From Planctomycetales bacterium (GTDB lineage Bacteria; Planctomycetota; Planctomycetia; Pirellulales; Thermoguttaceae): a stretch of 61,508 nt of DNA. The DNA lies in contig SKOZ01000040.1 in NCBI GenBank assembly GCA_007119795.1, positions 1 through 61,508 on the forward strand. Reading direction: 5' to 3'. The notes below the pieces were generated by a model. That model saw only the letters and a program-made list of their open reading frames with translations, made no database searches and was not told the DNA's origin. Made by a program: the position numbers and the translations under genes. Within the stretch, counting starts at the first letter, position 1. Each line of letters begins with the position of its first letter. Shown here one piece after another: positions 1 through 61,508 of this stretch.

Positions 1-334
1 CCTGGAGCATCTCAGTCGCATACCCAATCTCGAATGGCTGAATGTTGCGGATACATCGATTACTGATGCCGGGATGGCGCATCTGGTCCGCATCCCAAAC
101 CTTCAAGGACTGGATCTTGGCAATACCCATGTCTCGGACGAGGGACTCGTCCATTTGGCGAGTTTTTCGACCCTCGAGTGGTTGCGCCTTTCAGGAACCG
201 GGGTAACCGATGCGGGGCTCGAGCACCTCAAGGGCCTGCGGAACCTGCGGCGGCTGGACGTCGCCGGCACCCCTGTCTCCGACGACCGACGGGCTGCCTT
301 GCAGTCCGTCCTGCCGGATCTGGAAATCCCCTGA
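1..334 (+). CDS. Leucine-rich repeat protein, C-terminal part (5' end outside the window)
   Basis: The reading frame is open from the left edge to a TGA at 332-334, so only the last 110 residues are seen. The visible part is built of about four 24-residue leucine-rich repeats with the pattern L..L..L..L.L..T.VTDAGL. This is the bacterial or ribonuclease-inhibitor-like class that planctomycetes carry in many copies, often in secreted or kinase-linked proteins. The consensus T-x-V-(S/T)-D-(A/E)-G-L recurs at the start of each convex side. The last repeat decays into a short capping helix ending in LEIP. Such repeats bind proteins; no catalytic domain is visible and the N-terminal architecture is unknown. 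The stop codon lies inside the first copy of a structured repeat (325-403). Confidence 0.85.
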   Translation, partial: LEHLSRIPNLEWLNVADTSITDAGMAHLVRIPNLQGLDLGNTHVSDEGLVHLASFSTLEWLRLSGTGVTDAGLEHLKGLRNLRRLDVAGTPVSDDRRAALQSVLPDLEIP

Positions 335-403
335 CGACGAGGGCGCCGAAAGCAGCAGTGCGCGGAGACCAGCCGACGAAGTCGCGCACAGCCTGCTTTG
401 GTC
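325..403 (+). repeat. Structured direct repeat, copy 1 (left of the glycoside hydrolase)
   Basis: About 79 bases match 3473-3551 at roughly four of five positions, in the same orientation. The core GACCAGCCGACGAAG is identical in both. In this copy the core is the loop of a hairpin made of two perfect 7-bp stems: AAAGCAG with CTGCTTT outside, and GTGCGCG with CGCGCAC inside. In copy 2 the outer stem has another sequence but still pairs. The element overlaps the stop codon of the LRR gene and ends about 70 bases before the stop codon of the convergent glycoside hydrolase. Confidence 0.7.
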
Positions 404-475
404 CAAAATCTGAAGATTGAATACCGCGCCGGCAGAACGGACGGTCCCCCGTGAACGGTCACCGCCGGCCCCGAT

Positions 476-3364
476 TCACCGCCGGATGATCTCGTAGGTC
501 AACACCGCACCATGTTCACCCAAGGCGGCCACGTCGGCAGTGAAGACCAGGTGATCGTCCTCGATCGCGCTGGGTACCTCGGCCAGCCGCTCCCCGCTGG
601 TCGACAGCGCCCAGACGCGGTAATCCGCCGGATCTTGTAACTGGACTCGGACCTGAGCCCTGCCGGCGCGAACCAGATGTGGCAACCGGCCCCAGTCCAA
701 CAGGGTTTGCCGAGCGTGTTCGGCGTAACGGATCTCGGTGTTCTGCAGATCGGTCAGGTGCGTGACCAGCAACCGCCGACTGCCGGTAATCGGTTGGTCG
801 TCCAGTGCGCTGACCCAAACCGTTGCGTCGGTATCTTGGATGGCGATCTGGACACCGTGGCTGGTCTGGATCTGCTCGCCCGCCGGAGCAAAACCTCCCG
901 CCGTGCGGGGCGTGTCGAGGGTCATGCGGTCCCGGGGCGCTTCGATGGTGATCTCACCCGTTTCCGAACGAAAGATGTTCTGTGACGGATCGGTCGGATT
1001 GTCGGCGGACAGAATGCCGCGTTGGCGGAGCAGATCCAGCACGCGTTCCCCGCCCAGGGAATAGGGGGCGTCGATCTCAGATTCCGGCGTGCCGGCGTCT
1101 TGGGGGATCGCCGCCGCCCAGTTCAAGGGGAGGATCAGATCGTACGGAAGCGACTGCTGCGGATCGTTGCTCACCAGCGTGCCGACTCGAGCCACCCAGG
1201 CGGCCCAATGCCAATCGGGGGCCAGCCGCGGGATCGGATCCGGCGGGTGCCTCAAATCCTCGTCGGCCATGAGGATGCCGACGCTGTGAGATGCCGCCTG
1301 CATATCGCCTCGCAGAAACAGGCACAGGCTGGCCCGCTCGGCCGCCTGGCTCAGCGGATCGGAGACCATGTTGAAGTAATCCATGCGGCCCGGCTCGAAC
1401 AGATGGTCGCGGTTGTGGCTATAGGCGAAACGCCAGATCGCATCCCAGTCCTGGATCGCCCCCAAGGCCCCGGTGAGGATGCCCCCGACGCCTCGATAGC
1501 GTCCGGGCCCGGAATAATTGTACTCCGACACCGTGAATGGCTTGTCCAGCAGGCGGGTGAAAGCCAGATGACGCCCGCCGCTGGCGCCTCCCGCGACGGG
1601 ACTGGCGTTGTCGCAGCGGCTGGGCAGACGCCACGATTGCTCCAGCCATCGCGGATGATCGACGTAGAAATGATCGTCCACGTAATCCATGTCCGCTCGA
1701 ACCCGCTGGCTGACCACGTGGTTCGTCCAGCCGTTCATGTTCGTCAACAAGGCCTTGACGCCCAACTCCTCGCGGAGGAACTCCGCGGCGCGGATGAGAA
1801 AATCATGCTCGACCTCCGTGAGAAACATGATCAGATCCCGCGCGCGGCGATCCTGGTCGTGCACGGAACCGTCCAAGGGCACGTTGCCGCGCTGCGGATC
1901 CTCATCGTCGCCCAGCAACGATCCCCACGCCTCGGCCAGCGCGTCGCGATCGGGGTATTGCTCCAGCAGCCAACGATTCCAGGCCTGCTGGTAGTCCGGG
2001 ATGTCTTTGGCCAGGCTCACGAAGTTGGTCAGGTTGCCCTCGTTGATCAGCGCCAGCCAGGCCAGCCCCGGTTCGTCCTTGTAAGCTCGACCCGTGTACG
2101 GATTGACATGTTCCAGCCACTGGCGCGAGAAGGCTTTCCAGTTCTCGAACGCCGCCGGGTTCAAAGCCGCCAGGACCTTGAAGCGATTCATCGCGTCCCG
2201 AGTCGCGTCGACCCCCTCAGGCAGGAAGGGGGCGACGTCCACGGGCCGCGAGACGAACAGGTCCGTGGTCACGTAGATGCCTCGCCGAATGCAAGCGGCG
2301 ACCAGATAATCCAGTTGATCCAGCTTTTCGGGAATCATTCGCAGACGCCCCTCGCCGGGTTCCGTCAATTCGCGTTCGTGATGGTGGAGACGAATCGCGT
2401 TGTAACCCAAGCGCACCAGACGATCGGCCAGTCGGTCGGCTTGCTGGTGCGTGATGTAATGCGCCGAAAAGTTGAGATTCACTCCGTAGAAGCGAACCGG
2501 CTTGTCGGGTTGCCGCTCGAAGACGAATCTGCCGTCTGCATCGGTCATCAGCCAGCCGTGTTTACCCGCCGGGGCATCTTGAAATCCCATCCCCGAAAAA
2601 TCCAAGGCGCTGCCCGGCTGGATATCCAGTTCCAGTTGCAGCGGGATCCAGTCTTCCCCGGCGACGATGGTCACCGGCGCATCCTGCTCGACACGGATGC
2701 CTTCGCCGGCGGCCAGCGTGAAATCGATGCCCACAGGCACTCCCGCAGCGAACGGCTGCTCAGCGCTGGAGGATCGAAAGATGCGGACCGAAAAGGACGA
2801 ACCCCATTGCCGGTTGTCCTGCAACAAGACCGGCGTGGGCTCGGGAAAAGTCCACACCAGGTCCCCCCCGCCCGGCAGCTCGATCGCCAGCCGGCGGATC
2901 GATCCGGAAAAGACCGTCGTGCTGCCGAAGTCTACAGGAATCGTCCCGCGACGATCGTCGGCCTGCCAGCGGCCGCCGGCCACCGTCTGGATATCGAAAT
3001 CAGCGCTGACCTGCAGAGAATTCAGCACCAGGTCCCGATCGGGCGTCATCGCGTACCGGGCGCTGATTTCTCCATCTCGGCCCAGCACGTCGGCCCAACC
3101 GCTCAACGTCCCCCCGCCCGGGACGAGGATCTGCAGATGGCGTCGGGAATCCGAGTCCTGCCGTTGGGGATCGGCAGAAGCATCGGCCGAAACCCAGTCT
3201 TGGTTGAAGACCCCGGCTGTCAGATGGGCGATCGTCTCTCGACCACGAGTTACCTGGATTCGGCCGCCCTGCCCGACCAACGCATCCAGCCCGGCAGCCG
3301 ATGCAACCGCCCCGACGGCCGCCGACCAAGCAAAAACCAAGCACAGCATCCCACAACGAACCAT
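476..3364 (-). CDS. Secreted clan GH-A (cellulase-like) glycoside hydrolase
   Basis: A 962-residue protein with an N-terminal signal peptide (about residues 1-23, hydrophobic core CLVFAWSAAVGAVASA). Residues 30-250 look like an all-beta accessory domain. A TIM-barrel glycosidase follows from about 280, beginning RFYGVNLNFSAHY and continuing through YNAIRLHHHE. Two acidic residues sit where clan GH-A enzymes have theirs: NE at 441-442 (LALINEGN, acid/base) and E614 (FTVSEYNY, nucleophile). The C-terminal 250 residues look like beta-sandwich material. The substrate is probably an extracellular polysaccharide; the exact GH family cannot be assigned by eye. The start ATG at 3364 is chosen because it gives the signal peptide. 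The gene stands alone between two direct repeats, and its base composition looks slightly less GC-rich than its neighbours. Confidence 0.8.
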   Translation of the reverse strand: MVRCGMLCLVFAWSAAVGAVASAAGLDALVGQGGRIQVTRGRETIAHLTAGVFNQDWVSADASADPQRQDSDSRRHLQILVPGGGTLSGWADVLGRDGEISARYAMTPDRDLVLNSLQVSADFDIQTVAGGRWQADDRRGTIPVDFGSTTVFSGSIRRLAIELPGGGDLVWTFPEPTPVLLQDNRQWGSSFSVRIFRSSSAEQPFAAGVPVGIDFTLAAGEGIRVEQDAPVTIVAGEDWIPLQLELDIQPGSALDFSGMGFQDAPAGKHGWLMTDADGRFVFERQPDKPVRFYGVNLNFSAHYITHQQADRLADRLVRLGYNAIRLHHHERELTEPGEGRLRMIPEKLDQLDYLVAACIRRGIYVTTDLFVSRPVDVAPFLPEGVDATRDAMNRFKVLAALNPAAFENWKAFSRQWLEHVNPYTGRAYKDEPGLAWLALINEGNLTNFVSLAKDIPDYQQAWNRWLLEQYPDRDALAEAWGSLLGDDEDPQRGNVPLDGSVHDQDRRARDLIMFLTEVEHDFLIRAAEFLREELGVKALLTNMNGWTNHVVSQRVRADMDYVDDHFYVDHPRWLEQSWRLPSRCDNASPVAGGASGGRHLAFTRLLDKPFTVSEYNYSGPGRYRGVGGILTGALGAIQDWDAIWRFAYSHNRDHLFEPGRMDYFNMVSDPLSQAAERASLCLFLRGDMQAASHSVGILMADEDLRHPPDPIPRLAPDWHWAAWVARVGTLVSNDPQQSLPYDLILPLNWAAAIPQDAGTPESEIDAPYSLGGERVLDLLRQRGILSADNPTDPSQNIFRSETGEITIEAPRDRMTLDTPRTAGGFAPAGEQIQTSHGVQIAIQDTDATVWVSALDDQPITGSRRLLVTHLTDLQNTEIRYAEHARQTLLDWGRLPHLVRAGRAQVRVQLQDPADYRVWALSTSGERLAEVPSAIEDDHLVFTADVAALGEHGAVLTYEIIRR

Positions 3365-3472
3365 CGATCTACTCCCATGGCGGAATCTCGTCTATTCACC
3401 GCCCCGCCGCAGACGCGGTCAGGGGCCGCTGCTCCAAACATCGCCGAGGTGGCCCCCCATGTCAAGACTGGC

Positions 3473-3551
3473 GATCCCCCGGCGACGAGGGCACCGCAGG
3501 AGGCAGTAAGCGGCAGACCAGCCGACGAAGACGCGCACAGCCTCCTCCCTC
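3473..3551 (+). repeat. Structured direct repeat, copy 2 (right of the glycoside hydrolase)
   Basis: Second copy of the 325-403 element in the same orientation, with the identical core GACCAGCCGACGAAG. Its outer stem is AGGAGGC with GCCTCCT. This differs in sequence from copy 1 but is again a perfect 7-bp pairing around the conserved core, a covariation-like pattern. It lies between the start of the glycoside hydrolase (3364) and the stop of the SGNH gene (3589). The rest of 3365-3588 holds no gene. Confidence 0.7.
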
Positions 3552-3558
3552 ACGCGGG

Positions 3559-3576
3559 TCACCAGCCACCAGCCAC
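3559..3576 (-). repeat. Short heptad repeat just 3' of the SGNH gene
   Basis: On the coding (minus) strand the bases after the SGNH stop codon contain GTGGCTG GTGGCTG GTGA, two and a half copies of a 7-base unit. Similar G-rich 7-base repeats occur at the 3' ends of the lnt-like gene (12063-12109) and hemH (31598-31611). Confidence 0.5.
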
Positions 3577-3588
3577 TACCCCACCCCT

Positions 3589-4500
3589 TCACTCCGCACG
3601 GAGCAACTCGGCGACACCGCGGGCCATGACGTCGTGCCCGCGCTGGGAGAGGTGGAGGCCGTCGAGGGTGCCGCCGCGGGTGCCCAGCGGGCGGGTCGTG
3701 TAGCGCTTGGGGATCAGCGGCACCTGGTAGCGGGCGGCGACCGCGCGCTGGCGGCGCCCGAAGTCGTTGTGGAAGGGTATCAGGGGGAGCTCGAAGAGGA
3801 CAATCCGGGCTTGACGCCGGCGCAGGGCGCCCAGCAGGCGATCCAGGTGGTCCTCGAAGACGGCGTTCTCCCTCCCGGCCAGCAGGTCGTTCCCGCCGAT
3901 GTGGACGAGCACCACTGCGGCCTCCTCTTCGATGCCTTCCACCTGTTGCAGGGCTCTGCCGGCTGTAGCGCCTGCCGCCGCCAGGTTGGTCACCCGCAGG
4001 CCATACTCCTCGGCGAGGACCGCGGGCCACGGCCGTTCGCCCGAGCCGGTGCCTGCACTGAGCGAGTCGCCAACCACGTAGATGGACTGCCCGGGGGCGA
4101 GCTCGATCCGTGGAGGCAGGTGGTAGGGGAGTTCGAAAAGCGCCAGCCCCACCGAGCCGAGCACGGCCAGTACGGCCGCAGCTTTCCGCAGCCGCGGCAT
4201 CGCCGCGCGGCCGCCCGTTCCCACCGCCGCCAGCACGGCGACCAGCCAGCCCGCCAGCACCCCGCGGGGCAGCGGCGTTGCCGAGGAGACCACCAGCACG
4301 ATCCCCAGGACCACTGCCAACCGCGGCAGGTGAGCCCGCCATCCGCTGCACCGCCATATTCCCAGGAGAGACCCCACCGCCGCCAGGACCATGCCCGCGA
4401 AGAACGCGTGCCCATTGGCAAACTCCAGCAGCAGCGGATTCATCCGAAGCACCCCATGCAGGACGGCGTTGCCGATCCGTCCGGCAGTTGAAAGAATCAT
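3589..4500 (-). CDS. Membrane-anchored SGNH/GDSL esterase
   Basis: A 303-residue protein in two halves. The first 125 residues hold about four hydrophobic segments (for example VLGIVLVVSSA and AGWLVAVLAAVG), so it is a membrane protein. The C-terminal half is an SGNH hydrolase: block I is VVGDSLSAG with the nucleophilic Ser, block III is HIGGNDLL, and block V is DGLHLSQRGH with the catalytic Asp and His. Relatives remove acyl groups from lipids, peptidoglycan or polysaccharides, often outside the membrane; the substrate here is unknown. An in-frame ATG 60 bases downstream is an alternative start. It lies 39 bases downstream of glyS on the same strand, separated by a palindrome (4521-4543), so co-transcription is possible. 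Confidence 0.85.
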   Translation of the reverse strand: MILSTAGRIGNAVLHGVLRMNPLLLEFANGHAFFAGMVLAAVGSLLGIWRCSGWRAHLPRLAVVLGIVLVVSSATPLPRGVLAGWLVAVLAAVGTGGRAAMPRLRKAAAVLAVLGSVGLALFELPYHLPPRIELAPGQSIYVVGDSLSAGTGSGERPWPAVLAEEYGLRVTNLAAAGATAGRALQQVEGIEEEAAVVLVHIGGNDLLAGRENAVFEDHLDRLLGALRRRQARIVLFELPLIPFHNDFGRRQRAVAARYQVPLIPKRYTTRPLGTRGGTLDGLHLSQRGHDVMARGVAELLRAE

Positions 4501-4520
4501 CGATTTCCAGCAGGTCCGGA

Positions 4521-4543
4521 GACGGATCGGCGATCCGTCCTAC
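4521..4543 (-). repeat. REP-like palindrome with GTAG, overlapping the glyS stop codon
   Basis: The minus strand reads GTAG followed by GACGGATCG, one base, and CGATCCGTC. That is a 9-base perfect inverted repeat, drawn as an 8-bp stem with a 3-base loop. A GTAG tetranucleotide next to a hairpin is the layout of REP elements mobilised by RAYT (TnpA-REP) transposases. The TAG of GTAG is the stop codon of glyS. There is no T-run, so it is not a classical intrinsic terminator, though it may end or protect the glyS transcript. Confidence 0.5.
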
Positions 4544-6162
4544 AAGGAGTTGGGATTCTCCAGGCGCTCGGCGATGACGGCTGCCAGCTCGCGGCGGTGG
4601 ACGCGCCATTGCTCGAGCGAATCGCGGTCGCGGATGGTGACGGTGCCGTCCGCGAGCGTCTGGCCGTCGACGGTCACGCAGTAGGGCGTGCCCACCTCGT
4701 CCTGGCGGCGGTAGCGGCGGCCTACGGCGGCCTTCTCATCGTAGAAGGTGACGAACTGCCGTTTCAGCTCGGCGTAGATCTCGCGGGCCACCTCCGGCAT
4801 GCCGTCCTTGCGGACGAGGGGGAGGACGGCGGCCTTGATCGGGGCCACGCGGGGATGGAGGCGCATCACCACCCGCCTGGCCAGCTTCCCCTTCTCGTCG
4901 GGCACCTCGTCTTCGCTATAGGCCTCGCAGAGGAAGGCCAGGGCGGCACGGTCCGCACCGGCCGATGGTTCGACGACGTGGGGCACGTACCGCTCCTTGG
5001 TCTCGTCGTTGTAGTAGGAGAGGTCGCGGCCGCTGCCGCGGTGGCGGGGGGTGCCGTCGGGATTGGTCTCCACGGCGAAGGTGTCGCCCTGGCGGACGAG
5101 CTTTCCTTCCATGTGGCTGCGGAGGTCGAAGTCGCCGCGGTGGGCGATCCCCTCCAGCTCGCCGAACTCCCCGGCCGCCAAGAAGGGGAAGGCGTACTCG
5201 ATGTCCGCCGTGCCGCAGGAGTAGTGGCTCAGTTCTGCCGCTTCGTGGTCTCGCAGCCGCAGCCGCTCGCGGGCCAGGCCCAGGTCGAGATACCACCGGT
5301 AGCGGCGGTCGCGCCAGTAGCGGTACCACTCGGCCGACTGCGAGGGGTGGCAGAAGAATTCGATCTCCATCTGCTCGAACTCCCGCGAGCGGAAGGTGAA
5401 GTTCCGCGGCGTGATCTCGTTGCGGAAGCTCTTGCCCAGCTGGGCGATGCCGAAGGGGATCTTCACGCGGGTGCTGTCGAGCACGTTCTTGAAGTTCACG
5501 AAGATCCCCTGCGCCGTCTCGGGACGGAGGAAGGCGGCGTCTTCTTCGCCGCCTAAGGCGCCGATGATCGTCTTGAACATGAGGTTGAACTCCCGCGGCT
5601 CGGTGAGCGTGCCGGGGGCGGTGGCATCGGGGGCGAGCACCTGGGCGTGGTCGTCCACCTCGGGCAGGGGCCGTACCGAACCGTCCCACTGGAGCTGGTC
5701 GGCCTGCTTGGCGCGGAGGCCGAAGAACTTGAGCGCCCGCTGCGCGATCTCCGCCTCGGCCGTATCGCTGGAGGCGGCCGTCGTGACGAACAGCCGCTGC
5801 CCCTTCCCCTCGACCCAGCGGCCGAGGATCTGGTCGTAGCGGTAGCGGCGCTTCGACTCGCGGCAGTCGACCATGTGGTCGTGGAAGAGGTCGTAGTGTC
5901 CCGAGCACTTCCAGATCTGCGGGTGCATGATGATCGTCGAGTCCAGGCCCACCATCTCGAACGGCGACGGGGCACCCGGCGGCGCGACGAGTTCGTTATG
6001 GCCGGTGACCATGTCCCGCCACCAGGCCTCGCGGACGTTACGCTTCAGCTCGACCCCCAGGGGGCCGTAGTCCCAGAAGCCGTTCAATCCTCCGTAGATT
6101 TCGCTCGACTGGAAGAGAAACCCGCGGCGTTTGCAGAGGGCGACAAGCTGCTCCATTTCCAT
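4540..6162 (-). CDS. glyS: Glycyl-tRNA synthetase, dimeric class II type
   Basis: Charges tRNA-Gly with glycine in the cytoplasm. The 540-residue product has the signature of the single-chain alpha2 enzyme rather than the bacterial alpha2beta2 type: the N-terminal YGGLNGFWDYGPLGVELK block, class II motif 2 FRNEITPRNFTFRSREFEQ, a motif 3-like stretch around GIAHRGDFDL, and a C-terminal anticodon-binding domain starting near LHPRVAPIKAAVLPL. Length matches the family with a moderate insertion between the first block and motif 2. The start is set at the ATG giving MEMEQLVAL; the frame stays open 21 bases further to a TTG but the conserved region begins after the ATG. The last codons (NSL, then TAG) run into a REP-like palindrome. 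Confidence 0.95.
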   Translation of the reverse strand: MEMEQLVALCKRRGFLFQSSEIYGGLNGFWDYGPLGVELKRNVREAWWRDMVTGHNELVAPPGAPSPFEMVGLDSTIIMHPQIWKCSGHYDLFHDHMVDCRESKRRYRYDQILGRWVEGKGQRLFVTTAASSDTAEAEIAQRALKFFGLRAKQADQLQWDGSVRPLPEVDDHAQVLAPDATAPGTLTEPREFNLMFKTIIGALGGEEDAAFLRPETAQGIFVNFKNVLDSTRVKIPFGIAQLGKSFRNEITPRNFTFRSREFEQMEIEFFCHPSQSAEWYRYWRDRRYRWYLDLGLARERLRLRDHEAAELSHYSCGTADIEYAFPFLAAGEFGELEGIAHRGDFDLRSHMEGKLVRQGDTFAVETNPDGTPRHRGSGRDLSYYNDETKERYVPHVVEPSAGADRAALAFLCEAYSEDEVPDEKGKLARRVVMRLHPRVAPIKAAVLPLVRKDGMPEVAREIYAELKRQFVTFYDEKAAVGRRYRRQDEVGTPYCVTVDGQTLADGTVTIRDRDSLEQWRVHRRELAAVIAERLENPNSL

Positions 6163-6587
6163 GGCGACGGACCGACTCTCCAAGGGAGGGGGGATGGGGG
6201 TGGCAGAAACCGACCAGTATACTCACACTCGGCCGCCATGCCATAGAACAGCAGAAGCAGAGCCACCACACCGCAACCGACGCCGACCAGCATACCGGGC
6301 AATCTGGAAGTGGTCGTCGTGCGTTCTCCCGAGGGGTTCAATGGAGAGCCGGTCGCAACGTCGGCGATTCGGACCATGGGGAACCGATCGCCCGCCTCCC
6401 CCTCGTCGGTTCCGCCGCGGCGGGGCCATTGAACCTCCAGCATAATGCCACTGCCGCGAACCATCGAGGTTGCGGGCGCGCTGCGTCGCGGGCGGCAGCT
6501 CGAGAGTCGGCCGGGGAGCGCGTGGGCCTCTTTGACGACCTCGCGGTGGATCTTACTTCGCCGCCTCCGAGGGGACGATCGACGGCC
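6163..6587. other. Gap between glyS and the HpnN-like gene; one doubtful small membrane ORF
   Basis: No recognised gene. A minus-strand frame (about 6084-6464) encodes a peptide with one convincing hydrophobic helix (MLVGVGCGVVALLLLFYGMA) after a Thr-rich stretch, then a Pro-rich tail that runs 79 bases into the conserved start of glyS in another frame. It may be a small membrane protein or chance. I do not call it as a gene. The glyS promoter should lie here but no clear hexamers are seen. Confidence 0.3.
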
Positions 6588-9437
6588 TCAGCCGCGCGGA
6601 GTGGTAGCGGGTGCGGTGCCCGACGACGAGGGGGTGAGGGCCCGCTGGCTGGTGCCGCGGTGATGGGCGGTGTCGTGGCGGAAGGCCCTCTTCATGTGCG
6701 TGGGCCGCTGGGCGGGGCGGTCTTCCTCATCGGCCTCGCGGCGGTGGCGGGTCAACAGCGTGAGGATGGCCGGCAGGACGACGATCGAGCAGAAGAGGCA
6801 GCAGCAGACGCCGATGGTCAACACCCGCCCCAGGCTCTGCAGGCCGCGATGGCTGGCGATCATCAGGCTTCCGAAGCCCACCATCGTCGTCAAGGTCGTC
6901 AGGAAGACGGCGTTGGCGGTCGAAGGGCTGATGCGGTAGCGGCCCCGCTGCCGGCGGAAGTCGTGGACGACGTGGACGCCGTAGTCGATACCGATCCCCA
7001 GGATCAGGGGGAGCACGATCATGTTCGCCGGATTCAGGGGGATGTCGAGGTATCCCATGATTCCGAAGAGCTGCACCATCCCCAGGCCCAGCGGCAGTAC
7101 GGCGAAGAGAACGTCGCGGAGAGTGAGCGCAAGGTGGGAGAGGCTCAGCAGGCGTCCGGCAGCATGGCGAAAGCTGACGAAGTCGATGAACAGGGCGAGG
7201 AGCACCCCTGCCAGGGCGTACTTCGCGGCGCGCTCGTAGCTCCGCTTCATCTCGCGGGAAGCCTCATAGGTCTGCAAGGGGTTTCCCGTGACCCGCGGGT
7301 CGACGCTCCGTACCTCGCGGACAAACGTTTCCATGGCCTCCATGTCCCAGATGCTGCCGCGGCTGTAGATCTTCAGCAGGTATCGCCCGCCGTGTCCTAC
7401 GAAGCGGGTCACGAGCCCTTCGGGCAGGTCGGTGAGTTGGGGGGGCTCGGGGTCGGCCATGGCGTGGAGCGAGTGCAGCCGGCTGAGCAGGTCGCCCGCC
7501 ATGCGGTGCTGGTAGTCGGAGAGACCCTGGTAGCATTCGGCGAGCGGCATGGTGCGGAGGGTGCCGCGGATGGTCTCCAGGTGGCGGGTCAAGCGCGCGG
7601 CGCGGGGGTGCTGGGAAAGGCGGCCCTGGGCATGGGCCAGCAAGAGGCCCAAATCTTCCGGGGGATCGATGGGGATCCGCGGGGGCCGCTCGGGGAGGTT
7701 CGCCAGGCGGGCCTGGATGCGTTCGATGACCGGCCGCTTGTAGCCGTCGTCGCGGGGGAACATGGAGGCGATCTCTTCAACCCGCTCGACCGACTCGAGC
7801 TGGAGGAAGCGCTCCGCCCGCGCCAGCAATTCCTCCGGACTCTCGGCGATGGAGAGGGCGAACCAGACGCTGCGATCGCTCTCCGCCAGGAGCTTGCGCT
7901 CCAGCTCAACGCTCTCGAGCCCCTCCGGCTGCATGTTGAGGAGGTTGTGGTCGTACCAGAGCCGCGTCATCCCCATTCCCAGGATCACCGTGGCGGCGAC
8001 CGCCGCCACGAGGACCAGCTCCGGCTTGGCGTAGAGCGGCGTCAGCCAGGTGCGGATGTCCAGGGGTGCCGGCAGGTGCTGGAGGGGCCGATGGGCGTCG
8101 GAGAGGTGGATCATCGCGGGCAGGACGGCGATCATCGCCAGGCAGCAGAGGAGCACGCCGCCGCCGGCAATCCATCCCAACTCCCGCACTCCGGTGAATT
8201 CCGTGAAGCCGGCCATGAAGAAGGCCAGGGCGGTCGTCACGGCGCCGGTGACGATCCCCGGACCCACCGCCACCACGGCCGTCCGCAAGGCCGACGCCGC
8301 CGACTGCCCCTGCCCCCGGTGCTGCATGTACCGCGAGACGAGGTGGATGCCGAAGTCGATTCCCAACCCCACGAGGATCGCCCCGAAGGAGATGCTCAGG
8401 ATGTTCAGGTGACCGATGGCCACCGTGATGAAGCCCAGCGACCAGCAGATCCCCAGGATCAGCGCAGCAACGGTCATCAGGGGGTGGCGGATGCCGCCGA
8501 AGCCGGCGATGAACAAGAGGGCCACGCCGACCAGCGAGAGGACCGTCGCCTCGGCCATGGCCCGCTGGCTGGCCTGCATCTCGTCGTTCTCCATCACCGG
8601 CAGCCCCGTGAGGCCGATGCGGACGTCGGGGTGGCGGGCTTGGATCTGGGCGATGAGCCGGCGGAGGGCCTCGATCGACTCGGTGCTCTGGTCGAAGGCC
8701 GTCTTGCTGCTGGCCAGCCGCAGGAGCACGAACCCCAACCGTCCCTCGTTAGTGAGGATGTATTCCGACCCCAGCTCGCTCAGCGTGGCCACCAGGTGGG
8801 GCATCTGCGGCCAGGGCGAGACGTACTCGCCGCGGCGGTTGAGCGAGGCGGCGAGGCTCTCGGCCAGCCGCGCCAGCTCCTCTTCGGCCGCCCTCTGCTC
8901 GGCGGGCTCGGGCGCCGCCTCCATCCGCATGAGGAGGCCGGCCACCATGTTCCCCACGTTCATCCGTGCCCAGTCACCCTGGACGACGGGCCCCACCTCT
9001 TGGAGGAAGGTGTCGATCCGTTCCAGGTCTTCGACCTCCAGGTAGTGGAGCCCCTTCTTGCGGATTCGCGAGAGGTCGACCTCGTGGAGCACGGCGTTGA
9101 AGAGGTGGCTCTCCCGGGTGAGGGCTTGAGAGACCTCGTGGAGCACGGGAACCACCTCGGCGCGACTGGCCCCCTGGACCACCACTACGGCATCGTCCTC
9201 TTCGCCGAACTCGTTGATGTACTCCACCCAGAGGCGGTTGTAGCCGCTCTCGGGATTGAGCAAGTCGAGGCGGCTGGTGCGAAAGCCCAGCCGATTCCCT
9301 GCCAGCGCCACAGAAAGCAGCGCCACCGCGATCGCCAGGGCCACCGTGGGCAGGGGATAGCGGGTTACCAACCGGGCCACCGCGGACAGGGGCCTGGCCA
9401 GCAGGGAGGGTTCTTCGAGCGGCATCCTTTCCGCCAT
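6588..9437 (-). CDS. HpnN/MMPL-type RND transporter
   Basis: A 949-residue integral membrane protein of the RND superfamily, MMPL/HpnN branch (hopanoid and lipid exporters). One transmembrane helix is near residue 25-45. A first large periplasmic loop spans about 50-290. A block of five helices follows (AEATVLSLVGVALLFIAG through CCLAMIAVLPAMIHL). Then come a second helix-loop unit and a second five-helix block ending VVLPAILTLLTRHRR. The symmetric SFGAILVGLGIDFGIHLVSRY and LILGIGIDYGVHVVHDFRR segments carry the GxxxDY/F-type residues of the proton relay. A charged, low-complexity cytoplasmic tail follows. No other hopanoid genes are in the window, so the cargo (hopanoid, other lipid) is not fixed. 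It ends 425 bases upstream of glyS. Confidence 0.85.
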   Translation of the reverse strand: MAERMPLEEPSLLARPLSAVARLVTRYPLPTVALAIAVALLSVALAGNRLGFRTSRLDLLNPESGYNRLWVEYINEFGEEDDAVVVVQGASRAEVVPVLHEVSQALTRESHLFNAVLHEVDLSRIRKKGLHYLEVEDLERIDTFLQEVGPVVQGDWARMNVGNMVAGLLMRMEAAPEPAEQRAAEEELARLAESLAASLNRRGEYVSPWPQMPHLVATLSELGSEYILTNEGRLGFVLLRLASSKTAFDQSTESIEALRRLIAQIQARHPDVRIGLTGLPVMENDEMQASQRAMAEATVLSLVGVALLFIAGFGGIRHPLMTVAALILGICWSLGFITVAIGHLNILSISFGAILVGLGIDFGIHLVSRYMQHRGQGQSAASALRTAVVAVGPGIVTGAVTTALAFFMAGFTEFTGVRELGWIAGGGVLLCCLAMIAVLPAMIHLSDAHRPLQHLPAPLDIRTWLTPLYAKPELVLVAAVAATVILGMGMTRLWYDHNLLNMQPEGLESVELERKLLAESDRSVWFALSIAESPEELLARAERFLQLESVERVEEIASMFPRDDGYKRPVIERIQARLANLPERPPRIPIDPPEDLGLLLAHAQGRLSQHPRAARLTRHLETIRGTLRTMPLAECYQGLSDYQHRMAGDLLSRLHSLHAMADPEPPQLTDLPEGLVTRFVGHGGRYLLKIYSRGSIWDMEAMETFVREVRSVDPRVTGNPLQTYEASREMKRSYERAAKYALAGVLLALFIDFVSFRHAAGRLLSLSHLALTLRDVLFAVLPLGLGMVQLFGIMGYLDIPLNPANMIVLPLILGIGIDYGVHVVHDFRRQRGRYRISPSTANAVFLTTLTTMVGFGSLMIASHRGLQSLGRVLTIGVCCCLFCSIVVLPAILTLLTRHRREADEEDRPAQRPTHMKRAFRHDTAHHRGTSQRALTPSSSGTAPATTPRG

Positions 9438-9745
9438 GGTGTGGATCCGTGCGGGAGCGGTTGGCCGGCGGTCTGCCGGAACGGGGCCACCGTGCGAGCG
9501 CGGACTCGCCGGCGCGCGCGGAGGAACACCTTCCGTGCGGCCCCCGCAGCCGGACGAAGACGAGGCGGCATTCTAGCCCTACCCGCCGGTAGGGGCAATA
9601 CGGATCGCCCCCAACGGAAGCGGGAGAGCCGGGGCGCCGTGGGACGCATACCAGCGGTGCCCATGGTATGGGCATGCACGAAGACCTTGCGAGACCACCT
9701 ATCCAGGTGGGGTGATGTTCCCCCGGTCGAAAAGTCGGCAACGTG
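9438..9745. other. Divergent intergenic region between HpnN-like and LamG genes
   Basis: No gene seen. The region separates two divergently transcribed genes and should hold promoters in both directions. Only the one facing the LamG gene (9746-9774) can be pointed to. Confidence 0.4.
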
Positions 9746-9774
9746 TTGTTTTTGACAGCAAGGTCAGGTATTCT
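9746..9774 (+). promoter_or_regulatory. Putative sigma-70 promoter of the LamG gene
   Basis: TTGTTT (9746-9751), 17 bases, TATTCT (9769-9774). The same TATTCT box occurs in the csrA promoter. A TTGACA at 9752 and a second TATTCT at 9788 are nearby, so the exact start is uncertain. This would leave a leader of about 50 bases before the ATG at 9833. Confidence 0.4.
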
Positions 9775-9832
9775 GACAAGGCCGTGGTATTCTGGTATCG
9801 ATATCCGCTAGCCGTCTTCCTGGAGACCCGCC

Positions 9833-10603
9833 ATGCGACGATCCGTGCTCGTGCCGGCCTTGACCGCTGTCGTTCTGGGGTTGTTACCCGCCGGTCCGCT
9901 CGCGGCCTTTGAGGGGCCGATCCGCGCCCGGGTGAGGAACCAGACGGAGATTGCCCTGCACTACGACTTGTTCCTTGTCGAGGGAATGCACGTGGGCGAC
10001 GCCTCGGGAAAGAGCCACGACGCCGTTCTTCGCAACGGCGAGATCGTCTTTGGCCGGGAGATGAACGCCGTCAGGCTGGCGGGCAACGGTGCGATCGCCA
10101 TGGCGGAGTTGCCCGAGGACTTCAGCCCCGCGCAGCGGTCGTTCACCGTGGGCGCCCTCTGCCAGCCCGCGGCTCCCGACGGGGTGATCGCGGCGATGGG
10201 CGACCGGAGCAACGGCTTCAGTCTCTATCTGAAAGAGGGGGTGCCGCACTTCGCCGTGAGGAGCAACGGCGAACTGACCCAGGTGGTTTCCGACCGACCG
10301 GTGATGATGAACCAGTGGGTCCATCTGGCGGGCGCGGTCGACGACCAGGGGAACCTGTGGCTGATCATCAACGGATGGCCGTACATCGACGCGCAGGGCC
10401 GGTTCCTGGCCGAGCCGCCCACGGAGCCCTTTGCCGCCGGGGCCGATCTGGGCACGCCGGTGGGAGAGTATAGTTCGTCGATGAACTGGCAGGGCCTCCT
10501 TCAGGACATCCGTCTCTATTGGGGCGTTCCGGATCGCAATGCGAACCGTGCCGTCTGGCAAGAATGGGCCAAGCTCGCCGGCTGCGGGTGCGGCGGAGGT
10601 TGA
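9833..10603 (+). CDS. Secreted LamG/concanavalin-like domain protein
   Basis: A 256-residue exported protein. A signal peptide of about 25 residues (LVPALTAVVLGLLPAGPLAA) precedes a jelly-roll LamG/laminin-G-3 type fold at about 40-235, with the characteristic blocks FTVGALCQP, GFSLYLKEGVPHFAV, NQWVHLAGAVDDQGNLWLIING and LQDIRLYWG. Such domains bind sugars or proteins and are very frequent in planctomycete secretomes. The C-terminus ends CGCGGG, a short Cys-Gly tail that could form a disulfide or be a processing remnant. No enzyme motif is present. It is convergent with the PQQ-propeller gene. Confidence 0.75.
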   Translation: MRRSVLVPALTAVVLGLLPAGPLAAFEGPIRARVRNQTEIALHYDLFLVEGMHVGDASGKSHDAVLRNGEIVFGREMNAVRLAGNGAIAMAELPEDFSPAQRSFTVGALCQPAAPDGVIAAMGDRSNGFSLYLKEGVPHFAVRSNGELTQVVSDRPVMMNQWVHLAGAVDDQGNLWLIINGWPYIDAQGRFLAEPPTEPFAAGADLGTPVGEYSSSMNWQGLLQDIRLYWGVPDRNANRAVWQEWAKLAGCGCGGG

Positions 10604-10616
10604 TGTCATCCGTACG

Positions 10617-10633
10617 CCGGATCGGCTATCCGG
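10617..10633. terminator. Hairpin between convergent genes
   Basis: CCGGAT, 5-base loop CGGCT, ATCCGG: a perfect 6-bp stem in the 84-base gap between the stop codons of the LamG and PQQ genes. It has no T-run. It is the only obvious structure that could end both transcripts. Confidence 0.35.
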
Positions 10634-10687
10634 AAGGTGCACCCTTTGTGACGGAGCCGCTGCCGACCTGGACCCGTGCCGTCCCGG

Positions 10688-11947
10688 CTAATCGGCCCGG
10701 TTCTCGATGCGGTAGAGTGCGGTGCGGGTGCGAAGGTAGAGGGCGTTGCCGGAGACGGCGGGCGAGGCCAGGAAACCGTCGTCCAGCTCGTTGACGGCCA
10801 GGACCTCGTCGTGCGGGCCGGCCTCGATGATGGTCGCCGTGCCGCTCTCGTCGAAGAAGTAGATCCTCCCCTGCCAGTGAATCGGCGAGGCGGAGTGGTT
10901 GCCCCCCACCCGAGCCCGCCAGATCTCTTCGCCGCTTAGGGCATCGACGCAGATGGCCACGCCGCTGGCGTCGACGCCGAAGAGCCGGCCGTCGACGAGC
11001 ACGAAGGAGGACCGCCGCGTGGCCGGCCGCGGGTGCCGCCACTCGATGCGGCCATCGGGATGGACCGCCCAGAGCTCGCCGGTATAGCCCATGGGCGAGA
11101 AGATCAGGCCGTGCCCTGCCACGGGCCGCGCCGAGCCGGAGTGGGCCTCGAGCGTCGATTCCACGCGCCACAGCTCCCGGCCCGTGCGGGGGTCGTAGCC
11201 GTAGAGGGCCGTGGAGCCCAGACTCACCAGGACCGGCTGCCCCTCGTGGTCCACGACGATGGGCGTGGAAAAGGCCTTGCGGAAGTCGCCTTCCGCCCGC
11301 GGCTCGCCGCTGCTGGGGTCGATGTCTTTGAAGTCGACGCTGCGGTCGGTCCGCCAGACGGTCTCGCCGGTTTTTTTGTCGAGGGCGGCTATGTATTGGT
11401 AATCGCTGCCGTCGAAGTGGAGGATGAGGAGGTCTTCATAGATAAAGGGCGAGGAACCGGCGCCGCGGAAGTGGTTGCAGACGAAGTCGTCCCGCTCCCA
11501 GAGGACCTCGCCCGTCTCGGCATCGAGGCAGGCGTTGTAGGGCGATCCGAAGCTCACGTACACCCGCCCCTCCTCGAGCACCGGCGAGGGGGAGGCGTAG
11601 GAGTTGAAGGGGTGGCAGAACTGCGGCTCGGCGACACGCTTGAGCTCCCGGTCGAGGAGGACCTCGCCCGTGTGCCTATCGAGGCAGAGGACAGAGAGCC
11701 GGGTGCCGTCTTCGGTGGCGTTGGTCATCCAGATGCGGTCGCCCCAGATGACCGGCGAGGACCAGGCCTTGCCCGGGAGCTCGACCTTCCAGGCGACGTT
11801 CTCCGTTTCGCTCCAGTGCAGGGGAAGGTCGGCGGCCGAGGCGTGGCCGTCGTCGGAGGGGCCGCGGAAGTTGGTCCAGGGTCCTTCGCCGCCTGCCGGC
11901 ACGGCCAGTGCCAGTACCAGGACAAGATGCGTCGCCGATCGGATCAT
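10688..11947 (-). CDS. Secreted PQQ-like beta-propeller protein
   Basis: A 419-residue exported protein. A signal peptide (THLVLVLALAVPAGG) is followed by WTNFRGPSDDGHA, the start typical of planctomycete outer-membrane-assembly-like PQQ-repeat proteins. Seven to eight WD/PQQ-type blades follow, each with a D-x-x-T-G-E-x-x-W motif (for example DAETGEVLWE, DKKTGETVWR, DPRTGRELWR, DALSGEEIWR). No PQQ-enzyme active-site residues can be assigned, so a structural or binding role outside the cytoplasm is more likely than a dehydrogenase. BamB has the same fold, but planctomycetes carry dozens of such paralogues, so no BamB claim is made. Confidence 0.8.
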   Translation of the reverse strand: MIRSATHLVLVLALAVPAGGEGPWTNFRGPSDDGHASAADLPLHWSETENVAWKVELPGKAWSSPVIWGDRIWMTNATEDGTRLSVLCLDRHTGEVLLDRELKRVAEPQFCHPFNSYASPSPVLEEGRVYVSFGSPYNACLDAETGEVLWERDDFVCNHFRGAGSSPFIYEDLLILHFDGSDYQYIAALDKKTGETVWRTDRSVDFKDIDPSSGEPRAEGDFRKAFSTPIVVDHEGQPVLVSLGSTALYGYDPRTGRELWRVESTLEAHSGSARPVAGHGLIFSPMGYTGELWAVHPDGRIEWRHPRPATRRSSFVLVDGRLFGVDASGVAICVDALSGEEIWRARVGGNHSASPIHWQGRIYFFDESGTATIIEAGPHDEVLAVNELDDGFLASPAVSGNALYLRTRTALYRIENRAD

Positions 11948-12061
11948 GATTGCCTTCGGTGCCGGGGGGGGTCTGGGGGATCAGAGCGTGGAACGCCGCC
12001 ATCCGCGACAGCCCCCATTCTGTCCCCCATCCCCGAGGCCCGCAACCGCTCTGGTGCAGCT

Positions 12062-13876
12062 TCACCCTTCTTCACCCTTCACCCTTCCAACTTCACCCTT
12101 CACCCTTCCTTTGAACCGCGCGCGGCATCCCACGGCGGCGAAGAAGAGGCAGGCCAGCAGGGTAAGGGCGGCGGGGCCGTCGCCGAGGCGGAGGTAAAGG
12201 CTTTCGCGGAGGTCGCGTTCCGGCTCGGCGACCAGCACGGCGGTGTCGCGGCGGGGACCGAGCTGGCGGATGCGGCCGTCGCCGTCGATCCAAGCGGAGA
12301 AGCCGGTGTTGGCGGCCACGAGCATCGGCGTGCGGGTTTCCACGGCGCGGAAGACGCCGCAGATGATGTGCAGATCGAGCTCCACCGAGCCGCGGAACCA
12401 GCCGTCGTTGGTCTGATTGACGAGGACGTCGACGGGGCGGCCCGCCGCGCGGGCGGCGTTGACCTGGCGGCGGATCACCTGGGGGATGACCTTCTCGTAG
12501 CAGATGCTCGGCGAGAGAGTCAGTTCGCCGAGCTGGAAGGCGGCGGGCCTCGTTCCCGGGAGGAAGTTCAGGGCTACCGGGGAGACGCGGTGCAGCAGCG
12601 GCAGGCGGTCGGCCAGGGGGATGTACTCGCCGAACATCACCAGGTGCATCTTGTCGTATCGGCCCAGCGGCTCGCCGGCGGCGTTCACGTAGAGCGTCGA
12701 GTTGTAGAGCTCCCGGCCTTGGGCCGTATAGCGCCAGGTATCGAGTCCCAGCAAGCTGGATGTGCCCAGGGAGGCTACGATGTCGCGGATCGCCGCGCGG
12801 CTGCGGGTGCGTTCCTCTTCCCACTCCTGGCGAAACTCGCTTTGGGATATGGGGAATCCCGGCGGCGGGGCGGCATCGGCTTCGACCTCCACCACCGGCA
12901 CAGCAAAGGGGATCTCCGGCCAGACGAGGAGGTCGAGGTCGCCATGCTCGGCGACCGCCTCTTGGGCGAGCGGGTAATAGTGTGCGAAGACTTCCTTGCG
13001 GAGCGTGGGGTTGGCTTCGACCACCGAGTCGATGGACCCCTGGATCAGCGCGATCCGCTTCCCGCTGGGCTCGAGGTAGTCGCCCGACGTCCGCCAGAGG
13101 CCGTAGCCGAAGGCGGCCGCCAGGAGCACCGCGGCCGCGGCCGCCGGTGCCGCCCCCCGCCACCCTTCGCGGAGCCGCGGCAGCTCGACGGCCGCCGCCG
13201 CCACGAAGACGACCACGAAGCTCACCGCGTAGCCGCCCGCTAGGTCGCTGATCTGGATCAGCAACGGCCAGTCGTAGAACCAGTGCCCCAGGCTGGCCAT
13301 GGTGAACCCGCCGAGCACGTAGGCCCGCGCCACCTCGAGCCCGGTCCACACCACGGCAGTCGCCGGGGCCAGCGGCAGGCGCAGGCGGTGGACGGCCACG
13401 CGGGAGAGCCCCACGAAGAGAGGCAGGTAAACGGCCAGATAGGCGGAGAGCGCCAGCCAGCCGAGGTAGGTGGCCGGGTGGGGATAGCGGAGCCAGTGGA
13501 GCGCGCCGAGCCAGAAGACGAGCCCGGCCAGGTAAAGGGTGCGGTAGGGGCGCCGCCCGTCGAGCGCGGGGCGGGCGACGAGGGCGCACCAGAAGATCAG
13601 GGCGACCAGCGCCGCCGGCCAGAGGGTGATGGCATCGGCCCGCGGCAGGCCGAGGGCAAGCACGACGGCGCCGAGGAGGGCCATGCCCGCCGTCGATCCG
13701 CACCACCGGTAGAGTCGCACCGGCCATCCCTGAACCGCCTCGGCCCCCGCCGGTCCCGCTCGCCGGTGACGCGACGGAGCGACGCGCCGAGGACTCTCCG
13801 TCGCTGCGGAGACGCCGATCCATTTCAAGAGCACGACCATCCGTTGTCCGCTGTCAGATGAAATGCCGTTACCCAT
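12062..13876 (-). CDS. lnt: Apolipoprotein N-acyltransferase
   Basis: Transfers an acyl chain from phospholipid to the N-terminal Cys of apolipoproteins, the last step of lipoprotein maturation. The 604-residue protein has about seven hydrophobic segments between residues 60 and 260, then a periplasmic carbon-nitrogen hydrolase domain. The nitrilase-type triad is visible: E321 in LLVWPEIPF, K409 in RYDKMHLVMFGE and C459 in SPSICYEKVIP, plus VNQTNDGWF. A charged N-terminal extension of about 50 residues precedes the first helix, so the true start may be internal. The final 15 residues (RVKGEVGRVKGEEG and stop) are encoded by a heptad DNA repeat and are not part of the enzyme fold. Confidence 0.92.
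   Translation of the reverse strand: MGNGISSDSGQRMVVLLKWIGVSAATESPRRVAPSRHRRAGPAGAEAVQGWPVRLYRWCGSTAGMALLGAVVLALGLPRADAITLWPAALVALIFWCALVARPALDGRRPYRTLYLAGLVFWLGALHWLRYPHPATYLGWLALSAYLAVYLPLFVGLSRVAVHRLRLPLAPATAVVWTGLEVARAYVLGGFTMASLGHWFYDWPLLIQISDLAGGYAVSFVVVFVAAAAVELPRLREGWRGAAPAAAAAVLLAAAFGYGLWRTSGDYLEPSGKRIALIQGSIDSVVEANPTLRKEVFAHYYPLAQEAVAEHGDLDLLVWPEIPFAVPVVEVEADAAPPPGFPISQSEFRQEWEEERTRSRAAIRDIVASLGTSSLLGLDTWRYTAQGRELYNSTLYVNAAGEPLGRYDKMHLVMFGEYIPLADRLPLLHRVSPVALNFLPGTRPAAFQLGELTLSPSICYEKVIPQVIRRQVNAARAAGRPVDVLVNQTNDGWFRGSVELDLHIICGVFRAVETRTPMLVAANTGFSAWIDGDGRIRQLGPRRDTAVLVAEPERDLRESLYLRLGDGPAALTLLACLFFAAVGCRARFKGRVKGEVGRVKGEEG
12063..12109 (-). repeat. Heptad repeat at the 3' end of lnt
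   Basis: The plus strand shows five copies of CACCCTT (coding strand AAGGGTG) arranged as 1+2+2 with short spacers. The array lies inside the last codons of lnt and reaches its stop codon, giving the protein a Lys/Gly/Glu tail. It resembles the heptad repeats near 3559 and 31598 in position and G-richness of the coding strand. Confidence 0.75.
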
Positions 13877-13935
13877 ATCGATTCACCGACGGTGCCCCAG
13901 CGATCACGTTAGCGCCTCGGACCCCACAGCGGCCA

Positions 13936-14532
13936 TCAGGCCGCTACCTGGCCGACGGCGAGGAACCGTTCGAGCAGCACCGTCCCGCAGGCGGTGAGGA
14001 AGCTCTCCGGATGGAACTGCACACCGAAGATCGGCAGCTCGGCGTGGCGGATGGCCATGATCTCGCGGGCCCCGTCCGCGGCGCTGCTCCATGCGGAGAC
14101 CACGAATTCCGGCGGCAGCGAACGCGGCTCGATGATGAGGCTGTGATAGCGCGTAGCGACGAAGGGGTTCTCCAGTCCGGCGAAGAGCCCCTGTTCGTCG
14201 TGGTGGATGGCGTCGGTCTTGCCGTGCATGAGCCGCTTGGCGCGGACGATCTCCGCCCCGAAGGCCCGGGCGATCGACTGGTGCCCCAGGCAAACGCCCA
14301 AGAGGGGCACCTTACCGGCAAACTCCCGCGCGCAGGAAACGGAGATGCCCGCCTCCTTGGGCGTGCAGGGACCGGGGGAGATGATCAGGTGAGTGGGTCC
14401 GAGGCGGGCGATTTCGTCGCAGGTGATCTTGTCGTTGCGAAATACGCGAATGTCCAGTGCCGGATCGATCTCGCCGAGGCGCTGCACGAGGTTGTACGTG
14501 AAGGAGTCGTAGTTGTCGATGAGGACGATCAT
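13936..14532 (-). CDS. trpG: Glutamine amidotransferase of anthranilate / aminodeoxychorismate synthase
   Basis: A 198-residue class I glutaminase that supplies ammonia to TrpE or PabB for tryptophan or folate synthesis. The N-terminus MIVLIDNYDSFTYNLVQ, the oxyanion strand IISPGPCTPKEAG, the nucleophile C81 in LLGVCLGHQSIA and the H174/E176 pair in VQFHPESFLT are all intact. Length is normal. No trpE, pabB or other trp gene is nearby, so it probably serves both pathways as an amphibolic subunit; trpG and pabA are equally defensible names. It lies about 60 bases upstream of lnt on the same strand. Confidence 0.92.
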   Translation of the reverse strand: MIVLIDNYDSFTYNLVQRLGEIDPALDIRVFRNDKITCDEIARLGPTHLIISPGPCTPKEAGISVSCAREFAGKVPLLGVCLGHQSIARAFGAEIVRAKRLMHGKTDAIHHDEQGLFAGLENPFVATRYHSLIIEPRSLPPEFVVSAWSSAADGAREIMAIRHAELPIFGVQFHPESFLTACGTVLLERFLAVGQVAA

Positions 14533-15176
14533 CGCGGCACGGAGGCCTCCCTCGTCTCTTCCCGCGTGAGGCGGCGTTCGCCGCCGTCCAGTTCAGCGGC
14601 GAGCGCTTTTCCCCACTCTTGGCTATTTGGTACGCGGCACAGGCCCTTGTGCCGCGCGCGGTCGAAAAGCCTGCCGACCCGCGCGTCCCTCGGGCACCAA
14701 GCCCTTCTCCCGATGGGGTGTCTTGCCATGCGCGGCACCGCACAGAGGCCTGTGCAGCGTACTCATGCGCGGCACCGCGCAGGGGCCTGTGCGGCACACT
14801 CCGGTATTTTATCCAGAACCCCCCGTGCTGACCACACGAGATTCTGGTGGCCTCATCTCCCCCGCGGCAGGCTCCGCGCCGCCCCGCGGCTCTGCGGACC
14901 TGGAAGCGCGGCGCACCGATTGACCCTGCCGGCTGGGAACCCGAGCGTCTCCCCCCGGCCGGTGCCCCCAGCTACGCTCCCGGCCGGATCGGGCGACCGC
15001 TGCACGCCACGGAGCGCTTACAGCGGCCACTCCGACGGCTGCCTCCACTCCCTTCCAGCCGACCCGTTGCAGGTGATGCGTGCTCTCGTTACCGTGGGGA
15101 CCGCTCGGACCCTTTGGTCTTAGATCGATTGGCTTTCGCTCGAGGGCGGCCACCGGGTGATCTGAGGAGATGTACC
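14533..15176. other. Intergenic region with palindromic repeats
   Basis: About 640 bases between the divergent trpG and amidohydrolase genes. No convincing gene: the frames here are Arg/Pro/Ala-rich. The left half contains three related GC-rich palindromes (14634-14801). The right half (14870-15160) shows nothing I can name. The amidohydrolase ribosome-binding site (GAGGAGA, 15164-15170) closes the region. Confidence 0.5.
14634..14801. repeat. Cluster of three related GC-rich palindromes
   Basis: Unit 1 (14634-14655) is GCGGCACA, loop GGCCCT, TGTGCCGC, a perfect 8-bp stem. Units 2 and 3 are two tandem copies of a 36-37-base element starting CATGCGCGGCACCGC at 14729 and 14765. Each contains GCACAG or GCGCAGG facing CTGTGC or CCTGTGC around GGCC. 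All share the GCGGCAC and GGCC words. This is a REP/BIME-like arrangement in a divergent intergenic region; no transposase is near. Confidence 0.6.
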
Positions 15177-16055
15177 GTGAACTCACGATTCCACCGCCGC
15201 GGATTCCTCGCTTCGGCGGGTGCGGCCGGTGCGCTGCTTGCCGGCAGTCGGGCGACGCCGGCGGCCGAGCCCCCCGGTCGGCGGCCGGCGGTCATCGATT
15301 GCCACGCCCACCTGCACCATCATACCCGGGCCGATCACGCGGAGATGGATCGCCGCTTGATCGAGGCCGCCGACAAGCTGGGGATCGGCCAGCTCTGCTG
15401 CTCGATCCTTACTCCCCGGCGCCCGGCCACGGCGGAGGGGTTCGGGGAGTGCAATCGCTGGCTGGCCGAGGCGATCGAACGCTTTCCGGGCCGCATTCTC
15501 GGCTATTGCTACGTGAACCCGGGACACACGCGCGAGGCGGTCGACGAGGTTCGCCGCTACGTCGAAGACCACCAGTTCATCGGCGTGAAGCTCTACAACG
15601 AGCACCTCTGCACCGAGCCGGTGGTAGCGCCGGTGGTCGAGGCGGCGATCGAGCTCCGCGTGCCCATACTTCATCACGCCGGCCACGGGCACCACCCGTT
15701 CCCGGGCCAGCCCAACATTTCCGACGGGGGCGACCTGGCCGAGCTGGGCCGGCGCTATCCCGAAGTCCGGCTGATCTGCGCCCACGTGGGCGGCGGCGGC
15801 GATTGGGAGTGGACCATCAAGGCCCTGCGGCACGCGAAGAACGTCTATCTCGACACCAGCGGGAGCGTGACCGACGAAGGGATGATCGAGATGGCGGCCG
15901 AGGTCCTCGGCGTCGATCGCCTCCTCTTCGGCTGCGACATGTCGATGACGGCGGGGATGGGCAAGATCCGCGCCGCCAACCTGGCCGCGGCCGACAAGAC
16001 GAGAATCCTCGGCGGCAACATGGAGCGCATCCTGGCTTTGCGGCATCAATCATGA
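15177..16055 (+). CDS. Tat-exported amidohydrolase (amidohydrolase_2 family)
   Basis: A 292-residue metal-dependent hydrolase. The start is the GTG at 15177, placed 6 bases after GAGGAGA. It yields an N-terminus RFHRRGFLASAGAAGALL that is a twin-arginine signal, so the enzyme is exported folded. The TIM barrel follows from about residue 35: the metal motif HxH in VIDCHAHLHHH, a further His in PILHHAGHGHH, CAHVGGGGDWE, and the late Asp in LLFGCDMSM. Relatives in the amidohydrolase_2 group act as decarboxylases or lactonases. The substrate is unknown. The stop overlaps the start of a second amidohydrolase (ATGA), so the two are translationally coupled. Confidence 0.85.
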   Translation: MNSRFHRRGFLASAGAAGALLAGSRATPAAEPPGRRPAVIDCHAHLHHHTRADHAEMDRRLIEAADKLGIGQLCCSILTPRRPATAEGFGECNRWLAEAIERFPGRILGYCYVNPGHTREAVDEVRRYVEDHQFIGVKLYNEHLCTEPVVAPVVEAAIELRVPILHHAGHGHHPFPGQPNISDGGDLAELGRRYPEVRLICAHVGGGGDWEWTIKALRHAKNVYLDTSGSVTDEGMIEMAAEVLGVDRLLFGCDMSMTAGMGKIRAANLAAADKTRILGGNMERILALRHQS

Positions 16056-16837
16056 TCATCGACGTGAATGCCTACCTCGGCCACTTCGCCTTCCGCCAGT
16101 TGCGCCATAATACCCCCGCGGCGCTCCTGCGGCTGATGGACGCGAAGGGGATCGAGCGTGCGGTGGTCTCCAGCGCCAGCGCCATCACCTACCGGAACAC
16201 GCAGCCCGCCAACGAGGCGCTCTACGCGGCGGTCGGGCCCCATCGCGACCGGCTGATTCCCTTTGCCGTGGTCAACCCCGACTACGCCGGCTGGGAGGAC
16301 GACCTGGCGATCTGCCGCGAAGAGTTCGGCATGGCGGGGCTGCGGCTCTATCCGAACTGGCATCGCTACACCCTGGGCGACGCCTGCGCCGGTGAACTGG
16401 TAGCTGCTGCCGCGGAGCGGAATATGCTCGTCTCCATCCCGCTCCGCGTCGAGGATTACCGGCAGCGGAGCTGGCTCGTGGACGTTCCCGACGTCAGGCC
16501 GGCGGAAATCGCCGAGCTGGTGAAGAGGCACCCGCAGGCGAAGTTCCTCCTCGTCAACGGGGCGGGCTTTGCCCGCTCGCCCTTGGCGCAGGAGAGCGAG
16601 CAGTTGCCCGCGAACTACTGGATCGAGATCTCCCGCCTCAGCGCCCTGCTGGCCAACGAGATCGGCGAGCTCCTCGGCCGGCTCGGAGCGGACCGCATCG
16701 TCTTCGGCACCGGCATGCCCTTCACGTACCCCGACCCGGCGCTTCTGAAAGTCGAGGTACTCGACGGCGCCGAGGAGGTGAAGGAGAAGATTTGTCGGCG
16801 CAACGCCGCCGCCCTGCTCGGCGACGCAGAGGATTGA
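16052..16837 (+). CDS. Amidohydrolase-like protein lacking the HxH metal motif
   Basis: A 261-residue cytoplasmic-looking TIM-barrel protein of the same superfamily, starting at ATG 16052 within the stop of the preceding gene. The first strand reads MIIDVNAYLGHFAFR where its partner has D-C-H-A-H, so the HxH pair is gone. The late VFGTGMPF has Gly-Thr-Gly where the catalytic Asp would normally fall. Similar V-N-x-x-L-G proteins accompany true amidohydrolases in planctomycetes and verrucomicrobia. It may be a non-catalytic partner, or it may use different ligands. No signal peptide is seen, which is odd beside a Tat-exported partner. Confidence 0.75.
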   Translation: MIIDVNAYLGHFAFRQLRHNTPAALLRLMDAKGIERAVVSSASAITYRNTQPANEALYAAVGPHRDRLIPFAVVNPDYAGWEDDLAICREEFGMAGLRLYPNWHRYTLGDACAGELVAAAAERNMLVSIPLRVEDYRQRSWLVDVPDVRPAEIAELVKRHPQAKFLLVNGAGFARSPLAQESEQLPANYWIEISRLSALLANEIGELLGRLGADRIVFGTGMPFTYPDPALLKVEVLDGAEEVKEKICRRNAAALLGDAED

Positions 16838-17102
16838 AACGGCAGGGCAAGGGGAGGGGATTCTGACAGCTTTGGCACCCCCGCCGTTTGCGCGGCGGCG
16901 GAAGGGTGATCTTGCGGCGCCATCCGCAGCCGGAGGCGGGCCGCCGGGCCTGTCGATATGGGAATGGCGGCCCTTGAGACTGCCGGCGGCCTGTCTTCCG
17001 GGCCAAGGGGCAATACAATATGGGGATGGGGAACGATCGGTTCGCGCCCCGGAGGCGTACCCGGTGCGGATACGCGAGTCGGCGCCTTGCGAGGAATCGG
17101 CG

Positions 17103-18374
17103 ATGCCAGTGAATGTCGGTCGTGGAAACGGGGGGGGAATCAGGGGTGGCCGTGTGGTCTTGCGAGAGCGGAATCCCGCGAACCCTCCGCCGGGGGTGGC
17201 GCGCCGGAGGCCGTCGGCGGCCTGGGGAGTCGTCGTGCGGACGTGGATTGCCGTGGGCCTCTCACTCGTCTTCGCCGCTCCCGCCGCCGCGCAGCCGGCC
17301 TTGCCGGCGGGGCTGCCGCGGGTTGCTCCCGGCCCGGAACAGCGGGAGGAGCTCTACCGGCAGCTCGGCCGGCAGGCCGAGCTGCTCGAGGCCCAGGCGG
17401 CCGTCCTCCGCACCGTGGCCCGACTGGTCGGCCCTACCGTGGTCCATATCGAGGCCGACGTCGACCGCCCCTCGAGCCTCCAGCTCGGCCGAGGGCGGCG
17501 CGTCGAGGAGGCCGGATCGGGCGTGATCACCGAACTGGGAGGGAAACACTACGTGCTCACCAATCGCCACGTGATCAGCGGCGCGGCGCCCGAGGACATC
17601 CGCATTCAGCTCGCCGACGGGAGGCAGCTCAATCCCACTCGGATTTGGGATGATGCGGAGACCGACGTCGCCGTGCTGCCCCTCGAGGCGCCCGATCTGG
17701 CGGCCGCGCGACTGGGCGAGAGCAGCCGCATGGAGATCGGCGACTTCGTGCTCGCCGTGGGGAGCCCCTTCGGACTGAGTCATTCGGTGACCTTCGGAAT
17801 CATCAGCGCCAAGGGTCGCCGTGACCTCCAGTTGGGGGCGTCGTCGGTCCGGTACCAAGATTTCCTCCAGACCGACGCGGCCATCAACCCGGGAAACAGC
17901 GGTGGGCCGCTGGTGAACCTCCGGGGCGAGGTCATCGGCATCAACACCGCCATTGCCAGCAACTCGGGGGGGAGTGAGGGGATCGGTTTCGCCATCCCCA
18001 TCGACATGTTCATGGTGGTGGCGCGGCAGCTCATCGAGCAGGGGACGGTCACACGGGCCTTCCTGGGAGTGAATCTCGACGTGCAGTTCGGCCACGCCGC
18101 GGCCCTGGAGCTGGGGCTCCCCCGCCCGATCGGCGCTCGGATTTCCGGTGTCACCCCCGGCTCGCCGGCAGAGCAGGCCCAATTGCGGGCCGACGACGTC
18201 ATTCTCCAGTTCAACGAGACGGCGGTGGAAAACGACGCCCACCTGGTGATCCTCGTCAGCCTCACGCCGGTCGGCGACCGGGTGCGTCTGCTCGTCTACC
18301 GTGAGCGCCAGCCGGAGGTCGTCGAGGCGACCCTCGGCGACCGCGCCCGGTACACCCGGGCGCAACAAGAATGA
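17103..18374 (+). CDS. DegP/HtrA-like trypsin-family serine protease with one PDZ domain
   Basis: An envelope protease of the S1C family. From ATG 17103 (GAGGA seven bases upstream) it is 423 residues. The signal peptide is internal (WIAVGLSLVFAAPAAAQ, about 48-64), so a GTG at 17235 with GGGGAG upstream may be the true start. The protease domain has an intact triad: H156 in LTNRHVISG, D188 in DAETDVAVL and S266 in NPGNSGGPL. A single PDZ domain (about 320-410, GVTPGSPAEQAQLRADDVI) follows. A coiled region at 78-105 precedes the protease. It likely degrades misfolded envelope proteins. The next gene begins about 100 bases downstream. Confidence 0.88.
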   Translation: MPVNVGRGNGGGIRGGRVVLRERNPANPPPGVARRRPSAAWGVVVRTWIAVGLSLVFAAPAAAQPALPAGLPRVAPGPEQREELYRQLGRQAELLEAQAAVLRTVARLVGPTVVHIEADVDRPSSLQLGRGRRVEEAGSGVITELGGKHYVLTNRHVISGAAPEDIRIQLADGRQLNPTRIWDDAETDVAVLPLEAPDLAAARLGESSRMEIGDFVLAVGSPFGLSHSVTFGIISAKGRRDLQLGASSVRYQDFLQTDAAINPGNSGGPLVNLRGEVIGINTAIASNSGGSEGIGFAIPIDMFMVVARQLIEQGTVTRAFLGVNLDVQFGHAAALELGLPRPIGARISGVTPGSPAEQAQLRADDVILQFNETAVENDAHLVILVSLTPVGDRVRLLVYRERQPEVVEATLGDRARYTRAQQE

Positions 18375-18475
18375 TCACGATTCCGGTGGTTCACGGGGGA
18401 GACCGGCCTCGCCCCGCCGTCGAGCCCCCTGGCCCTTGCCGGATTCATGCCCTTTTGGTTGCCAGGGAGGCACAC

Positions 18476-18850
18476 ATGCCCAAGTCGGCGGGTCGCCAGA
18501 GCGGACGCCTGCGGCGGGAGAAGAAGACCGTCCTGGTGATGATTCGCCGCTATTGCCGCGATCACCACGGCAGTCCGCCTCGAGCGTTCTGCCCGGAGTG
18601 CCGTGCCCTGCGCGACTATGCCTTCTGCCGCCTCGACCGGTGCCCCTTCGGCTCCGAGAAGCCGACCTGCGCGAAGTGCCCCATCCACTGCTACAAGCCG
18701 GCGATGCGGGAGCGGATTCGGGCCGTGATGCGCTACGCCGGCCCCCGCATGGCGGTCCGCCATCCCCTGCTCGCCCTGCTGCACCTCCTCGACGACCGGC
18801 GCCAGGTCGTCGCTCAGGGGAAGGAACCGAGGCAGCGAGTAAGGGAATGA
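18476..18850 (+). CDS. Nitrous-oxide-stimulated-promoter family protein (Cys-rich)
   Basis: A 124-residue cytoplasmic protein matching the small family called 'nitrous oxide-stimulated promoter'. Hallmarks are MIRRYCRDHHG at the start, CPECRALRDYAFCRLDRCPFG, and the Cys cluster TCAKCPIHCYKPAMRE followed by IRAVMRYAGPRM. Six or more cysteines in C-x2-C spacing suggest metal or iron-sulfur binding. The biochemical role of the family is not established. Start ATG 18476 is chosen because GGGAGG lies five bases upstream; an earlier in-frame ATG at 18371 overlaps the protease stop and lacks support. A hairpin (18936-18954) follows the gene. Confidence 0.8.
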   Translation: MPKSAGRQSGRLRREKKTVLVMIRRYCRDHHGSPPRAFCPECRALRDYAFCRLDRCPFGSEKPTCAKCPIHCYKPAMRERIRAVMRYAGPRMAVRHPLLALLHLLDDRRQVVAQGKEPRQRVRE

Positions 18851-18935
18851 GGGGGCCTTTCTTGCTGACCCGGCCCGAAGCCCGCTCCTTTCGCGGTTCC
18901 CCCTTCTCGTCTCGCCGGCCTCGCCCGGTCGGCCC

Positions 18936-18954
18936 TCCGGCGATTCTCGCCGGA
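18936..18954 (+). terminator. Hairpin downstream of the Cys-rich gene
   Basis: TCCGGCGA, loop TTC, TCGCCGGA: a perfect 8-bp stem followed by an AT-rich tail with a TTTT. It may end the 18476-18850 transcript. It also sits just in front of the guaB promoter. Confidence 0.5.
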
Positions 18955-18958
18955 CGAA

Positions 18959-18986
18959 TTGCATTTTCTCCCTCGGTGCCGATAAT
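18959..18986 (+). promoter_or_regulatory. Putative guaB promoter
   Basis: TTGCAT (18959-18964), 16 bases, GATAAT (18981-18986). The -10 box matches the sigma-70 consensus at five of six positions and the -35 at three. This predicts a leader of about 35 bases ahead of the ATG at 19028. Confidence 0.5.
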
Positions 18987-19027
18987 GCCGGATTACCTCT
19001 TTTCGAAAGACCAACCAGAGGGAAGCC

Positions 19028-20506
19028 ATGGACCACCGTATCGCTTATCAGGCCATGACGTTCGACGACATCCTCCTGGAGCCCGGTTACAGCGAGGTCG
19101 TCCCCGCAGAGACGGACGTGAGCACCCAACTGACGCGGCGCGTTCGCCTCAACGTCCCCTTGCTCAGCTCACCGATGGACACCGTCACTGAGAGCGCCAT
19201 GGCCATCGCCCTGGCCCAAGAGGGTGGTTTGGGGGTAATCCATAAGAACCTTCCCCTCCGGCAACAAACGGAGGAGGTGGAAAAGGTGAAGCGGAGTGCC
19301 AACGGGATCATCGTCAATCCGGCAACCCTCCCCCCCGACAGCACGGTCCGTCAGGCGCGGCAACTGATGGACCAGTTCAACGTCTCCGGAGTTCCCATTG
19401 TGACCGAGAACGGGCATTTGGAGGGAATCATCACGCGCCGGGACTTGCGGTTCCTCGAGGACGTCGACCTGCGGGTTCGGGACGTGATGACGCACGACGG
19501 GCTTGTGACGGCTACCGGAACCGTAACGCTTGCGGAAGCTGAGAAGATTTTGATGGAAAAAAAGGTGGAGAAGCTTCTCCTGGTTGACGAAGATTTCAGA
19601 CTGACTGGCCTGATCACGATCAAAGACATCGACATGATGCGGCGCTACCCCCATGCCTGTAAGGATGCGCTGGGGCGGCTCCGCGTGGGGGCAGCGGTGG
19701 GGGTGCACGACTACGAGCGGGCCGAGAGCCTCATCGAGAAGGGGGTGGACCTGCTCGTTGTGGACAGCGCGCATGGTCATTCGGCGAACGTGATCGAGAC
19801 GGTACGGGGGATCAAACGTCGATGGGACATCGATGTGATCGCCGGAAACGTTGGCACCGGGGAGGGGTGCCTTGCCCTTATCGAGGCCGGGGTGGACGCG
19901 GTGAAGGTGGGGATCGGTCCGGGATCGATATGCACGACACGGGTCATCTCGGGAGTGGGGGTGCCGCAGATCACTGCCATCATGAACGCCGCCCGGGCAG
20001 CCCAAGCGACCGGGACCCCGATCATCGCCGACGGAGGAATCCGATACTCGGGGGATTTGACGAAGGCTTTGGCGGCCGGCGCCCATGCGGCGATGATCGG
20101 CGGACTTTTCGCGGGTTTGGACGAGAGTCCGGGGCAACGCATCCTTTACCAAGGGCGAACGTTCAAGGTTTACCGCGGCATGGGTTCCCTCGGGGCCATG
20201 GTCCACGGCTCCAGCGAGCGATACCGCCATGAGGAAGGTTCCAAGCCCGACAAACTGGTCCCCGAGGGAGTCGAAGGCCGGATCCCCTACAAAGGTCAGC
20301 TCGGGCCGTTCGTATACCAGCTCGTAGGGGGGGTTCGGGCCGGGATGGGCTATTGTGGTGCGCGGACGATCGAGGAACTGCGGACGGAAACGCGGTTCGT
20401 TCAAGTGACAGCAGCCAGTGTGCGGGAGAGTCATCCCCATGACATCGCCATTACGCAAGAAGCGCCCAACTACAGCACGGAACGCGCCGACGAGAAGAGC
20501 TGGTAA
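19028..20506 (+). CDS. guaB: IMP dehydrogenase
   Basis: Oxidises IMP to XMP with NAD, the committed step of GMP synthesis. At 492 residues it has the usual length. The TIM barrel is interrupted by a CBS pair (about 95-205: [20 protein letters not shown] and [20 protein letters not shown]), which normally binds ATP/GTP and regulates the enzyme. The catalytic loop GPGSICTTR places the thioimidate Cys at 302, and the flap contains the expected E-G. AGAGGGAAG sits a few bases before ATG 19028. Its last 68 bases also encode the start of the next gene in another frame. Confidence 0.96.
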
Positions 20507-21521
20507 GCTCGGGCTGCCGCTCTTGATGGGTCTGGTCGCCAGCTGGGCGGTGGTCATGCCGACCGCCGATGCCGACGTGGTGACTCACGCCGTCGCCGAC
20601 GACGCCGAACCGGCCGTGGTTCAGCAGGCGAGCTATTCGACGGGCAGCCGGGGGAGCCAATTGACCTGGCTGCCCTACCGGCCGACGGTTTCGCCCCCCG
20701 CGGCGGACTCCCAGGCGGCAGCTCCGGCAAACGCCGCCTCGTCGGCCGCGAGTGTAAGCGGTTCGGGGCTGCGTCGCGCACCAGCGGAGGGACCGCGACT
20801 GGTGAGTCTCGATGCCCCGGCTCCGGCACTACGTCCCGCCGGGGCCGTGAAGGATCCGTTTGACGACCCCTTCGGCGATCGACTCTCCGATCGGGGCATT
20901 CGCGAGCTACCCCTCGAGGAGCCCGCCATCGTCTCCCGCTTCGCCCAGCCTCCGGCGGATATCCCGGCCGAGACGATTCCTCGCCCTACCCCCGAGCTCC
21001 CGCCTGGACTATTCCCGGAAAACGGGCCCAGGCTTCCCGAAGAGATCGATGAGTTTGTCCTGGCGCCGCCGGTCGATTTCGTCTGCCCGCAGCCGACCGA
21101 TCTCACGCCGATCCACGAGATCACCCACAGGATCGAGATCGACCCGGGCGATTTTCCCCAGGTCTGCCCGCTCAGCGACCGCGATTACCGCCCCCATCCC
21201 TGGTCGCCGATGACCTATACCTGGAAGGCCTCGGCCCTCTGCCACAAGCCGACCTATTTCGAGCAAGTCCACGTGGAGCGCTACGGTCACACGTGGGGAC
21301 CGTACTTGCAGCCTATCCTCTCCGGCGGGCACTTCTTCGTAACGCTTCCCATCCTCCCATACAAGATGGGTCTCCACTCTCCCCAAGAGTGCATGTACCC
21401 GCTGGGCTACTATCGCCCCGGGAGCTGCGCCCCGTATATGATCGATCCGCTGCCGCTGAGCGTGCGAGCGGGGCTGATCCAGGCGGGGGCGGTATTGGGG
21501 GCGGTCCACATCATCCCCTAA
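20439..21521 (+). CDS. Secreted planctomycete protein overlapping guaB
   Basis: A 360-residue exported protein of unknown function. The chosen ATG (20439) lies inside guaB, giving a 68-base overlap. It yields an Arg/Lys-rich n-region, then the hydrophobic stretch [17 protein letters not shown], a textbook signal peptide. The later ATG at 20526, just after the guaB stop, would leave no positive n-region. Residues 60-240 are Pro/Ala-rich and low in complexity. The conserved part is the C-terminal 130 residues, with [32 protein letters not shown] and [18 protein letters not shown]. Several conserved Cys suggest disulfides. I have seen this Trp/Cys/Tyr pattern only in planctomycete proteins. Its stop overlaps that of the convergent hisN. 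Confidence 0.75.
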
Positions 21522-22312
21522 CCGGGCCTGATCGTGGCGAGGACCTCGTCGAGGACCTGACCGTTCGTACCCACGCCCTCGCCGGCGTGAATCGTGGCAC
21601 GCCCCTGCCAGTCGGTGAACGTACCGCCGGCCTCGACGAGGATCGGCAGCAGCGCAGCGGCGTCCCAGACGGCCATCACGGGATCGACCATCACCTCGGC
21701 CCGCCCTGTAGCCACGAGGAGGTAGCCGTAGGCGTCCCCCCAAGTGCGGGTTAGGCGAGACGCCGTCTGGAGGCGGTCGAAGGCTTCACGGCGGCCGTGG
21801 GCCGCAAAGCCAGCGACCTCGCTGGTGACGAAGAGCCCCTCAGCCAAGCGGGAGCAGGCAGAGACGCGGGCCGCGCGGGGAGCCCTGTTTCCCACCGCGT
21901 ACCACGCACCACCCCCTATTGCGGCATACAAGCACTCGCCCAATGGGGGAATACAGATCACGCCCGCGACGCTCTCCGCACCGCGTTCCAGGCCCACAAG
22001 CGTGGCGTAGAGGGGCACGCCGTGGACGAACGACTTCGTCCCGTCGATGGGGTCGAGTATCCACCGGAAGCCGCTACTGCCCTCCTTGGGGGACAATTCC
22101 TCGCCCAGGATGGCGTCGTCGGGAAAGGCGGCGGCAATCGTCTGCCGGAGCAGCTCCTCGGCCTTGCGGTCGGCAACGGTCACGGGAGAGTCGTCCTCTT
22201 TGCGCTCCACCGCCAGATCGTCGCGGCGGAAGTACTCGAGCGTCAGACGCCCCGCCTCACGTGCGGCCTCGACGGCCAGGGACAAGCGGTCACTCACGCT
22301 CGCATCGTTCAT
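21518..22312 (-). CDS. hisN: Histidinol-phosphatase / inositol-monophosphatase family
   Basis: A 264-residue Mg-dependent phosphatase of the FIG superfamily. The metal ligands are visible in GEELSPKEG, in the central ILDPIDGTKSFVHG, and in the late MAVWDAAALLPILVEAGG. The RTWGDAYGYLLVATGRAEVMVDP segment is characteristic of the HisN branch, which dephosphorylates histidinol phosphate. Inositol-1-phosphatase activity cannot be excluded. The start is the ATG at 22312 with GGAGA about 8-13 bases upstream on the coding strand; the frame stays open beyond it without family similarity. No other his gene is nearby. Confidence 0.88.
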   Translation of the reverse strand: MNDASVSDRLSLAVEAAREAGRLTLEYFRRDDLAVERKEDDSPVTVADRKAEELLRQTIAAAFPDDAILGEELSPKEGSSGFRWILDPIDGTKSFVHGVPLYATLVGLERGAESVAGVICIPPLGECLYAAIGGGAWYAVGNRAPRAARVSACSRLAEGLFVTSEVAGFAAHGRREAFDRLQTASRLTRTWGDAYGYLLVATGRAEVMVDPVMAVWDAAALLPILVEAGGTFTDWQGRATIHAGEGVGTNGQVLDEVLATIRPG

Positions 22313-22589
22313 CACTTTCTCCAACTTCTCCTTGCAGTCGATTTCGGTCCCTGGCCGGTCCCGCGGCGCGGCAAGATAAGGGCGCCCCCCGCGGACGATC
22401 GGCGCACCGCCGTGCCTGCCCAGCGGCGGGATCGGCCGGCAGCCTCCAGTGTATCCCAGGTAGATGGCCGAGGGCATCCCGGGTGAACTGCCATTTGCAG
22501 GCGGTCGGAGGGTACAATGGCAGGATCGTGTGCCGGCGGCGGCGCCGCATCGCTCCGTTGCCGTGCTCGGTAAACCGGGAGAAGCCGCC

Positions 22590-23921
22590 GTGAAGAACGA
22601 AGGACTCAATCCGATGAGAACGAGAGGCCGACTTTCCCCCAGCAAGCTCCTCACGATCGTTCTGGCCGTGGTGCTCGGCGCCGGGCGGCCGGCAGCCGCC
22701 GGGCCCGAGGAGGTGGGGGCGGAGGGCGTCGACTATCTGATCGTCGTCACTGGCGGCGAGTTGCTCGCCGGGGCCTACGCGGACGCCCACATTCCCTTCC
22801 TGACGCGCAGCCTCCATCCCCTGGGCTTTCGTTGCCTTGCGGCAGTCATCGTGGAGGACGCGGTGGAAGAAATCCAAGAGGCTGTCGGTGCCGCCCTGGA
22901 GCGGGTTCCGTTGGTGATCGTCACCGGTGGCCTGGGGCCCACCCCCGACGACGTGACCCGCGAGGCCCTCTCCGCGCTGACGGGCGTTCCCCTCCGCGAG
23001 CACCCCGATCTGCTCGCCAAGCTGGAGGAACGCTTTGGCACACCGCGCGACGAGCTCCGCGCCAACCTCCGCCGCCAGACGGAGGTGCCCGTCGACGGCG
23101 GTTTCCTCGCCAACGACCACGGCACCGCCGCGGGCCTCCTTTTCGAGCACGACGCAGGGTTGATCGCGGCCCTCCCCGGACCGCCGCGCGAGCTGCAGCC
23201 GATGGTCCACGATCACCTCGTGCCCCTGCTTACGGAGCGTTTCGGCACGAGCCCCCCCGGTGACGTGTTGACGATCCGTTTCGTCGGCATCGGCGAGTCG
23301 CTCGTCGACCACACCATCAGCGAGCACATCCCGATCCCCGACGGCGTTGCCCAGGCTTCGCTCTTCGAAGGGATGCGCGTCGACTTCTACTTCACCCTTA
23401 CCGGCGCCACGGCGGACGGCCTCGCCGAACTGGACCGGATTCGCGAAGAGGTCCTCCGCCACCTGGGCGAGTACGTCTATGCCACCGACTCCACGACGCT
23501 CGAAGAGCACGTGGTCGATCTCCTGGTTCAAAGGGACAAGACCGTCGCCCTGGCCGAGGTCGGCAGCGGCGGCAGTCTGGCCGCGGCCCTCGGCTCGGCG
23601 GATGCCATTGCCGGTATCCTTGCCGGCGCCTACATAGCTCCCGACAAGGAGCGGTTGTCTCGGATGCTCGCCGACTCCCTGCCTCCGGCCGCTGCCGCTC
23701 CGGACCTGGCCCGGCGGCTGGCGGAGCGGACCGGTGCCGACCTGGCCCTGGCCGTCGGTCCCGCGACCCTGGACGACGGGGGGGGCCGCTCCGTTGAGGT
23801 CGCCTACTTCGCCGATGGCCACACCGCCACCCACCGGCTCGCCCTGCGGGGCACCGGCGAGACGGCGCGCTTCCACCTGACAACCCAGTTCCTCGACCTC
23901 CTGCGCCGCCGCCTCCGGTAG
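22590..23921 (+). CDS. Exported CinA-like protein with degenerate amidohydrolase domain
   Basis: A 443-residue protein with the CinA layout but a signal peptide. GTG 22590 is preferred because GGGAGAAG lies about six bases upstream; ATG 22614 is the alternative. Both give a positive n-region followed by LLTIVLAVVLGAGRPAAA. The N-terminal MoaB/MogA-like domain is well kept: VVTGGELLAGAYADAH, VTGGLGPTPDDVTREAL, NDHGTAAGL, LPGPPRELQPM. In the C-terminal half, where nicotinamide-nucleotide amidohydrolases have AESCTGG, this protein has AEVGSGGSLAAAL, so the amidase site appears lost. Cytoplasmic CinA/PncC recycles NMN; an exported version must do something else. It is upstream of the one-carbon genes but about 180 bases away. 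Confidence 0.75.
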   Translation: MKNEGLNPMRTRGRLSPSKLLTIVLAVVLGAGRPAAAGPEEVGAEGVDYLIVVTGGELLAGAYADAHIPFLTRSLHPLGFRCLAAVIVEDAVEEIQEAVGAALERVPLVIVTGGLGPTPDDVTREALSALTGVPLREHPDLLAKLEERFGTPRDELRANLRRQTEVPVDGGFLANDHGTAAGLLFEHDAGLIAALPGPPRELQPMVHDHLVPLLTERFGTSPPGDVLTIRFVGIGESLVDHTISEHIPIPDGVAQASLFEGMRVDFYFTLTGATADGLAELDRIREEVLRHLGEYVYATDSTTLEEHVVDLLVQRDKTVALAEVGSGGSLAAALGSADAIAGILAGAYIAPDKERLSRMLADSLPPAAAAPDLARRLAERTGADLALAVGPATLDDGGGRSVEVAYFADGHTATHRLALRGTGETARFHLTTQFLDLLRRRLR

Positions 23922-23989
23922 AGGGAAGAGAGAGCGGGGCTGGCGGGACGGAGGAGAGGCGAGTACCATAGGGGCATTCAAATGGCGAC

Positions 23990-24048
23990 ACCGCCCCGGG
24001 ACCGGCTGCTTGGAGGCCGTCGGCATTCGCTGCCGCGTAAGGGGCGGT
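23990..24048 (+). promoter_or_regulatory. Structured leader candidate before the corrinoid gene
   Basis: ACCGCCCC (23990-23997) pairs perfectly with GGGGCGGT (24041-24048). Between them are two hairpins: CGGC/GCCG (24003-24019) and CGGCA, loop TTCGC, TGCCG (24021-24035). Together they form a three-way junction that ends 57 bases before the ATG of the corrinoid protein. It lacks the conserved boxes of the cobalamin riboswitch. GC-rich DNA makes chance pairing possible. Confidence 0.35.
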
Positions 24049-24105
24049 CGCGCCCCGGGGACCCTCGCCGGGCCTGGAGACAACGGAACCTTTCAGGAGC
24101 GACCC

Positions 24106-24744
24106 ATGTCCGATCCTGCCGAACTGTACGAAGCGATCCTCACCGGCAACGCCAAGAAAGCCACGGAAGTAACCACGGCCGCCCTGGACGCCGGTGTCGA
24201 TCCCTCGCTGCTGCTGAGCAAGTACATGATCCCGGCGATGGATGATGTAGGGAACCGCTTCGAGTGCAACGAGTTTTTCGTGCCCGAACTGCTCATCGCC
24301 GCCCGGGCGATGAAATCGTCGCTGGAGCTGCTCACGCCGCGGCTGGCCGCGGCGGGGGCCAAGTCGGCCGGTCGCGTGGTGATCGGCACCGTCCAGGGAG
24401 ACCTGCACGACATCGGCAAGAACCTCGTCGCCTCGATGCTGGAGGGGGGCGGCTTCGAGGTCATCGACCTGGGCGTCGACGTGGCGCCGGATCAGTTCGT
24501 CGAGGCCGCCGGGGAGAACGAGGGAGCCATCATCGCCCTCTCGGCGCTGCTGACCACCACGATGACCATGATGAAGAAAGTCATCGATGCCCTCGAGGCG
24601 GCCGGCCGCAGATCCCAACACCGGGTCATCGTGGGCGGCGCCCCCATCACCCAGCAGTTTGCCGACCAGATCGGCGCCGACGGCTACAGCGACAACGCCA
24701 GCGGCGCCGTCGCCCTGGCGCGCAAACTCGTGGTAGTCTCCTAG
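24106..24744 (+). CDS. Corrinoid (B12-binding) methyl-carrier protein, MtaC/MtbC type
   Basis: A 212-residue methyl carrier. Residues 1-85 form the helical cap domain (B12-binding_2): LYEAILTGNAKKATEVTTAAL and YMIPAMDDVGNRFECNEFFVPELL. Residues 90-212 are the Rossmann B12-binding domain: GDLHDIGKN with the cobalt-ligating H101, the Ser-x-Leu in ALSALLTT, and VGGAPIT. It would shuttle a methyl group between a pterin methyltransferase and an acceptor enzyme. Start ATG 24106 follows AGGAG by six bases. It heads a group with the MetF-MetV fusion and the methyl-H4folate methyltransferase, with gaps of 163 and 35 bases, which supplies a clear methyl donor route. Confidence 0.9.
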   Translation: MSDPAELYEAILTGNAKKATEVTTAALDAGVDPSLLLSKYMIPAMDDVGNRFECNEFFVPELLIAARAMKSSLELLTPRLAAAGAKSAGRVVIGTVQGDLHDIGKNLVASMLEGGGFEVIDLGVDVAPDQFVEAAGENEGAIIALSALLTTTMTMMKKVIDALEAAGRRSQHRVIVGGAPITQQFADQIGADGYSDNASGAVALARKLVVVS

Positions 24745-24907
24745 GCGGGCCGTTCCCGTCGGTGATGAGAGGCTGTCCTTCCGGCATCGATCGACCCGCA
24801 GCGGGCTGCGTTTCCCGGTACGAAAACCCCGGCGGGCGAAGCAGCAGCCAGTCTGCCGAGGGTGGAACTCGCAAGAACGACGGGCGTCCCCGAGGGGAGC
24901 GACGCAG

Positions 24908-26665
24908 ATGAGTGCGCACAGTGCTGGCGTGGCGTTCCGCGAGCTGCTCGGTTCCGGCGGCTTTGCCTATGGGGCCGAGCTGGTATCCACCCGCGGTCTC
25001 CCCAATCCCGACGCCCCGGGCAGCTGTCTCGGCGCGGCAGGCGAGCTGGCCGGCGACCGGCGGATCGGTTGGCTCTCCATCACCGACAGCCCGGGCGGCA
25101 CCCCCATGCTCCCGCCCGACTATCTCGCCCGACTGCTGATGGATCACCGCCGCCGCGTCGTCCTGCACGTCACCTGCAAGGACATGAACCGCAACGGCTT
25201 GGAGACGACCCTCTGGCGGTACGCCGCGGAGGGCTTCGACAACATTCTGGCGCTCACCGGGGACCTCTCCGGGGAAGGGTTCGGGGGAAGGGCTCCGGGT
25301 GTCTTCGACCTCGACTCCGTGGGGCTGATCGCCCTGGCCCGCGCCATGAACGACGGCCTTGCGGTCCGCGGCCGTCGCGGTGACCCCGAGCGACTGCCCG
25401 GGACGCATTTCTTCACGGGTTGCGTCGTATCCCCCTTCAAGAGGCACGAGCGGGAATTGCTGCCGCAATACTTCAAGCTCCTCCGCAAGCTGGCTGCCGG
25501 TGCCCAATGGGTAATCCCCCAGCTCGGCTACGACATGCGGAAGTTCCACGAAATGATGTCTTTCCTGCGGTGGCGGGGGAGCGACGTCCCGGTGATCGGC
25601 AACGTCTACGTCCTCAACCGCACCGTGGCCGAGCTCTTCCATCAAGGCAGGCTTCCCGGATGCGTGGTCAGCGACGCCCTGATCGAGATGGTCCGCCGCT
25701 ACGCTGCCGGTCCGGACAAGGGACGGGCCTTTTTTCGCGAGCTGGCCGCCAAACAGCTTGCCGTCTTCAAGGGCCTGGGTTGCGCCGGGGGGTATCTGGC
25801 GGGGATCGCCAAGCCGGAGACCTTTTTCGAGATCATCGACCTGGCGGAAGGCTTCGCCCCGCACGACTGGCGGGCTTTCGCGCGCGAGATCCGCTTCGGC
25901 CAGCCGGGCGAGTTCTACCTCTTCGAGGAGGACCCCGCCACCGGTTTGGCCGACCCCCAACGGCTCAATGCCGCGTACCTCCGCGCGCTGGAGCACCCCG
26001 CGAAGAGCGCGGAAGTCGGTCTCAGCTACCGTCTGTCTCGACGGGTCCACGACTGGCTCTTCACCCGCGGCCGCGGCCTGTACGGCCTGGCGCGGAGACT
26101 GTACCGCCGCTGGGAGGAACGGCCCGGGACGCTGAGCCGGCTCGCCTATTCGATGGAGAGGTTCTCCAAGGCCGCCCTCTACGGCTGCCAGGATTGCGGC
26201 GATTGCAGCCTGCCCGACTGCGCCTACCTCTGCCCCATGCGTGCCTGCTCGAAGCACTCGCGAAACGGTCCCTGCGGAGGCTCGCGCGAGGGGCGCTGCG
26301 AACTGGGCGACAAGGAGTGCCTTTGGGCGCGGGCCTACGAGCGGCTCAAGCACTACGGCGAGTCGGAGACGATGCTCGCGGGGCCCCCGGTCCTCTACCG
26401 TGCCGAGCTGCTGCACACTTCTTCGTGGGCCAACACCTACCTCGACCGCGACCACCACGCACCGCCCGGCACGGCTCCCGTCCCTCCCGCCGAACCGCCT
26501 CCGAACGGGCCCCCCTCGGCGGACACCGCAGTCCCACCGCAGGCCGGCCTCGATCTGCCGGCGGGGGGCAAGGCGAAGGCCGACGGACAACCGCCCACCA
26601 CCGGTGGGAACGACGCATTGCGGCCCGGGATTATCGGCCCTCCGGTTTCCAGCAGTCCTCCTTAA
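24908..26665 (+). CDS. Methylenetetrahydrofolate reductase fused to MetV-type C-terminal domain
   Basis: A 585-residue fusion. Residues 20-330 are the MetF barrel that reduces methylene- to methyl-tetrahydrofolate (FAYGAELVSTRG, SITDSPGG, LHVTCKDMNRN, ILALTGD, PQLGYD). Residues 415-480 match the MTHFR C-terminal domain found separately as MetV in acetogens. Nine cysteines lie at 427, 430, 433, 438, 442, 447, 456, 464 and 471 in CQDCGDC, DCAYLCPMRAC and NGPCGG contexts, suited to zinc and/or an iron-sulfur cluster. The last 85 residues are a Pro/Gly-rich tail. In acetogens MetV links MetF to electron carriers. The fusion plus its downstream methyltransferase suggests methyl-H4folate is made for a corrinoid, not for a standard MetH. 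Confidence 0.88.
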   Translation: MSAHSAGVAFRELLGSGGFAYGAELVSTRGLPNPDAPGSCLGAAGELAGDRRIGWLSITDSPGGTPMLPPDYLARLLMDHRRRVVLHVTCKDMNRNGLETTLWRYAAEGFDNILALTGDLSGEGFGGRAPGVFDLDSVGLIALARAMNDGLAVRGRRGDPERLPGTHFFTGCVVSPFKRHERELLPQYFKLLRKLAAGAQWVIPQLGYDMRKFHEMMSFLRWRGSDVPVIGNVYVLNRTVAELFHQGRLPGCVVSDALIEMVRRYAAGPDKGRAFFRELAAKQLAVFKGLGCAGGYLAGIAKPETFFEIIDLAEGFAPHDWRAFAREIRFGQPGEFYLFEEDPATGLADPQRLNAAYLRALEHPAKSAEVGLSYRLSRRVHDWLFTRGRGLYGLARRLYRRWEERPGTLSRLAYSMERFSKAALYGCQDCGDCSLPDCAYLCPMRACSKHSRNGPCGGSREGRCELGDKECLWARAYERLKHYGESETMLAGPPVLYRAELLHTSSWANTYLDRDHHAPPGTAPVPPAEPPPNGPPSADTAVPPQAGLDLPAGGKAKADGQPPTTGGNDALRPGIIGPPVSSSPP

Positions 26666-26700
26666 CTATCATTATCTCCCGCAGAAAGGAAACGCCGCGG

Positions 26701-27564
26701 ATGGCGATTGAAGGTCTCTGCATCATCGGCGAATCGATCAACGACTCGGTTCCCTCGACGAAACAGCTCTTCGACGCGGGCGACGTCGAAGGCATCCTCG
26801 ATCTGGCACGCAGCCAAGACGAGGGGGGGGCGGCCTACATCGACGTCAACGTCGGCTCCCGCCCGCCTGAATTCATGGCCGATCTGGTCCGCCGCATCCA
26901 GGGGGTGACCGCCAGACCCCTTTCGATCGACACCCCCGACGCCGAGTTGGCCCGCGCTGGCCTGTCGGCCTACGATCCGCAGCGGGCGGGCGGCAAAAAG
27001 CCGATCCTCAACTCCATTTCCCCCTTGCGGCCGGGAATGTTCGCGCTCCATGCCGTGCAGCCGTTCCGTCCCATTCTGCTGATCTCCGAGCGGGTTGAGG
27101 ACGGCCACTCGCGGCCCTGCCACACCGCCGAGGAGACGGTTCAGGCGGCTCGCGACCTTGTGGGTCTGGCCCGGCAGGCGGGCATCGCCAACGCCGACCT
27201 GATCCTCGATCCGGGCCTCGCTCCGATCGGGAGCGATACCGAGGGGAACCTCAAGCGGCTGCTGACGGCCATGGAGATGCTCCACAACGACGGCGACTTC
27301 GCCGGCTGCCATTTTTCGGTGGGCCTGAGCAACTTCACGATGATGCTCCCGGCCAAGCGTGCCGACGGTTCACGCGTGAAGGGCCCCCTGGAGAGCGCCT
27401 TCCTCACCCGCGCCATGCCCCTGGGGCTCGACACGGTCATCGGTTCGGTGAAGCGGAAGTACGAGATCCTCGCCGACGACCATCCCGCCGTGCAGTGTCT
27501 GGAACAGGTGCTGGCCGCCGACGGCTTCGAGGCCCTCATGCATGTCCGCAGTTTCTACGCCTAG
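26701..27564 (+). CDS. Methyl-tetrahydrofolate:corrinoid methyltransferase
   Basis: A 287-residue TIM barrel of the pterin-binding family, the same fold as the pterin domain of MetH and acetogen AcsE. Marks are IIGESINDS at the start, ARSQDEGGAAYIDVNVGS, PLSIDTPD, KPILNSISP, LILDPGLAPIGSD and FSVGLSNFTMMLP. It transfers the methyl of methyl-H4folate to the Co(I) corrinoid of a partner, here most likely the 24106 protein. It starts 35 bases after the MetF-MetV gene with AAAGGA upstream, so the two are co-transcribed. The window contains no homocysteine-binding domain, no CO dehydrogenase/acetyl-CoA synthase and no corrinoid reductive activase. Confidence 0.88.
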   Translation: MAIEGLCIIGESINDSVPSTKQLFDAGDVEGILDLARSQDEGGAAYIDVNVGSRPPEFMADLVRRIQGVTARPLSIDTPDAELARAGLSAYDPQRAGGKKPILNSISPLRPGMFALHAVQPFRPILLISERVEDGHSRPCHTAEETVQAARDLVGLARQAGIANADLILDPGLAPIGSDTEGNLKRLLTAMEMLHNDGDFAGCHFSVGLSNFTMMLPAKRADGSRVKGPLESAFLTRAMPLGLDTVIGSVKRKYEILADDHPAVQCLEQVLAADGFEALMHVRSFYA

Positions 27565-27602
27565 TGCGGGCGTCTCCCGGCGGCCCTCTCCGATGCTTGG
27601 CT

Positions 27603-27659
27603 TGTCCTAAGGCATGGGGTATGCTTAAAGGAACCTTTCCGGTTACGCGACTTAGGACA
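27603..27659 (+). promoter_or_regulatory. Nested inverted repeat after the one-carbon module
   Basis: TGTCCTAAG (27603-27611) and CTTAGGACA (27651-27659) are perfect 9-base complements. Inside is AAAGG, AA, CCTTT (27627-27638). The structure lies 38 bases after the methyltransferase stop and 30 before the ThuA start. It could be a terminator without T-run, an operator, or a leader of the ThuA gene. Confidence 0.45.
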
Positions 27660-27689
27660 TCACCCCTCGACAGACTGGAGACGAGAACC

Positions 27690-28538
27690 ATGAAGCGTCG
27701 TGAGATGCTCAAGGCGACCGGCTTGGCCATTGCCGGCGCCGCTTTGCCGATGCGCTGGGCCGCCGCTGCGGGGCGGCAGCGTGAGAAGGTCCTCTACTTC
27801 ACCCGCAGTGCCGGCTTCGAGCACTCCGTGGTGGCGCGGCCGGAAGGCCAGCTCAGCCACTCGGAGAAGATCCTCGTCGAACTGGGCGATCAGCATGGCG
27901 TCGACGTGGTCTGCACCAAGGACGGCACCGTCTTCGACGGCGACCTCGACCAGTACTCCGCGATTGCCTTCTACACCTCCGGGAACCTTCTCGGTCCCTC
28001 GCAGGACGGCGGCGAGCCGATGACCGAGCGGGGTAAGCAGCGTCTGCTCGACTGGGTGTCCGCGGGAGGCGGCTTCGTCGGCATCCACGCGGCCACCGAC
28101 ACCTTCCGCAGCGCCGGCGTCGATCCCTACGTCGCCATGATCGGCGGTGAGTTCAGCGGGCACGGCCCCCAGCAGGTGGCCACGAATTACAACGTCTCCC
28201 CGCAGTTCCCCGGCATGGAGGAAGTAGGCGAATCGTTCGAGCTCCTCGAGGAGTGGTATGCCTTCCGCAAGCTCGCCGAAGACATGCACGTGATCCTCGT
28301 CCTGGAGACGGAAGGTATGGAGGGCGGCGATTACCAGCGTCCCCCCTTCCCGTCAGCCTGGGCGCGCCGCCACGGCGACGGCCGCGTCTACTACAACTCC
28401 CTCGGCCATCGGGAAGACGTGTGGACCAATCCCCTCTTCCAGAACATGCTCATCGGCGGTTTCAGTTGGGCGATGGGCCACGTGGAATTCGACCCGGTGC
28501 CCAATTTCGCCGAGGTGACACCCGAGGGCAATATCTGA
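27690..28538 (+). CDS. Tat-exported ThuA-like protein
   Basis: A 282-residue protein of the ThuA (trehalose utilisation) family, a class I glutaminase-like fold very common in planctomycetes. The N-terminus MKRREMLKATGLAIAGAALP is a twin-arginine type signal. The fold is marked by KVLYFTRSAGFEHS, FTSGNL-like YTSGNLLG, GGGFVGIHAATDTF, GGEFSGHGPQQ, and late GDGRVYYNSLGHREDVW. ThuA-like domains are linked to sugar metabolism in rhizobia, but no enzymatic activity is established for this clade. Start ATG 27690 follows GGAGACGAG. The ComB gene begins 9 bases after its stop. Confidence 0.85.
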   Translation: MKRREMLKATGLAIAGAALPMRWAAAAGRQREKVLYFTRSAGFEHSVVARPEGQLSHSEKILVELGDQHGVDVVCTKDGTVFDGDLDQYSAIAFYTSGNLLGPSQDGGEPMTERGKQRLLDWVSAGGGFVGIHAATDTFRSAGVDPYVAMIGGEFSGHGPQQVATNYNVSPQFPGMEEVGESFELLEEWYAFRKLAEDMHVILVLETEGMEGGDYQRPPFPSAWARRHGDGRVYYNSLGHREDVWTNPLFQNMLIGGFSWAMGHVEFDPVPNFAEVTPEGNI

Positions 28539-28547
28539 ACGCCGCCT

Positions 28548-29336
28548 ATGCGCCCCGAGTTGAACGTCTACGCCCTGCCTTCCCTCGTCGACTCCGCCGA
28601 ACTGGCGGAGACTGCGGCAGTGGTGATCGACGTGCTCCGCGCCTCGACGACGCTCATCGCGGCGCTGGAGGCCGGGGCCAAGGAAATCGCGCCCTGCGGG
28701 GAGATCGACGAGGCCCGCCGTCTGGCCGCCGATCTCCCCGCGGGCGAAGCGATTCTGGGCGGCGAGCGAAACGGCCGCGCCGTGGACGGATTCGATCTGG
28801 GGAACTCCCCCCATGAATACACGTCCGCCGCAGTCGGCGGCCGGACGGTGGTCTACACCACCACGAACGGCACGAGGGCTCTGCTGCGGTGCCAGGCGGC
28901 AGCTGAGGTGCTCGTGGCGGGGTTCGTCAACGTCTCCGCCGTCTGCCGGCGGCTGACGGGCCGGGAACGGATCGCCATCGTCTGTGCGGGCACGAATGGG
29001 GAAATCAGCGAAGACGACGTACTCCTCGCCGGCCTCATGGTGGAACGCCTCCATCGCCAGGGGGGAATGACCCACCGGCTCAATGCCCAGGCGTTGACGG
29101 CTCGGGAGACGTGGCTGGCAGCCTTTGCACTCCCGATCACACTGGGGAGCGAACCGCTCCCCCCCGCGCGACTGGCAGCGGAACTGCGGACCAGTCGGGG
29201 GGGGCGCGGCCTCGTTCCCCTCGGCTTGGACGACGACATCCTTGCCGCCGCCCATGTCGACTGCTATCGGCTCGTCCCCCTTCTCGATCCGCGGACGCTC
29301 CGCCTCCGACCTGCCGTGGAGTCCCGCCCGAGCTGA
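28548..29336 (+). CDS. comB: 2-phosphosulfolactate phosphatase family (ComB)
   Basis: A 262-residue Mg-dependent phosphatase-family protein. Conserved blocks are VVIDVLRASTTLIAAL, ILGGERNGRAVDGFDLGNSP, VVYTTTNGTRAL and IVCAGTNGEISEDD. In methanogens ComB makes sulfolactate for coenzyme M; in bacteria the same protein is widespread without ComA or ComC and its substrate is less certain (sulfolactate or related phosphoester). No sulfonate genes are visible nearby. Start ATG 28548 lies 9 bases after the ThuA stop, so it is probably in that transcript. Confidence 0.88.
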   Translation: MRPELNVYALPSLVDSAELAETAAVVIDVLRASTTLIAALEAGAKEIAPCGEIDEARRLAADLPAGEAILGGERNGRAVDGFDLGNSPHEYTSAAVGGRTVVYTTTNGTRALLRCQAAAEVLVAGFVNVSAVCRRLTGRERIAIVCAGTNGEISEDDVLLAGLMVERLHRQGGMTHRLNAQALTARETWLAAFALPITLGSEPLPPARLAAELRTSRGGRGLVPLGLDDDILAAAHVDCYRLVPLLDPRTLRLRPAVESRPS

Positions 29337-29813
29337 CGGCTTCCCAAGGGCGTTTCCCGGAGACAGGTCTCCGGCACCACTTCCACTGGGCTCCAGGCGT
29401 CCGTATTCGGCGTATCCGGGAGGAAACGGAGGTTACTTGGTCGGGTCCAGCTCCCTATGAAGAATGCTCTATGTGGGTGGAAGCCGTTGCACCAAAGGGG
29501 TTGGTTGCGGTAGAATGCCTTTGGGTGATTCGAGGACGAATTCCAGCCCAACAGCAGAGCCAGGCCTCATACCGGCTGTTCCCAGTACGGTGTAGTCATC
29601 TTGGTGTAGGATTTGTATCCTACAGGAGGGTAGCGAAAGAGGGCCGGGCCGAACAGTGATTCGCAAGTTGCTTTTTGCCAATGAGTTGGGGTCGTACTCG
29701 CCATCTGGAATGATGGCGAATATGCGGCAACATAGCGTTCTGCAGGCTCTGCGAGGTTTTGTTGAAATGCGTCGGCGCCCAGCAAGTGGCGTTCCCCATT
29801 TCCCGGAGCTTGC
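29337..29813. other. AT-richer intergenic region with two hairpins upstream of csrA
   Basis: Nearly 480 bases with visibly lower GC than the surroundings and no convincing protein. Two perfect hairpins: 29605-29624 (TGTAGGAT, TTGT, ATCCTACA, followed by AGGAGGG) and 29698-29719 (TCGCCAT, loop CTGGAATG, ATGGCGA). The second presents GGA in its loop, the core of CsrA recognition; the first has AGGA in stem and flank. It could hold a small RNA or a decayed gene. Confidence 0.4.
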
Positions 29814-29842
29814 TTGACTTCGCATATCGGGGAGCGTATTCT
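29814..29842 (+). promoter_or_regulatory. csrA promoter
   Basis: TTGACT (29814-29819), 17 bases, TATTCT (29837-29842). The spacing is ideal and -35 matches five of six positions. The transcript would start near 29849, leaving a 78-base leader. Confidence 0.65.
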
Positions 29843-29926
29843 CAAATGAGCGCAGTTTGCGCGCGCCGAATGCTCTTGTGCATTCCGCAGAGCCTGTGCC
29901 CAGGCGATAAGGCGAAGGAACGTACG

Positions 29927-30145
29927 ATGTTGGTGCTATCACGCAAGAAGAACGAGAGTATTGTCATCAACGATGACATTACGATCGTCGTGGTCGAGAT
30001 TCGAGGCGATAAGGTCCGCCTCGGGGTGGAGGCTCCCAAGGAGGTGCCCGTTCACCGTCGTGAGGTCTTCGACGCGATCCACCGGAACGACGCTGAGAAG
30101 AAGACGGCGACGAAGACGGATGCCGCGGGCACGACCCCGGAGTAG
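29927..30145 (+). CDS. csrA: Carbon storage regulator CsrA
   Basis: A 72-residue RNA-binding dimer that blocks or protects mRNAs by binding GGA motifs near ribosome-binding sites. [40 protein letters not shown] and the RNA-contacting LSRK and VHRREV residues are intact, and a charged tail of about 20 residues follows. The ribosome-binding site AAGGA (29915-29919), 7 bases from ATG, contains GGA, so autorepression as in other bacteria is possible. Most planctomycete csrA genes sit with flagellar genes; none are here. The tRNA-Glu gene follows on the same strand from its own promoter. Confidence 0.95.
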
Positions 30146-30310
30146 TATTCCGCTCGGACCTCCCCTCGCCTCTCGGTCCTATTTGCTCGCGTTCCTTCTC
30201 CGTTCTGAGTCCCCCGGGAACGAATTCAACAGGCGCAGTTCTTGCTCTTGCTTCCGATTACGCGTGCCGCGGCTCCGGCCCCGCAATGCGGGGTCACGAC
30301 GCCGCCCGCC

Positions 30311-30338
30311 TTGACGCCCGCGATCGGTCCGATAGGAT
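30311..30338 (+). promoter_or_regulatory. Promoter of the tRNA-Glu gene
   Basis: TTGACG (30311-30316), 16 bases, TAGGAT (30333-30338), about 60 bases before the mature tRNA. The same TAGGAT box occurs in the efflux operon promoter (44070). Confidence 0.6.
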
Positions 30339-30397
30339 AGCACGTAACGTGGCGGTGGGCCTCGGGAAGAAAGGCCGCTCCAGCCGCCGCGCATTCC

Positions 30398-30470
30398 GGC
30401 CCCATCGTCTAGCGGTCTAGGACACCGGCCTTTCACGCCGGCAACACGGGTTCGAGTCCCGTTGGGGTCA
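30398..30470 (+). tRNA. tRNA-Glu (anticodon TTC)
   Basis: A complete cloverleaf. The acceptor stem GGCCCCA/TGGGGTC has one G-T pair. The D-arm region is GTCTAGCGGTCTAGGAC, and the anticodon arm CCGGC/GCCGG has loop CTTTCAC with TTC at 30432-30434. The T-arm is ACGGG/CCCGT around TTCGAGT. The discriminator A is at 30470 and CCA is not encoded. The fold closely follows bacterial tRNA-Glu. It lies 100 bases ahead of hemH. Confidence 0.96.
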
Positions 30471-30571
30471 TTTCGCCTAATTTGCCGAGACACCGCGGGC
30501 GCCGCCACGTGCAGGATGCAGGTTTGTGCGGGCACGGGGTTGAGGCGCTACGCGCCGGAGAGGTTGCGCCC

Positions 30572-31579
30572 GTGGAGCCGCGCTTCGACGCCTTCCTGCT
30601 GATCTCCTTTGGTGGTCCCGAGCGGCCGGAGGACGTGATCCCCTTCCTGGAGAACGTCTGCCGGGGGAGGGACGTTCCGCGCCAGCGGCTCCTCGAGGTC
30701 GCGGAACACTATTATCTTTTCGACGGTGTCAGCCCGCTCAACGCCCAGAACCGCGCGCTCCTGGCGGCCGCGGTGGACGAGTTCGCCGCGCACGGGATAC
30801 GCCTGCCGGTCTACTGGGGCAACCGCAACTGGCATCCCCTCCTGGCCGATACGCTCCGCCAGATGGCCGACGACGGAGTTCGGCACGCCCTGGCGCTGGT
30901 CACCTCGGCCTTCGCGTCCTATTCCGGGTGTCGCCAATACCTCGAGGACATCGAACGAGCCCGCTGCGAGGTCGGGGCCGCGGCTCCCCAGGTGAGCAAG
31001 CTGCGGCTGTTCTTCAACCACCCCGGCTTTATCGAGCCGTTGATCGAGCGGGCGGCTGCCGCCCTGGCGGAGGTGTCCGCGGAACGGCGCCCCTCCGTCC
31101 CCCTCATCTTCACCGCCCACAGCCTGCCGGCGAGCATGGCCGCCGCCTGCCGCTACGAGGAGCAGCTCGCCGCCGCTTGTCGTCTGGTGGCGGAAGGGGT
31201 GGCGAAAGGCACCTGGCACCTCGCCTACCAGAGCCGCAGCGGGCCTCCTTCGCAACCCTGGCTGGAGCCCGACGTGGGCGATCTCGTGGAATCGCTGCAC
31301 GCTACGGCGGGCGTGGACGCCGTGGTCGTCGTCCCCATCGGCTTCCTCTGCGAGCACATGGAGGTTGTCTTCGATCTCGACGTGGAGCTCCGCGCCCGGT
31401 GCGAGGCGCTGGGGGTCGACCTGGTCCGCGCGGCCACCGTCGGCTGTCACCGGCGCTTCGTGACCATGATCCGCGAACTGGTCGAGGAGCGGCTCGACCC
31501 GGCGACTCCGCGTCTGGCCATCGGTCCGCTGGCTGTCCCGCCCGACGTCTGCGCGGCCGACTGCTGTCCGCCGCGGTAG
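30572..31579 (+). CDS. hemH: Ferrochelatase
   Basis: Inserts ferrous iron into a porphyrin at the end of heme synthesis. From GTG 30572 (GGAGAGG eight bases upstream) it is 335 residues. The family start DAFLLISFGGPE, the catalytic H183 in IFTAHSLPASM, and the E264 region in GFLCEHMEVVFDLD are intact. Whether protoporphyrin or coproporphyrin is the substrate cannot be read. The C-terminus ends DVCAADCCPPR; three clustered Cys at this place recall ferrochelatases that bind a 2Fe-2S cluster, an inference only. The frame is open upstream into the tRNA flank but without similarity. Confidence 0.92.
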   Translation: MEPRFDAFLLISFGGPERPEDVIPFLENVCRGRDVPRQRLLEVAEHYYLFDGVSPLNAQNRALLAAAVDEFAAHGIRLPVYWGNRNWHPLLADTLRQMADDGVRHALALVTSAFASYSGCRQYLEDIERARCEVGAAAPQVSKLRLFFNHPGFIEPLIERAAAALAEVSAERRPSVPLIFTAHSLPASMAAACRYEEQLAAACRLVAEGVAKGTWHLAYQSRSGPPSQPWLEPDVGDLVESLHATAGVDAVVVVPIGFLCEHMEVVFDLDVELRARCEALGVDLVRAATVGCHRRFVTMIRELVEERLDPATPRLAIGPLAVPPDVCAADCCPPR

Positions 31580-32088
31580 CAAAGGCTCGGCGAGAGGGGA
31601 CAGAGGACAGAGGGGAAGACAGCAGCTTATGACCAGCCGAGGATGGACGCACTGGTAAGGGTCTCCGGCGAGGAGGAATTCGCCGTCTATCTGGCACCCT
31701 TGGGAAGGTCTTGGGAAGGTCTTAGGCCCGCAAGGATGCCGGCTGGGAGATGGAGGTAATCTGCGGCGGCCGTGCGCAAAATCCGGTCCGTATCGGGGTC
31801 GGCGCTCACGGCGCGGCCAACAAGGAGGCGAGGCGGGAGCCGCTCGCTTTACGCTCCGCGGCGGATGTGGTACGGTGATCCACGGCCCCTCGGGCTGGCT
31901 AGCGGGCGTGGCGTCTGCTGCCGCGTTTTCGGGTGCGACGGCGGCATCGACAGCGGCGGGCCGACGATACTGCCGGTGGATTCGCAGGCGCGCGCCGGCA
32001 CCGGGGTGCGCCAAGGAACGACCGCGGCCGCGCGGCACTGAAGCTCGCGCCCGGCCGCGTCCCTGCCCCTGACGCAAAGGAATAGAAT
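31580..32088. other. Intergenic region after hemH
   Basis: About 510 bases without a convincing gene. Immediately after the hemH stop is the heptad repeat (31598-31611). Further on is a tandem 11-base repeat (CTTGGGAAGGT twice, 31699-31720). The 10-base word GACCAGCCGA near 31632 matches the core of the 325/3473 repeats but the flanks do not pair clearly. The last bases carry the AAAGGA site of the next gene. Confidence 0.45.
31598..31611 (+). repeat. Heptad repeat just 3' of hemH
   Basis: GGACAGA GGACAGA, flanked by GAGAGG and GGGGAAGACAG, starts 18 bases after the hemH stop. Like the arrays at 3559 and 12063 it is G/A-rich on the coding strand with a 7-base period. Confidence 0.55.
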
Positions 32089-32865
32089 ATGGTTCCCGGC
32101 GATGAGAGGAGTCTGGCGGACGGGCTGGTATTCCAGAACTTCTCTTTGAAGGGTGCTACCCTCTCCCTGTGCGTTGTACCCAACGTGCTCTTCGTACCCA
32201 ATGCCGTCAGCCGCCTCTTCTCGAAGTGCGTGCGGATCGAGGCGGGCGATACGGTGTTCGATATCGGTACGGGGGTCGGCGTTCTGGCGGTCTGGGCCGG
32301 TTTGCAGTCGGCCGCCGAGATCCATGCGGTCGATCCCGTGGAGCAGCACTGCGAACTTGCCGAGCGGAACGTAGCCGCCCACGCCCTGGAGGGGAAGGTG
32401 CAGGTGTATCACGGAAGCCTCTTCGACCCGTTGCCGAAGGGCCTGGGGGCCGACGTGATCATCGGCGATGTCTCGGGCATCGCCGACGCGCCGGGCAAAG
32501 CCCTGGGCTGGTACTCCGATGACGTTCCCACCGGCGGCAGCGACGGTACCGAGGTGGTCAGCGAATTGATCCGCCGGGCCCCCCCCTACCTGAAGGACGG
32601 TGGACGACTCTATTTTCCGCTGGCTGTCGGCCTGTCCGACGGCGACCGTGTCCTGGCGGCGGCCGAGTCGTGCTTCGCTCAGGTGAAGCAGGTGGTGGAT
32701 GTCTGGTTTCCCCTTTCCGAGGAGGAGTACCGCCTCTGTTGCGGATGCCTGCCGCCCCACATGCTCGGCAAGCTCCAGCGGCGGGGGTCGCGCATGGCCT
32801 GGAACGGCCACATCTACGAGGCCACTTCGCCCACGGCCGGCGGCGGCCCGCGCCGGCCCCGGTGA
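32089..32865 (+). CDS. SAM-dependent methyltransferase, small class I
   Basis: A 258-residue class I methyltransferase. The SAM site is TVFDIGTGVGVLAVWAG (motif I, about residues 60-76) followed by the acidic AVDP in motif II and ADVIIGDVSGIAD at motif IV. The fold and the IGTGVGVLA form resemble the PrmA/PrmC group that methylates proteins or nucleobases, but the N-P-P-Y/F tetrapeptide of glutamine methylases is not seen, so the target is open. Start ATG 32089 follows AAAGGA by seven bases. The tail is Pro/Arg-rich. Confidence 0.8.
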   Translation: MVPGDERSLADGLVFQNFSLKGATLSLCVVPNVLFVPNAVSRLFSKCVRIEAGDTVFDIGTGVGVLAVWAGLQSAAEIHAVDPVEQHCELAERNVAAHALEGKVQVYHGSLFDPLPKGLGADVIIGDVSGIADAPGKALGWYSDDVPTGGSDGTEVVSELIRRAPPYLKDGGRLYFPLAVGLSDGDRVLAAAESCFAQVKQVVDVWFPLSEEEYRLCCGCLPPHMLGKLQRRGSRMAWNGHIYEATSPTAGGGPRRPR

Positions 32866-33049
32866 GCCCGGGAACGGCGGCGGCGGGGCAAAGGTCCGCG
32901 GCCGGTGCATCCGCTTCGCCCGCGAGGCGGACCCGGTGGGCTTGATGCCGGCGAGGATCGGTGGTGTGATAGTATCACCGCGCCCGCCGGGTGGGACCCG
33001 CGGCACTCCTCTTTCCGCATTCGCCCGTCACTTCGGTCAAGGAGCCGCC

Positions 33050-34105
<1,056 letters not shown>

Positions 34106-34197
34106 GACCGGCCCGCCGCCGGCCGAAGAACCCCATCCTCAGTTCGCTGGACCGGTTGGTGATGCCGGCGGCGGAGAAGCGGTGAGACAGCCGTCGC

Positions 34198-35103
34198 TCA
34201 GCCCCAACAATACCCGGCGAGAATGCCGCCGGTAAAGAGGATGCCGAAGGCCAGGTGCACCGCGGCAGTCTTCTCGACGACGCCCACCCAATGTGCCTGC
34301 CCTTTTCCGGGAGCATGGTAGATCGTGCGCCCCACGTGCCAGGCCAAGGGGAGCGAGACCAGGGCCGCCAGCGCCGCCACGGGGACGGCGCCCGCCCACA
34401 CAAGTCCCACGAGGATCGCGTAGGCCGAAGCCAGCATGGCAGCGAAGGCCCAGCGGCCGGCGGCCAGCCCCATGAGGCTGGCCTCGGTGTGGTAGCCGGA
34501 GTCGGTGTCGTCTTCGAGGTCGCGGAGGTTGTTGGCGAACAAGATCGCGGCCACGAGAAACCCCACCGGCAGCGACACGAGCACTGCCGACCACTCGAAG
34601 GCGGCCACCTGGACGAAATGGGCTCCGCTCACCGCAAGGGGACCCATCAGCAGGAAGACCAGCGGCTCGCCGAGGGCGCGGTACTTGTAGCCGATGGGAC
34701 CAGCGGTGTAGAAGAAGCCGCCTGCCAGCCCCAGGGCTCCGTAGACGAGAATCGGCCAACCGAGGTGCCAGTAAAGGAATATTCCCGCAAGTACCGCCAC
34801 AGCGAAGGCGAGAGCTGCCTCCCGGGCGACATCCTGCGGTCGGAGCAGCCCGCCGGTGAGAACCCCGCTGCCACCGAGCCGCCCCAAGCGATCGACGCCG
34901 CGGCGGAAGTCGACATAATCGTTGACCAGGTTGGTGCCCGCATGGAGGCAGACGCCGCCGAGCAGTGCTACGGCAGCCAGCGTCAGATCGATTGTTGCCG
35001 CCGTCTCCAAGGCCAAGACGGTGCCCAGCAGGATCGGCGTCACCGAGGCGGTGAAGGAGTAGGCCCGGAGGGCACGAAACCAGGGAGCGAGCGAATGCGG
35101 CAT
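34198..35103 (-). CDS. menA: 1,4-dihydroxy-2-naphthoate polyprenyltransferase
   Basis: Attaches the polyprenyl tail to dihydroxynaphthoate in menaquinone synthesis, in the inner membrane. The 301-residue protein (start ATG 35103, giving MPHSLAPWFRALRAYSF) has about eight hydrophobic helices. The two Asp-rich magnesium-diphosphate motifs of UbiA enzymes are present: NDYVDFRRGVD at 61-71 and NNLRDLEDD from 191. TNLVNDY and the SVTPILLGT start favour MenA over UbiA. The frame extends 33 residues upstream without similarity. No other men gene is in the window. Confidence 0.88.
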   Translation of the reverse strand: MPHSLAPWFRALRAYSFTASVTPILLGTVLALETAATIDLTLAAVALLGGVCLHAGTNLVNDYVDFRRGVDRLGRLGGSGVLTGGLLRPQDVAREAALAFAVAVLAGIFLYWHLGWPILVYGALGLAGGFFYTAGPIGYKYRALGEPLVFLLMGPLAVSGAHFVQVAAFEWSAVLVSLPVGFLVAAILFANNLRDLEDDTDSGYHTEASLMGLAAGRWAFAAMLASAYAILVGLVWAGAVPVAALAALVSLPLAWHVGRTIYHAPGKGQAHWVGVVEKTAAVHLAFGILFTGGILAGYCWG

Positions 35104-35378
35104 CAGTTGCGGGATCCCGGTGGCGGACTGGGAAGGCACGTCCCCCGAAGCGCAGCGAAAGGGGGGCGGTCGCGGGCAGGACGGTGCCTTGGAGAATTCC
35201 ACCTCGGCAGCCCATGTGTTCGCCGGTGGAGCTTGCCCGAGGGCCCGGACGACCTACCCCGGTGGGAAACGGCTACGCCATTCTTCTACCTTCCCCCGGC
35301 GGGGGCAAGCCCCGAGGCGCGCTGCGGTCATCGGGGGAGCCGGGTGATGGGAAGCCGGCGCGGAGCGTACCGGCGGCG

Positions 35379-36611
35379 CTACCGCTCCAGCAGGCGGCCG
35401 TAGACGGCGGCAACCTGGGCGGCCATGGCAGAAACCGAGAAGTGCTTTGCGTGATGCTGGAGGGCGCTTTCCCGCAGCCATGCCCACCCGACGGCGCCGC
35501 CGGTCACGAGGGTCAGGGCGCGGACGAGATCTTCGTGGTCGCCGGGCTTGAAGAGGAGGCCGTCGCGGCCGTCGCGGATGGCCTCGGGAATGCCCTCAAC
35601 GCGGCTGGCCACCACGGGGACGCCGGCGGCCATCGCCTCCAGGACGACCATGGGCATCCCCTCGCCGAAGAGGCTCGGCAGCACGAAGAGGTCCATCACC
35701 CTGAGCTCACGGTCCACGTCGGTAGTGAAACCCACCCAATCGACCAGGTCCCCGATGCCCAACTCGGCGATCAGGCCGAAGATCTCTTGACGGTACGATT
35801 CCGTCTCGAACGTCCCCACGGCGCGGAGCCGTACCCGGTCTCCGCCGGTCTTCAACGCCGCGACGGCCCGCAGGAGGATTTCCAGTCCCTTGCGGGGCCG
35901 GAAGAGGGCCACCGTTCCCAGCGTCCAGTGTGGATTGGCGGGATCCCGCATCGGCCGCGGGCGGCGGGCAGGGACGCCGTTGGGAACTACGGAAAGCTTC
36001 TCTTCCATCCCCCTCAGGCCGCGGAGCCGCCGGTAGAGGCTTGCGGAAACGGTCATCACCGCGCTTGCCTCTCTTAGGGCCACGCGCTCGCAGAGGGCGT
36101 TGAGGCGGTTCTGCCAGGGCCGCGTCGAGTCGTTCGCCGTGGGGCTGTGGACGTGGTACACCAGCGGAACACCGGCCCACCGAGCCGCCAGGGCGCCGAG
36201 CAGCAGCGTCCGCGGCGTGTGGGCGTGAACGATGCGGTACTGCACGCCACGAATGATCCGTGCCAGTGCCGCCGCGGGCCGGAGATCCAAACGGCCGCGC
36301 ATCGGCACCCGGTGCAGCGGTGCCTGCCGGCACGCGCGCATCGCGGGGAAGGCACCCGGCTTCACGCACGCCATCCCTACGGCGAACCCAAGGGCCGGCA
36401 ATTCCGCGGCCAGCAGGTCCTGCACTCGCTCCGCCCCCGCGTAGTGCTCTCCGTTGATCACTTGGAGCACGCGGACGGTCTGCCCGGCCGCCTCATCTGC
36501 AGCGGTGTCCCGGGCGAGCGGAGATTCCTCGACGCGTCCCTCGGCGACCGACAGCGTCGGGCAGTCGGCGGTCTTCCGGCTTCCGGTGACCGTACTGGCG
36601 GCTTCCAACAT
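35379..36611 (-). CDS. GT4-family glycosyltransferase
   Basis: A 410-residue GT-B glycosyltransferase. The N-terminal acceptor domain begins VRVLQVINGEHYAGAERVQ (the A-G-A-E loop). IVHAHTPRTLLLGALAA and PLVYHVHSP follow. The donor domain has VVPNGV, LGTVALFRPRKGLEILL, the LPSLFGEGMPMVVLEAMAAGVPVVAS segment with the E-x7-E motif that binds the nucleotide sugar, and EAIRDGRDGLLF. It probably works on a cell-surface polysaccharide or lipid-linked glycan. Start ATG 36611 is tentative; about 45 non-conserved residues precede the fold, and the frame remains open further upstream. Confidence 0.85.
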   Translation of the reverse strand: MLEAASTVTGSRKTADCPTLSVAEGRVEESPLARDTAADEAAGQTVRVLQVINGEHYAGAERVQDLLAAELPALGFAVGMACVKPGAFPAMRACRQAPLHRVPMRGRLDLRPAAALARIIRGVQYRIVHAHTPRTLLLGALAARWAGVPLVYHVHSPTANDSTRPWQNRLNALCERVALREASAVMTVSASLYRRLRGLRGMEEKLSVVPNGVPARRPRPMRDPANPHWTLGTVALFRPRKGLEILLRAVAALKTGGDRVRLRAVGTFETESYRQEIFGLIAELGIGDLVDWVGFTTDVDRELRVMDLFVLPSLFGEGMPMVVLEAMAAGVPVVASRVEGIPEAIRDGRDGLLFKPGDHEDLVRALTLVTGGAVGWAWLRESALQHHAKHFSVSAMAAQVAAVYGRLLER

Positions 36612-37102
36612 GGTGCATCTCGCGGGAAGTCTGGGATTGGCGCGGCCCGAAGGCGGCTCTCCGGAAGCGATTCGGGGAAGTGTGGCGGACAGTTCGGCAG
36701 CCCTGCTCGGACTTGCCCGCCAGCATCGCAGGAGCAACCGCTGTGCCGATCCGGGAGCCTGCCCGGAACGAGAAGCTGCTGCCGCCAGAGAATCCCTTCG
36801 TAGGCAAGAACTTAACACCGCCTACTCCTCCGACGTTGAACCCCCACTCCCGAAGGGGGCCTTCCGAGGAGACCATCGCCGAGATGCTCGCTGGCATCGC
36901 CCGTGGTAAACTGGCAACAGAGACTACCCACGGCGAGGGGCATTTCAGGGGGCGCGTTTCTCGGAGCCACGGTGTAACGCAGGGTGCCGTTGCGCATCAA
37001 AAACAATTAGGGGTGTCAAGCCCCATCGGTAGCCGGTTGGGGCGGTTCCTCGAATCCCCCCAGAATGTCGATGCAGGGGGTAACGCGAGAAGGCCGACGG
37101 CC
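36612..37102. other. Divergent intergenic region
   Basis: About 490 bases between the divergent glycosyltransferase and zinc-finger genes. Plus-strand frames here are low-complexity and I see no gene. No clear promoter hexamers; the GAGAAGG ribosome-binding site of the zinc-finger gene is at 37087-37093. Confidence 0.4.
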
Positions 37103-37354
37103 ATGAAATGTGAAGAACTGCTAGCGGCGCTGAACGAGTACGTAGACGGGGAGATCGACCCTGGCATCTGCGAGGCGTTCGAGTCGCATCTCCGCGACTG
37201 CAATCCCTGCCAGATCGTGATCGACAACATCCGGCAGACCATCACCCTGTTCAACGCCGGCAAGGCGGTCGAGTTACCGCCCGAGCTGCATCAGCGGCTC
37301 CACAACGCTCTGCGCCAGCGATGGCGGAACAAGTTCCCCGCTGCCGAGTCGTAG
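37103..37354 (+). CDS. Small zinc-finger (anti-sigma-like) protein
   Basis: An 83-residue soluble protein with the zf-HC2/anti-sigma zinc-binding fold: MKCEELLAALNEYVDGEID, then H29, C33 and C36 in SHLRDCNPCQ. Such domains (ZAS) hold ECF sigma factors inactive in response to redox or other signals. No sigma gene is adjacent and no membrane helix follows, so it resembles soluble RsrA-type proteins or a free zinc-binding regulator. The next gene, a small Cys-containing membrane protein, starts 56 bases downstream. Confidence 0.8.
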   Translation: MKCEELLAALNEYVDGEIDPGICEAFESHLRDCNPCQIVIDNIRQTITLFNAGKAVELPPELHQRLHNALRQRWRNKFPAAES

Positions 37355-37410
37355 CGCGACAGCCTGAGGGCGGAGAAGACGCTTGGGAACAAAGAAAGTG
37401 AGGCGTGATA

Positions 37411-37590
37411 ATGGGTTTCGATGGTTGGTGGACACTGCTCCTGGTGGTGGCGGCCTGGTACGTGCTGATGCGCTGGCTCCTGCCGGGGTTGGGCGTCCCG
37501 ACTTGCATGTCGGGTGCCTGCCGTACGGATCGCCCGGCGGCCGGTTGCACCGGACCGCGGCGGGAGGACTCTGAAGAGAGTCCGCGCTAG
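37411..37590 (+). CDS. Small membrane protein with CMSGAC motif
   Basis: A 59-residue protein: one transmembrane helix (WWTLLLVVAAWYVLMRWLLPGLG) followed by PTCMSGACR and a hydrophilic tail. ATG 37411 has GAGG seven bases upstream. The Cys pair next to a membrane anchor, beside a zinc-finger regulator, suggests metal binding or redox work; this is inference. The last codons form a perfect hairpin (37566-37583). Confidence 0.65.
   Translation: MGFDGWWTLLLVVAAWYVLMRWLLPGLGVPTCMSGACRTDRPAAGCTGPRREDSEESPR
37566..37583 (+). terminator. Hairpin at the 3' end of the small membrane gene
   Basis: GGACTCT, loop GAAG, AGAGTCC: perfect 7-bp stem ending five bases before the stop codon. No T-run. It is comparable to the palindromes at the stops of glyS and the Pro-rich gene. 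Confidence 0.4.
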
Positions 37591-37803
37591 GAAAGGGACG
37601 CATGCAATAGGGACCTTCCCGCCGAGACGAGATATACTTGTGCGGGGCGCCTCGGGGGCAGTCGCACGGTGAGGTGCGGCGGAGGGGGCGTTACGGCGGA
37701 GGGGCTGGCCGACCGGCGCTGCACTCGGTCCGCAAGGTGGGCGGCGACGGCGGGTTACGTTTTCTTCCAGGAGCGTCTCTTTCTTCCAGGAGCAACATTC
37801 TCG

Positions 37804-38364
37804 ATGATGTGGCTGCCCTGGGAGACGGCGGTCGACCTGAACCGCCATGCCGACCGGGTGGCCCGGCGGCGCTGCGGGGTGGTGGAGGCCGCCGACGGGC
37901 GGTTCGTTCGCCTGGTTCTGCGACCGTGGCCGAAGTGGGTCTCGCGGCCCGCGGTGCTGCTGACGGGCGCCGTCCGCCGCCGCCGTGCCGGGGACCGTTG
38001 CCGGCTCTATTACCATCAGCCTTGGGGGCACCCGCGCTACCTCGTGGTCAGCTACGTGGTCTCCGCGGCGGGCACCTCACTGGCGACGTTCTACCGCACC
38101 TTAGACGTCATCGACCACGTGGCTCGCCTGAAGGGGAGTGACGCCATCCTTTGCGACGCCGCCAACGAGCGCCTCACGCTGCGGATCATGGCCCGCCGGG
38201 GTTGGGAGCCCCACTGCCCCTCCCCCTGGCACCGCCACTTCATCAAGCGGTTCTACGGCGATTACCCCAGCCCGCCGGCGTGGCTTGCACGCCCGTCCTC
38301 AGCCATGACTGCCACCCCCCCGGATGAGTGCCCCTCTTGCGATTGGGACCGGCGGCTTGTATAG
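37804..38364 (+). CDS. Conserved hypothetical protein, planctomycete type
   Basis: A 186-residue protein with no recognised enzyme motif. Visible features are a basic N-terminal part (RHADRVARRRCG), a central YYHQPWGHPRYLVVSYVVSA segment, and a C-terminal block DAILCDAANERLTLRIMARRGWEPH then HRHFIKRFYGDYP. The latter reads like the end of an acetyltransferase-like fold (N-x-R ... G-W-E), but the acetyl-CoA loop is not seen. The start is taken as ATG 37804. A 19-base unit (TTTCTTCCAGGAGCGTCTC) is nearly duplicated at 37761-37798, giving two AGGAG sites. TATACT at 37633 may be a -10 box. Confidence 0.65.
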   Translation: MMWLPWETAVDLNRHADRVARRRCGVVEAADGRFVRLVLRPWPKWVSRPAVLLTGAVRRRRAGDRCRLYYHQPWGHPRYLVVSYVVSAAGTSLATFYRTLDVIDHVARLKGSDAILCDAANERLTLRIMARRGWEPHCPSPWHRHFIKRFYGDYPSPPAWLARPSSAMTATPPDECPSCDWDRRLV

Positions 38365-38450
38365 TCCAAGTTTGGCGCCGCGGCGGATCGGGCCGCCGCT
38401 CGGGGAGGGCGCGGTGTAACGAAGCGATTCCATGGGGCGCGGAGAACTCA

Positions 38451-38540
38451 GTGGGAACGAAGAAAACGGGAAAGGGACGACGGAAGATCGGCCGCAAGAA
38501 GCGGCGTATGCGGTCCAAGATCCGTCATCGCAAGGGTTGA
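38451..38540 (+). CDS. 29-residue basic protein, AURKAIP1/COX24-like
   Basis: A tiny gene: GTG 38451 with GGAG six bases upstream, TGA 38538-38540. The product is almost entirely Lys/Arg/Gly, with GRRKIGRKKRRMRSKIRHRK. This resembles the AURKAIP1/COX24 domain, the core of mitochondrial ribosomal protein mS38 and of small bacterial ribosome-bound peptides (bS22-like). A role at the small ribosomal subunit is a reasonable guess. The ribosome-binding site, in-frame GTG and a downstream terminator-like hairpin (38656) all support a real gene. Confidence 0.65.
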   Translation: MGTKKTGKGRRKIGRKKRRMRSKIRHRKG

Positions 38541-38655
38541 TGCCGACCGTAATGCGTGCAGGTCCGGTGCACTCGGCAGGAGTCTCTGGCGCCGGGCTGC
38601 AGGGGGAGGTCTCACCGCCGGCGAGGCTGCCGCGGCAAGGGCCTGACTGAACAAC

Positions 38656-38680
38656 GGTGATTGGTTCACCTTCTTTTTTC
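38656..38680 (+). terminator. Intrinsic terminator after the 29-residue gene
   Basis: GGTGA, loop TTGGT, TCACC, then TTCTTTTTT. The stem is short but the T-run is the best in this part of the window. Confidence 0.55.
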
Positions 38681-38686
38681 GATGCC

Positions 38687-38740
38687 GGTGCAGGGCCACC
38701 TGCCGGGCCATACCGGCCGAAAGGGCAGGTTGCCTGCACC
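38687..38740 (+). promoter_or_regulatory. Long hairpin in the pfp leader
   Basis: GGTGCAGG (38687-38694) pairs with CCTGCACC (38733-38740). Inside, ACCTGCC pairs with GGCAGGT, and GGCC with GGCC at the tip. The composite stem of about 54 bases lies 172 bases before the pfp start, directly after the preceding terminator. It may be a 5'-leader structure or an intergenic repeat. Confidence 0.45.
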
Positions 38741-38912
38741 AGGCACCAGGCCGTGAGGGGGCGTCTCCCTATCCGGACGGGGAGTATTCGATGTGGTGCC
38801 GGAGAGAGCGCCGGCAAGCGGCCCCCGCCGAAGTGAGTCGCCTTTTCGCGGGGGAGCCTTGGGTTACAACGTGGTCCATTCTGTAGTGTTTTCAAGGGAT
38901 TCGGAGCAAGCG

Positions 38913-40226
38913 ATGAGTACGACCCTCTCAAGACCCCCTCAGCTGGAATCGAACATTCGCCGTGCGGCAATCCTCTTTGCCGGGGGGCCGGCCCCGGCGG
39001 CCAACGCGGTGATCTCCACGGCCGCCGTTTCCTTCCTCCGCAACAACATTGACGTGCTGGGGATCCTTCACGGCTACTCGAATCTCGCCGAGTACGCTCC
39101 CGACAAGCCGCTCGAGGAGGGAAAGCACTATATCCGCCTGACCCACCAGGTTCTCAGGCGGACCCGCAACAGCCAGGGGGTGATGATCGGCACGGCGCGG
39201 ACGAACCCGGGGAAAAACGTCTCCGATCCCGCCCACTTCGCCGATCCCGAGCGGAGCGCGCCGCTGAAGGCCGTCTACGACGGTCTGATCTCCTTGGGGG
39301 TGGACGCCTTGATCTCCATCGGCGGCGACGACACCCTGAAGACGGCCAACAAGTTCAAGCTGTACCAGGACCAGCTCCCCCAGGGAAACCCGCGAATCCC
39401 CGTTGTCCATCTGCCGAAGACCATCGACAACGACTACATGGGGATCGATTTCACCTTCGGCTACTTCACGGCGGTGGAGTTCATCGCCACGGAGGTCCGC
39501 AACCTGCTGGCCGACGCCGAGGCCGCCCGGAGTTACTTCGTTGCCGAGGCGATGGGCCGTTCGGCCGGCTGGCTGGCCTACGGTGCCGCCATCGCCGGCG
39601 AGGCCAGCCTGGTGATCAGCGTCGAGGACATCACCGGCAAGTACGCCGCCGAAGAGGAACGCCCCGACCCGAAGAGCGGTGAGAAGAAGCGGCGCACGGT
39701 AATGAACCTCGACGAAGTGGTCAAGCGGGTCGTGGCCACGATGCGGACCCGCGAAGAGGCCGAGGGGAAGCCCTTCGGCGTCGTCGTGCTGGCCGAGGGC
39801 CTCGCCGAGTTTCTCCCCTTCGAGGAGATCGAGGGCGTGCCCCGCGACGAGCACGGCCACATCGCCATCGCCAAGCTCAATCTGGCCCGCTTCTTCTCCG
39901 ATCTGGTGGCCGTAGAATATGGGAAGCAGACCGGCAGGAAGAAGAAGATCACCGGCGTCCAGGTCGGCTACGAGGCCCGCTGCGCCCGTCCCCAGGCCTT
40001 CGACGTAATGCTCGGCAGCCAGCTCGGCGTGGGCGCCTACCGGGCCCTGGTCGAGAAACGGCTCGACGGGGTGATGGTCTCCATCCTCGGGCAACTGGAA
40101 CTGAACTACGTCCCCTTCGAGAAACTCGTCGATCCGAAGACGCTGGTTACCGTGGTCCGGTTCATCCAGCCGGGATCGGATTTCCATCGCCTGGCGAGGT
40201 TCCTGGAGACGTACGTCAACGATTGA
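38913..40226 (+). CDS. pfp: Pyrophosphate-dependent 6-phosphofructokinase
   Basis: Phosphorylates fructose-6-phosphate reversibly with pyrophosphate instead of ATP. In the 437-residue protein the donor-site loop reads ISIGGDDTLK (GGDD at 137-140). The second Asp replaces the Gly of ATP enzymes. The catalytic loop is PKTIDND (168-174) with Lys where ATP enzymes have Gly. Both substitutions are the accepted PPi signature. EAMGRSAGWLAYG and GVQVGYEARCARP complete the substrate site. ATG 38913 follows GGAG by six bases. rlmN begins 7 bases after the stop, so the two share a transcript. Confidence 0.92.
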   Translation: MSTTLSRPPQLESNIRRAAILFAGGPAPAANAVISTAAVSFLRNNIDVLGILHGYSNLAEYAPDKPLEEGKHYIRLTHQVLRRTRNSQGVMIGTARTNPGKNVSDPAHFADPERSAPLKAVYDGLISLGVDALISIGGDDTLKTANKFKLYQDQLPQGNPRIPVVHLPKTIDNDYMGIDFTFGYFTAVEFIATEVRNLLADAEAARSYFVAEAMGRSAGWLAYGAAIAGEASLVISVEDITGKYAAEEERPDPKSGEKKRRTVMNLDEVVKRVVATMRTREEAEGKPFGVVVLAEGLAEFLPFEEIEGVPRDEHGHIAIAKLNLARFFSDLVAVEYGKQTGRKKKITGVQVGYEARCARPQAFDVMLGSQLGVGAYRALVEKRLDGVMVSILGQLELNYVPFEKLVDPKTLVTVVRFIQPGSDFHRLARFLETYVND

Positions 40227-40233
40227 GCGACCC

Positions 40234-41286
40234 ATGTTCGCACTGCTCGACTCTCCGCAACAGCTTCGTCAGTGGCTGGCGGAGCGTGGCGAGCCTGCCT
40301 ACCGCTCCGCTCAGGTGGAGCGCTGGGTCTACCGCCGGCGGGCGGGAGGCTTTGCGGGGATGTCCGACCTTCCCGCAGCCCTCCGCGCCGGCCTGGCGGA
40401 GACCTTTCACCTGTTCACCTCGCGGGTCGCGCAGCGGAGAGCGAGCGCAGACGGCACGGAGAAGCTTCTCCTCAGCCTCGGCGACGGCCAGAGCCTCGAG
40501 TGCGTGCTGCTGCGCGACGAGAAACGGCACTGCACAGCGTGCGTGAGCACCCAGGTCGGCTGCGCGATGGGCTGCGCCTTCTGCGCCAGCGGGCTCGGCG
40601 GCGTGGTGCGGAACCTCACGACCGGCGAGATTCTCGAACAGGTCCTGCACCTCCAGCGGCTCCTCGACCCCGCGGAGCGGATCAGCCACGTGGTGGTCAT
40701 GGGGATGGGGGAGCCGCTCGCCAATCTGCCGCGCCTGCTGCCCGCCCTGAATGAAATGAGCGGCCGAAGCGGGCTGGGCGTCAGTGCGCGGCGGATTACG
40801 GTCTCCACGGTGGGGCTGCCGGAAGGGATCCGCCGCCTCGCCCGCAGCGGACGGCAGTACCACCTGGCCGTCTCGCTGCACGCTCCGGACGATGCCCTGC
40901 GGAGCCGCCTCGTACCGGCAAACCGCCGCATCGGCATCAAGGCGATCCTTGCGGCCACCGACGAGTACTTCCAGGTGACCGGGCGGCGGGTGACCTTTGA
41001 GTACGTCCTGCTCGCGGGAGTCAACGACGGCCAGGCGGCGGCCCGCCGCCTCGCGGGGCTTCTCGCCGGCCGTACCACCGTGGTAAATCTCATCCCTTAC
41101 AACCCGGTCGAAGGCCTCCCCTTCGCCGCGCCGTCCGAGTCCGCGGTCGGCCGCTTCGTCGAGATTCTCCTTCGCGAAGGATTGAACGTTCGCATCCGCC
41201 GCCGAAAAGGGGAACGGATCGACGCCGCCTGCGGCCAATTGCGGCGGAGTGCGGAAAGGAACCTTTCTCCCGCTGCGGGGTTGTAA
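40234..41286 (+). CDS. rlmN: 23S rRNA / tRNA adenine-C2 methyltransferase RlmN
   Basis: A 350-residue radical-SAM enzyme that methylates C2 of A2503 in 23S rRNA and A37 in some tRNAs. The cluster motif C110-x3-C114-x2-C117 (GCAMGCAFCASG), the N-terminal helical domain, MGMGEPLAN, ISTVG-like VSTVGLPEGI, LHAPDD, and the methyl-accepting Cys near residue 333 (DAACGQLR) are all present. Length is normal. It follows pfp closely. Confidence 0.93.
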   Translation: MFALLDSPQQLRQWLAERGEPAYRSAQVERWVYRRRAGGFAGMSDLPAALRAGLAETFHLFTSRVAQRRASADGTEKLLLSLGDGQSLECVLLRDEKRHCTACVSTQVGCAMGCAFCASGLGGVVRNLTTGEILEQVLHLQRLLDPAERISHVVVMGMGEPLANLPRLLPALNEMSGRSGLGVSARRITVSTVGLPEGIRRLARSGRQYHLAVSLHAPDDALRSRLVPANRRIGIKAILAATDEYFQVTGRRVTFEYVLLAGVNDGQAAARRLAGLLAGRTTVVNLIPYNPVEGLPFAAPSESAVGRFVEILLREGLNVRIRRRKGERIDAACGQLRRSAERNLSPAAGL

Positions 41287-41446
41287 GAATGTGGTGGCAG
41301 CGCGGGTGGGTGACTCACGTATGGAGGGCTCGGGAATCAGGGGGAAGTTGACCGGTCCGCGAGGGTCCCTGGCAGGACATCGCGGCGGAGCGTAAGCTGA
41401 GTAGAGGGCTCGCGGCCGCGCCGCGGGCGGCCGATGGTGCCGGGTG

Positions 41447-42190
41447 ATGCAAGTGGCGCTCTCCCCTCAACTTGGCTCCCAAAGCAGCCTTGCCGTGGTA
41501 ATCAGCGAATCGTCCGCTCGCCGCATCGCCCTGACGGACCCCGACGTCCGTCTGATGCTCCAGGTTCGGGAGGGCAGCGCTGCCGCTTTCGAGGAATTGG
41601 TACTGCGATATCAGGACCGCCTGGTGGGGATTCTCACCCACCTTGTCGGCTCCCGGGATCAGGCGGAAGACCTTGCCCAGGAAGTATTCCTTCGGGTCTA
41701 CCGGGCGCGAAAGAGTTACCAGCCGGGCGCCAAGTTCTCCACCTGGCTATACACGATTGCCAACAACGTAGCTTCCAACGCCCGCCGGACCCTGGCCCGC
41801 CGCCGCGAAGTGCATCTGACGGCGACGGGCAGCGGGCCCATGGCGGCGGGCATGGCAGCGGTTGTGCTGGCCAGCAGCGGGCAGATGCCCGCCCGCCGAC
41901 TGGACAAGGCCGAAGTCCGCCAGATCGTGCAGCTGGCCCTGGAATCGCTCAGTGATCGGCAGCGCATGGCGGTGCTGCTGAACAAGTTTGAGGAGCTGAG
42001 CTATGCGGAGATCGGCGGGGTCATGGGGCTTTCGCCCCAGGCCGTGAAGTCGCTTCTCTCCCGAGCGCGGGAGAACCTGCGGGCGGTGATCGAGCCATAC
42101 CTCGAGTCGGGACAATCGCCGATGGGCTCGGCTGGCCTGGCGGAGGGGAACCGCCCACCGCGGATGTCCGGCGGCGAAGGCCCAGAATAA
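41447..42190 (+). CDS. ECF sigma factor
   Basis: A 247-residue RNA polymerase sigma factor. Region 2 spans about 45-115 (FEELVLRYQDRLVGILTHLVGS, AEDLAQEVFLRVYRA, FSTWLYTIANNVASNARR). Region 4 spans about 165-215 (ALESLSDRQRMAVLLNKFEELSYAEIGGVMGLSPQAVKSLLSRARENLR). The long linker and a 30-residue C-terminal extension are larger than in minimal ECF factors. The ATG at 41447 is preceded by an in-frame GTG. The next genes encode an anti-sigma-like membrane protein and a membrane-anchored partner, so the three likely form one signalling unit. Confidence 0.9.
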   Translation: MQVALSPQLGSQSSLAVVISESSARRIALTDPDVRLMLQVREGSAAAFEELVLRYQDRLVGILTHLVGSRDQAEDLAQEVFLRVYRARKSYQPGAKFSTWLYTIANNVASNARRTLARRREVHLTATGSGPMAAGMAAVVLASSGQMPARRLDKAEVRQIVQLALESLSDRQRMAVLLNKFEELSYAEIGGVMGLSPQAVKSLLSRARENLRAVIEPYLESGQSPMGSAGLAEGNRPPRMSGGEGPE

Positions 42191-42289
42191 CGAATTGCGG
42201 GATAGAAAGAGACGCCCCCGTCACAATCGACCAAGATATTTCGAGGCAGCCTGCACCGCCGTGTGCAGCCCAGCCCCTGGTGCGGAACG

Positions 42290-42808
42290 ATGTCCCAGCG
42301 ATCGGCACAACCTGATCCGGAGATCCTCGGCGAGGAGCTGACGGCCTACCTCGACGGCGAACTGGATGCCGAGACCAGCCGGCGGATCGAAGAGCTGCTG
42401 GCTACCGACGCTTCGGTTCGTGCCCGTCTCCAGAAAATGGAGCGATCCTGGGATTTGCTCGACGAGCTCGAGCGTCCCGAGCTCGACGCTGCCTTCGCGC
42501 GGAGCACCCTGGAAATGGTGACCGTGGCGGTGGAGGACGACGTGGCCCAGGCGCGCGAGGAGGCACCTCGCCGCAGGCGGGTGCAGTGGCTGCTGGGGGC
42601 GGCGGCCCTGGTTTGTCTTGCCCTGGCCGGCTTCACCCTCGTGCTGGCGCTGCGGCCCGATCCGAATCTCCGGGCCGTCCAGGAAATGCCCGTCCTGGAC
42701 CGCCTGGAGCCCTATCTCCAGATCGAAGATCTGGAATGGCTCCGTCTGCTGCACGAGGCGGACGTCTTCGGCGAGGAGGACAGCGGCCCGCAGGCCTCTG
42801 GGCAGTAG
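42290..42808 (+). CDS. Anti-sigma-factor-like membrane protein without zinc Cys
   Basis: A 172-residue protein with the layout of a transmembrane anti-sigma factor. The N-terminal ILGEELTAYLDGELDAETSRRIEELLATD follows the start of anti-sigma domains, but the H-x3-C-x2-C zinc ligands are absent. A single hydrophobic helix (WLLGAAALVCLALAGFTLVLAL, about 100-121) follows, and then a 50-residue outer part. It lies 99 bases after the ECF sigma gene. ATG 42290 is chosen over an in-frame GTG at 42263. Confidence 0.78.
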   Translation: MSQRSAQPDPEILGEELTAYLDGELDAETSRRIEELLATDASVRARLQKMERSWDLLDELERPELDAAFARSTLEMVTVAVEDDVAQAREEAPRRRRVQWLLGAAALVCLALAGFTLVLALRPDPNLRAVQEMPVLDRLEPYLQIEDLEWLRLLHEADVFGEEDSGPQASGQ

Positions 42809-42818
42809 GAGTCCATTC

Positions 42819-43928
42819 ATGCGGTGGTCTGATTCGAAGTGGCAGCGGTGGGGAGCTTGGCTGGCGGCGGCAGCGCTGGCGATCGCCGCGGCGGCGCTGG
42901 CGGCGACGGCCTGGCAGGTGCAAGTCGCGGCCGGCGAGGCACAAGCCCGGCTCGAGGCGCTCGAACCACAAGAGCGCGAGGAATTGGCTCGCAGTCTGCG
43001 GCGGTTCGATGCCCTCGACAAAGAGCAGCAGGAGCGGGTTCGCCGCCTCCACGCGATGATCGAGGCCCAGCCCGACGCCGAGGATCTCCACGACGTGGCG
43101 CGGCGGTATTACGACTGGTTGCGGCAGTTGCCGCCGCACCAGCGGGCCGAGCTGCTGGATCTGCCCGCCGACGAGCGGCTCCAGCGGGTGGTAGAGATGC
43201 AGCGAGCCGAAGCCGAGCGGCGGGCACGGCACGAGGGGCTTTCGCTTTGGCTGGAGACGCTGGCCGAGGAGCTGGAGGGGGCCGTTTGCGAGCGAGTACC
43301 GGAAAGGATTCGCCACCGAATCGAACGCTCGCCAGATTTCCGGCGGGGGGTGGCAATCGATTACGTCGTGGCAACTCTTCATCTGCGCGGGCCGGGACGT
43401 TCCCCCTTTCTGGATGGGGAACTTGTGAAGCGAATCCGCTCCGAGGAGGAGTTGGCCCGCCTCCGGGGAATGCTCTCGCCGGCAACACAGAACATGCTCA
43501 GGGACAAGTCGATCGAGGAGCAGTGGGAACAGGTCAGTAGCTGGGTCCGCGAGTGGTCCTGGCAGCGGATTCCCTGGCACCGCCGCTTCCGCATCCCCGT
43601 CAGCGATGAAGACCTGGCCGAATTCTTCGAGAACGAGCTCTCGGCTGAGGAGCGGGATCGGTTGATGAGGCTCGACGGCGAGCGGATGTATCACGAACTC
43701 CGCCTCCGGTACATAACCAGCCAGCGGCGACCCGACCCCGGGCGCGCTCCCCCGCGCGACGCCCCGTGGACCGGACCCGATGGCGGCCCGCCGCGCCCCC
43801 GGCGCGAAGGTGCCGATCCGGAAGCCGGACCTCCCGCCCCCTCGCCTGGCCCTCGGCCCCCCGGTTCCCGGCCAGGACCCGGCCGGGGCGGCCCCGACGG
43901 AGGCGAAATCCCGCGGCGTTTTTTTTGA
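42819..43928 (+). CDS. Membrane-anchored helical protein of the sigma/anti-sigma cluster
   Basis: A 369-residue protein of unknown function. One N-terminal helix (WLAAAALAIAAAALAATAW) anchors it. Residues 35-165 are charged and helical with repeated L-x-x-L-P-P-x-x-R or L-D-L-P-x-D-E-R-L phrases, similar in style to DUF3106 and other periplasmic sensor-like helical proteins. The middle (170-300) is better folded (IERSPDFRRGVAIDYVVATL, SDEDLAEFFENELSAEERDRL). The last 60 residues are Pro/Gly/Arg-rich. It starts 10 bases after the anti-sigma stop with TAGGAG at the junction, so it is in the same operon and may sense the signal. A run of eight T lies in its last codons. Confidence 0.7.
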   Translation: MRWSDSKWQRWGAWLAAAALAIAAAALAATAWQVQVAAGEAQARLEALEPQEREELARSLRRFDALDKEQQERVRRLHAMIEAQPDAEDLHDVARRYYDWLRQLPPHQRAELLDLPADERLQRVVEMQRAEAERRARHEGLSLWLETLAEELEGAVCERVPERIRHRIERSPDFRRGVAIDYVVATLHLRGPGRSPFLDGELVKRIRSEEELARLRGMLSPATQNMLRDKSIEEQWEQVSSWVREWSWQRIPWHRRFRIPVSDEDLAEFFENELSAEERDRLMRLDGERMYHELRLRYITSQRRPDPGRAPPRDAPWTGPDGGPPRPRREGADPEAGPPAPSPGPRPPGSRPGPGRGGPDGGEIPRRFF

Positions 43929-43982
43929 TGGGCATTCTGAGGACGCCTGCGAGTCTCCTTTGCGGTCTCGCCGACGCTTCCC

Positions 43983-44078
43983 ATAGGGATAGTGAGGGCT
44001 ACGCCCCCGGTGGTCCCGCTGTTTCTTTTCGACTTAAACAGTTGTTTGACACGGGGGACATCCCTATCATAGGATAAT
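43983..44078 (+). promoter_or_regulatory. Promoter and possible operator of the efflux operon
   Basis: TTGACA (44046-44051), 18 bases, TAGGAT (44070-44075): a full-consensus -35. ATCCCTATCATAGGAT (44060-44075) is a near-palindrome covering the -10 box. Its half ATCCCTAT is the reverse complement of ATAGGGAT at 43983-43990. Two such half-sites suggest a repressor operator. The leader to the ATG at 44328 would be about 245 bases; that leader holds no convincing gene. Confidence 0.6.
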
Positions 44079-44327
44079 GCGGCTGGAGAATCCGAGGTGT
44101 CTCGCCGGTAGCGTGGCTGCCGGCGCGACGATGGACCAACCATCTGGACCGGCGAGATGCTCAGGGATCCGAGCGGTGAAACCCGTCGATTCCCCTAGTG
44201 CCACAGCTGGGCTTGTCCCCGCCAGCAGGTTTTTTCTTCGTGGCATCGGCTCCGGTGCGCGGGGTTGAGACGCCACATTTCCGGCCGCCGGGTTGGAGCC
44301 CTTTTCCGAGGATGTAGAGGAACTAGC

Positions 44328-45464
44328 ATGCCGCGGGCGAAACGACTCATTCGCTGGCTCTGGGGAACGATGGTCTTCCTGCTCAGCGTGGCAATGCTTG
44401 GCGGAGTGGCGGCCTATTGGGTCTGGGGACGCAGCAATGCCGACGCGGAAGGGGGACCGTCCGGCGGGCGGCCGGCGGTGCCGGTGGCTGTCGTGCCGGT
44501 CGAGTCCGCGACTCTTCAGGAGACGGTCTTCGGCGTAGGCACGCTGCAAGCCGCCGCCGAGGTCGAGATCTCGCCGGAGATTGCCGGTCGAGTGCGGACG
44601 ATCCATTTCCGGGAAGGGAGTTTCGTCGAGGAGGGCGACCTCCTCTTCGAACTCGACGACGAGCGGTTGCGGCGCCAGTTGGACGCCCGGCAGGCGGCCC
44701 TCCGCGCGGCGGAGGTCCGGCAGGAGAACGCCCGCCGCGTCTTCGAGCGGCAGCAGCGGCTCCGCGAGCGCGAGGTGATCACCGAGGAGGCCTTCGAGCA
44801 GGCTCAGGCCGATCTGGATACGGCGGCCGCGGACAGGGAGCGGTTCGAGGCCGAGGTCGCGCTCATCGAGCGGGAGATCGAAGACACGCGCATCCTCGCC
44901 CCGTTTGCGGGCGCTGTCTCCCACCGTGCCGTCGACCGCGGCGCCTACGTCGGTGTGGGACGGCTCATGGCGCGGCTCTACCAGATCGATCCCTTGGAGC
45001 TGAACTTCTGGCTTCCCGAACGGTACCTGGGGCGTGTACGTTCCGGTCAGGCGGTAGCCGTCACGATAGCTGCCTACCCCCAGCGGTCGTTCGAGGGATA
45101 TGTCGAATTCGTCAGTCCCGCGGTCGACGAGTCGACCCGCCAGTTCCTCGTCAAGGCGCTGGTTCCCAATGAGGATCATCTGCTCAAGCCGGGAGTCTTC
45201 GCTACGGCGTCGGTGACGGTGGGCACGCGGGAAGACCGGCCGGTCATTCCCGAAGAGTCCTTGGTGGCTACGCGGCGGGGCTACATGGTCTTTGTCGTCG
45301 AGGAGGGTGTTGCCGTCGCCAGGGAAGTCTCGACCGGTCTCCGCGACGAGGGGCTGGTGGAGATCACCGAGGGGTTGAACGTCGGCGAGCAGGTGGTCCG
45401 CGAGGGGCACCTGCGGCTCAGCGGCGGCGAGACGGTCGACACCGAGACGGAGGAGGAAGCTTAG
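44328..45464 (+). CDS. RND efflux membrane-fusion protein
   Basis: The periplasmic adaptor of a tripartite pump, 378 residues. An N-terminal anchor helix (MVFLLSVAMLGGVAAYWVWG) is followed by a barrel-sandwich half-motif (SPEIAGRVRTIHFREGSFVEEGDLLFELDD) and a long coiled-coil hairpin (about 110-180, ending ILAPFAGAVSHRAVDRGAYV). A beta-barrel and membrane-proximal domain close the protein. ATG 44328 follows GAGGA by six bases. The transporter gene starts 2 bases after its stop. No outer-membrane TolC-like gene is present in the window. Confidence 0.9.
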   Translation: MPRAKRLIRWLWGTMVFLLSVAMLGGVAAYWVWGRSNADAEGGPSGGRPAVPVAVVPVESATLQETVFGVGTLQAAAEVEISPEIAGRVRTIHFREGSFVEEGDLLFELDDERLRRQLDARQAALRAAEVRQENARRVFERQQRLREREVITEEAFEQAQADLDTAAADRERFEAEVALIEREIEDTRILAPFAGAVSHRAVDRGAYVGVGRLMARLYQIDPLELNFWLPERYLGRVRSGQAVAVTIAAYPQRSFEGYVEFVSPAVDESTRQFLVKALVPNEDHLLKPGVFATASVTVGTREDRPVIPEESLVATRRGYMVFVVEEGVAVAREVSTGLRDEGLVEITEGLNVGEQVVREGHLRLSGGETVDTETEEEA

Positions 45465-45466
45465 CG

Positions 45467-48400
45467 GTGATCTGGAACTTTTGCATCCGCCGCCCGGTGA
45501 TGACCATCGTGGTCTTCGTGGTGCTGGCCATTTTCGGCGGCTACGGCTACGTGCAGATGCCGGTCCAGCAGGACCCGGACGTGGAGTTCCCCATCGTCAG
45601 CGTCAACGTGGTCCTTCCCGGCGCGGCCCCGGAGGTCATCGAGTCGGAGATCATCGATCCCCTGGAGTCGGAGATCAACACCATCGAAGGGCTGCGGACA
45701 CTCAGCTCTACGGCCCGCGAGCAGGTGGCCGAGATCACTGCCGAGTTCGAGCTCTGGCGGGACATCGACGTGGCCGCCCAGGACGTCCGCGACGCCGTGG
45801 AGCGGGCCGGGCGGCTGCTGCCCGACGACATCGAGTCGCCCATTGTGCGGAAGCTGGAGCTGGGCGCCCAGGCGATCATGTGGATCACGCTCAGGGGCGA
45901 TGAGCGTTGGGACCTGATTCGCATGACGGAGTACGCCGAGACCGTGGTCAAGCAGCGCCTGGAGACGCTCCGCGGGGTGGGGCGGATTCAGGTGGGAGGG
46001 CGGCGGAAGTACGCCGTCCGCGTCCGCCTGGATCCGGCGCGGCTGGCCGCCCACCAGCTCACCGTGCAGGATGTCGTTCGCACAGTGCAGATCAACAACG
46101 CCGACATCCCCTCGGGTCGCGTTGAGGGGCCGCGGCGCGAGTTTCTCATCCAGACCCGGGGCCAGTTCTCCGAGGCGGCGCCGATGAACCAGCTGGTGGT
46201 CGCCTACCGCAACGGCGCCCCGGTCCGCATCCGCGACGTGGGGGAGGTCGTCGATGGCGTGGAGGACGACCGCCAGCTTGCCCGCTTCGCCGGCGAGCCC
46301 GCCGTGGGAATGGGAATAGTCAAGCAGGCCGACGCCAACACGGTCGAGGTGGCGGCCCTCCTCCACGAGCGGATGGCCGAGATCGCCGAGGGTTTCCCTC
46401 CCGGCCTGCGATATACGATCGCCACCGACAACTCGGAGCATATCCGGGAGAGCATCAACGACCTGTTGATAACGATCTTCATCGCCACCGCCCTGGTGAT
46501 GTTTGTGGTGCTCGCCTTCCTCCGCAGCGGGCGGGGGACGATCGTCACCCTGCTGGCCATCCCCACCTCGCTGCTGATCGGAATGGCAGGCATCCATCTG
46601 ATGGGATTCAGCATCAACGTGCTCACCATGCTGGCGCTGATCCTGGTGATCGGCATCGTCATCGACGACGCCATCGTCGTCCTGGAGCGGTGCTACCTCC
46701 ACATGGAGGAAGGGGCGGAGTCGGAGCCTGCCGCCCGCGTGGGGACCACCGAGGTGGCCTTCCCCGCCCTAGCCAACACCATGGCCCTCGGTGCCGTCTT
46801 CATTCCCGTGGCCTTCACAGGGGGACTGATAGGCCGATTCTTCCTCGAGTTCGGCCTCACGGTGGCGATCACCGTCTTCGCCTCCACCTTCGTGGCGCTC
46901 ACGCTCACACCCATGCTCTGCTCGCGCCTCCTCCGCGTGCCCGAGCGGCACGGGCGGGCCTTCCGCTTTTCGGAACAGGTCTTCCGCGGTATGGAATGGG
47001 TGTACCGGATGGTGCTCGCCGCCGCCTTCCGCGCCCGCTGGCTCACGGTGCTCGTCGGCGTGGCGGCCTTTTCTGCGGGGATGCTGGCCCTGGCCGGCAT
47101 CGACCGCGAGTTCGCCGCCGAGGAGGACACCAACTCCTTCATGATCATCTTCGAGACTCCCCAGGGAGCGACCCTTTCCCAGACGGACGTCTTCGCTCGG
47201 CGGATCGAGGCAGTCCTCGCCGAGACTCCTGAAGTCCGCCACCAGTTCCTGGCGGTAGGGCTCTCGCGGGGGGGGCCGGGAACACCGAATACCGGCATGG
47301 CCTTCGTCCGTCTCATCCCGCGGCGCGAGCGCGAGAAGCACCAGGCCGAGGTGATGCAGGACCTTCGCGTTCGCCTCAACGCGCTGCCCGCCGGACGGGC
47401 CTTCGTCCGCGAAATGACCCCCGGCGGCGTGGGGGGATCGCCGATCGAGGTGGTCCTCAAGCATTCCGATCTGGAGACGCTCGCCCTCCAGCAGGAGGCG
47501 GTCATGGACTGGATGAATGCCCAGCCGGAATGGTACGTCGGCGTGCGGACCAACCTCGAGCTGAACAATCCCCAGGTCGACGTGAGGATCAACCGCGACA
47601 AGGCCTCGCAGATGGATATCTCCGTGGCCGACATCTCCAACTCGATGCGGTTCCTCTTCGGCAACCCCACGATCTCCACGATCGAGCGCGACGCCGAACG
47701 CTACGACGTCATCACTGAGGCGGCCGGCCGCGGGACCATGAATCCCGCAGCGCTTCGCGACGTGTACATTCGTGGGCCCGAGGGGATGCTCGTCTCGCTG
47801 GATAACCTCGTGGACCTCGAAGAGACGATCGGCCCCAGCCAGATCCACCGCTACAACCGTATGCGGTCGGCGACGATCTCCTCGCAGGTTCCGCCCGGCG
47901 TGGCGATGGGGCAAGCGATGGCCCGTCTCGAGGGTTTCCTGCAAGGGGAACTCCCGCCTGGGGCCGACTACGAACTGGCCGGCCTCTCGCAGATCTTCGA
48001 GGAATCGTTCTACTACCTCTCGATCACGGTCATCTTCTCCGTGGTCTTCATCTTCCTGGTTCTGGCGGCACAGTTCGAGTCGTTCCTCCATCCCTTCACG
48101 ATCATGATGTCGCTGCCGCTGGCCACCATCGGGGCCTTCGGGGGGTTGTGGCTGCTGGGGCTCTCCTTCAATGTTTACGCCTTCATCGGCGTGATCATGC
48201 TCCTGGGACTGGTCACCAAGAACGCCATCCTGGTGGTCGACTACACGAACGTCATGGTGGCCCGGGGGCTGGAGCCGCTCGCTGCGGCGAAGGAGGCTGC
48301 CGCCATCCGCTTCCGCCCTGTGCTGATGACGGCCTTCTCCACTGTCTTGGGTATGACGCCCATTGCCCTGGGTTTCGGGGCCGGGGGTGAGGCGCGGATG

Positions 48401-48577
48401 CCACTGGGCGTCGCCGTGGCGGGGGGAATGCTGGCGTCCACAGCACTGACGCTGATCGTGGTCCCCGTGGTCTACACCCTGGTCGCAGAATTGCAGGCCT
48501 TCCTGGTTGGCAGCCGGGTCGGGCAAGCTGCCCCGCCCGAACGCGCTCCCCTGGCCCTGGAGCCCAGCCGCGCATGA
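45467..48577 (+). CDS. RND efflux transporter (AcrB/MexF-like, HAE type)
   Basis: A 1036-residue inner-membrane proton-driven exporter with 12 helices in two repeats. It begins with GTG giving MIWNFCIRRPVMTIVVFVVL. The proton-relay Asp pair is in TM4 (LVIGIVIDDAIVVLE). The second repeat has LVTKNAILVVDYTN with the relay Lys. Porter-domain marks such as DPDVEFPIVSVNVVLPGA and ARRIEAVLAETPEV-like loops are present. The Asp pair fits drug or amphiphile exporters (HAE) rather than heavy-metal pumps, though selectivity is not provable here. Its stop overlaps the start of a PII-like gene (ATGA). Confidence 0.93.
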   Translation: MIWNFCIRRPVMTIVVFVVLAIFGGYGYVQMPVQQDPDVEFPIVSVNVVLPGAAPEVIESEIIDPLESEINTIEGLRTLSSTAREQVAEITAEFELWRDIDVAAQDVRDAVERAGRLLPDDIESPIVRKLELGAQAIMWITLRGDERWDLIRMTEYAETVVKQRLETLRGVGRIQVGGRRKYAVRVRLDPARLAAHQLTVQDVVRTVQINNADIPSGRVEGPRREFLIQTRGQFSEAAPMNQLVVAYRNGAPVRIRDVGEVVDGVEDDRQLARFAGEPAVGMGIVKQADANTVEVAALLHERMAEIAEGFPPGLRYTIATDNSEHIRESINDLLITIFIATALVMFVVLAFLRSGRGTIVTLLAIPTSLLIGMAGIHLMGFSINVLTMLALILVIGIVIDDAIVVLERCYLHMEEGAESEPAARVGTTEVAFPALANTMALGAVFIPVAFTGGLIGRFFLEFGLTVAITVFASTFVALTLTPMLCSRLLRVPERHGRAFRFSEQVFRGMEWVYRMVLAAAFRARWLTVLVGVAAFSAGMLALAGIDREFAAEEDTNSFMIIFETPQGATLSQTDVFARRIEAVLAETPEVRHQFLAVGLSRGGPGTPNTGMAFVRLIPRREREKHQAEVMQDLRVRLNALPAGRAFVREMTPGGVGGSPIEVVLKHSDLETLALQQEAVMDWMNAQPEWYVGVRTNLELNNPQVDVRINRDKASQMDISVADISNSMRFLFGNPTISTIERDAERYDVITEAAGRGTMNPAALRDVYIRGPEGMLVSLDNLVDLEETIGPSQIHRYNRMRSATISSQVPPGVAMGQAMARLEGFLQGELPPGADYELAGLSQIFEESFYYLSITVIFSVVFIFLVLAAQFESFLHPFTIMMSLPLATIGAFGGLWLLGLSFNVYAFIGVIMLLGLVTKNAILVVDYTNVMVARGLEPLAAAKEAAAIRFRPVLMTAFSTVLGMTPIALGFGAGGEARMPLGVAVAGGMLASTALTLIVVPVVYTLVAELQAFLVGSRVGQAAPPERAPLALEPSRA

Positions 48578-48864
48578 AGCTCGTCGCCATCGCCTTCCAT
48601 TTCGAGTACACCCAGGCCATCGAGGGGATTCTCGATCGCCATGGGCTCGCCGACTACGTCCGCTTCCCCATGATCGAGGGAAAGGACATCGAGGGGAAAC
48701 ACTTCGGCAGCCAGGTGTTTCCCGGCAACAGCAGCGTCGTCCATGCCCAGGTGCCGGAAGAGCGACTCGATGCCCTCTTCGCCGAGCTGGCTCGCTTCCG
48801 CGACGCCAAGCCGGCCCACCGGCACCTCCAGGCCCTCGTCCTGCCCATCGAACGACGCCTGTGA
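48574..48864 (+). CDS. PII-like protein associated with the RND transporter
   Basis: A 96-residue protein with the ferredoxin-like beta-alpha-beta pattern of PII/CutA-like trimers: MKLVAIAFHFEYTQAIEGILDR, then a flexible segment (MIEGKDIEGKHFG, in the T-loop place), SSVVHAQVPEERLDALFAELARF and RHLQALVLPIERR. It matches the group annotated as PG0541-type transporter-associated proteins. The translational overlap with the pump gene implies equal production and a regulatory contact with the pump. The ligand is unknown; the canonical PII uridylylation Tyr is not seen. Confidence 0.8.
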   Translation: MKLVAIAFHFEYTQAIEGILDRHGLADYVRFPMIEGKDIEGKHFGSQVFPGNSSVVHAQVPEERLDALFAELARFRDAKPAHRHLQALVLPIERRL

Positions 48865-49076
48865 GGCGCTCCCGCAGCGGGGGGTGCCGACCGGGCTTTG
48901 CAGGCCGCATATCCTCCGCCGGCGGTACGATCCGCAAAGTCTCCCCGAGGAAGGGGTTAGGGCTTTGGGATGGCACGCGGTTTCCCACTACATTCCACCG
49001 TGGGGTATCGCCGATCCATACCAATGTCTGCCCGCCATCGCGTCCACCCGTGCAAAGACACCGGCCCTGATCGGCT

Positions 49077-51905
49077 ATGGTCGGCGAGGTTTCGATTTCC
49101 GCGGCCGCAGACTCGCCCCCCGTTACGGGTGTGCCGATGGATGCCGTGACCTGCGAATCCTCGCAGGCAAACGACCCGACCGGAGTTGGCTTGATGCTCT
49201 GCCCGCAACGCGAAACGATCTGGCCATTCCTCTCTATTCTCGCCTGCCTGTTCATTCTCGCCGTTGCCGCGCCGCGGGCTTGGCAGCGGGCCGCACGCGA
49301 CGTCAGGGCCCAGGCCACCCTCGAAGACGGCCGATGGCCGATGGCCGAAAGTGCCCGCAACCGGCCTCGGCCGGTTGCGCAGCCCGTCGCTTTACCGTCG
49401 CCCCCCTCTCGAAACGTCGCTGCGCACGAGGCCCTTGCCGAATTGAGCGGCCTCTTGGCCGATCTGGCGGCAGCCGACACGACGATCCCCTCCGATGGTC
49501 CTCGCATCGCTTCGGTCTACCCGCGGCTGGCCGGTCCCGTGATGCTAGGCAGCGACAACCGTCTCGCTGCCGCCGAACTGCCGGACCTCGGTGGAACCAG
49601 CCTCTTCGGGTTGGGTGAAGACCTTGGAGAGCCCGGCGGGCCCACGGTCAGTCTGGCGGTGCCCGCCCTGCGGCTCGACGAAGCGCGGGGCGCCTCGCGG
49701 ACAACAGCTTTCTCCCCTCCAGCGGAAGCGATGCCCCGCCGCGAGTTCCCCGCCGAAGGGGAGCTTACCGGTTCCGATCGCGCCCTCGTTCAGGACCCGG
49801 AGCCGTCTCTCGCGGTCGACTCGTGCGACAGCAAGGAGCCGTCGGCGCCGGGAACGGCTGAGGAGGCCGACGCCCCTACCCCGCCATACGGATGGCCCTC
49901 GCCCACCGCGCTGCTGGCCCGGCTCGACGAGCTCGGTAGCCGCGAGGCCACCTCGGCGTGGGCGCACGAGGTGCGCATGGCGCTGGACGCCGTGCAAGCT
50001 GGGTCGACCGTCCCGGATCGTGATCTCGACGCCGTCGGCGGCGCCCTCGATCGTTTGGCCGAACTGGTCCGGGAGGCTCAATCGGCAGCCGACCGCCTGG
50101 AAGACTCCCAGCGCGCGAGCATGCTCCTGCGGGTGGCATATGCCGTGGAACGGCGGGTGGACCTCTGGCGGATGCTGTTCGCCATAGGGCGAGAGTGTTC
50201 CCCCCCTGCTCCGGAGGACCTCCTCCTGGCCGTATCGCGCGTTCGCGAGCTGACCGGCGACAGCCCACTCGGACAAGAGTGGCGGGATTATCTCATGCTC
50301 GAGACGATCGAATTCACCGCCGCTTCGGACGAGGCATACGGCGACCGTATCCGGCAGTTTGCAGCCCGCGACGTCCTCGACCGGCTGGGCGGCGTGGCCC
50401 TTACCGCCCGCCAGCGAGAGTTCCTCACCACCGGACCCGTGGGCGCCCTGGGCCGACAGCTCTATGCCTGGGCCACCTGGCTTGGCGACCCGATCGCGCT
50501 GGCGCAAGACGTCGAAGAGTTCGAGGCCACCACTTCGGCGAGCTACGCTCGCCGCATCGCTCAGGCAAGCCAGTGGTTGAAGCGATCGGGCGAGGCCGAC
50601 CTGGTAGCCATAGGCCGGCATCTGGACGTTCATTACCGCAATGCCAACGTGCGGCTGGCGATGAGCGCGGAGCTCCTCAACCGCCTCGTTCCCGAACGCC
50701 CTCTCGCCTATGCCCCCGTCCGCGATACCATCCTCGGACGCCCCGTCCGCGGCCACAGCCTCACTGAAAGCGTGGTGACCTTCCGCCCGATTCCCGATCC
50801 GCACCGCGTCCTCCTCGGCTTGGAGGTCCGCGGTCAGGTCGCCGCCCTGACGCGCTCGACGACCGGCCCGGCCACCTTCCGCAACGACAGCCACTCGACC
50901 TACGTGGCGCGCAAGCGAATCGAGCTCTTGCCCACCGGCCTGCAATTCTGGCCCTCCACCGTGGAAGTCCATAATCGCACGGCGCTGCGTGCCGTGGAGA
51001 CGGAATTCGACGGTCTCCCTTTCCTGGGCACCGTGATCCGAGGGGTCGCCCGTGCCCAGCACGACCAGAAGCGCGACCAGGCCCGCCGCGAGGTCGAGGC
51101 CAAGGTCGCCCATCGGGCCCGCCAGCAGGTCGACACCGAGGCCGGCGCCCGGCTCGGTGAGCTCTCCGATCGCCTTTCCCAGCGGTTGGGGACTCCCCTC
51201 TCCGGCCTCGGACTGGGCCCGCATCTGGTGGACGCCTGGACTGCCGAAGATCGTTTCGCCATGCGGATGCTCCTGGCGAGCGACGAGCAGCTTGGGGGTC
51301 ACACACCGCGGCCGCGGGCCCCGGCGGGCAGCCTGGCCAGCTTCCAGATCCACCAATCAGCGCTGAACAACCTCGTCGAACGCCTGGATCTCAACGGCCG
51401 GACCTTCACCCTCCCCGAGCTCCGCAGCCACATCGCGGCCCGCCTGCAGTTGGCCGACTTGGGGCTGTTCAGCGACAGTCCCGACGAGGACGTCGTGATC
51501 CGCTTCGCCGATGACCAGGCGGTACACGTCCGGTGTCGCGAGGGAGCCCTGACGCTGACGCTCTCCATCGCCCGGCTCGCCCGTGCGCCGCGGAGCTGGA
51601 GCGATTTCCGCATCCACGCGCATTATCGGCCCGCCATCGACGGACTGACCGCCGAACTGGTCCGGGATGAGGTACTCAGCCTGGAAGGGCAGCGGCTGAC
51701 GGCCGGTTCGCAGATCGCCCTGCGAACCGTGGCGGCGCGGGTCTTTCCCCGCAACAGCACGATCCCTGTCACCCCGCCGCGACTCCTCGAAGACCCCCAC
51801 TTCGCCGACGTGGTCATCTCGCAGTGCGTGCTCGACGAGGGGTGGCTCGGAATCGCCATTGACTCGGCCCGGCGTCCAGACCGCGCAGTGACCGCTGCCC
51901 GTTGA
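49077..51905 (+). CDS. Large membrane-anchored planctomycete protein of unknown function
   Basis: A 942-residue protein I cannot assign. One hydrophobic helix (IWPFLSILACLFILAVAAP, about 48-66) lies near the N-terminus, and an ATG at 49194 (MLCPQRET) may be the true start. Residues 70-290 are low-complexity Pro/Ala/Glu-rich. Residues 290-540 are helical and charged (DELGSREATSAWAHEVRMALDA, AYAVERRVDLWRMLFAIGREC). The best conserved looking part is 560-920, mixed alpha/beta, with DTILGRPVRGHSLTES, YVARKRIELLPTGLQFWPS, EFDGLPFLGTVIRGVAR, a coiled stretch QHDQKRDQARREVEAKVAH, and late VHVRCREGALTLTLSIARL. No catalytic motif is seen. It begins about 210 bases after the PII-like gene. Confidence 0.75.
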   Translation: MVGEVSISAAADSPPVTGVPMDAVTCESSQANDPTGVGLMLCPQRETIWPFLSILACLFILAVAAPRAWQRAARDVRAQATLEDGRWPMAESARNRPRPVAQPVALPSPPSRNVAAHEALAELSGLLADLAAADTTIPSDGPRIASVYPRLAGPVMLGSDNRLAAAELPDLGGTSLFGLGEDLGEPGGPTVSLAVPALRLDEARGASRTTAFSPPAEAMPRREFPAEGELTGSDRALVQDPEPSLAVDSCDSKEPSAPGTAEEADAPTPPYGWPSPTALLARLDELGSREATSAWAHEVRMALDAVQAGSTVPDRDLDAVGGALDRLAELVREAQSAADRLEDSQRASMLLRVAYAVERRVDLWRMLFAIGRECSPPAPEDLLLAVSRVRELTGDSPLGQEWRDYLMLETIEFTAASDEAYGDRIRQFAARDVLDRLGGVALTARQREFLTTGPVGALGRQLYAWATWLGDPIALAQDVEEFEATTSASYARRIAQASQWLKRSGEADLVAIGRHLDVHYRNANVRLAMSAELLNRLVPERPLAYAPVRDTILGRPVRGHSLTESVVTFRPIPDPHRVLLGLEVRGQVAALTRSTTGPATFRNDSHSTYVARKRIELLPTGLQFWPSTVEVHNRTALRAVETEFDGLPFLGTVIRGVARAQHDQKRDQARREVEAKVAHRARQQVDTEAGARLGELSDRLSQRLGTPLSGLGLGPHLVDAWTAEDRFAMRMLLASDEQLGGHTPRPRAPAGSLASFQIHQSALNNLVERLDLNGRTFTLPELRSHIAARLQLADLGLFSDSPDEDVVIRFADDQAVHVRCREGALTLTLSIARLARAPRSWSDFRIHAHYRPAIDGLTAELVRDEVLSLEGQRLTAGSQIALRTVAARVFPRNSTIPVTPPRLLEDPHFADVVISQCVLDEGWLGIAIDSARRPDRAVTAAR

Positions 51906-52029
51906 GTTGCCGCCGGCGCCGGGCGGTGGTGGACCGGCGCCTCGGTCGAGTACACTGGGATGGGTGCCCCCGGACCGTTGCCGCTGCGCTCGGCACTCGT
52001 CTTCCACTGTACCTCCAGGCTGAACCCAC

Positions 52030-53541
52030 GTGTCGCTCGACGGCGAGAAAATCGCCCGCCGCACGCTTCTCGGCGGCGTTGCCGCTACGGTGGTAATTCT
52101 CTGCCTGCCGATGGCCTTCGCATGGCCCATGGTGGACGACTACCTCCGCGCCGCCGACGGGCGCGACCTCGGGACCGCGGCCACGGTCTCGGGCAATTAC
52201 CACCAATGGTCGGGCCGCTGGGCCGCCATCGGGCTCCAGGCGTTCCTCTTTTCCGCTACAGACATACGGCGGAGCTACCCCCTCTGGCTAGGTGCGTTGG
52301 CCGTTGCGGAGGCGGCCGCCGTCTTCGCCCTCTGGCGGATCCTGATACCACGGACCCGGCGTACCGCCGCCGCGTTGCCCGCCGCCACCACTTTGGCGCT
52401 GCTCTGGACTGCCCGCCCGGCGCCCGAAGAATCGCTTTATTGGGTCTGCGGAGGTACCGAGTACCGCTTGAGCATCGTCCTCGCCGTGCTCGTCGTCGCC
52501 GGACTCGCCCACTGGGATGGCCCCGCCAAAAAAGGGGGGGCCGACTCCTGGACCCGTGCTCTCTTGCTTGCTCCGTCGGCGGCGGTCGTGGCAGGGCTAC
52601 ACGAGCTGATAGGCCTGTTGTTCTGCCTGGTGCTGGCCGCGGGCGCGGCGGTAACCTGGCGCGGGCGGTCCCCGGGACGGGTCGCCTGGGGAGCGGCGGC
52701 AGCCGCCGCCCTCGCCGGCTTCCTGGTCGTCTTCTTCGCCCCGGGCAACGCCTACCGCAGCCTCTACTTTCCCCTGGCCGGCGATCCTGCACGGACGGTG
52801 ACCCTCGCTGTCACGCAGGCGGGCTACGAGATTCCCGGTTGGCTCTTCGATGCCCGGCTGCTCCTCGCCACCGCGCTGCTTGTGCTCGTCCCTCCCTGGG
52901 GCCATGAGTCGGGCGCCCCGTCCGACGGTCACCGCAGCGCTCCGTGGCCGTGGATCGTCCCCTGGGTGGGGCTCCTTTCACTTGCCGGGATGTTCCTCGG
53001 GCCGAGCTGGGCTACGGGTACGACGATGCCGCCGCGGGCGCTCGCCGCGGCGCACACCCTGTTCGTGATCGGCTACCTGGCCACGCTCCGCCTCTGGCTG
53101 CCGCGGCTGCCGAACTCGTTCCGCCCCGACGGTCCCCTGGCCCGCCGCTGGGCGGCAGTGGCGGCCCTGGGGCTGGCGGCGGCCCTGCCTCTGACGGGAA
53201 ACGCCCGCCTGGCAATCCGCGAACTCGCCCTGGGGAAGGTCCAGGCCTGGCGGCGCGCCATGGCCGAGCGCGACGTCGTTCTGGAAGAAGCCCGCGGGAC
53301 CGAAGGTGTGGTCGTCGTCCCTCCGCTGGCAGTGCAGCCGTTCATCTTCTCGGCCAACGACATCACCGAGGACCCAACCGACTGGCGCAACGTCTACGTG
53401 GCCCGCTTCTATCAGGTCGAGGCCCTCCGCACCGCGCCCCCCCCGCGCGAGAGGCCCACCGCCCTGCCTCCGCCGGCCGTCATCGATGGCGGCGGCACCA
53501 GGCCCCCGGCGGCGGCAGGGGAGCGCGGTAATGCGAGCTGA
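52030..53541 (+). CDS. Polytopic membrane protein, DUF6056-like
   Basis: A 503-residue protein with about ten hydrophobic helices, starting at GTG 52030. Marks of the family are an early W-P-M-V-D-D-Y (Asp pair at the first periplasmic loop), the WSGRWAAIGLQAFLF segment, EESLYWVCGGTEYRL and VFFAPGNAYRSLYF. The early D-D and the polytopic plan recall GT-C glycosyltransferases acting on polyprenyl-phosphate sugars, but activity is unproven. It overlaps the next gene, a methyltransferase, by 11 bases, so they are co-translated. Confidence 0.78.
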   Translation: MSLDGEKIARRTLLGGVAATVVILCLPMAFAWPMVDDYLRAADGRDLGTAATVSGNYHQWSGRWAAIGLQAFLFSATDIRRSYPLWLGALAVAEAAAVFALWRILIPRTRRTAAALPAATTLALLWTARPAPEESLYWVCGGTEYRLSIVLAVLVVAGLAHWDGPAKKGGADSWTRALLLAPSAAVVAGLHELIGLLFCLVLAAGAAVTWRGRSPGRVAWGAAAAAALAGFLVVFFAPGNAYRSLYFPLAGDPARTVTLAVTQAGYEIPGWLFDARLLLATALLVLVPPWGHESGAPSDGHRSAPWPWIVPWVGLLSLAGMFLGPSWATGTTMPPRALAAAHTLFVIGYLATLRLWLPRLPNSFRPDGPLARRWAAVAALGLAAALPLTGNARLAIRELALGKVQAWRRAMAERDVVLEEARGTEGVVVVPPLAVQPFIFSANDITEDPTDWRNVYVARFYQVEALRTAPPPRERPTALPPPAVIDGGGTRPPAAAGERGNAS

Positions 53542-54376
53542 ACACTTTCGCTTGAACGCCGATCTCGAAGACCGCCATTGGTGGTTCCTGGCCCGGCGGC
53601 GAATCGTGCAGCGGTTGGTGGCTGCTGTCCTGGACCGCCCGCCCGAGGGCGGCGGCCGGCCCTTGGTCGTCGACGTCGGCTGCGGGACCGGTGCGAACCT
53701 TGCCGCCCTGAGCGCAACGTGCGAGTGCGTGGGCATCGATCCCGCCATCGAGGCGGTAGCGCTGGCCCGGCAGCGGTTCCCGCAGGTCCGCTTCCTCTGC
53801 GGGCACGCGCCTGCCGACCTTGGCGAGGTAGCGTCCCGGGCGGACCTCTTCCTGCTTACCGACGTGCTCGAGCACGTCGCCGACGACTTCCGCTTCTTCT
53901 CCGAATTGGCGGCAGCCGCAGGACCGGGGGCCGTCTTCCTAATAACCGTTCCGGCCGACATGGCGCTCTGGAGCATGCATGACGAGAGCCACGGCCACTA
54001 CCGCCGCTACGATCGTGCGCGGCTGGTGCGGCTCTGGGAGGGGTTGCCGCTTCGAACCCTGCTCGTCTCCCACTATTTCGCCCGCGTCTATCCGCTCGTC
54101 CGCCTCGCCCGCGCCGTGTCGCGATGGCGTGGCCGCGCCTGGGGTGCCGCGGACACCGATCTGGCCATGCCCCCGGCCGTCGTCAACCGCCTGCTCATCC
54201 GGTTCACGGCCGGGGAGGGCCGCCGGCTCTCTGCCGCTCTGGCCTCCTCGCGGGCAAGGAGATACCGCCGCGGCGTGAGCCTTCTCGCTCTGGTCCGCCG
54301 CCAAGCAGGTGTCATCGTCCCCCGCAACCAACCTGACGACATCGCGCACGAGTCGGGGGATACGCTGCACCGTTGA
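53531..54376 (+). CDS. SAM-dependent methyltransferase
   Basis: A 281-residue class I methyltransferase of the type found with polyprenol-sugar genes. It opens with EHFRLNADLEDRHWWFLARRRIV (the H-W-W-F phrase is typical of this group). The SAM site is VVDVGCGTGANLAALS, then GIDPAIEA, LLTDVLEHVADD, and FLITVPADMALWSMHDESHGHYRRYDRARL. A basic C-terminal part of 80 residues may touch the membrane. ATG 53531 follows GGGGAG and lies inside the end of the DUF6056-like gene. Confidence 0.85.
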   Translation: MRAEHFRLNADLEDRHWWFLARRRIVQRLVAAVLDRPPEGGGRPLVVDVGCGTGANLAALSATCECVGIDPAIEAVALARQRFPQVRFLCGHAPADLGEVASRADLFLLTDVLEHVADDFRFFSELAAAAGPGAVFLITVPADMALWSMHDESHGHYRRYDRARLVRLWEGLPLRTLLVSHYFARVYPLVRLARAVSRWRGRAWGAADTDLAMPPAVVNRLLIRFTAGEGRRLSAALASSRARRYRRGVSLLALVRRQAGVIVPRNQPDDIAHESGDTLHR

Positions 54377-54783
54377 CCCGCTGCCGCAGAAATAGACCCC
54401 TTGGCACCCGGAGATTCTCGAGTCCGCGAAGCCGATCCTCTTCGGACGGGGCATGTCCTGCCGCTGCGAAGAGGGTTCGCGGTGCAGGGCGCCACGCGCC
54501 GCCGGCTGGGAGGGCGAGCGACCGGCACATCGCTCATATCTGGACAACGCACCTTTCGTTTTCCGCCGCGGGCGCTTGCGGAATCGTCGGCGGTGCGGCG
54601 GACGACTTACGCTTCTATGACAGCGTGCCGTCCGGGGCACCATCAGTTGCCATGGGGCCGAACCCGGCTCGCTGTCAGGCAACGCCGCCGAACTCCCTGG
54701 GAGCCATCCCCTGTTCCCGGCAGGCAGGTGGTGGACTCCGCCGCTTCAAGGTCCATTGCACCCGATTTCGGAGAGCCGTGCCC
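54377..54783. other. Intergenic region with one hairpin
   Basis: About 400 bases without a gene. At 54422-54447, GTCCGCGAAG, 8-base loop, CTTCGGAC form an 8-bp stem with a 2-base bulge, 45 bases after the methyltransferase stop; it may end that transcript. No clear promoter for the HPt gene was found. Its GGAGAG site is at 54770-54775. Confidence 0.4.
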
Positions 54784-55116
54784 ATGCCATCTCTCTCGCT
54801 GGAAACCCAACTGCTCTTTTCCGATCTCAGCCGCGATCCCGATCTCGTCGATCTGGTTGCCCTATTCGTGGGCGAGTTGCCCGAGCGTGTCCGAACCCTC
54901 GAGGAGCTTCTGGCATCCCGCGACTGGCAGGGGCTTCGCCGTGCCGCCCACCAGATCAAGGGAGCGGCCGGAAGCTACGGGTTTCCCGCCATCAGCGCCG
55001 TCGCCGCGGCACTCGAATCGGCGGCAGGGCAGCCGGCTCCCGAGGACGAAATCCGCGTCTGTTTTGAGGAGCTGACCACCTTGTGCCTCCGCGCCCGCGC
55101 GGGGGTTCCGGAATGA
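54784..55116 (+). CDS. Stand-alone HPt (histidine phosphotransfer) protein
   Basis: A 110-residue four-helix bundle that relays phosphate between hybrid kinases and response regulators. The phosphorylated His is H56 in RRAAHQIKGAAGSYGF, matching the H-x-x-K-G-x5-G consensus. The helices before (LVDLVALFVGELPERVRTLEELL) and after (ALESAA) fit the fold. No kinase or receiver gene is nearby, so it is an orphan relay. ATG 54784 follows GGAGAG by eight bases; a GTG two codons upstream lacks the right spacing. Confidence 0.88.
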   Translation: MPSLSLETQLLFSDLSRDPDLVDLVALFVGELPERVRTLEELLASRDWQGLRRAAHQIKGAAGSYGFPAISAVAAALESAAGQPAPEDEIRVCFEELTTLCLRARAGVPE

Positions 55117-55222
55117 AGGTCCGGCGGCCTGCGAAGCTCTTGACCGGCGTCGGGGAAGCGGGCACACTGGAAGGCCCTGCGACGGGCTCGACGGGTTCTC
55201 TTCCTTTCTCCCCGAGGTCGTG

Positions 55223-55954
55223 ATGTCGCTCGAGGACAAGGCCGCGCTGGTCACCGGCGGCGGCAGCGGAGTCGGACTGGCCGTGGCCGTGGCGCTGGCG
55301 GGCGAAGGGTGCCGCGTGGTCATCTGCGGGCGGGACGAAGCCAAGCTCCAGGCCGCCGCCGCCTCCCACTCCGGCAGCCCGCCGATCGTCCCATGTCCCT
55401 GCGACGTCGCCGATCGCCGCCGCGTGCGGACCATGATCGACTGGTTCGAGGCCGAGCTCGGCCCCGTCGAGATTCTCGTCAACAGCGCGGGGATCAACGT
55501 CCCCAAACGCACCATGTCCGCGCTCGAACCGGAGGACTGGGACCGCATGTTGGCGGTGAACCTCACCGGGACCTACAACGTCGTCCACGCCGCCCTTCCC
55601 GGCATGCGCCGGAAGCGGGGCGGCCTGATCGTCAACATCTGCTCGATTGCCGGCAAACGCGCCATTCCCCTCGGCGGCATTGCCTACAACGCCGCCAAGT
55701 TCGGCGTCACCGCGCTCTCGACCACGCTGGCCCTGGAAGAACGTCAGTACGGCATTCGGGTGACCAATCTCTGTCCGGGGGAGGTCCGTACGCCCATCCT
55801 CCGCCAGCGACTTACTCCGCCTCCGCCCGAACGGCTCGCCGAAATGCTCGATCCGGAGACGATCGCCGACTGCGTGCTGCACATCGCCAAGCTGCCGCCG
55901 CAGGCCGTGGTCCGGGAGCTGGTGATTACCCCCCTCTACCAGGATTACGCCTGA
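55223..55954 (+). CDS. Short-chain dehydrogenase/reductase
   Basis: A 243-residue classical SDR. The cofactor loop is TGGGSGVG, then NSAG, and the catalytic S141 (NICSIAG), Y155 and K159 (YNAAKFG) are intact. The Arg in VVICGRDEA after the second strand allows NADP. CPGEVRTPI matches the family P-G motif. The substrate is unknown; FabG-like oxoacyl reduction is possible but the flanking genes give no hint. The last 29 bases overlap the convergent tilS. Confidence 0.88.
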   Translation: MSLEDKAALVTGGGSGVGLAVAVALAGEGCRVVICGRDEAKLQAAAASHSGSPPIVPCPCDVADRRRVRTMIDWFEAELGPVEILVNSAGINVPKRTMSALEPEDWDRMLAVNLTGTYNVVHAALPGMRRKRGGLIVNICSIAGKRAIPLGGIAYNAAKFGVTALSTTLALEERQYGIRVTNLCPGEVRTPILRQRLTPPPPERLAEMLDPETIADCVLHIAKLPPQAVVRELVITPLYQDYA

Positions 55955-56969
55955 GTCTCCGCTCCAGCCGAAGTCGCCCCCCCATGCAACGGGCCGAGAC
56001 GCCCCCCGGAAACACCCGCGCCGGGCCCGACGACGGCTCTCCTGCTCCCGCCGACCGAAGCAGTGTGGCCAAGGCATCCCACTCTCGGTAACCCATGGCC
56101 CGCCGCGGCCAGTCCATCTGGCGCCACAGGGCCATGAGCACCTCGCGGACCAGATAACGTGGGTGGCTGGCTAGTGCGGCCGCGTCGATCTCGGCGGCCT
56201 TATCCGAATGCTCGACCACGGTGCGTTCGAGGAGCGCCTTCACGACGTCGGCCACGGCCGCCCGCGACTCCGCCGCCAGGTGCCCGAGCCGCACCACGGC
56301 CTCGACCGCATCGGGATTGACGTGTTCGGCGGCCCAAGGGAGCAGTTCATGGCGGAGGCGGTTGCGGGTATAGGCGAGATTCTCGTTCGAGGCGTCGCGC
56401 CGGTAGTCCTGGCCGATGGCTTCCAGGTAGTTCAGGATCTGGGTGCGGCGGACAGCGAGCAGGGGGCGGATGAGCGTGGCCGGCCCCAGCGGTCGCGTCC
56501 GCGGGATTCCTGCCAGCCCCGCCAAGCCCGTGCCGCGGAGGATGCGATGCAGAATCGTTTCCGCCTGGTCGTCTGCGGTGTGTGCCGTGGCGACGAACCG
56601 GGCCCCCAAGCGGCCGGCCAGTTCCTCGAGGAACGCGTAGCGGGCCCGCCGGGCGACGGCTTCGGCCACGTGACCCGTACCCCCCCGCAGCGGCTTGTTT
56701 GGGCGGCCGATCTCACAGGGGATCGCCAGCCGCTGGGAAAGCTCGGCAACGAAAGCGGCATCCTCATGCGAGGCCTCCCCGCGGAGGTGGTGGTCGAAGT
56801 GGCCCACAAACAGCCGCCCCGCATTCGGCCCTCCAAGCTCCACCAGGGCGCGGAGAAGTGCCACGCTATCGGCCCCTCCAGAGACGGCTACCAGGACCCG
56901 AACGTCACACCACTCGTTCTGGGGCCATGCCGATGCCAGCTGGGCAACGAATTGCGGCTTAGCGCTCAT
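55926..56969 (-). CDS. tilS: tRNA(Ile)-lysidine synthase
   Basis: Converts C34 of the CAU-anticodon tRNA-Ile to lysidine so that it reads AUA. The PP-loop VAVSGGADSVALL (SGGADS at 30-35), the VGHFDHHLRGEAS segment, TAHTADDQAETILHRILRGTG and RPLLAVRRTQILNYL are all clear. The 347-residue length is typical of the form with a C-terminal domain. The start is the ATG at 56969 (MSAKPQFVAQL); the frame runs 8 codons further. Its end overlaps the SDR gene. Confidence 0.92.
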   Translation of the reverse strand: MSAKPQFVAQLASAWPQNEWCDVRVLVAVSGGADSVALLRALVELGGPNAGRLFVGHFDHHLRGEASHEDAAFVAELSQRLAIPCEIGRPNKPLRGGTGHVAEAVARRARYAFLEELAGRLGARFVATAHTADDQAETILHRILRGTGLAGLAGIPRTRPLGPATLIRPLLAVRRTQILNYLEAIGQDYRRDASNENLAYTRNRLRHELLPWAAEHVNPDAVEAVVRLGHLAAESRAAVADVVKALLERTVVEHSDKAAEIDAAALASHPRYLVREVLMALWRQMDWPRRAMGYREWDALATLLRSAGAGEPSSGPARVFPGGVSARCMGGRLRLERRLRRNPGRGG

Positions 56970-57004
56970 GGCTGCGTGGCTATCCGGTCGCATTGCGATT
57001 GCCG

Positions 57005-57033
57005 TTGGCAGTTCACCAAAACTCTGATATTAT
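57005..57033 (+). promoter_or_regulatory. Near-consensus promoter directed toward rny
   Basis: TTGGCA (57005-57010), 17 bases, TATTAT (57028-57033), with an extended -10 TGA directly before it. Both hexamers match five of six consensus positions, the best promoter in the window. It points away from tilS into about 800 bases without a convincing gene. Confidence 0.65.
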
Positions 57034-57841
57034 TGCGTAAGATGTGGGGCCCCCTGCCGCTGTGGCACGGGCACCCTGCCAGCGTCGACGCGATACGCGT
57101 TGCAACGCTTTGACTTACGTCTGCAACCTGCATCGCGTGTGTAACAAGCGTCGAGTGTCCTCGGTAGTATTGCGGAAGAAATCGCGGCTGCCGAGAGGCG
57201 ATTATACGAGAAGCGCGACTGGTCCTGTTACGATTCGAGACCGTTTGGCAGAAACCGCTAGGTTTCCTAGGGTCGGCATTTTCATGTTCTGGATCTGGTG
57301 GCTGATTCAGTACCTGGGGGGTGCCTCCGCCTCCGATGGGGCCCGGCTGCTGCACCGCGTCTCGCCTTCACCGGCGACGCGGGCGGTGGTTCGGCGGTTC
57401 CAGGTGGGAGAGCCTCGTTTGCTGCCCCGGGGGCGACGGTTCTTTATTCGCCCGGGACCAGAACCTTGGGGTGTGACGTCAGGGCAATGGATCGGTCCTT
57501 TGCGGAGAGGGGGGATTATCCCATGCCCTCTGCCGATCAACCATCGCTCACGGACCTCGAGCAACGCGAATTGCCCCTTGCTGTCAGACCCTCTCGCTCC
57601 TTCCCTGCGCGCTCGGTGCAGGGGCATCGCCCTCTCGGCTCAACCCATGCCAGTAAGATCAACTGCCTAGCCTAGTATTCTACGTGGTTGATCTATGCTG
57701 CACAGGCGGCGCTCTACCGGCTGCTTGGGGGGGCATTGTGCGCCCCCAGAGACGGCCATCCGCAGCCGCGTCGCCGCAACACCGCACGGCTGCCCGTGAG
57801 ACACCGGCTCTGACCGACCGCAAGAGCAAAGGGCACCGAAT
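57034..57841 (+). other. Long unexplained region between the promoter and rny
   Basis: About 800 bases that should be transcribed. No conserved protein is visible. One frame gives a 50-residue peptide (57523-57675, MPSADQPSLTDLEQRELPLA at its start) behind GGAGAGG, of doubtful reality. I looked for RNase P, tmRNA and SRP RNA signatures and found none. Near 57724-57750 TGGGGG and CCCCCA can form a hairpin. It may be a long rny leader, a small RNA, or a decayed gene. Confidence 0.4.
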
Positions 57842-59395
57842 GTGGAATACCCGATCACGATCATCGTCACCAGCCTCGTCTCGGTCGCACTGACTTTCCT
57901 CCTGCTGCGGCTGCTCGATCATCTCCGCCGCCGCGATGCCGAGAGCGAGTCCCAACGGGTCCTCGAACGGGCGCGCCAGGAGGTGGATAGCCGCCGCCGC
58001 GAGGCGGAGCTCGAGATCAAAGAGCGTTCCCTCCAGGAAAAGAGCGAGGTCGAGAAGGAGCTCCGTCAGGTTCGGATGGACCTCCACGAACGGGAGCGAC
58101 TTCTCGACAAGCGTCAGGATGCCCTGGAGAAGCAGGCCGAGCAGCTCGGCAAGCAGGAAAAGATGGTCGAGGCCACGCAGCGGAAGCTCTCCGAACGAAT
58201 TCAGGAGGTTGCCAAGCGGAAGGAGGAGCTCAACCGCATCGTCGAGCAGCAGCGGCAGAAGCTCCACGAATTGAGCGGTCTGAGTGCCGACGAAGCCAAG
58301 CGGCGGCTGCTCGCCCTTCTGGAGAGCCAGCTGCAGCAGGAGGCGGGGGCGGTGGTCCTGAGGCATGAACGGCAACTTGCCGAGACCTGTGAGCAGCGGA
58401 CCCGGGAAATGCTGCTCGGTGTCCTGCAGCGCTACGCCGCCCCCCATACGGCGGAGACCACTACGAGCACCATCGACATTCCCAATGATGAGATGAAGGG
58501 GCGGATCATCGGCCGGGAGGGACGGAACATCCGCGCCTTCGAAAAGGCCACCGGCGTGGACGTGATCATCGACGACACCCCGGGGGTGGTCATCGTTTCC
58601 GCCTTCGACATGGTCCGCCGCGAGGTCGCCCGCCTGGCGCTGAACCGGCTCATCACCGATGGCCGCATCCACCCGGCGCGCATCGAGGAGATCGTCGCCG
58701 AGACGCAGAAGGAGATGGAACGCCACGTGCAGAAGCTCGGCGAGGCGGCCCGCCAGGAGGTCGATGTCCCCGAACTGCACGAGCGGCTCGTCCACCTTCT
58801 CGGCCGGCTCCAGTTCCGCACCAGCTACAGCCAGAACGTGCTCCGGCACTCGATCGAAGTGGCCTTCATCGCGGGGATGATCGCCGAAGCGATGGGTCTC
58901 GAGGGGGCCCTGGCTCGCCGCTGCGGCCTGCTCCACGACATCGGCAAGGCCGCCGACCACGAGGCCGAAGGGGGGCACCCGAAGATCGGCGCCGATCTGC
59001 TCCGCCGCTACGGCGAACCCCCCGAAGTGGTTCATGCCGCTGAAGGTCACCACGAGAATCTCCACTTGGAGTATCCCTACACGGTGATCGTCGCCGCTGC
59101 CGATGCCTGCAGTGCCTCGCGCCCCGGGGCCCGGCGCGAGACCCTGGAACGGTACGTCAAGCGCATGGAGGAACTCGAGGGCATCGCCCGCGAGTTCACC
59201 AGTGTCGAGCAGGCCTACGCCATTCAAGCCGGCCGGGAACTGCGAGTCCTCATCAGCGCCAAGGACAGCACGGACGAATCGGCGGCCAAAGTCTGCCGCG
59301 ACATCGCCCAGGCATTCGAACAGCGCCTCTCCTACCCCGGCGAAATCAAGGTCACCGTTCTCCGCGAGTCCCGCTACACCGAGATCGCGCATTAG
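57842..59395 (+). CDS. rny: Ribonuclease Y
   Basis: A membrane-bound endoribonuclease that initiates mRNA decay. The 517-residue protein has an N-terminal helix ([18 protein letters not shown]), a long coiled coil (about 30-165), a KH RNA-binding domain (212-260, with [15 protein letters not shown]), and an HD metal domain whose H365-D366 are in [13 protein letters not shown], followed by HHEN. Length and order match the family exactly. The start is GTG 57842. The ymdB homologue follows, as in Bacillus where rny (ymdA) and ymdB are neighbours. Confidence 0.95.
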
Positions 59396-59481
59396 GCGGC
59401 GAAGGGCCCGGATTCGCCTCCTCCCCTCCTGCCACCCGCTGACGGGTGCTGCGAACCCCAGCCAGAGAAAGATCGGAAAAC

Positions 59482-60291
59482 GTGCGACTCCTCTTGATCG
59501 GCGACGTGGTCGGAAAGCCCGGACGCCAGATTCTTACCCGCAGCCTGAGCGACCTGCGGGCCCGCGAGCAGATCGATTTCGTAGTGGCCAATGCCGAGAA
59601 TGCCGCCGGGGGCTCGGGCATCACCCCGCCGATCTTCTACGAACTGATCTCCGCGGGGATCGACTGCGTGACACTCGGCGATCATGCCTTTCGGCGGCGG
59701 GAAATCTTCTCCGTGCTGGCCGCGGACAGCCGCATCGTCCGTCCCGGAAACTATCCCCCCGAGGCGCCGGGGCGTGGCTTCACCGTGCTCCCGACTCGCC
59801 GGGGCGCACCTGTAGCCGTCTTCTGCCTGTTGGGGCGCGTCTTCATGCCGCCGGTCGACTGCCCTTTCCAGGCGGCCGAACGCATCCTCGCCTCGCTCGA
59901 CTCCAGCGTGAAAGTGATCCTCCTCGACTTCCACGCCGAGGCCACCAGCGACAAGCAGCTCATGGGCCGCATCCTCGACGGCCGGGTTTCCGCCGTCCTA
60001 GGCACCCATACTCACGTGCCCACTGCCGATGAGCAGTTGCTCCCCGGAGGCACGGCCTTCCAGTGCGACGTGGGAATGACCGGCCCGCACGAGAGCATCT
60101 TGGGCCGCCGCGTGGATCGCGTGACCGAGACCGTGCGGACCTTCCGCCCTACCCATTTCGAGGTGGCTACCGGCGACATCCGCATCCACGGTACGCTTGT
60201 CGACGTCTCCCCCGAGACCGGCCGCGCGTCGGCCATCCGTCGCCTCCGCGTCGACGACGCTGAGATCCCGCGACCAGGCAGCTCCTCGTAG
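59482..60291 (+). CDS. ymdB: YmdB-family metallophosphoesterase
   Basis: A 269-residue binuclear metal phosphodiesterase (YmdB/DR1281 family), some members of which cleave 2',3'-cAMP or related cyclic nucleotides. Metal-ligand positions are D8 (IGDVVGKPGR), E39 and N40 (NAENAAGG), H151 (DFHAEATS), and H176/H178 (GTHTHVPTAD). Where the family usually has an Asn in G-N-H, this protein has D67 (TLGDHAF). Start GTG 59482 gives the conserved first strand MRLLLIGDVV; the frame is open 36 bases further without similarity. It follows rny by 86 bases. Confidence 0.9.
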   Translation: MRLLLIGDVVGKPGRQILTRSLSDLRAREQIDFVVANAENAAGGSGITPPIFYELISAGIDCVTLGDHAFRRREIFSVLAADSRIVRPGNYPPEAPGRGFTVLPTRRGAPVAVFCLLGRVFMPPVDCPFQAAERILASLDSSVKVILLDFHAEATSDKQLMGRILDGRVSAVLGTHTHVPTADEQLLPGGTAFQCDVGMTGPHESILGRRVDRVTETVRTFRPTHFEVATGDIRIHGTLVDVSPETGRASAIRRLRVDDAEIPRPGSSS

Positions 60292-60406
60292 GAGGGAACC
60301 GAAGCGGGCAAGCCCCCACCGCAATAAACGAGCGCGAGAGAACGCTCTTCACCCCTACTCCCCCCTCGCCAAGCGTGGGCGGGCGTTCGTCCCCTTTAAT
60401 CAGCTC

Positions 60407-60423
60407 GAATCAGCGGCTGATTC
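60407..60423 (-). terminator. Palindrome overlapping the stop of the Pro-rich gene
   Basis: GAATCAG, CGG, CTGATTC: a perfect 7-bp stem with a 3-base loop. The stop codon of the minus-strand gene (60410-60412) lies inside it. It has no T-run on either side. Confidence 0.4.
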
Positions 60424-61213
60424 CAGGATAATAGGGGCTGTAGTTCATGTAGTAGCTCGGGTAGGGAACGCCCCGCATCTCGTTGGTCCGCTGGTCGAGC
60501 TGCCGGAGGTTCGTCTGCTGCGTACGACTCTCGATCAGCAGGTTCTGGAGGTTCTGCTGGAACTGCTGCTGCTCCCGCTGCGCCTCGATCTGGGGGCGGA
60601 CAAGCGTGTAGTAGTTCTCGATGGCCGACGTACCCTCGCGGAAGAGGTTCTGGTAGGGGCTTACCGGCGATCGCGGCCGGTAGTTGGAAAAAGGCCGCGT
60701 CGCGGCCGCGGGCTGGAACGGTTGCGTGAGCGAACGCCCGGGAGTCGGGGTCGTGGTCACCCGCTGGCCTGGCGGCAGGTAACGCCCCAAACCCGCCTGC
60801 GGCCGCGCATCGTCGCCCACCGCCCCCGAAGTCGGCGTTCGCCAGACCTGCCCGATATTCCCCGAATCCGCAGGCCCGAATCTGGGGAGGCTGGTCGAGA
60901 CCGGCTGCGTCGGCCGCGGCTCCACCTCACTGGGGACCGGGATGAAAGGCCGCGCCGGGTTGGTGGGGATTGGCGGCATCAACTGCGAAGCGGCGCCCGG
61001 GGCACCGATCCCTTCGGGAGAGAGGACCGGCGGCAGCGCCGTATTGACGCCCCCCACCCCCCCTTCCGGAAGCTGAGGCGCCGGAGTGGCTGGCTGGGGT
61101 GGAACCAAGGGGGTCGGCGGAGGCGCCTGCCCCAGCGCCAGGGAGGCGCCTAGAGCCACCATCGCTAGGCCAATGAAGCCTACAACCATCGAAGGAATCA
61201 TCTTCCTCGCCAT
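60410..61213 (-). CDS. Secreted Pro/Gln-rich protein
   Basis: A 267-residue exported protein of unknown function. A signal peptide (MIPSMVVGFIGLAMVALGASLALGQA) is followed by 110 residues rich in Pro, Gly and Ala. The C-terminal 80 residues have more structure: YQNLFREGTSAIENYYTLVRPQIEA, then a Gln-rich helix, and NEMRGVPYPSYYMNYSPYYPG, a Tyr/Pro end. The layout resembles planctomycete cell-surface or wall proteins. ATG 61213 has GAGG seven bases upstream on the coding strand. Confidence 0.7.
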   Translation of the reverse strand: MARKMIPSMVVGFIGLAMVALGASLALGQAPPPTPLVPPQPATPAPQLPEGGVGGVNTALPPVLSPEGIGAPGAASQLMPPIPTNPARPFIPVPSEVEPRPTQPVSTSLPRFGPADSGNIGQVWRTPTSGAVGDDARPQAGLGRYLPPGQRVTTTPTPGRSLTQPFQPAAATRPFSNYRPRSPVSPYQNLFREGTSAIENYYTLVRPQIEAQREQQQFQQNLQNLLIESRTQQTNLRQLDQRTNEMRGVPYPSYYMNYSPYYPGISR

Positions 61214-61366
61214 CACAAACCTCGCTTCTGCCCTGTCCCCCTGAGATCCAATTCGTCACAGAATAACCGAGTTCCTCTACACATTCCCCCTAACCACTTG
61301 AATTCTATTCGCCGCCGCTGCCAGGGGCAATGTCGTTTGCCGTCGGCGGCTATCGCGTTCCGCCCT

Positions 61367-61508
61367 CTAGAAGGCCCGCGTGTCCCTCCGGCGGACCCCG
61401 AAGTTCTGGAAGCTGCGGATCGTCGAGGCACCCAGTCCCGCCACGCCGAAGACCCGCTCCATGGGCATGGCGATGCGGTTGAGGGCGTTGGTCAAGGCGT
61501 GAGAGCGA
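61367..61508 (-). CDS. C-terminal end of an unknown gene (5' end outside the window)
   Basis: The minus-strand frame is open from the right edge to TAG at 61367-61369, giving 46 residues. They include ALTNALNRIAMPMERVFGV and end in GLGASTIRSFQNFGVRRRDTRAF. Codon use is normal for the region and the sequence is not low-complexity, so it is likely real. No family is recognised. The region 61214-61366 between this and the Pro-rich gene holds a TATTCT that may be a -10 box, without a clear -35. Confidence 0.55.
   Translation of the reverse strand, partial: RSHALTNALNRIAMPMERVFGVAGLGASTIRSFQNFGVRRRDTRAF

Follow-up and report, generated by a model that had tools for sequence, protein, structure and literature searches.

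The closest described systems are MtgBCDE of Ruegeria pomeroyi and the split methionine synthase of Phaeobacter inhibens, in which the corrinoid carrier (MtgC) and the pterin-binding methyltransferase (MtgD) are separate proteins; in the portions of the two reports used here, MtgD is encoded beside a MetF paralog, and the system includes a separate homocysteine (Hcy) subunit and RamA-like and DUF1638 activators (PMC12478193, PMC5764234). According to the same portions, MtgC and MtgD are required in Ruegeria for methionine synthesis as well as betaine use (PMC12478193), while the three-part MetH of Phaeobacter works with the RamA-like and DUF1638 proteins, and some genomes carry both a RamA-like protein and a MetH with the standard activation domain (PMC5764234).

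The same parts list, in the order carrier, DUF1638, MetV, MetF, methyltransferase (MT) and ASKHA activase, is found on pAZKH of Azoarcus KH32C and on plasmid IV of Paracoccus aminovorans, and a partial set occurs on pSymB of Sinorhizobium meliloti, where the stretch ends inside MetF. MttB lies near the Paracoccus and Sinorhizobium kits, and betaine transport genes and PurU near the Azoarcus kit. Corrinoid O-demethylases (MT1, carrier, MT2 and activating enzyme) share the carrier and MT2 families with the locus described here, and the acetogen set of MetF/MetV and AcsE shares the MetF and MetV domains and the pterin MT.

Gene content of the locus

The stretch of DNA analyzed (61.5 kb, hereafter the window) contains three open reading frames whose families, already named in an earlier sequence-only reading, are borne out by profile matches and conserved residues (Table 1). 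Gene starts are uncertain, as a codon-usage caller favors 24929 for MetF-MetV and 26701 for MT.

Table 1. Genes of the three-gene module, with window coordinates and Pfam matches.
Gene product	Coordinates	Strand	Length (aa)	Pfam matches
Corrinoid (cobalamin) carrier, MttC/MtgC-like	24106..24744	+	212	PF02607, PF02310
MetF-MetV fusion	24908..26665	+	585	PF02219 (57 bits), PF12225 (82 bits)
Methyl-H4folate:corrinoid methyltransferase (MT/MT2; pterin-binding)	about 26716..27564	+	282	PF00809 (63 bits)

The carrier scores 202 bits with TIGR02370 (cut-off 215) and 206 and 182 bits with the MtgC models, both also lower than their cut-offs, and its best solved-structure match is 1y80 (E 3.7e-59). H101 in GDLHDIGKN is invariant in the 11 aligned proteins, as are the DxHxxGK, SALLTTTM and GGAP motifs.

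In the fusion, a methylene-H4folate reductase (MTHFR) domain with the catalytic acidic residues (about residues 56–269) is joined to a cysteine-rich MetV domain (about 412–489), the combination that defines a MetF-MetV methylene-H4folate reductase. E24 and D119, which we take to be the counterparts of E. coli Glu28 and Asp120, are invariant in 19 aligned rows together with several cysteines. In the predicted structure, the N-terminal part has an MTHFR-like fold (match to 8eac, E 6e-11, TMt 0.81); the model has a mean pLDDT of 67, and its MetV part (low confidence) and C-terminal tail are unusable. Of 7998 candidates scored, 2961 are homologs of the fusion; this number, and the recurrence of the gene order in relatives, exclude chance as the origin of the three-gene set.

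The MT scores 101 bits with PRK07535 (cut-off 259). Its D72, N99, D165 and N206, presumably the counterparts of the pterin-site Asp/Asn/Asp/Asn of AcsE, do not vary across 15 aligned MTs, a set that includes two AcsE-like and two proteobacterial sequences. The top profile match among solved structures is 4o0q, with AcsE structures next, and in a phylogenetic tree the window MT falls in a clade of its own, apart from proteobacterial MTs and from AcsE-like MTs (100/100 branch, to be read with caution for long branches).

A stand-alone carrier and a stand-alone pterin-binding MT are thus both present, as in the Phaeobacter-type split cobalamin methionine synthase. Unlike in MtgBCDE and the Phaeobacter system, MetF and MetV form a single fused protein, FTHFS is clustered with the module in many relatives, the relatives' methyl donors look mostly URO-D-type, and the phylum is different. 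The carrier is 40–43% identical to those of the Azoarcus, Paracoccus and Sinorhizobium kits, and the MT 25–29% identical to those of Azoarcus and Paracoccus; in all three kits MetF and MetV are separate genes, and the Azoarcus and Paracoccus clusters include an ASKHA activase that the window lacks. Likeness to O-demethylases extends to the solved matches of the carrier (1y80, 4jgi) and the MT (4o0q), which we take to be of O-demethylase or acetogen origin, but the window has neither MT1 nor an activating enzyme.

Partners absent from the window

A six-frame search of the 61.5 kb with eight kit profiles found nothing beyond the three genes, and a Pfam scan of the 43 predicted window genes (E <= 1e-5 in most scans) detected no PF02574, PF02965, PF01717, PF14574, PF06253, PF01208 or PF01268. 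Neither search thus detected an acceptor, activase, methyl-donor enzyme (URO-D/MttB) or FTHFS in the window, or a single-chain MetH combining Hcy, pterin, B12 and activation domains. The sequence-only reading had likewise reported no local homocysteine, SAM-reactivation or RACo part.

It had also reported no CODH/ACS nearby; no CODH/ACS family is present among the 43 genes, and no CFeSP or CODH/ACS adjoins the module. This bears on a possible role as the methyl branch, complete or degraded, of the Wood-Ljungdahl pathway, of which MetV and FTHFS are typical. The MetV domain, the clustering of FTHFS in relatives, and a report of planctomycete MAGs from seagrass sediment as Wood-Ljungdahl carbon fixers (PMC11929135, in the portion used here) would fit such a role. 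In two planctomycete MAGs (L022, L037), moreover, a paralogous AcsE-like-MetFV-FTHFS set has as its neighbors RACo and two proteins labeled by eye, an ATPase resembling CooC and one resembling AcsD. The same two genomes, however, hold a second, carrier-type module resembling the window's (L027, L025), the window carrier is MtaC/MttC-like, and the window MT does not group with AcsE; together with the missing CFeSP and ACS genes, this makes a Wood-Ljungdahl role very unlikely.

Gene neighborhoods in relatives

Neighborhoods were compared for the best 80 of 339 relatives on contig pieces of about 3–22 kb, and since many pieces are cut at contig ends the counts are lower bounds. Among these 80 loci, MT lies within 3 kb of the module in at least 54, FTHFS in at least 49 and the carrier in at least 29; a homocysteine S-methyltransferase is found in the flanks of at least 21, within 3 kb in at least eight. 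The order carrier, MetFV, MT, Hcy occurs in four loci (L015, L016, L021, L051; Pfam-checked in L015 and L021), and in L051, a 6-kb contig, MttB, carrier, MetFV, MT and homocysteine methyltransferase are contiguous. URO-D homologs were found in at least 16 of the 80, including weak or partial matches (E up to 1e-6; 14 with a 60-bit floor), and 12 of the 16 are Verrucomicrobiota.

Opitutae islands (L102, L103) bring together MT or FTHFS, an Hcy-MTHFR fusion, an Hcy protein, several URO-Ds, carrier and RACo, with DUF1638 also present in L102. The Hcy-MTHFR fusion was seen in all seven loci fetched to view it; it could offer another route to methionine, which counts against the hub reading given below. 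A formate transporter was considered for an MFS protein of one Opitutae island and rejected, as the L-lactate MFS model (310 bits) outscored the oxalate/formate models (182 and 149), all below cut-off. The classic O-demethylase motif E-X14-E-X20-H, which we take to be that of OdmB/VdmB, occurs in only two of the 48 URO-D matches of the fetched loci, weak and partial ones included.

The sequence-only reading had suggested a methionine synthase of the core-MetE (MesA-D) type as a possible recipient of the carrier's methyl group. In L022 a protein with a PF01717 match (33 bits) comes after FTHFS, which points that way, but L022 is an acetyl-CoA-synthase-type cluster rather than a carrier-type module, and the recurrent neighbors of the module are PF02574 proteins; we find this acceptor hardly credible.

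Partner genes elsewhere in the genomes

Partner genes were sought in the 45 distinct genomes that contain 47 of the 80 loci; most genomes surveyed are MAGs. A RACo-type activase (PF14574) is encoded in 43 of the 45 (vs. 1 of 14 controls) and a PF02574 homocysteine S-methyltransferase in 44, a count that includes domains of MetH and of fusions; both usually do not adjoin the module, though sometimes they do. MttB (PF06253) is present in 22, in 21 of them over cut-off. The activase is thus not truly missing in relatives, and these genomes lend no support to the proposal of an acceptor and an activase belonging to some unnamed kind. The partners missing from the window look like a gap in gene linkage, and the acceptor and activase of its own module would be of the kinds seen in its relatives.

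In an even sample of the class (118 genomes), PF12225 was found in only four, once not fused, so the module is not a general planctomycete trait. We also surveyed 97 genomes of one planctomycete family, that of the source (G001) of the first-ranked locus (L001), counting matches >470 bits as fused modules; MT matches found only in MetH-like frames (G166, G173, G196, G207) were dropped, and three weak PF02965 matches (G180, G196, G207) were not scored as full MetH. MT and RACo are retained or lost together across the family: both are present in 76 genomes, neither in 11 and one only in 10 (Fisher p 1.4e-7, kinship ignored). Such co-retention, like the family assignments, conserved residues and recurrent neighbors, is a pattern that sequence data support. 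RACo occurs in 36 of the 39 fused-module genomes and, nearly as often, in 45 of the 58 others; it therefore has no specific tie to the module and appears to be a general activase.

Full MetH is encoded in 20 of the 97 genomes, 18 of which also have MT. Of the 39 genomes that carry the fused module, 13 encode it as well (vs. 7 of the 58 others), and the idea that the module replaces MetH, raised in the sequence-only reading, was rejected. MT is present in 33 of the 46 genomes without MetV, and its surroundings in 17 of these contain no kit neighbor except FTHFS in one; MetF-MetV is therefore not needed for the core job of MT. In MetV-less genomes, none of the 20 regions retrieved around RACo or Hcy-MTHFR genes showed a carrier.

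Proposed function

We propose, with a probability of roughly 55%, that the module forms the folate/corrinoid core of a split cobalamin methionine synthase and that this system serves a second purpose, as a hub for the methyl groups of URO-D or MttB donors; split methionine synthase and demethylation, both suggested from the sequence alone, do fit as candidate roles. MetF-MetV would interconvert methylene-H4folate and methyl-H4folate, and MT would shuttle the methyl group between methyl-H4folate and the carrier's Co(I). From the methylated carrier it would go to homocysteine on a PF02574 protein encoded apart, and an ATP-dependent RACo-type protein, also encoded apart, would re-reduce the carrier once oxidized. 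In many relatives, URO-D- or MttB-type methyltransferases may deliver methyl groups through the same carrier and MT to H4folate. The reactions, the direction of flow, homocysteine as the main acceptor and the presence of the missing parts in the window's own genome are what we infer from the comparisons above. Besides the Hcy-MTHFR fusion, points that count against the proposal are the absence of every partner from the window, the occurrence of MT in MetV-less genomes, the spread of RACo beyond the fused module, and the presence of full MetH in some genomes alongside that module.

Methionine may instead not be the module's job. As a catabolic demethylase core, it would take methyl groups from URO-D or MttB enzymes encoded elsewhere via carrier and MT to H4folate, for oxidation by MetF-MetV and release by FTHFS as formate with ATP. 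MttB is found in 21 of the 51 family genomes that have MetV, whether fused or as a gene of its own, and in none of the 46 without, and URO-D copies number 9–37 (median 19) in 10 module genomes vs. 0–14 (median 1.5) in 10 MetV-less genomes (Mann-Whitney p 4e-4; genomes hand-picked, kinship ignored). The FTHFS linkage, the contiguous MttB-carrier-MetFV-MT genes of L051, and the proteobacterial kits with MttB or with PurU and betaine transporter genes also fit, as does 4o0q, which we take to be the methyltransferase component of an O-demethylase. We nevertheless consider a purely catabolic core possible but rather unlikely: the window lacks URO-D, MttB and FTHFS, URO-D occurs in few of the best 80 loci and there mostly in Verrucomicrobiota, FTHFS is absent from nine of the 39 fused-module genomes, and linkage to homocysteine methyltransferase would be superfluous for catabolism. 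The larger URO-D families and the FTHFS linkage, taken by themselves, argue equally for catabolism.

Returning to the split methionine synthase and methyl hub, the module is probably a lineage-specific version of a known enzyme kit that makes methionine and takes in the methyl groups of other compounds. A bolder, speculative and unlikely extension is a single hub in Planctomycetota and Verrucomicrobiota that would serve methionine synthesis and also oxidize methyl groups from dozens of URO-D-type donors to formate by way of fused MetF-MetV, with ATP gained in the FTHFS step; this would be an unrecognized formate-forming methylotrophy without CODH/ACS. Among the papers listed in literature searches, which covered part of the matches, neither titles nor abstracts describe the methionine/demethylation hub in either phylum, and in the main texts of two of the closest papers no word starts with planctomyc or verrucomicrob.

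If the proposal is correct, a hub that has to date been demonstrated in marine Proteobacteria extends to uncultured planctomycetes and verrucomicrobia, in a form that has diverged in its own MT clade, its fused reductase and the FTHFS in its cluster, and many unassigned URO-D homologs would gain a use as methyl donors to a shared carrier. Within the planctomycete family surveyed, 74 genomes show no MetH signal; MT and RACo occur together in 58 of them, and for these the proposal would suggest a route to methionine.

The module as a probable shared methyl-transfer core

Our preferred reading makes the module a shared folate/corrinoid core, belonging to a split methionine synthase that can accept methyl groups from other donors too. 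Such a core would serve both methionine synthesis and the uptake of methyl groups from those donors, and either use may dominate in this organism. The sequence-only reading had described three genes without a visible acceptor, activase or Wood-Ljungdahl enzymes (CODH/ACS). In a six-frame search of the window (67% G+C) with profiles for the MetF-MetV fusion, the methyl-H4folate:corrinoid methyltransferase (MT), the carrier, the ATP-dependent activase RACo, FTHFS, homocysteine (Hcy) methyltransferase, DUF1638 and URO-D, only the three module genes matched, so that observation holds, local absences included. It is likewise borne out by Pfam, which gave no homocysteine, MetH-activation, MetE, RACo, MttB, URO-D, FTHFS or CODH/ACS family among all 43 predicted window genes. 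One gene of this bacterial window encodes a deoxyhypusine-synthase-like protein.

Positions of the module genes and selected other genes in the window
Feature	Position	Strand	Remark
CinA-like gene	22464-23921		flanks module, carrier side
Corrinoid carrier	24106-24744	+	module
MetF-MetV fusion	24908-26665	+	module
Pterin-binding methyltransferase (MT)	about 26716-27564	+	module
ThuA-domain gene	27690-28538		flanks module, MT side
PF04029 gene (2-phosphosulfolactate phosphatase family)	28548-29336		immediately past the ThuA-domain gene
Deoxyhypusine-synthase-like protein	33050-34105		PF01916, 125 bits

The carrier motifs DxHDIGK, SALLTTTM and GGAP are conserved in 11 of 11 aligned rows, as are Glu24 and Asp119 of MetF in 19 of 19; MTHFR structures match a predicted model of the fusion's N-terminal part. 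All 15 aligned MTs, two AcsE-like and two proteobacterial ones among them, retain Asp72, Asn99, Asp165 and Asn206, which we take to correspond to the methyl-H4folate site of AcsE. A profile alignment pairing MT with a solved methyltetrahydrofolate corrinoid/iron-sulfur protein methyltransferase supports this match. A 100/100 branch of the MT tree separates planctomycete and verrucomicrobial MTs, including that of the window (55 rows), from AcsE-like, MetH-like and proteobacterial MTs; the deeper order is unreliable given long branches, and the placement of the very long L063_115 within the window group is unsure. Identity to the window MT is 54–73% in its own group (L063_115 left out) vs. 25–34% for the others.

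Distribution of the fusion

Homologues of the fusion made up 2961 of 7998 scored candidates, and those with organism names among the 120 matches listed belong to Thermoguttaceae, Thermogutta, Pirellulales and Planctomycetota. When species genomes were scanned, 339 relatives emerged, the best 80 of which formed our locus set; these are dominated by Planctomycetota and Verrucomicrobiota, joined by one MAG each from Acidobacteria and Desulfobulbaceae and by a record labelled just "bacterium". The trait is patchily distributed: MetV (PF12225) occurs in 4 of 118 genomes from the class of G003, a relative's genome, and within the family of G001 (source of the first-ranked locus) 39 of 97 genomes encode the fused protein and a further 12 a separate MetV. 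Planctomycetaceae MAG loci L069-L072, L075, L076 and L078-L080 carry a diverged fusion (51–54% identity) on contigs that lack both MT and FTHFS; a termite-gut origin of these MAGs is a guess from isolate names. The fusion of genome G234 (G234:C8) is similarly diverged, yet fusion, FTHFS and MT adjoin one another.

Gene neighborhoods and genomic partners

Judged from relatives, the partners' absence near the module appears mainly to reflect gene linkage. Because contig ends cut loci, neighbor counts over the best 80 of 339 are lower bounds: within 3 kb of the fusion, at least 54 loci have MT, 49 FTHFS, 29 a carrier, 8 an Hcy methyltransferase and 6 RACo, rising at any distance to at least 31 for the carrier and 21 for Hcy methyltransferase. 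URO-D homologues occur in 16 of the 80, weak and partial matches counted. Sampled neighbor identities were upheld by Pfam. The order carrier-fusion-MT-Hcy recurs in L015, L016, L021 and L051; since L051, a 6003-base contig, begins with an MttB gene, MttB, carrier, fusion, MT and Hcy are consecutive there (L093 represents the first 3071 bases of that contig in reverse). In Opitutae loci L102 and L103, a single island holds MT or FTHFS, an Hcy-MTHFR fusion, an Hcy protein, several URO-Ds, a carrier and RACo, with DUF1638 also present in L102. The RACo of L102 (14258-15889) has middle and ASKHA domains only, with no 2Fe-2S ferredoxin domain by Pfam at E <= 1e-5.

In two planctomycete MAGs, an AcsE-like-MetFV-FTHFS set lies within an acetyl-CoA-synthase-type cluster (L022:3826-14549, L037:747-8981) that includes RACo, a CooC-like ATPase and an AcsD-like protein, the latter pair identified by eye. 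A core-MetE-like gene (PF01717) is also present in L022, and both genomes have a second, carrier-type module (L027, L025).

Genome complements were counted in 45 module genomes, reached via 47 of the 80 loci: 44 have PF02574 (Hcy), 43 PF14574 (RACo), 28 PF02965 (MetH activation) and 22 PF06253 (MttB; 21 above cut-off). RACo either adjoins a CooC-like ATPase and an AcsD-like protein (both named by eye) or, without these, lies near a LysR-type gene (by eye) in several planctomycetes and near Hcy, DUF1638 or a carrier in several other genomes.

Across the 97 genomes of the G001 family, MT was found in 81, RACo in 81, FTHFS in 66, the fused module in 39, MttB in 21 and full MetH in 20. With kinship ignored, MT and RACo co-occur in 76, stand singly in 5 each and are both missing from 11 (p = 1.4e-7); 74 genomes lack any MetH signal, and 62 of them have MT, 58 both MT and RACo. 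Genomes with and without the fused module, compared again regardless of kinship, gave identical counts for RACo and MT (36/39 vs. 45/58; p = 0.09 for RACo), 30/39 vs. 36/58 for FTHFS (p = 0.18) and 13/39 vs. 7/58 for full MetH (p = 0.02, toward coexistence). MttB occurs in 21 of 51 genomes with any MetV vs. 0 of 46 without (kinship ignored).

Counting against a split synthase or hub, MT is present in 33 of the 46 MetV-less genomes. Of 20 MT regions examined, 17 in genomes lacking MetV and 3 in module genomes, none had a kit neighbor except FTHFS in two, one per group. Taken together, these results give MT a core role independent of MetF-MetV; methionine synthesis is a candidate that would fit, but no carrier turned up in 20 RACo or Hcy-MTHFR regions of MetV-less genomes. 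In genomes G196 and G207, stand-alone MT and RACo are both missing; a MetH-like pterin domain lies in a 740–814 aa frame and the activation domain in a separate 232–241 aa frame of the same contig (G196:C60, G207:C213).

URO-D copy numbers (true HemE counted) fit one carrier fed by many methyl donors: 24, 37, 23, 28, 20, 9, 11, 12, 18 and 15 in ten module genomes vs. 5, 2, 3, 1, 2, 0, 1, 1, 1 and 14 in ten without MetV (p = 4e-4, both sets being non-independent and of our choosing).

Comparison with known systems

Similar gene sets are found on Azoarcus KH32C pAZKH (carrier, DUF1638, a small gene, MetV, MetF, MT and ASKHA, accompanied by purU and genes for betaine transport), on Paracoccus aminovorans plasmid IV (MttB, carrier, DUF1638, MetV, MetF, MT, ASKHA) and on S. 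meliloti pSymB (MttB, carrier, DUF1638, a formyl transferase, MetV and MetF, inside which the examined stretch ends). Published work describes, for Ruegeria, loss of both methionine synthesis and betaine growth in mtgC and mtgD mutants and an increase of MetF2 on methylated osmolytes (PMC12478193); for Phaeobacter, a three-part MetH plus RamA-like and DUF1638 proteins (PMC5764234); and for anaerobes, Mlp clusters of the URO-D type that include a carrier and a Ram/RACE protein (PMC10418091).
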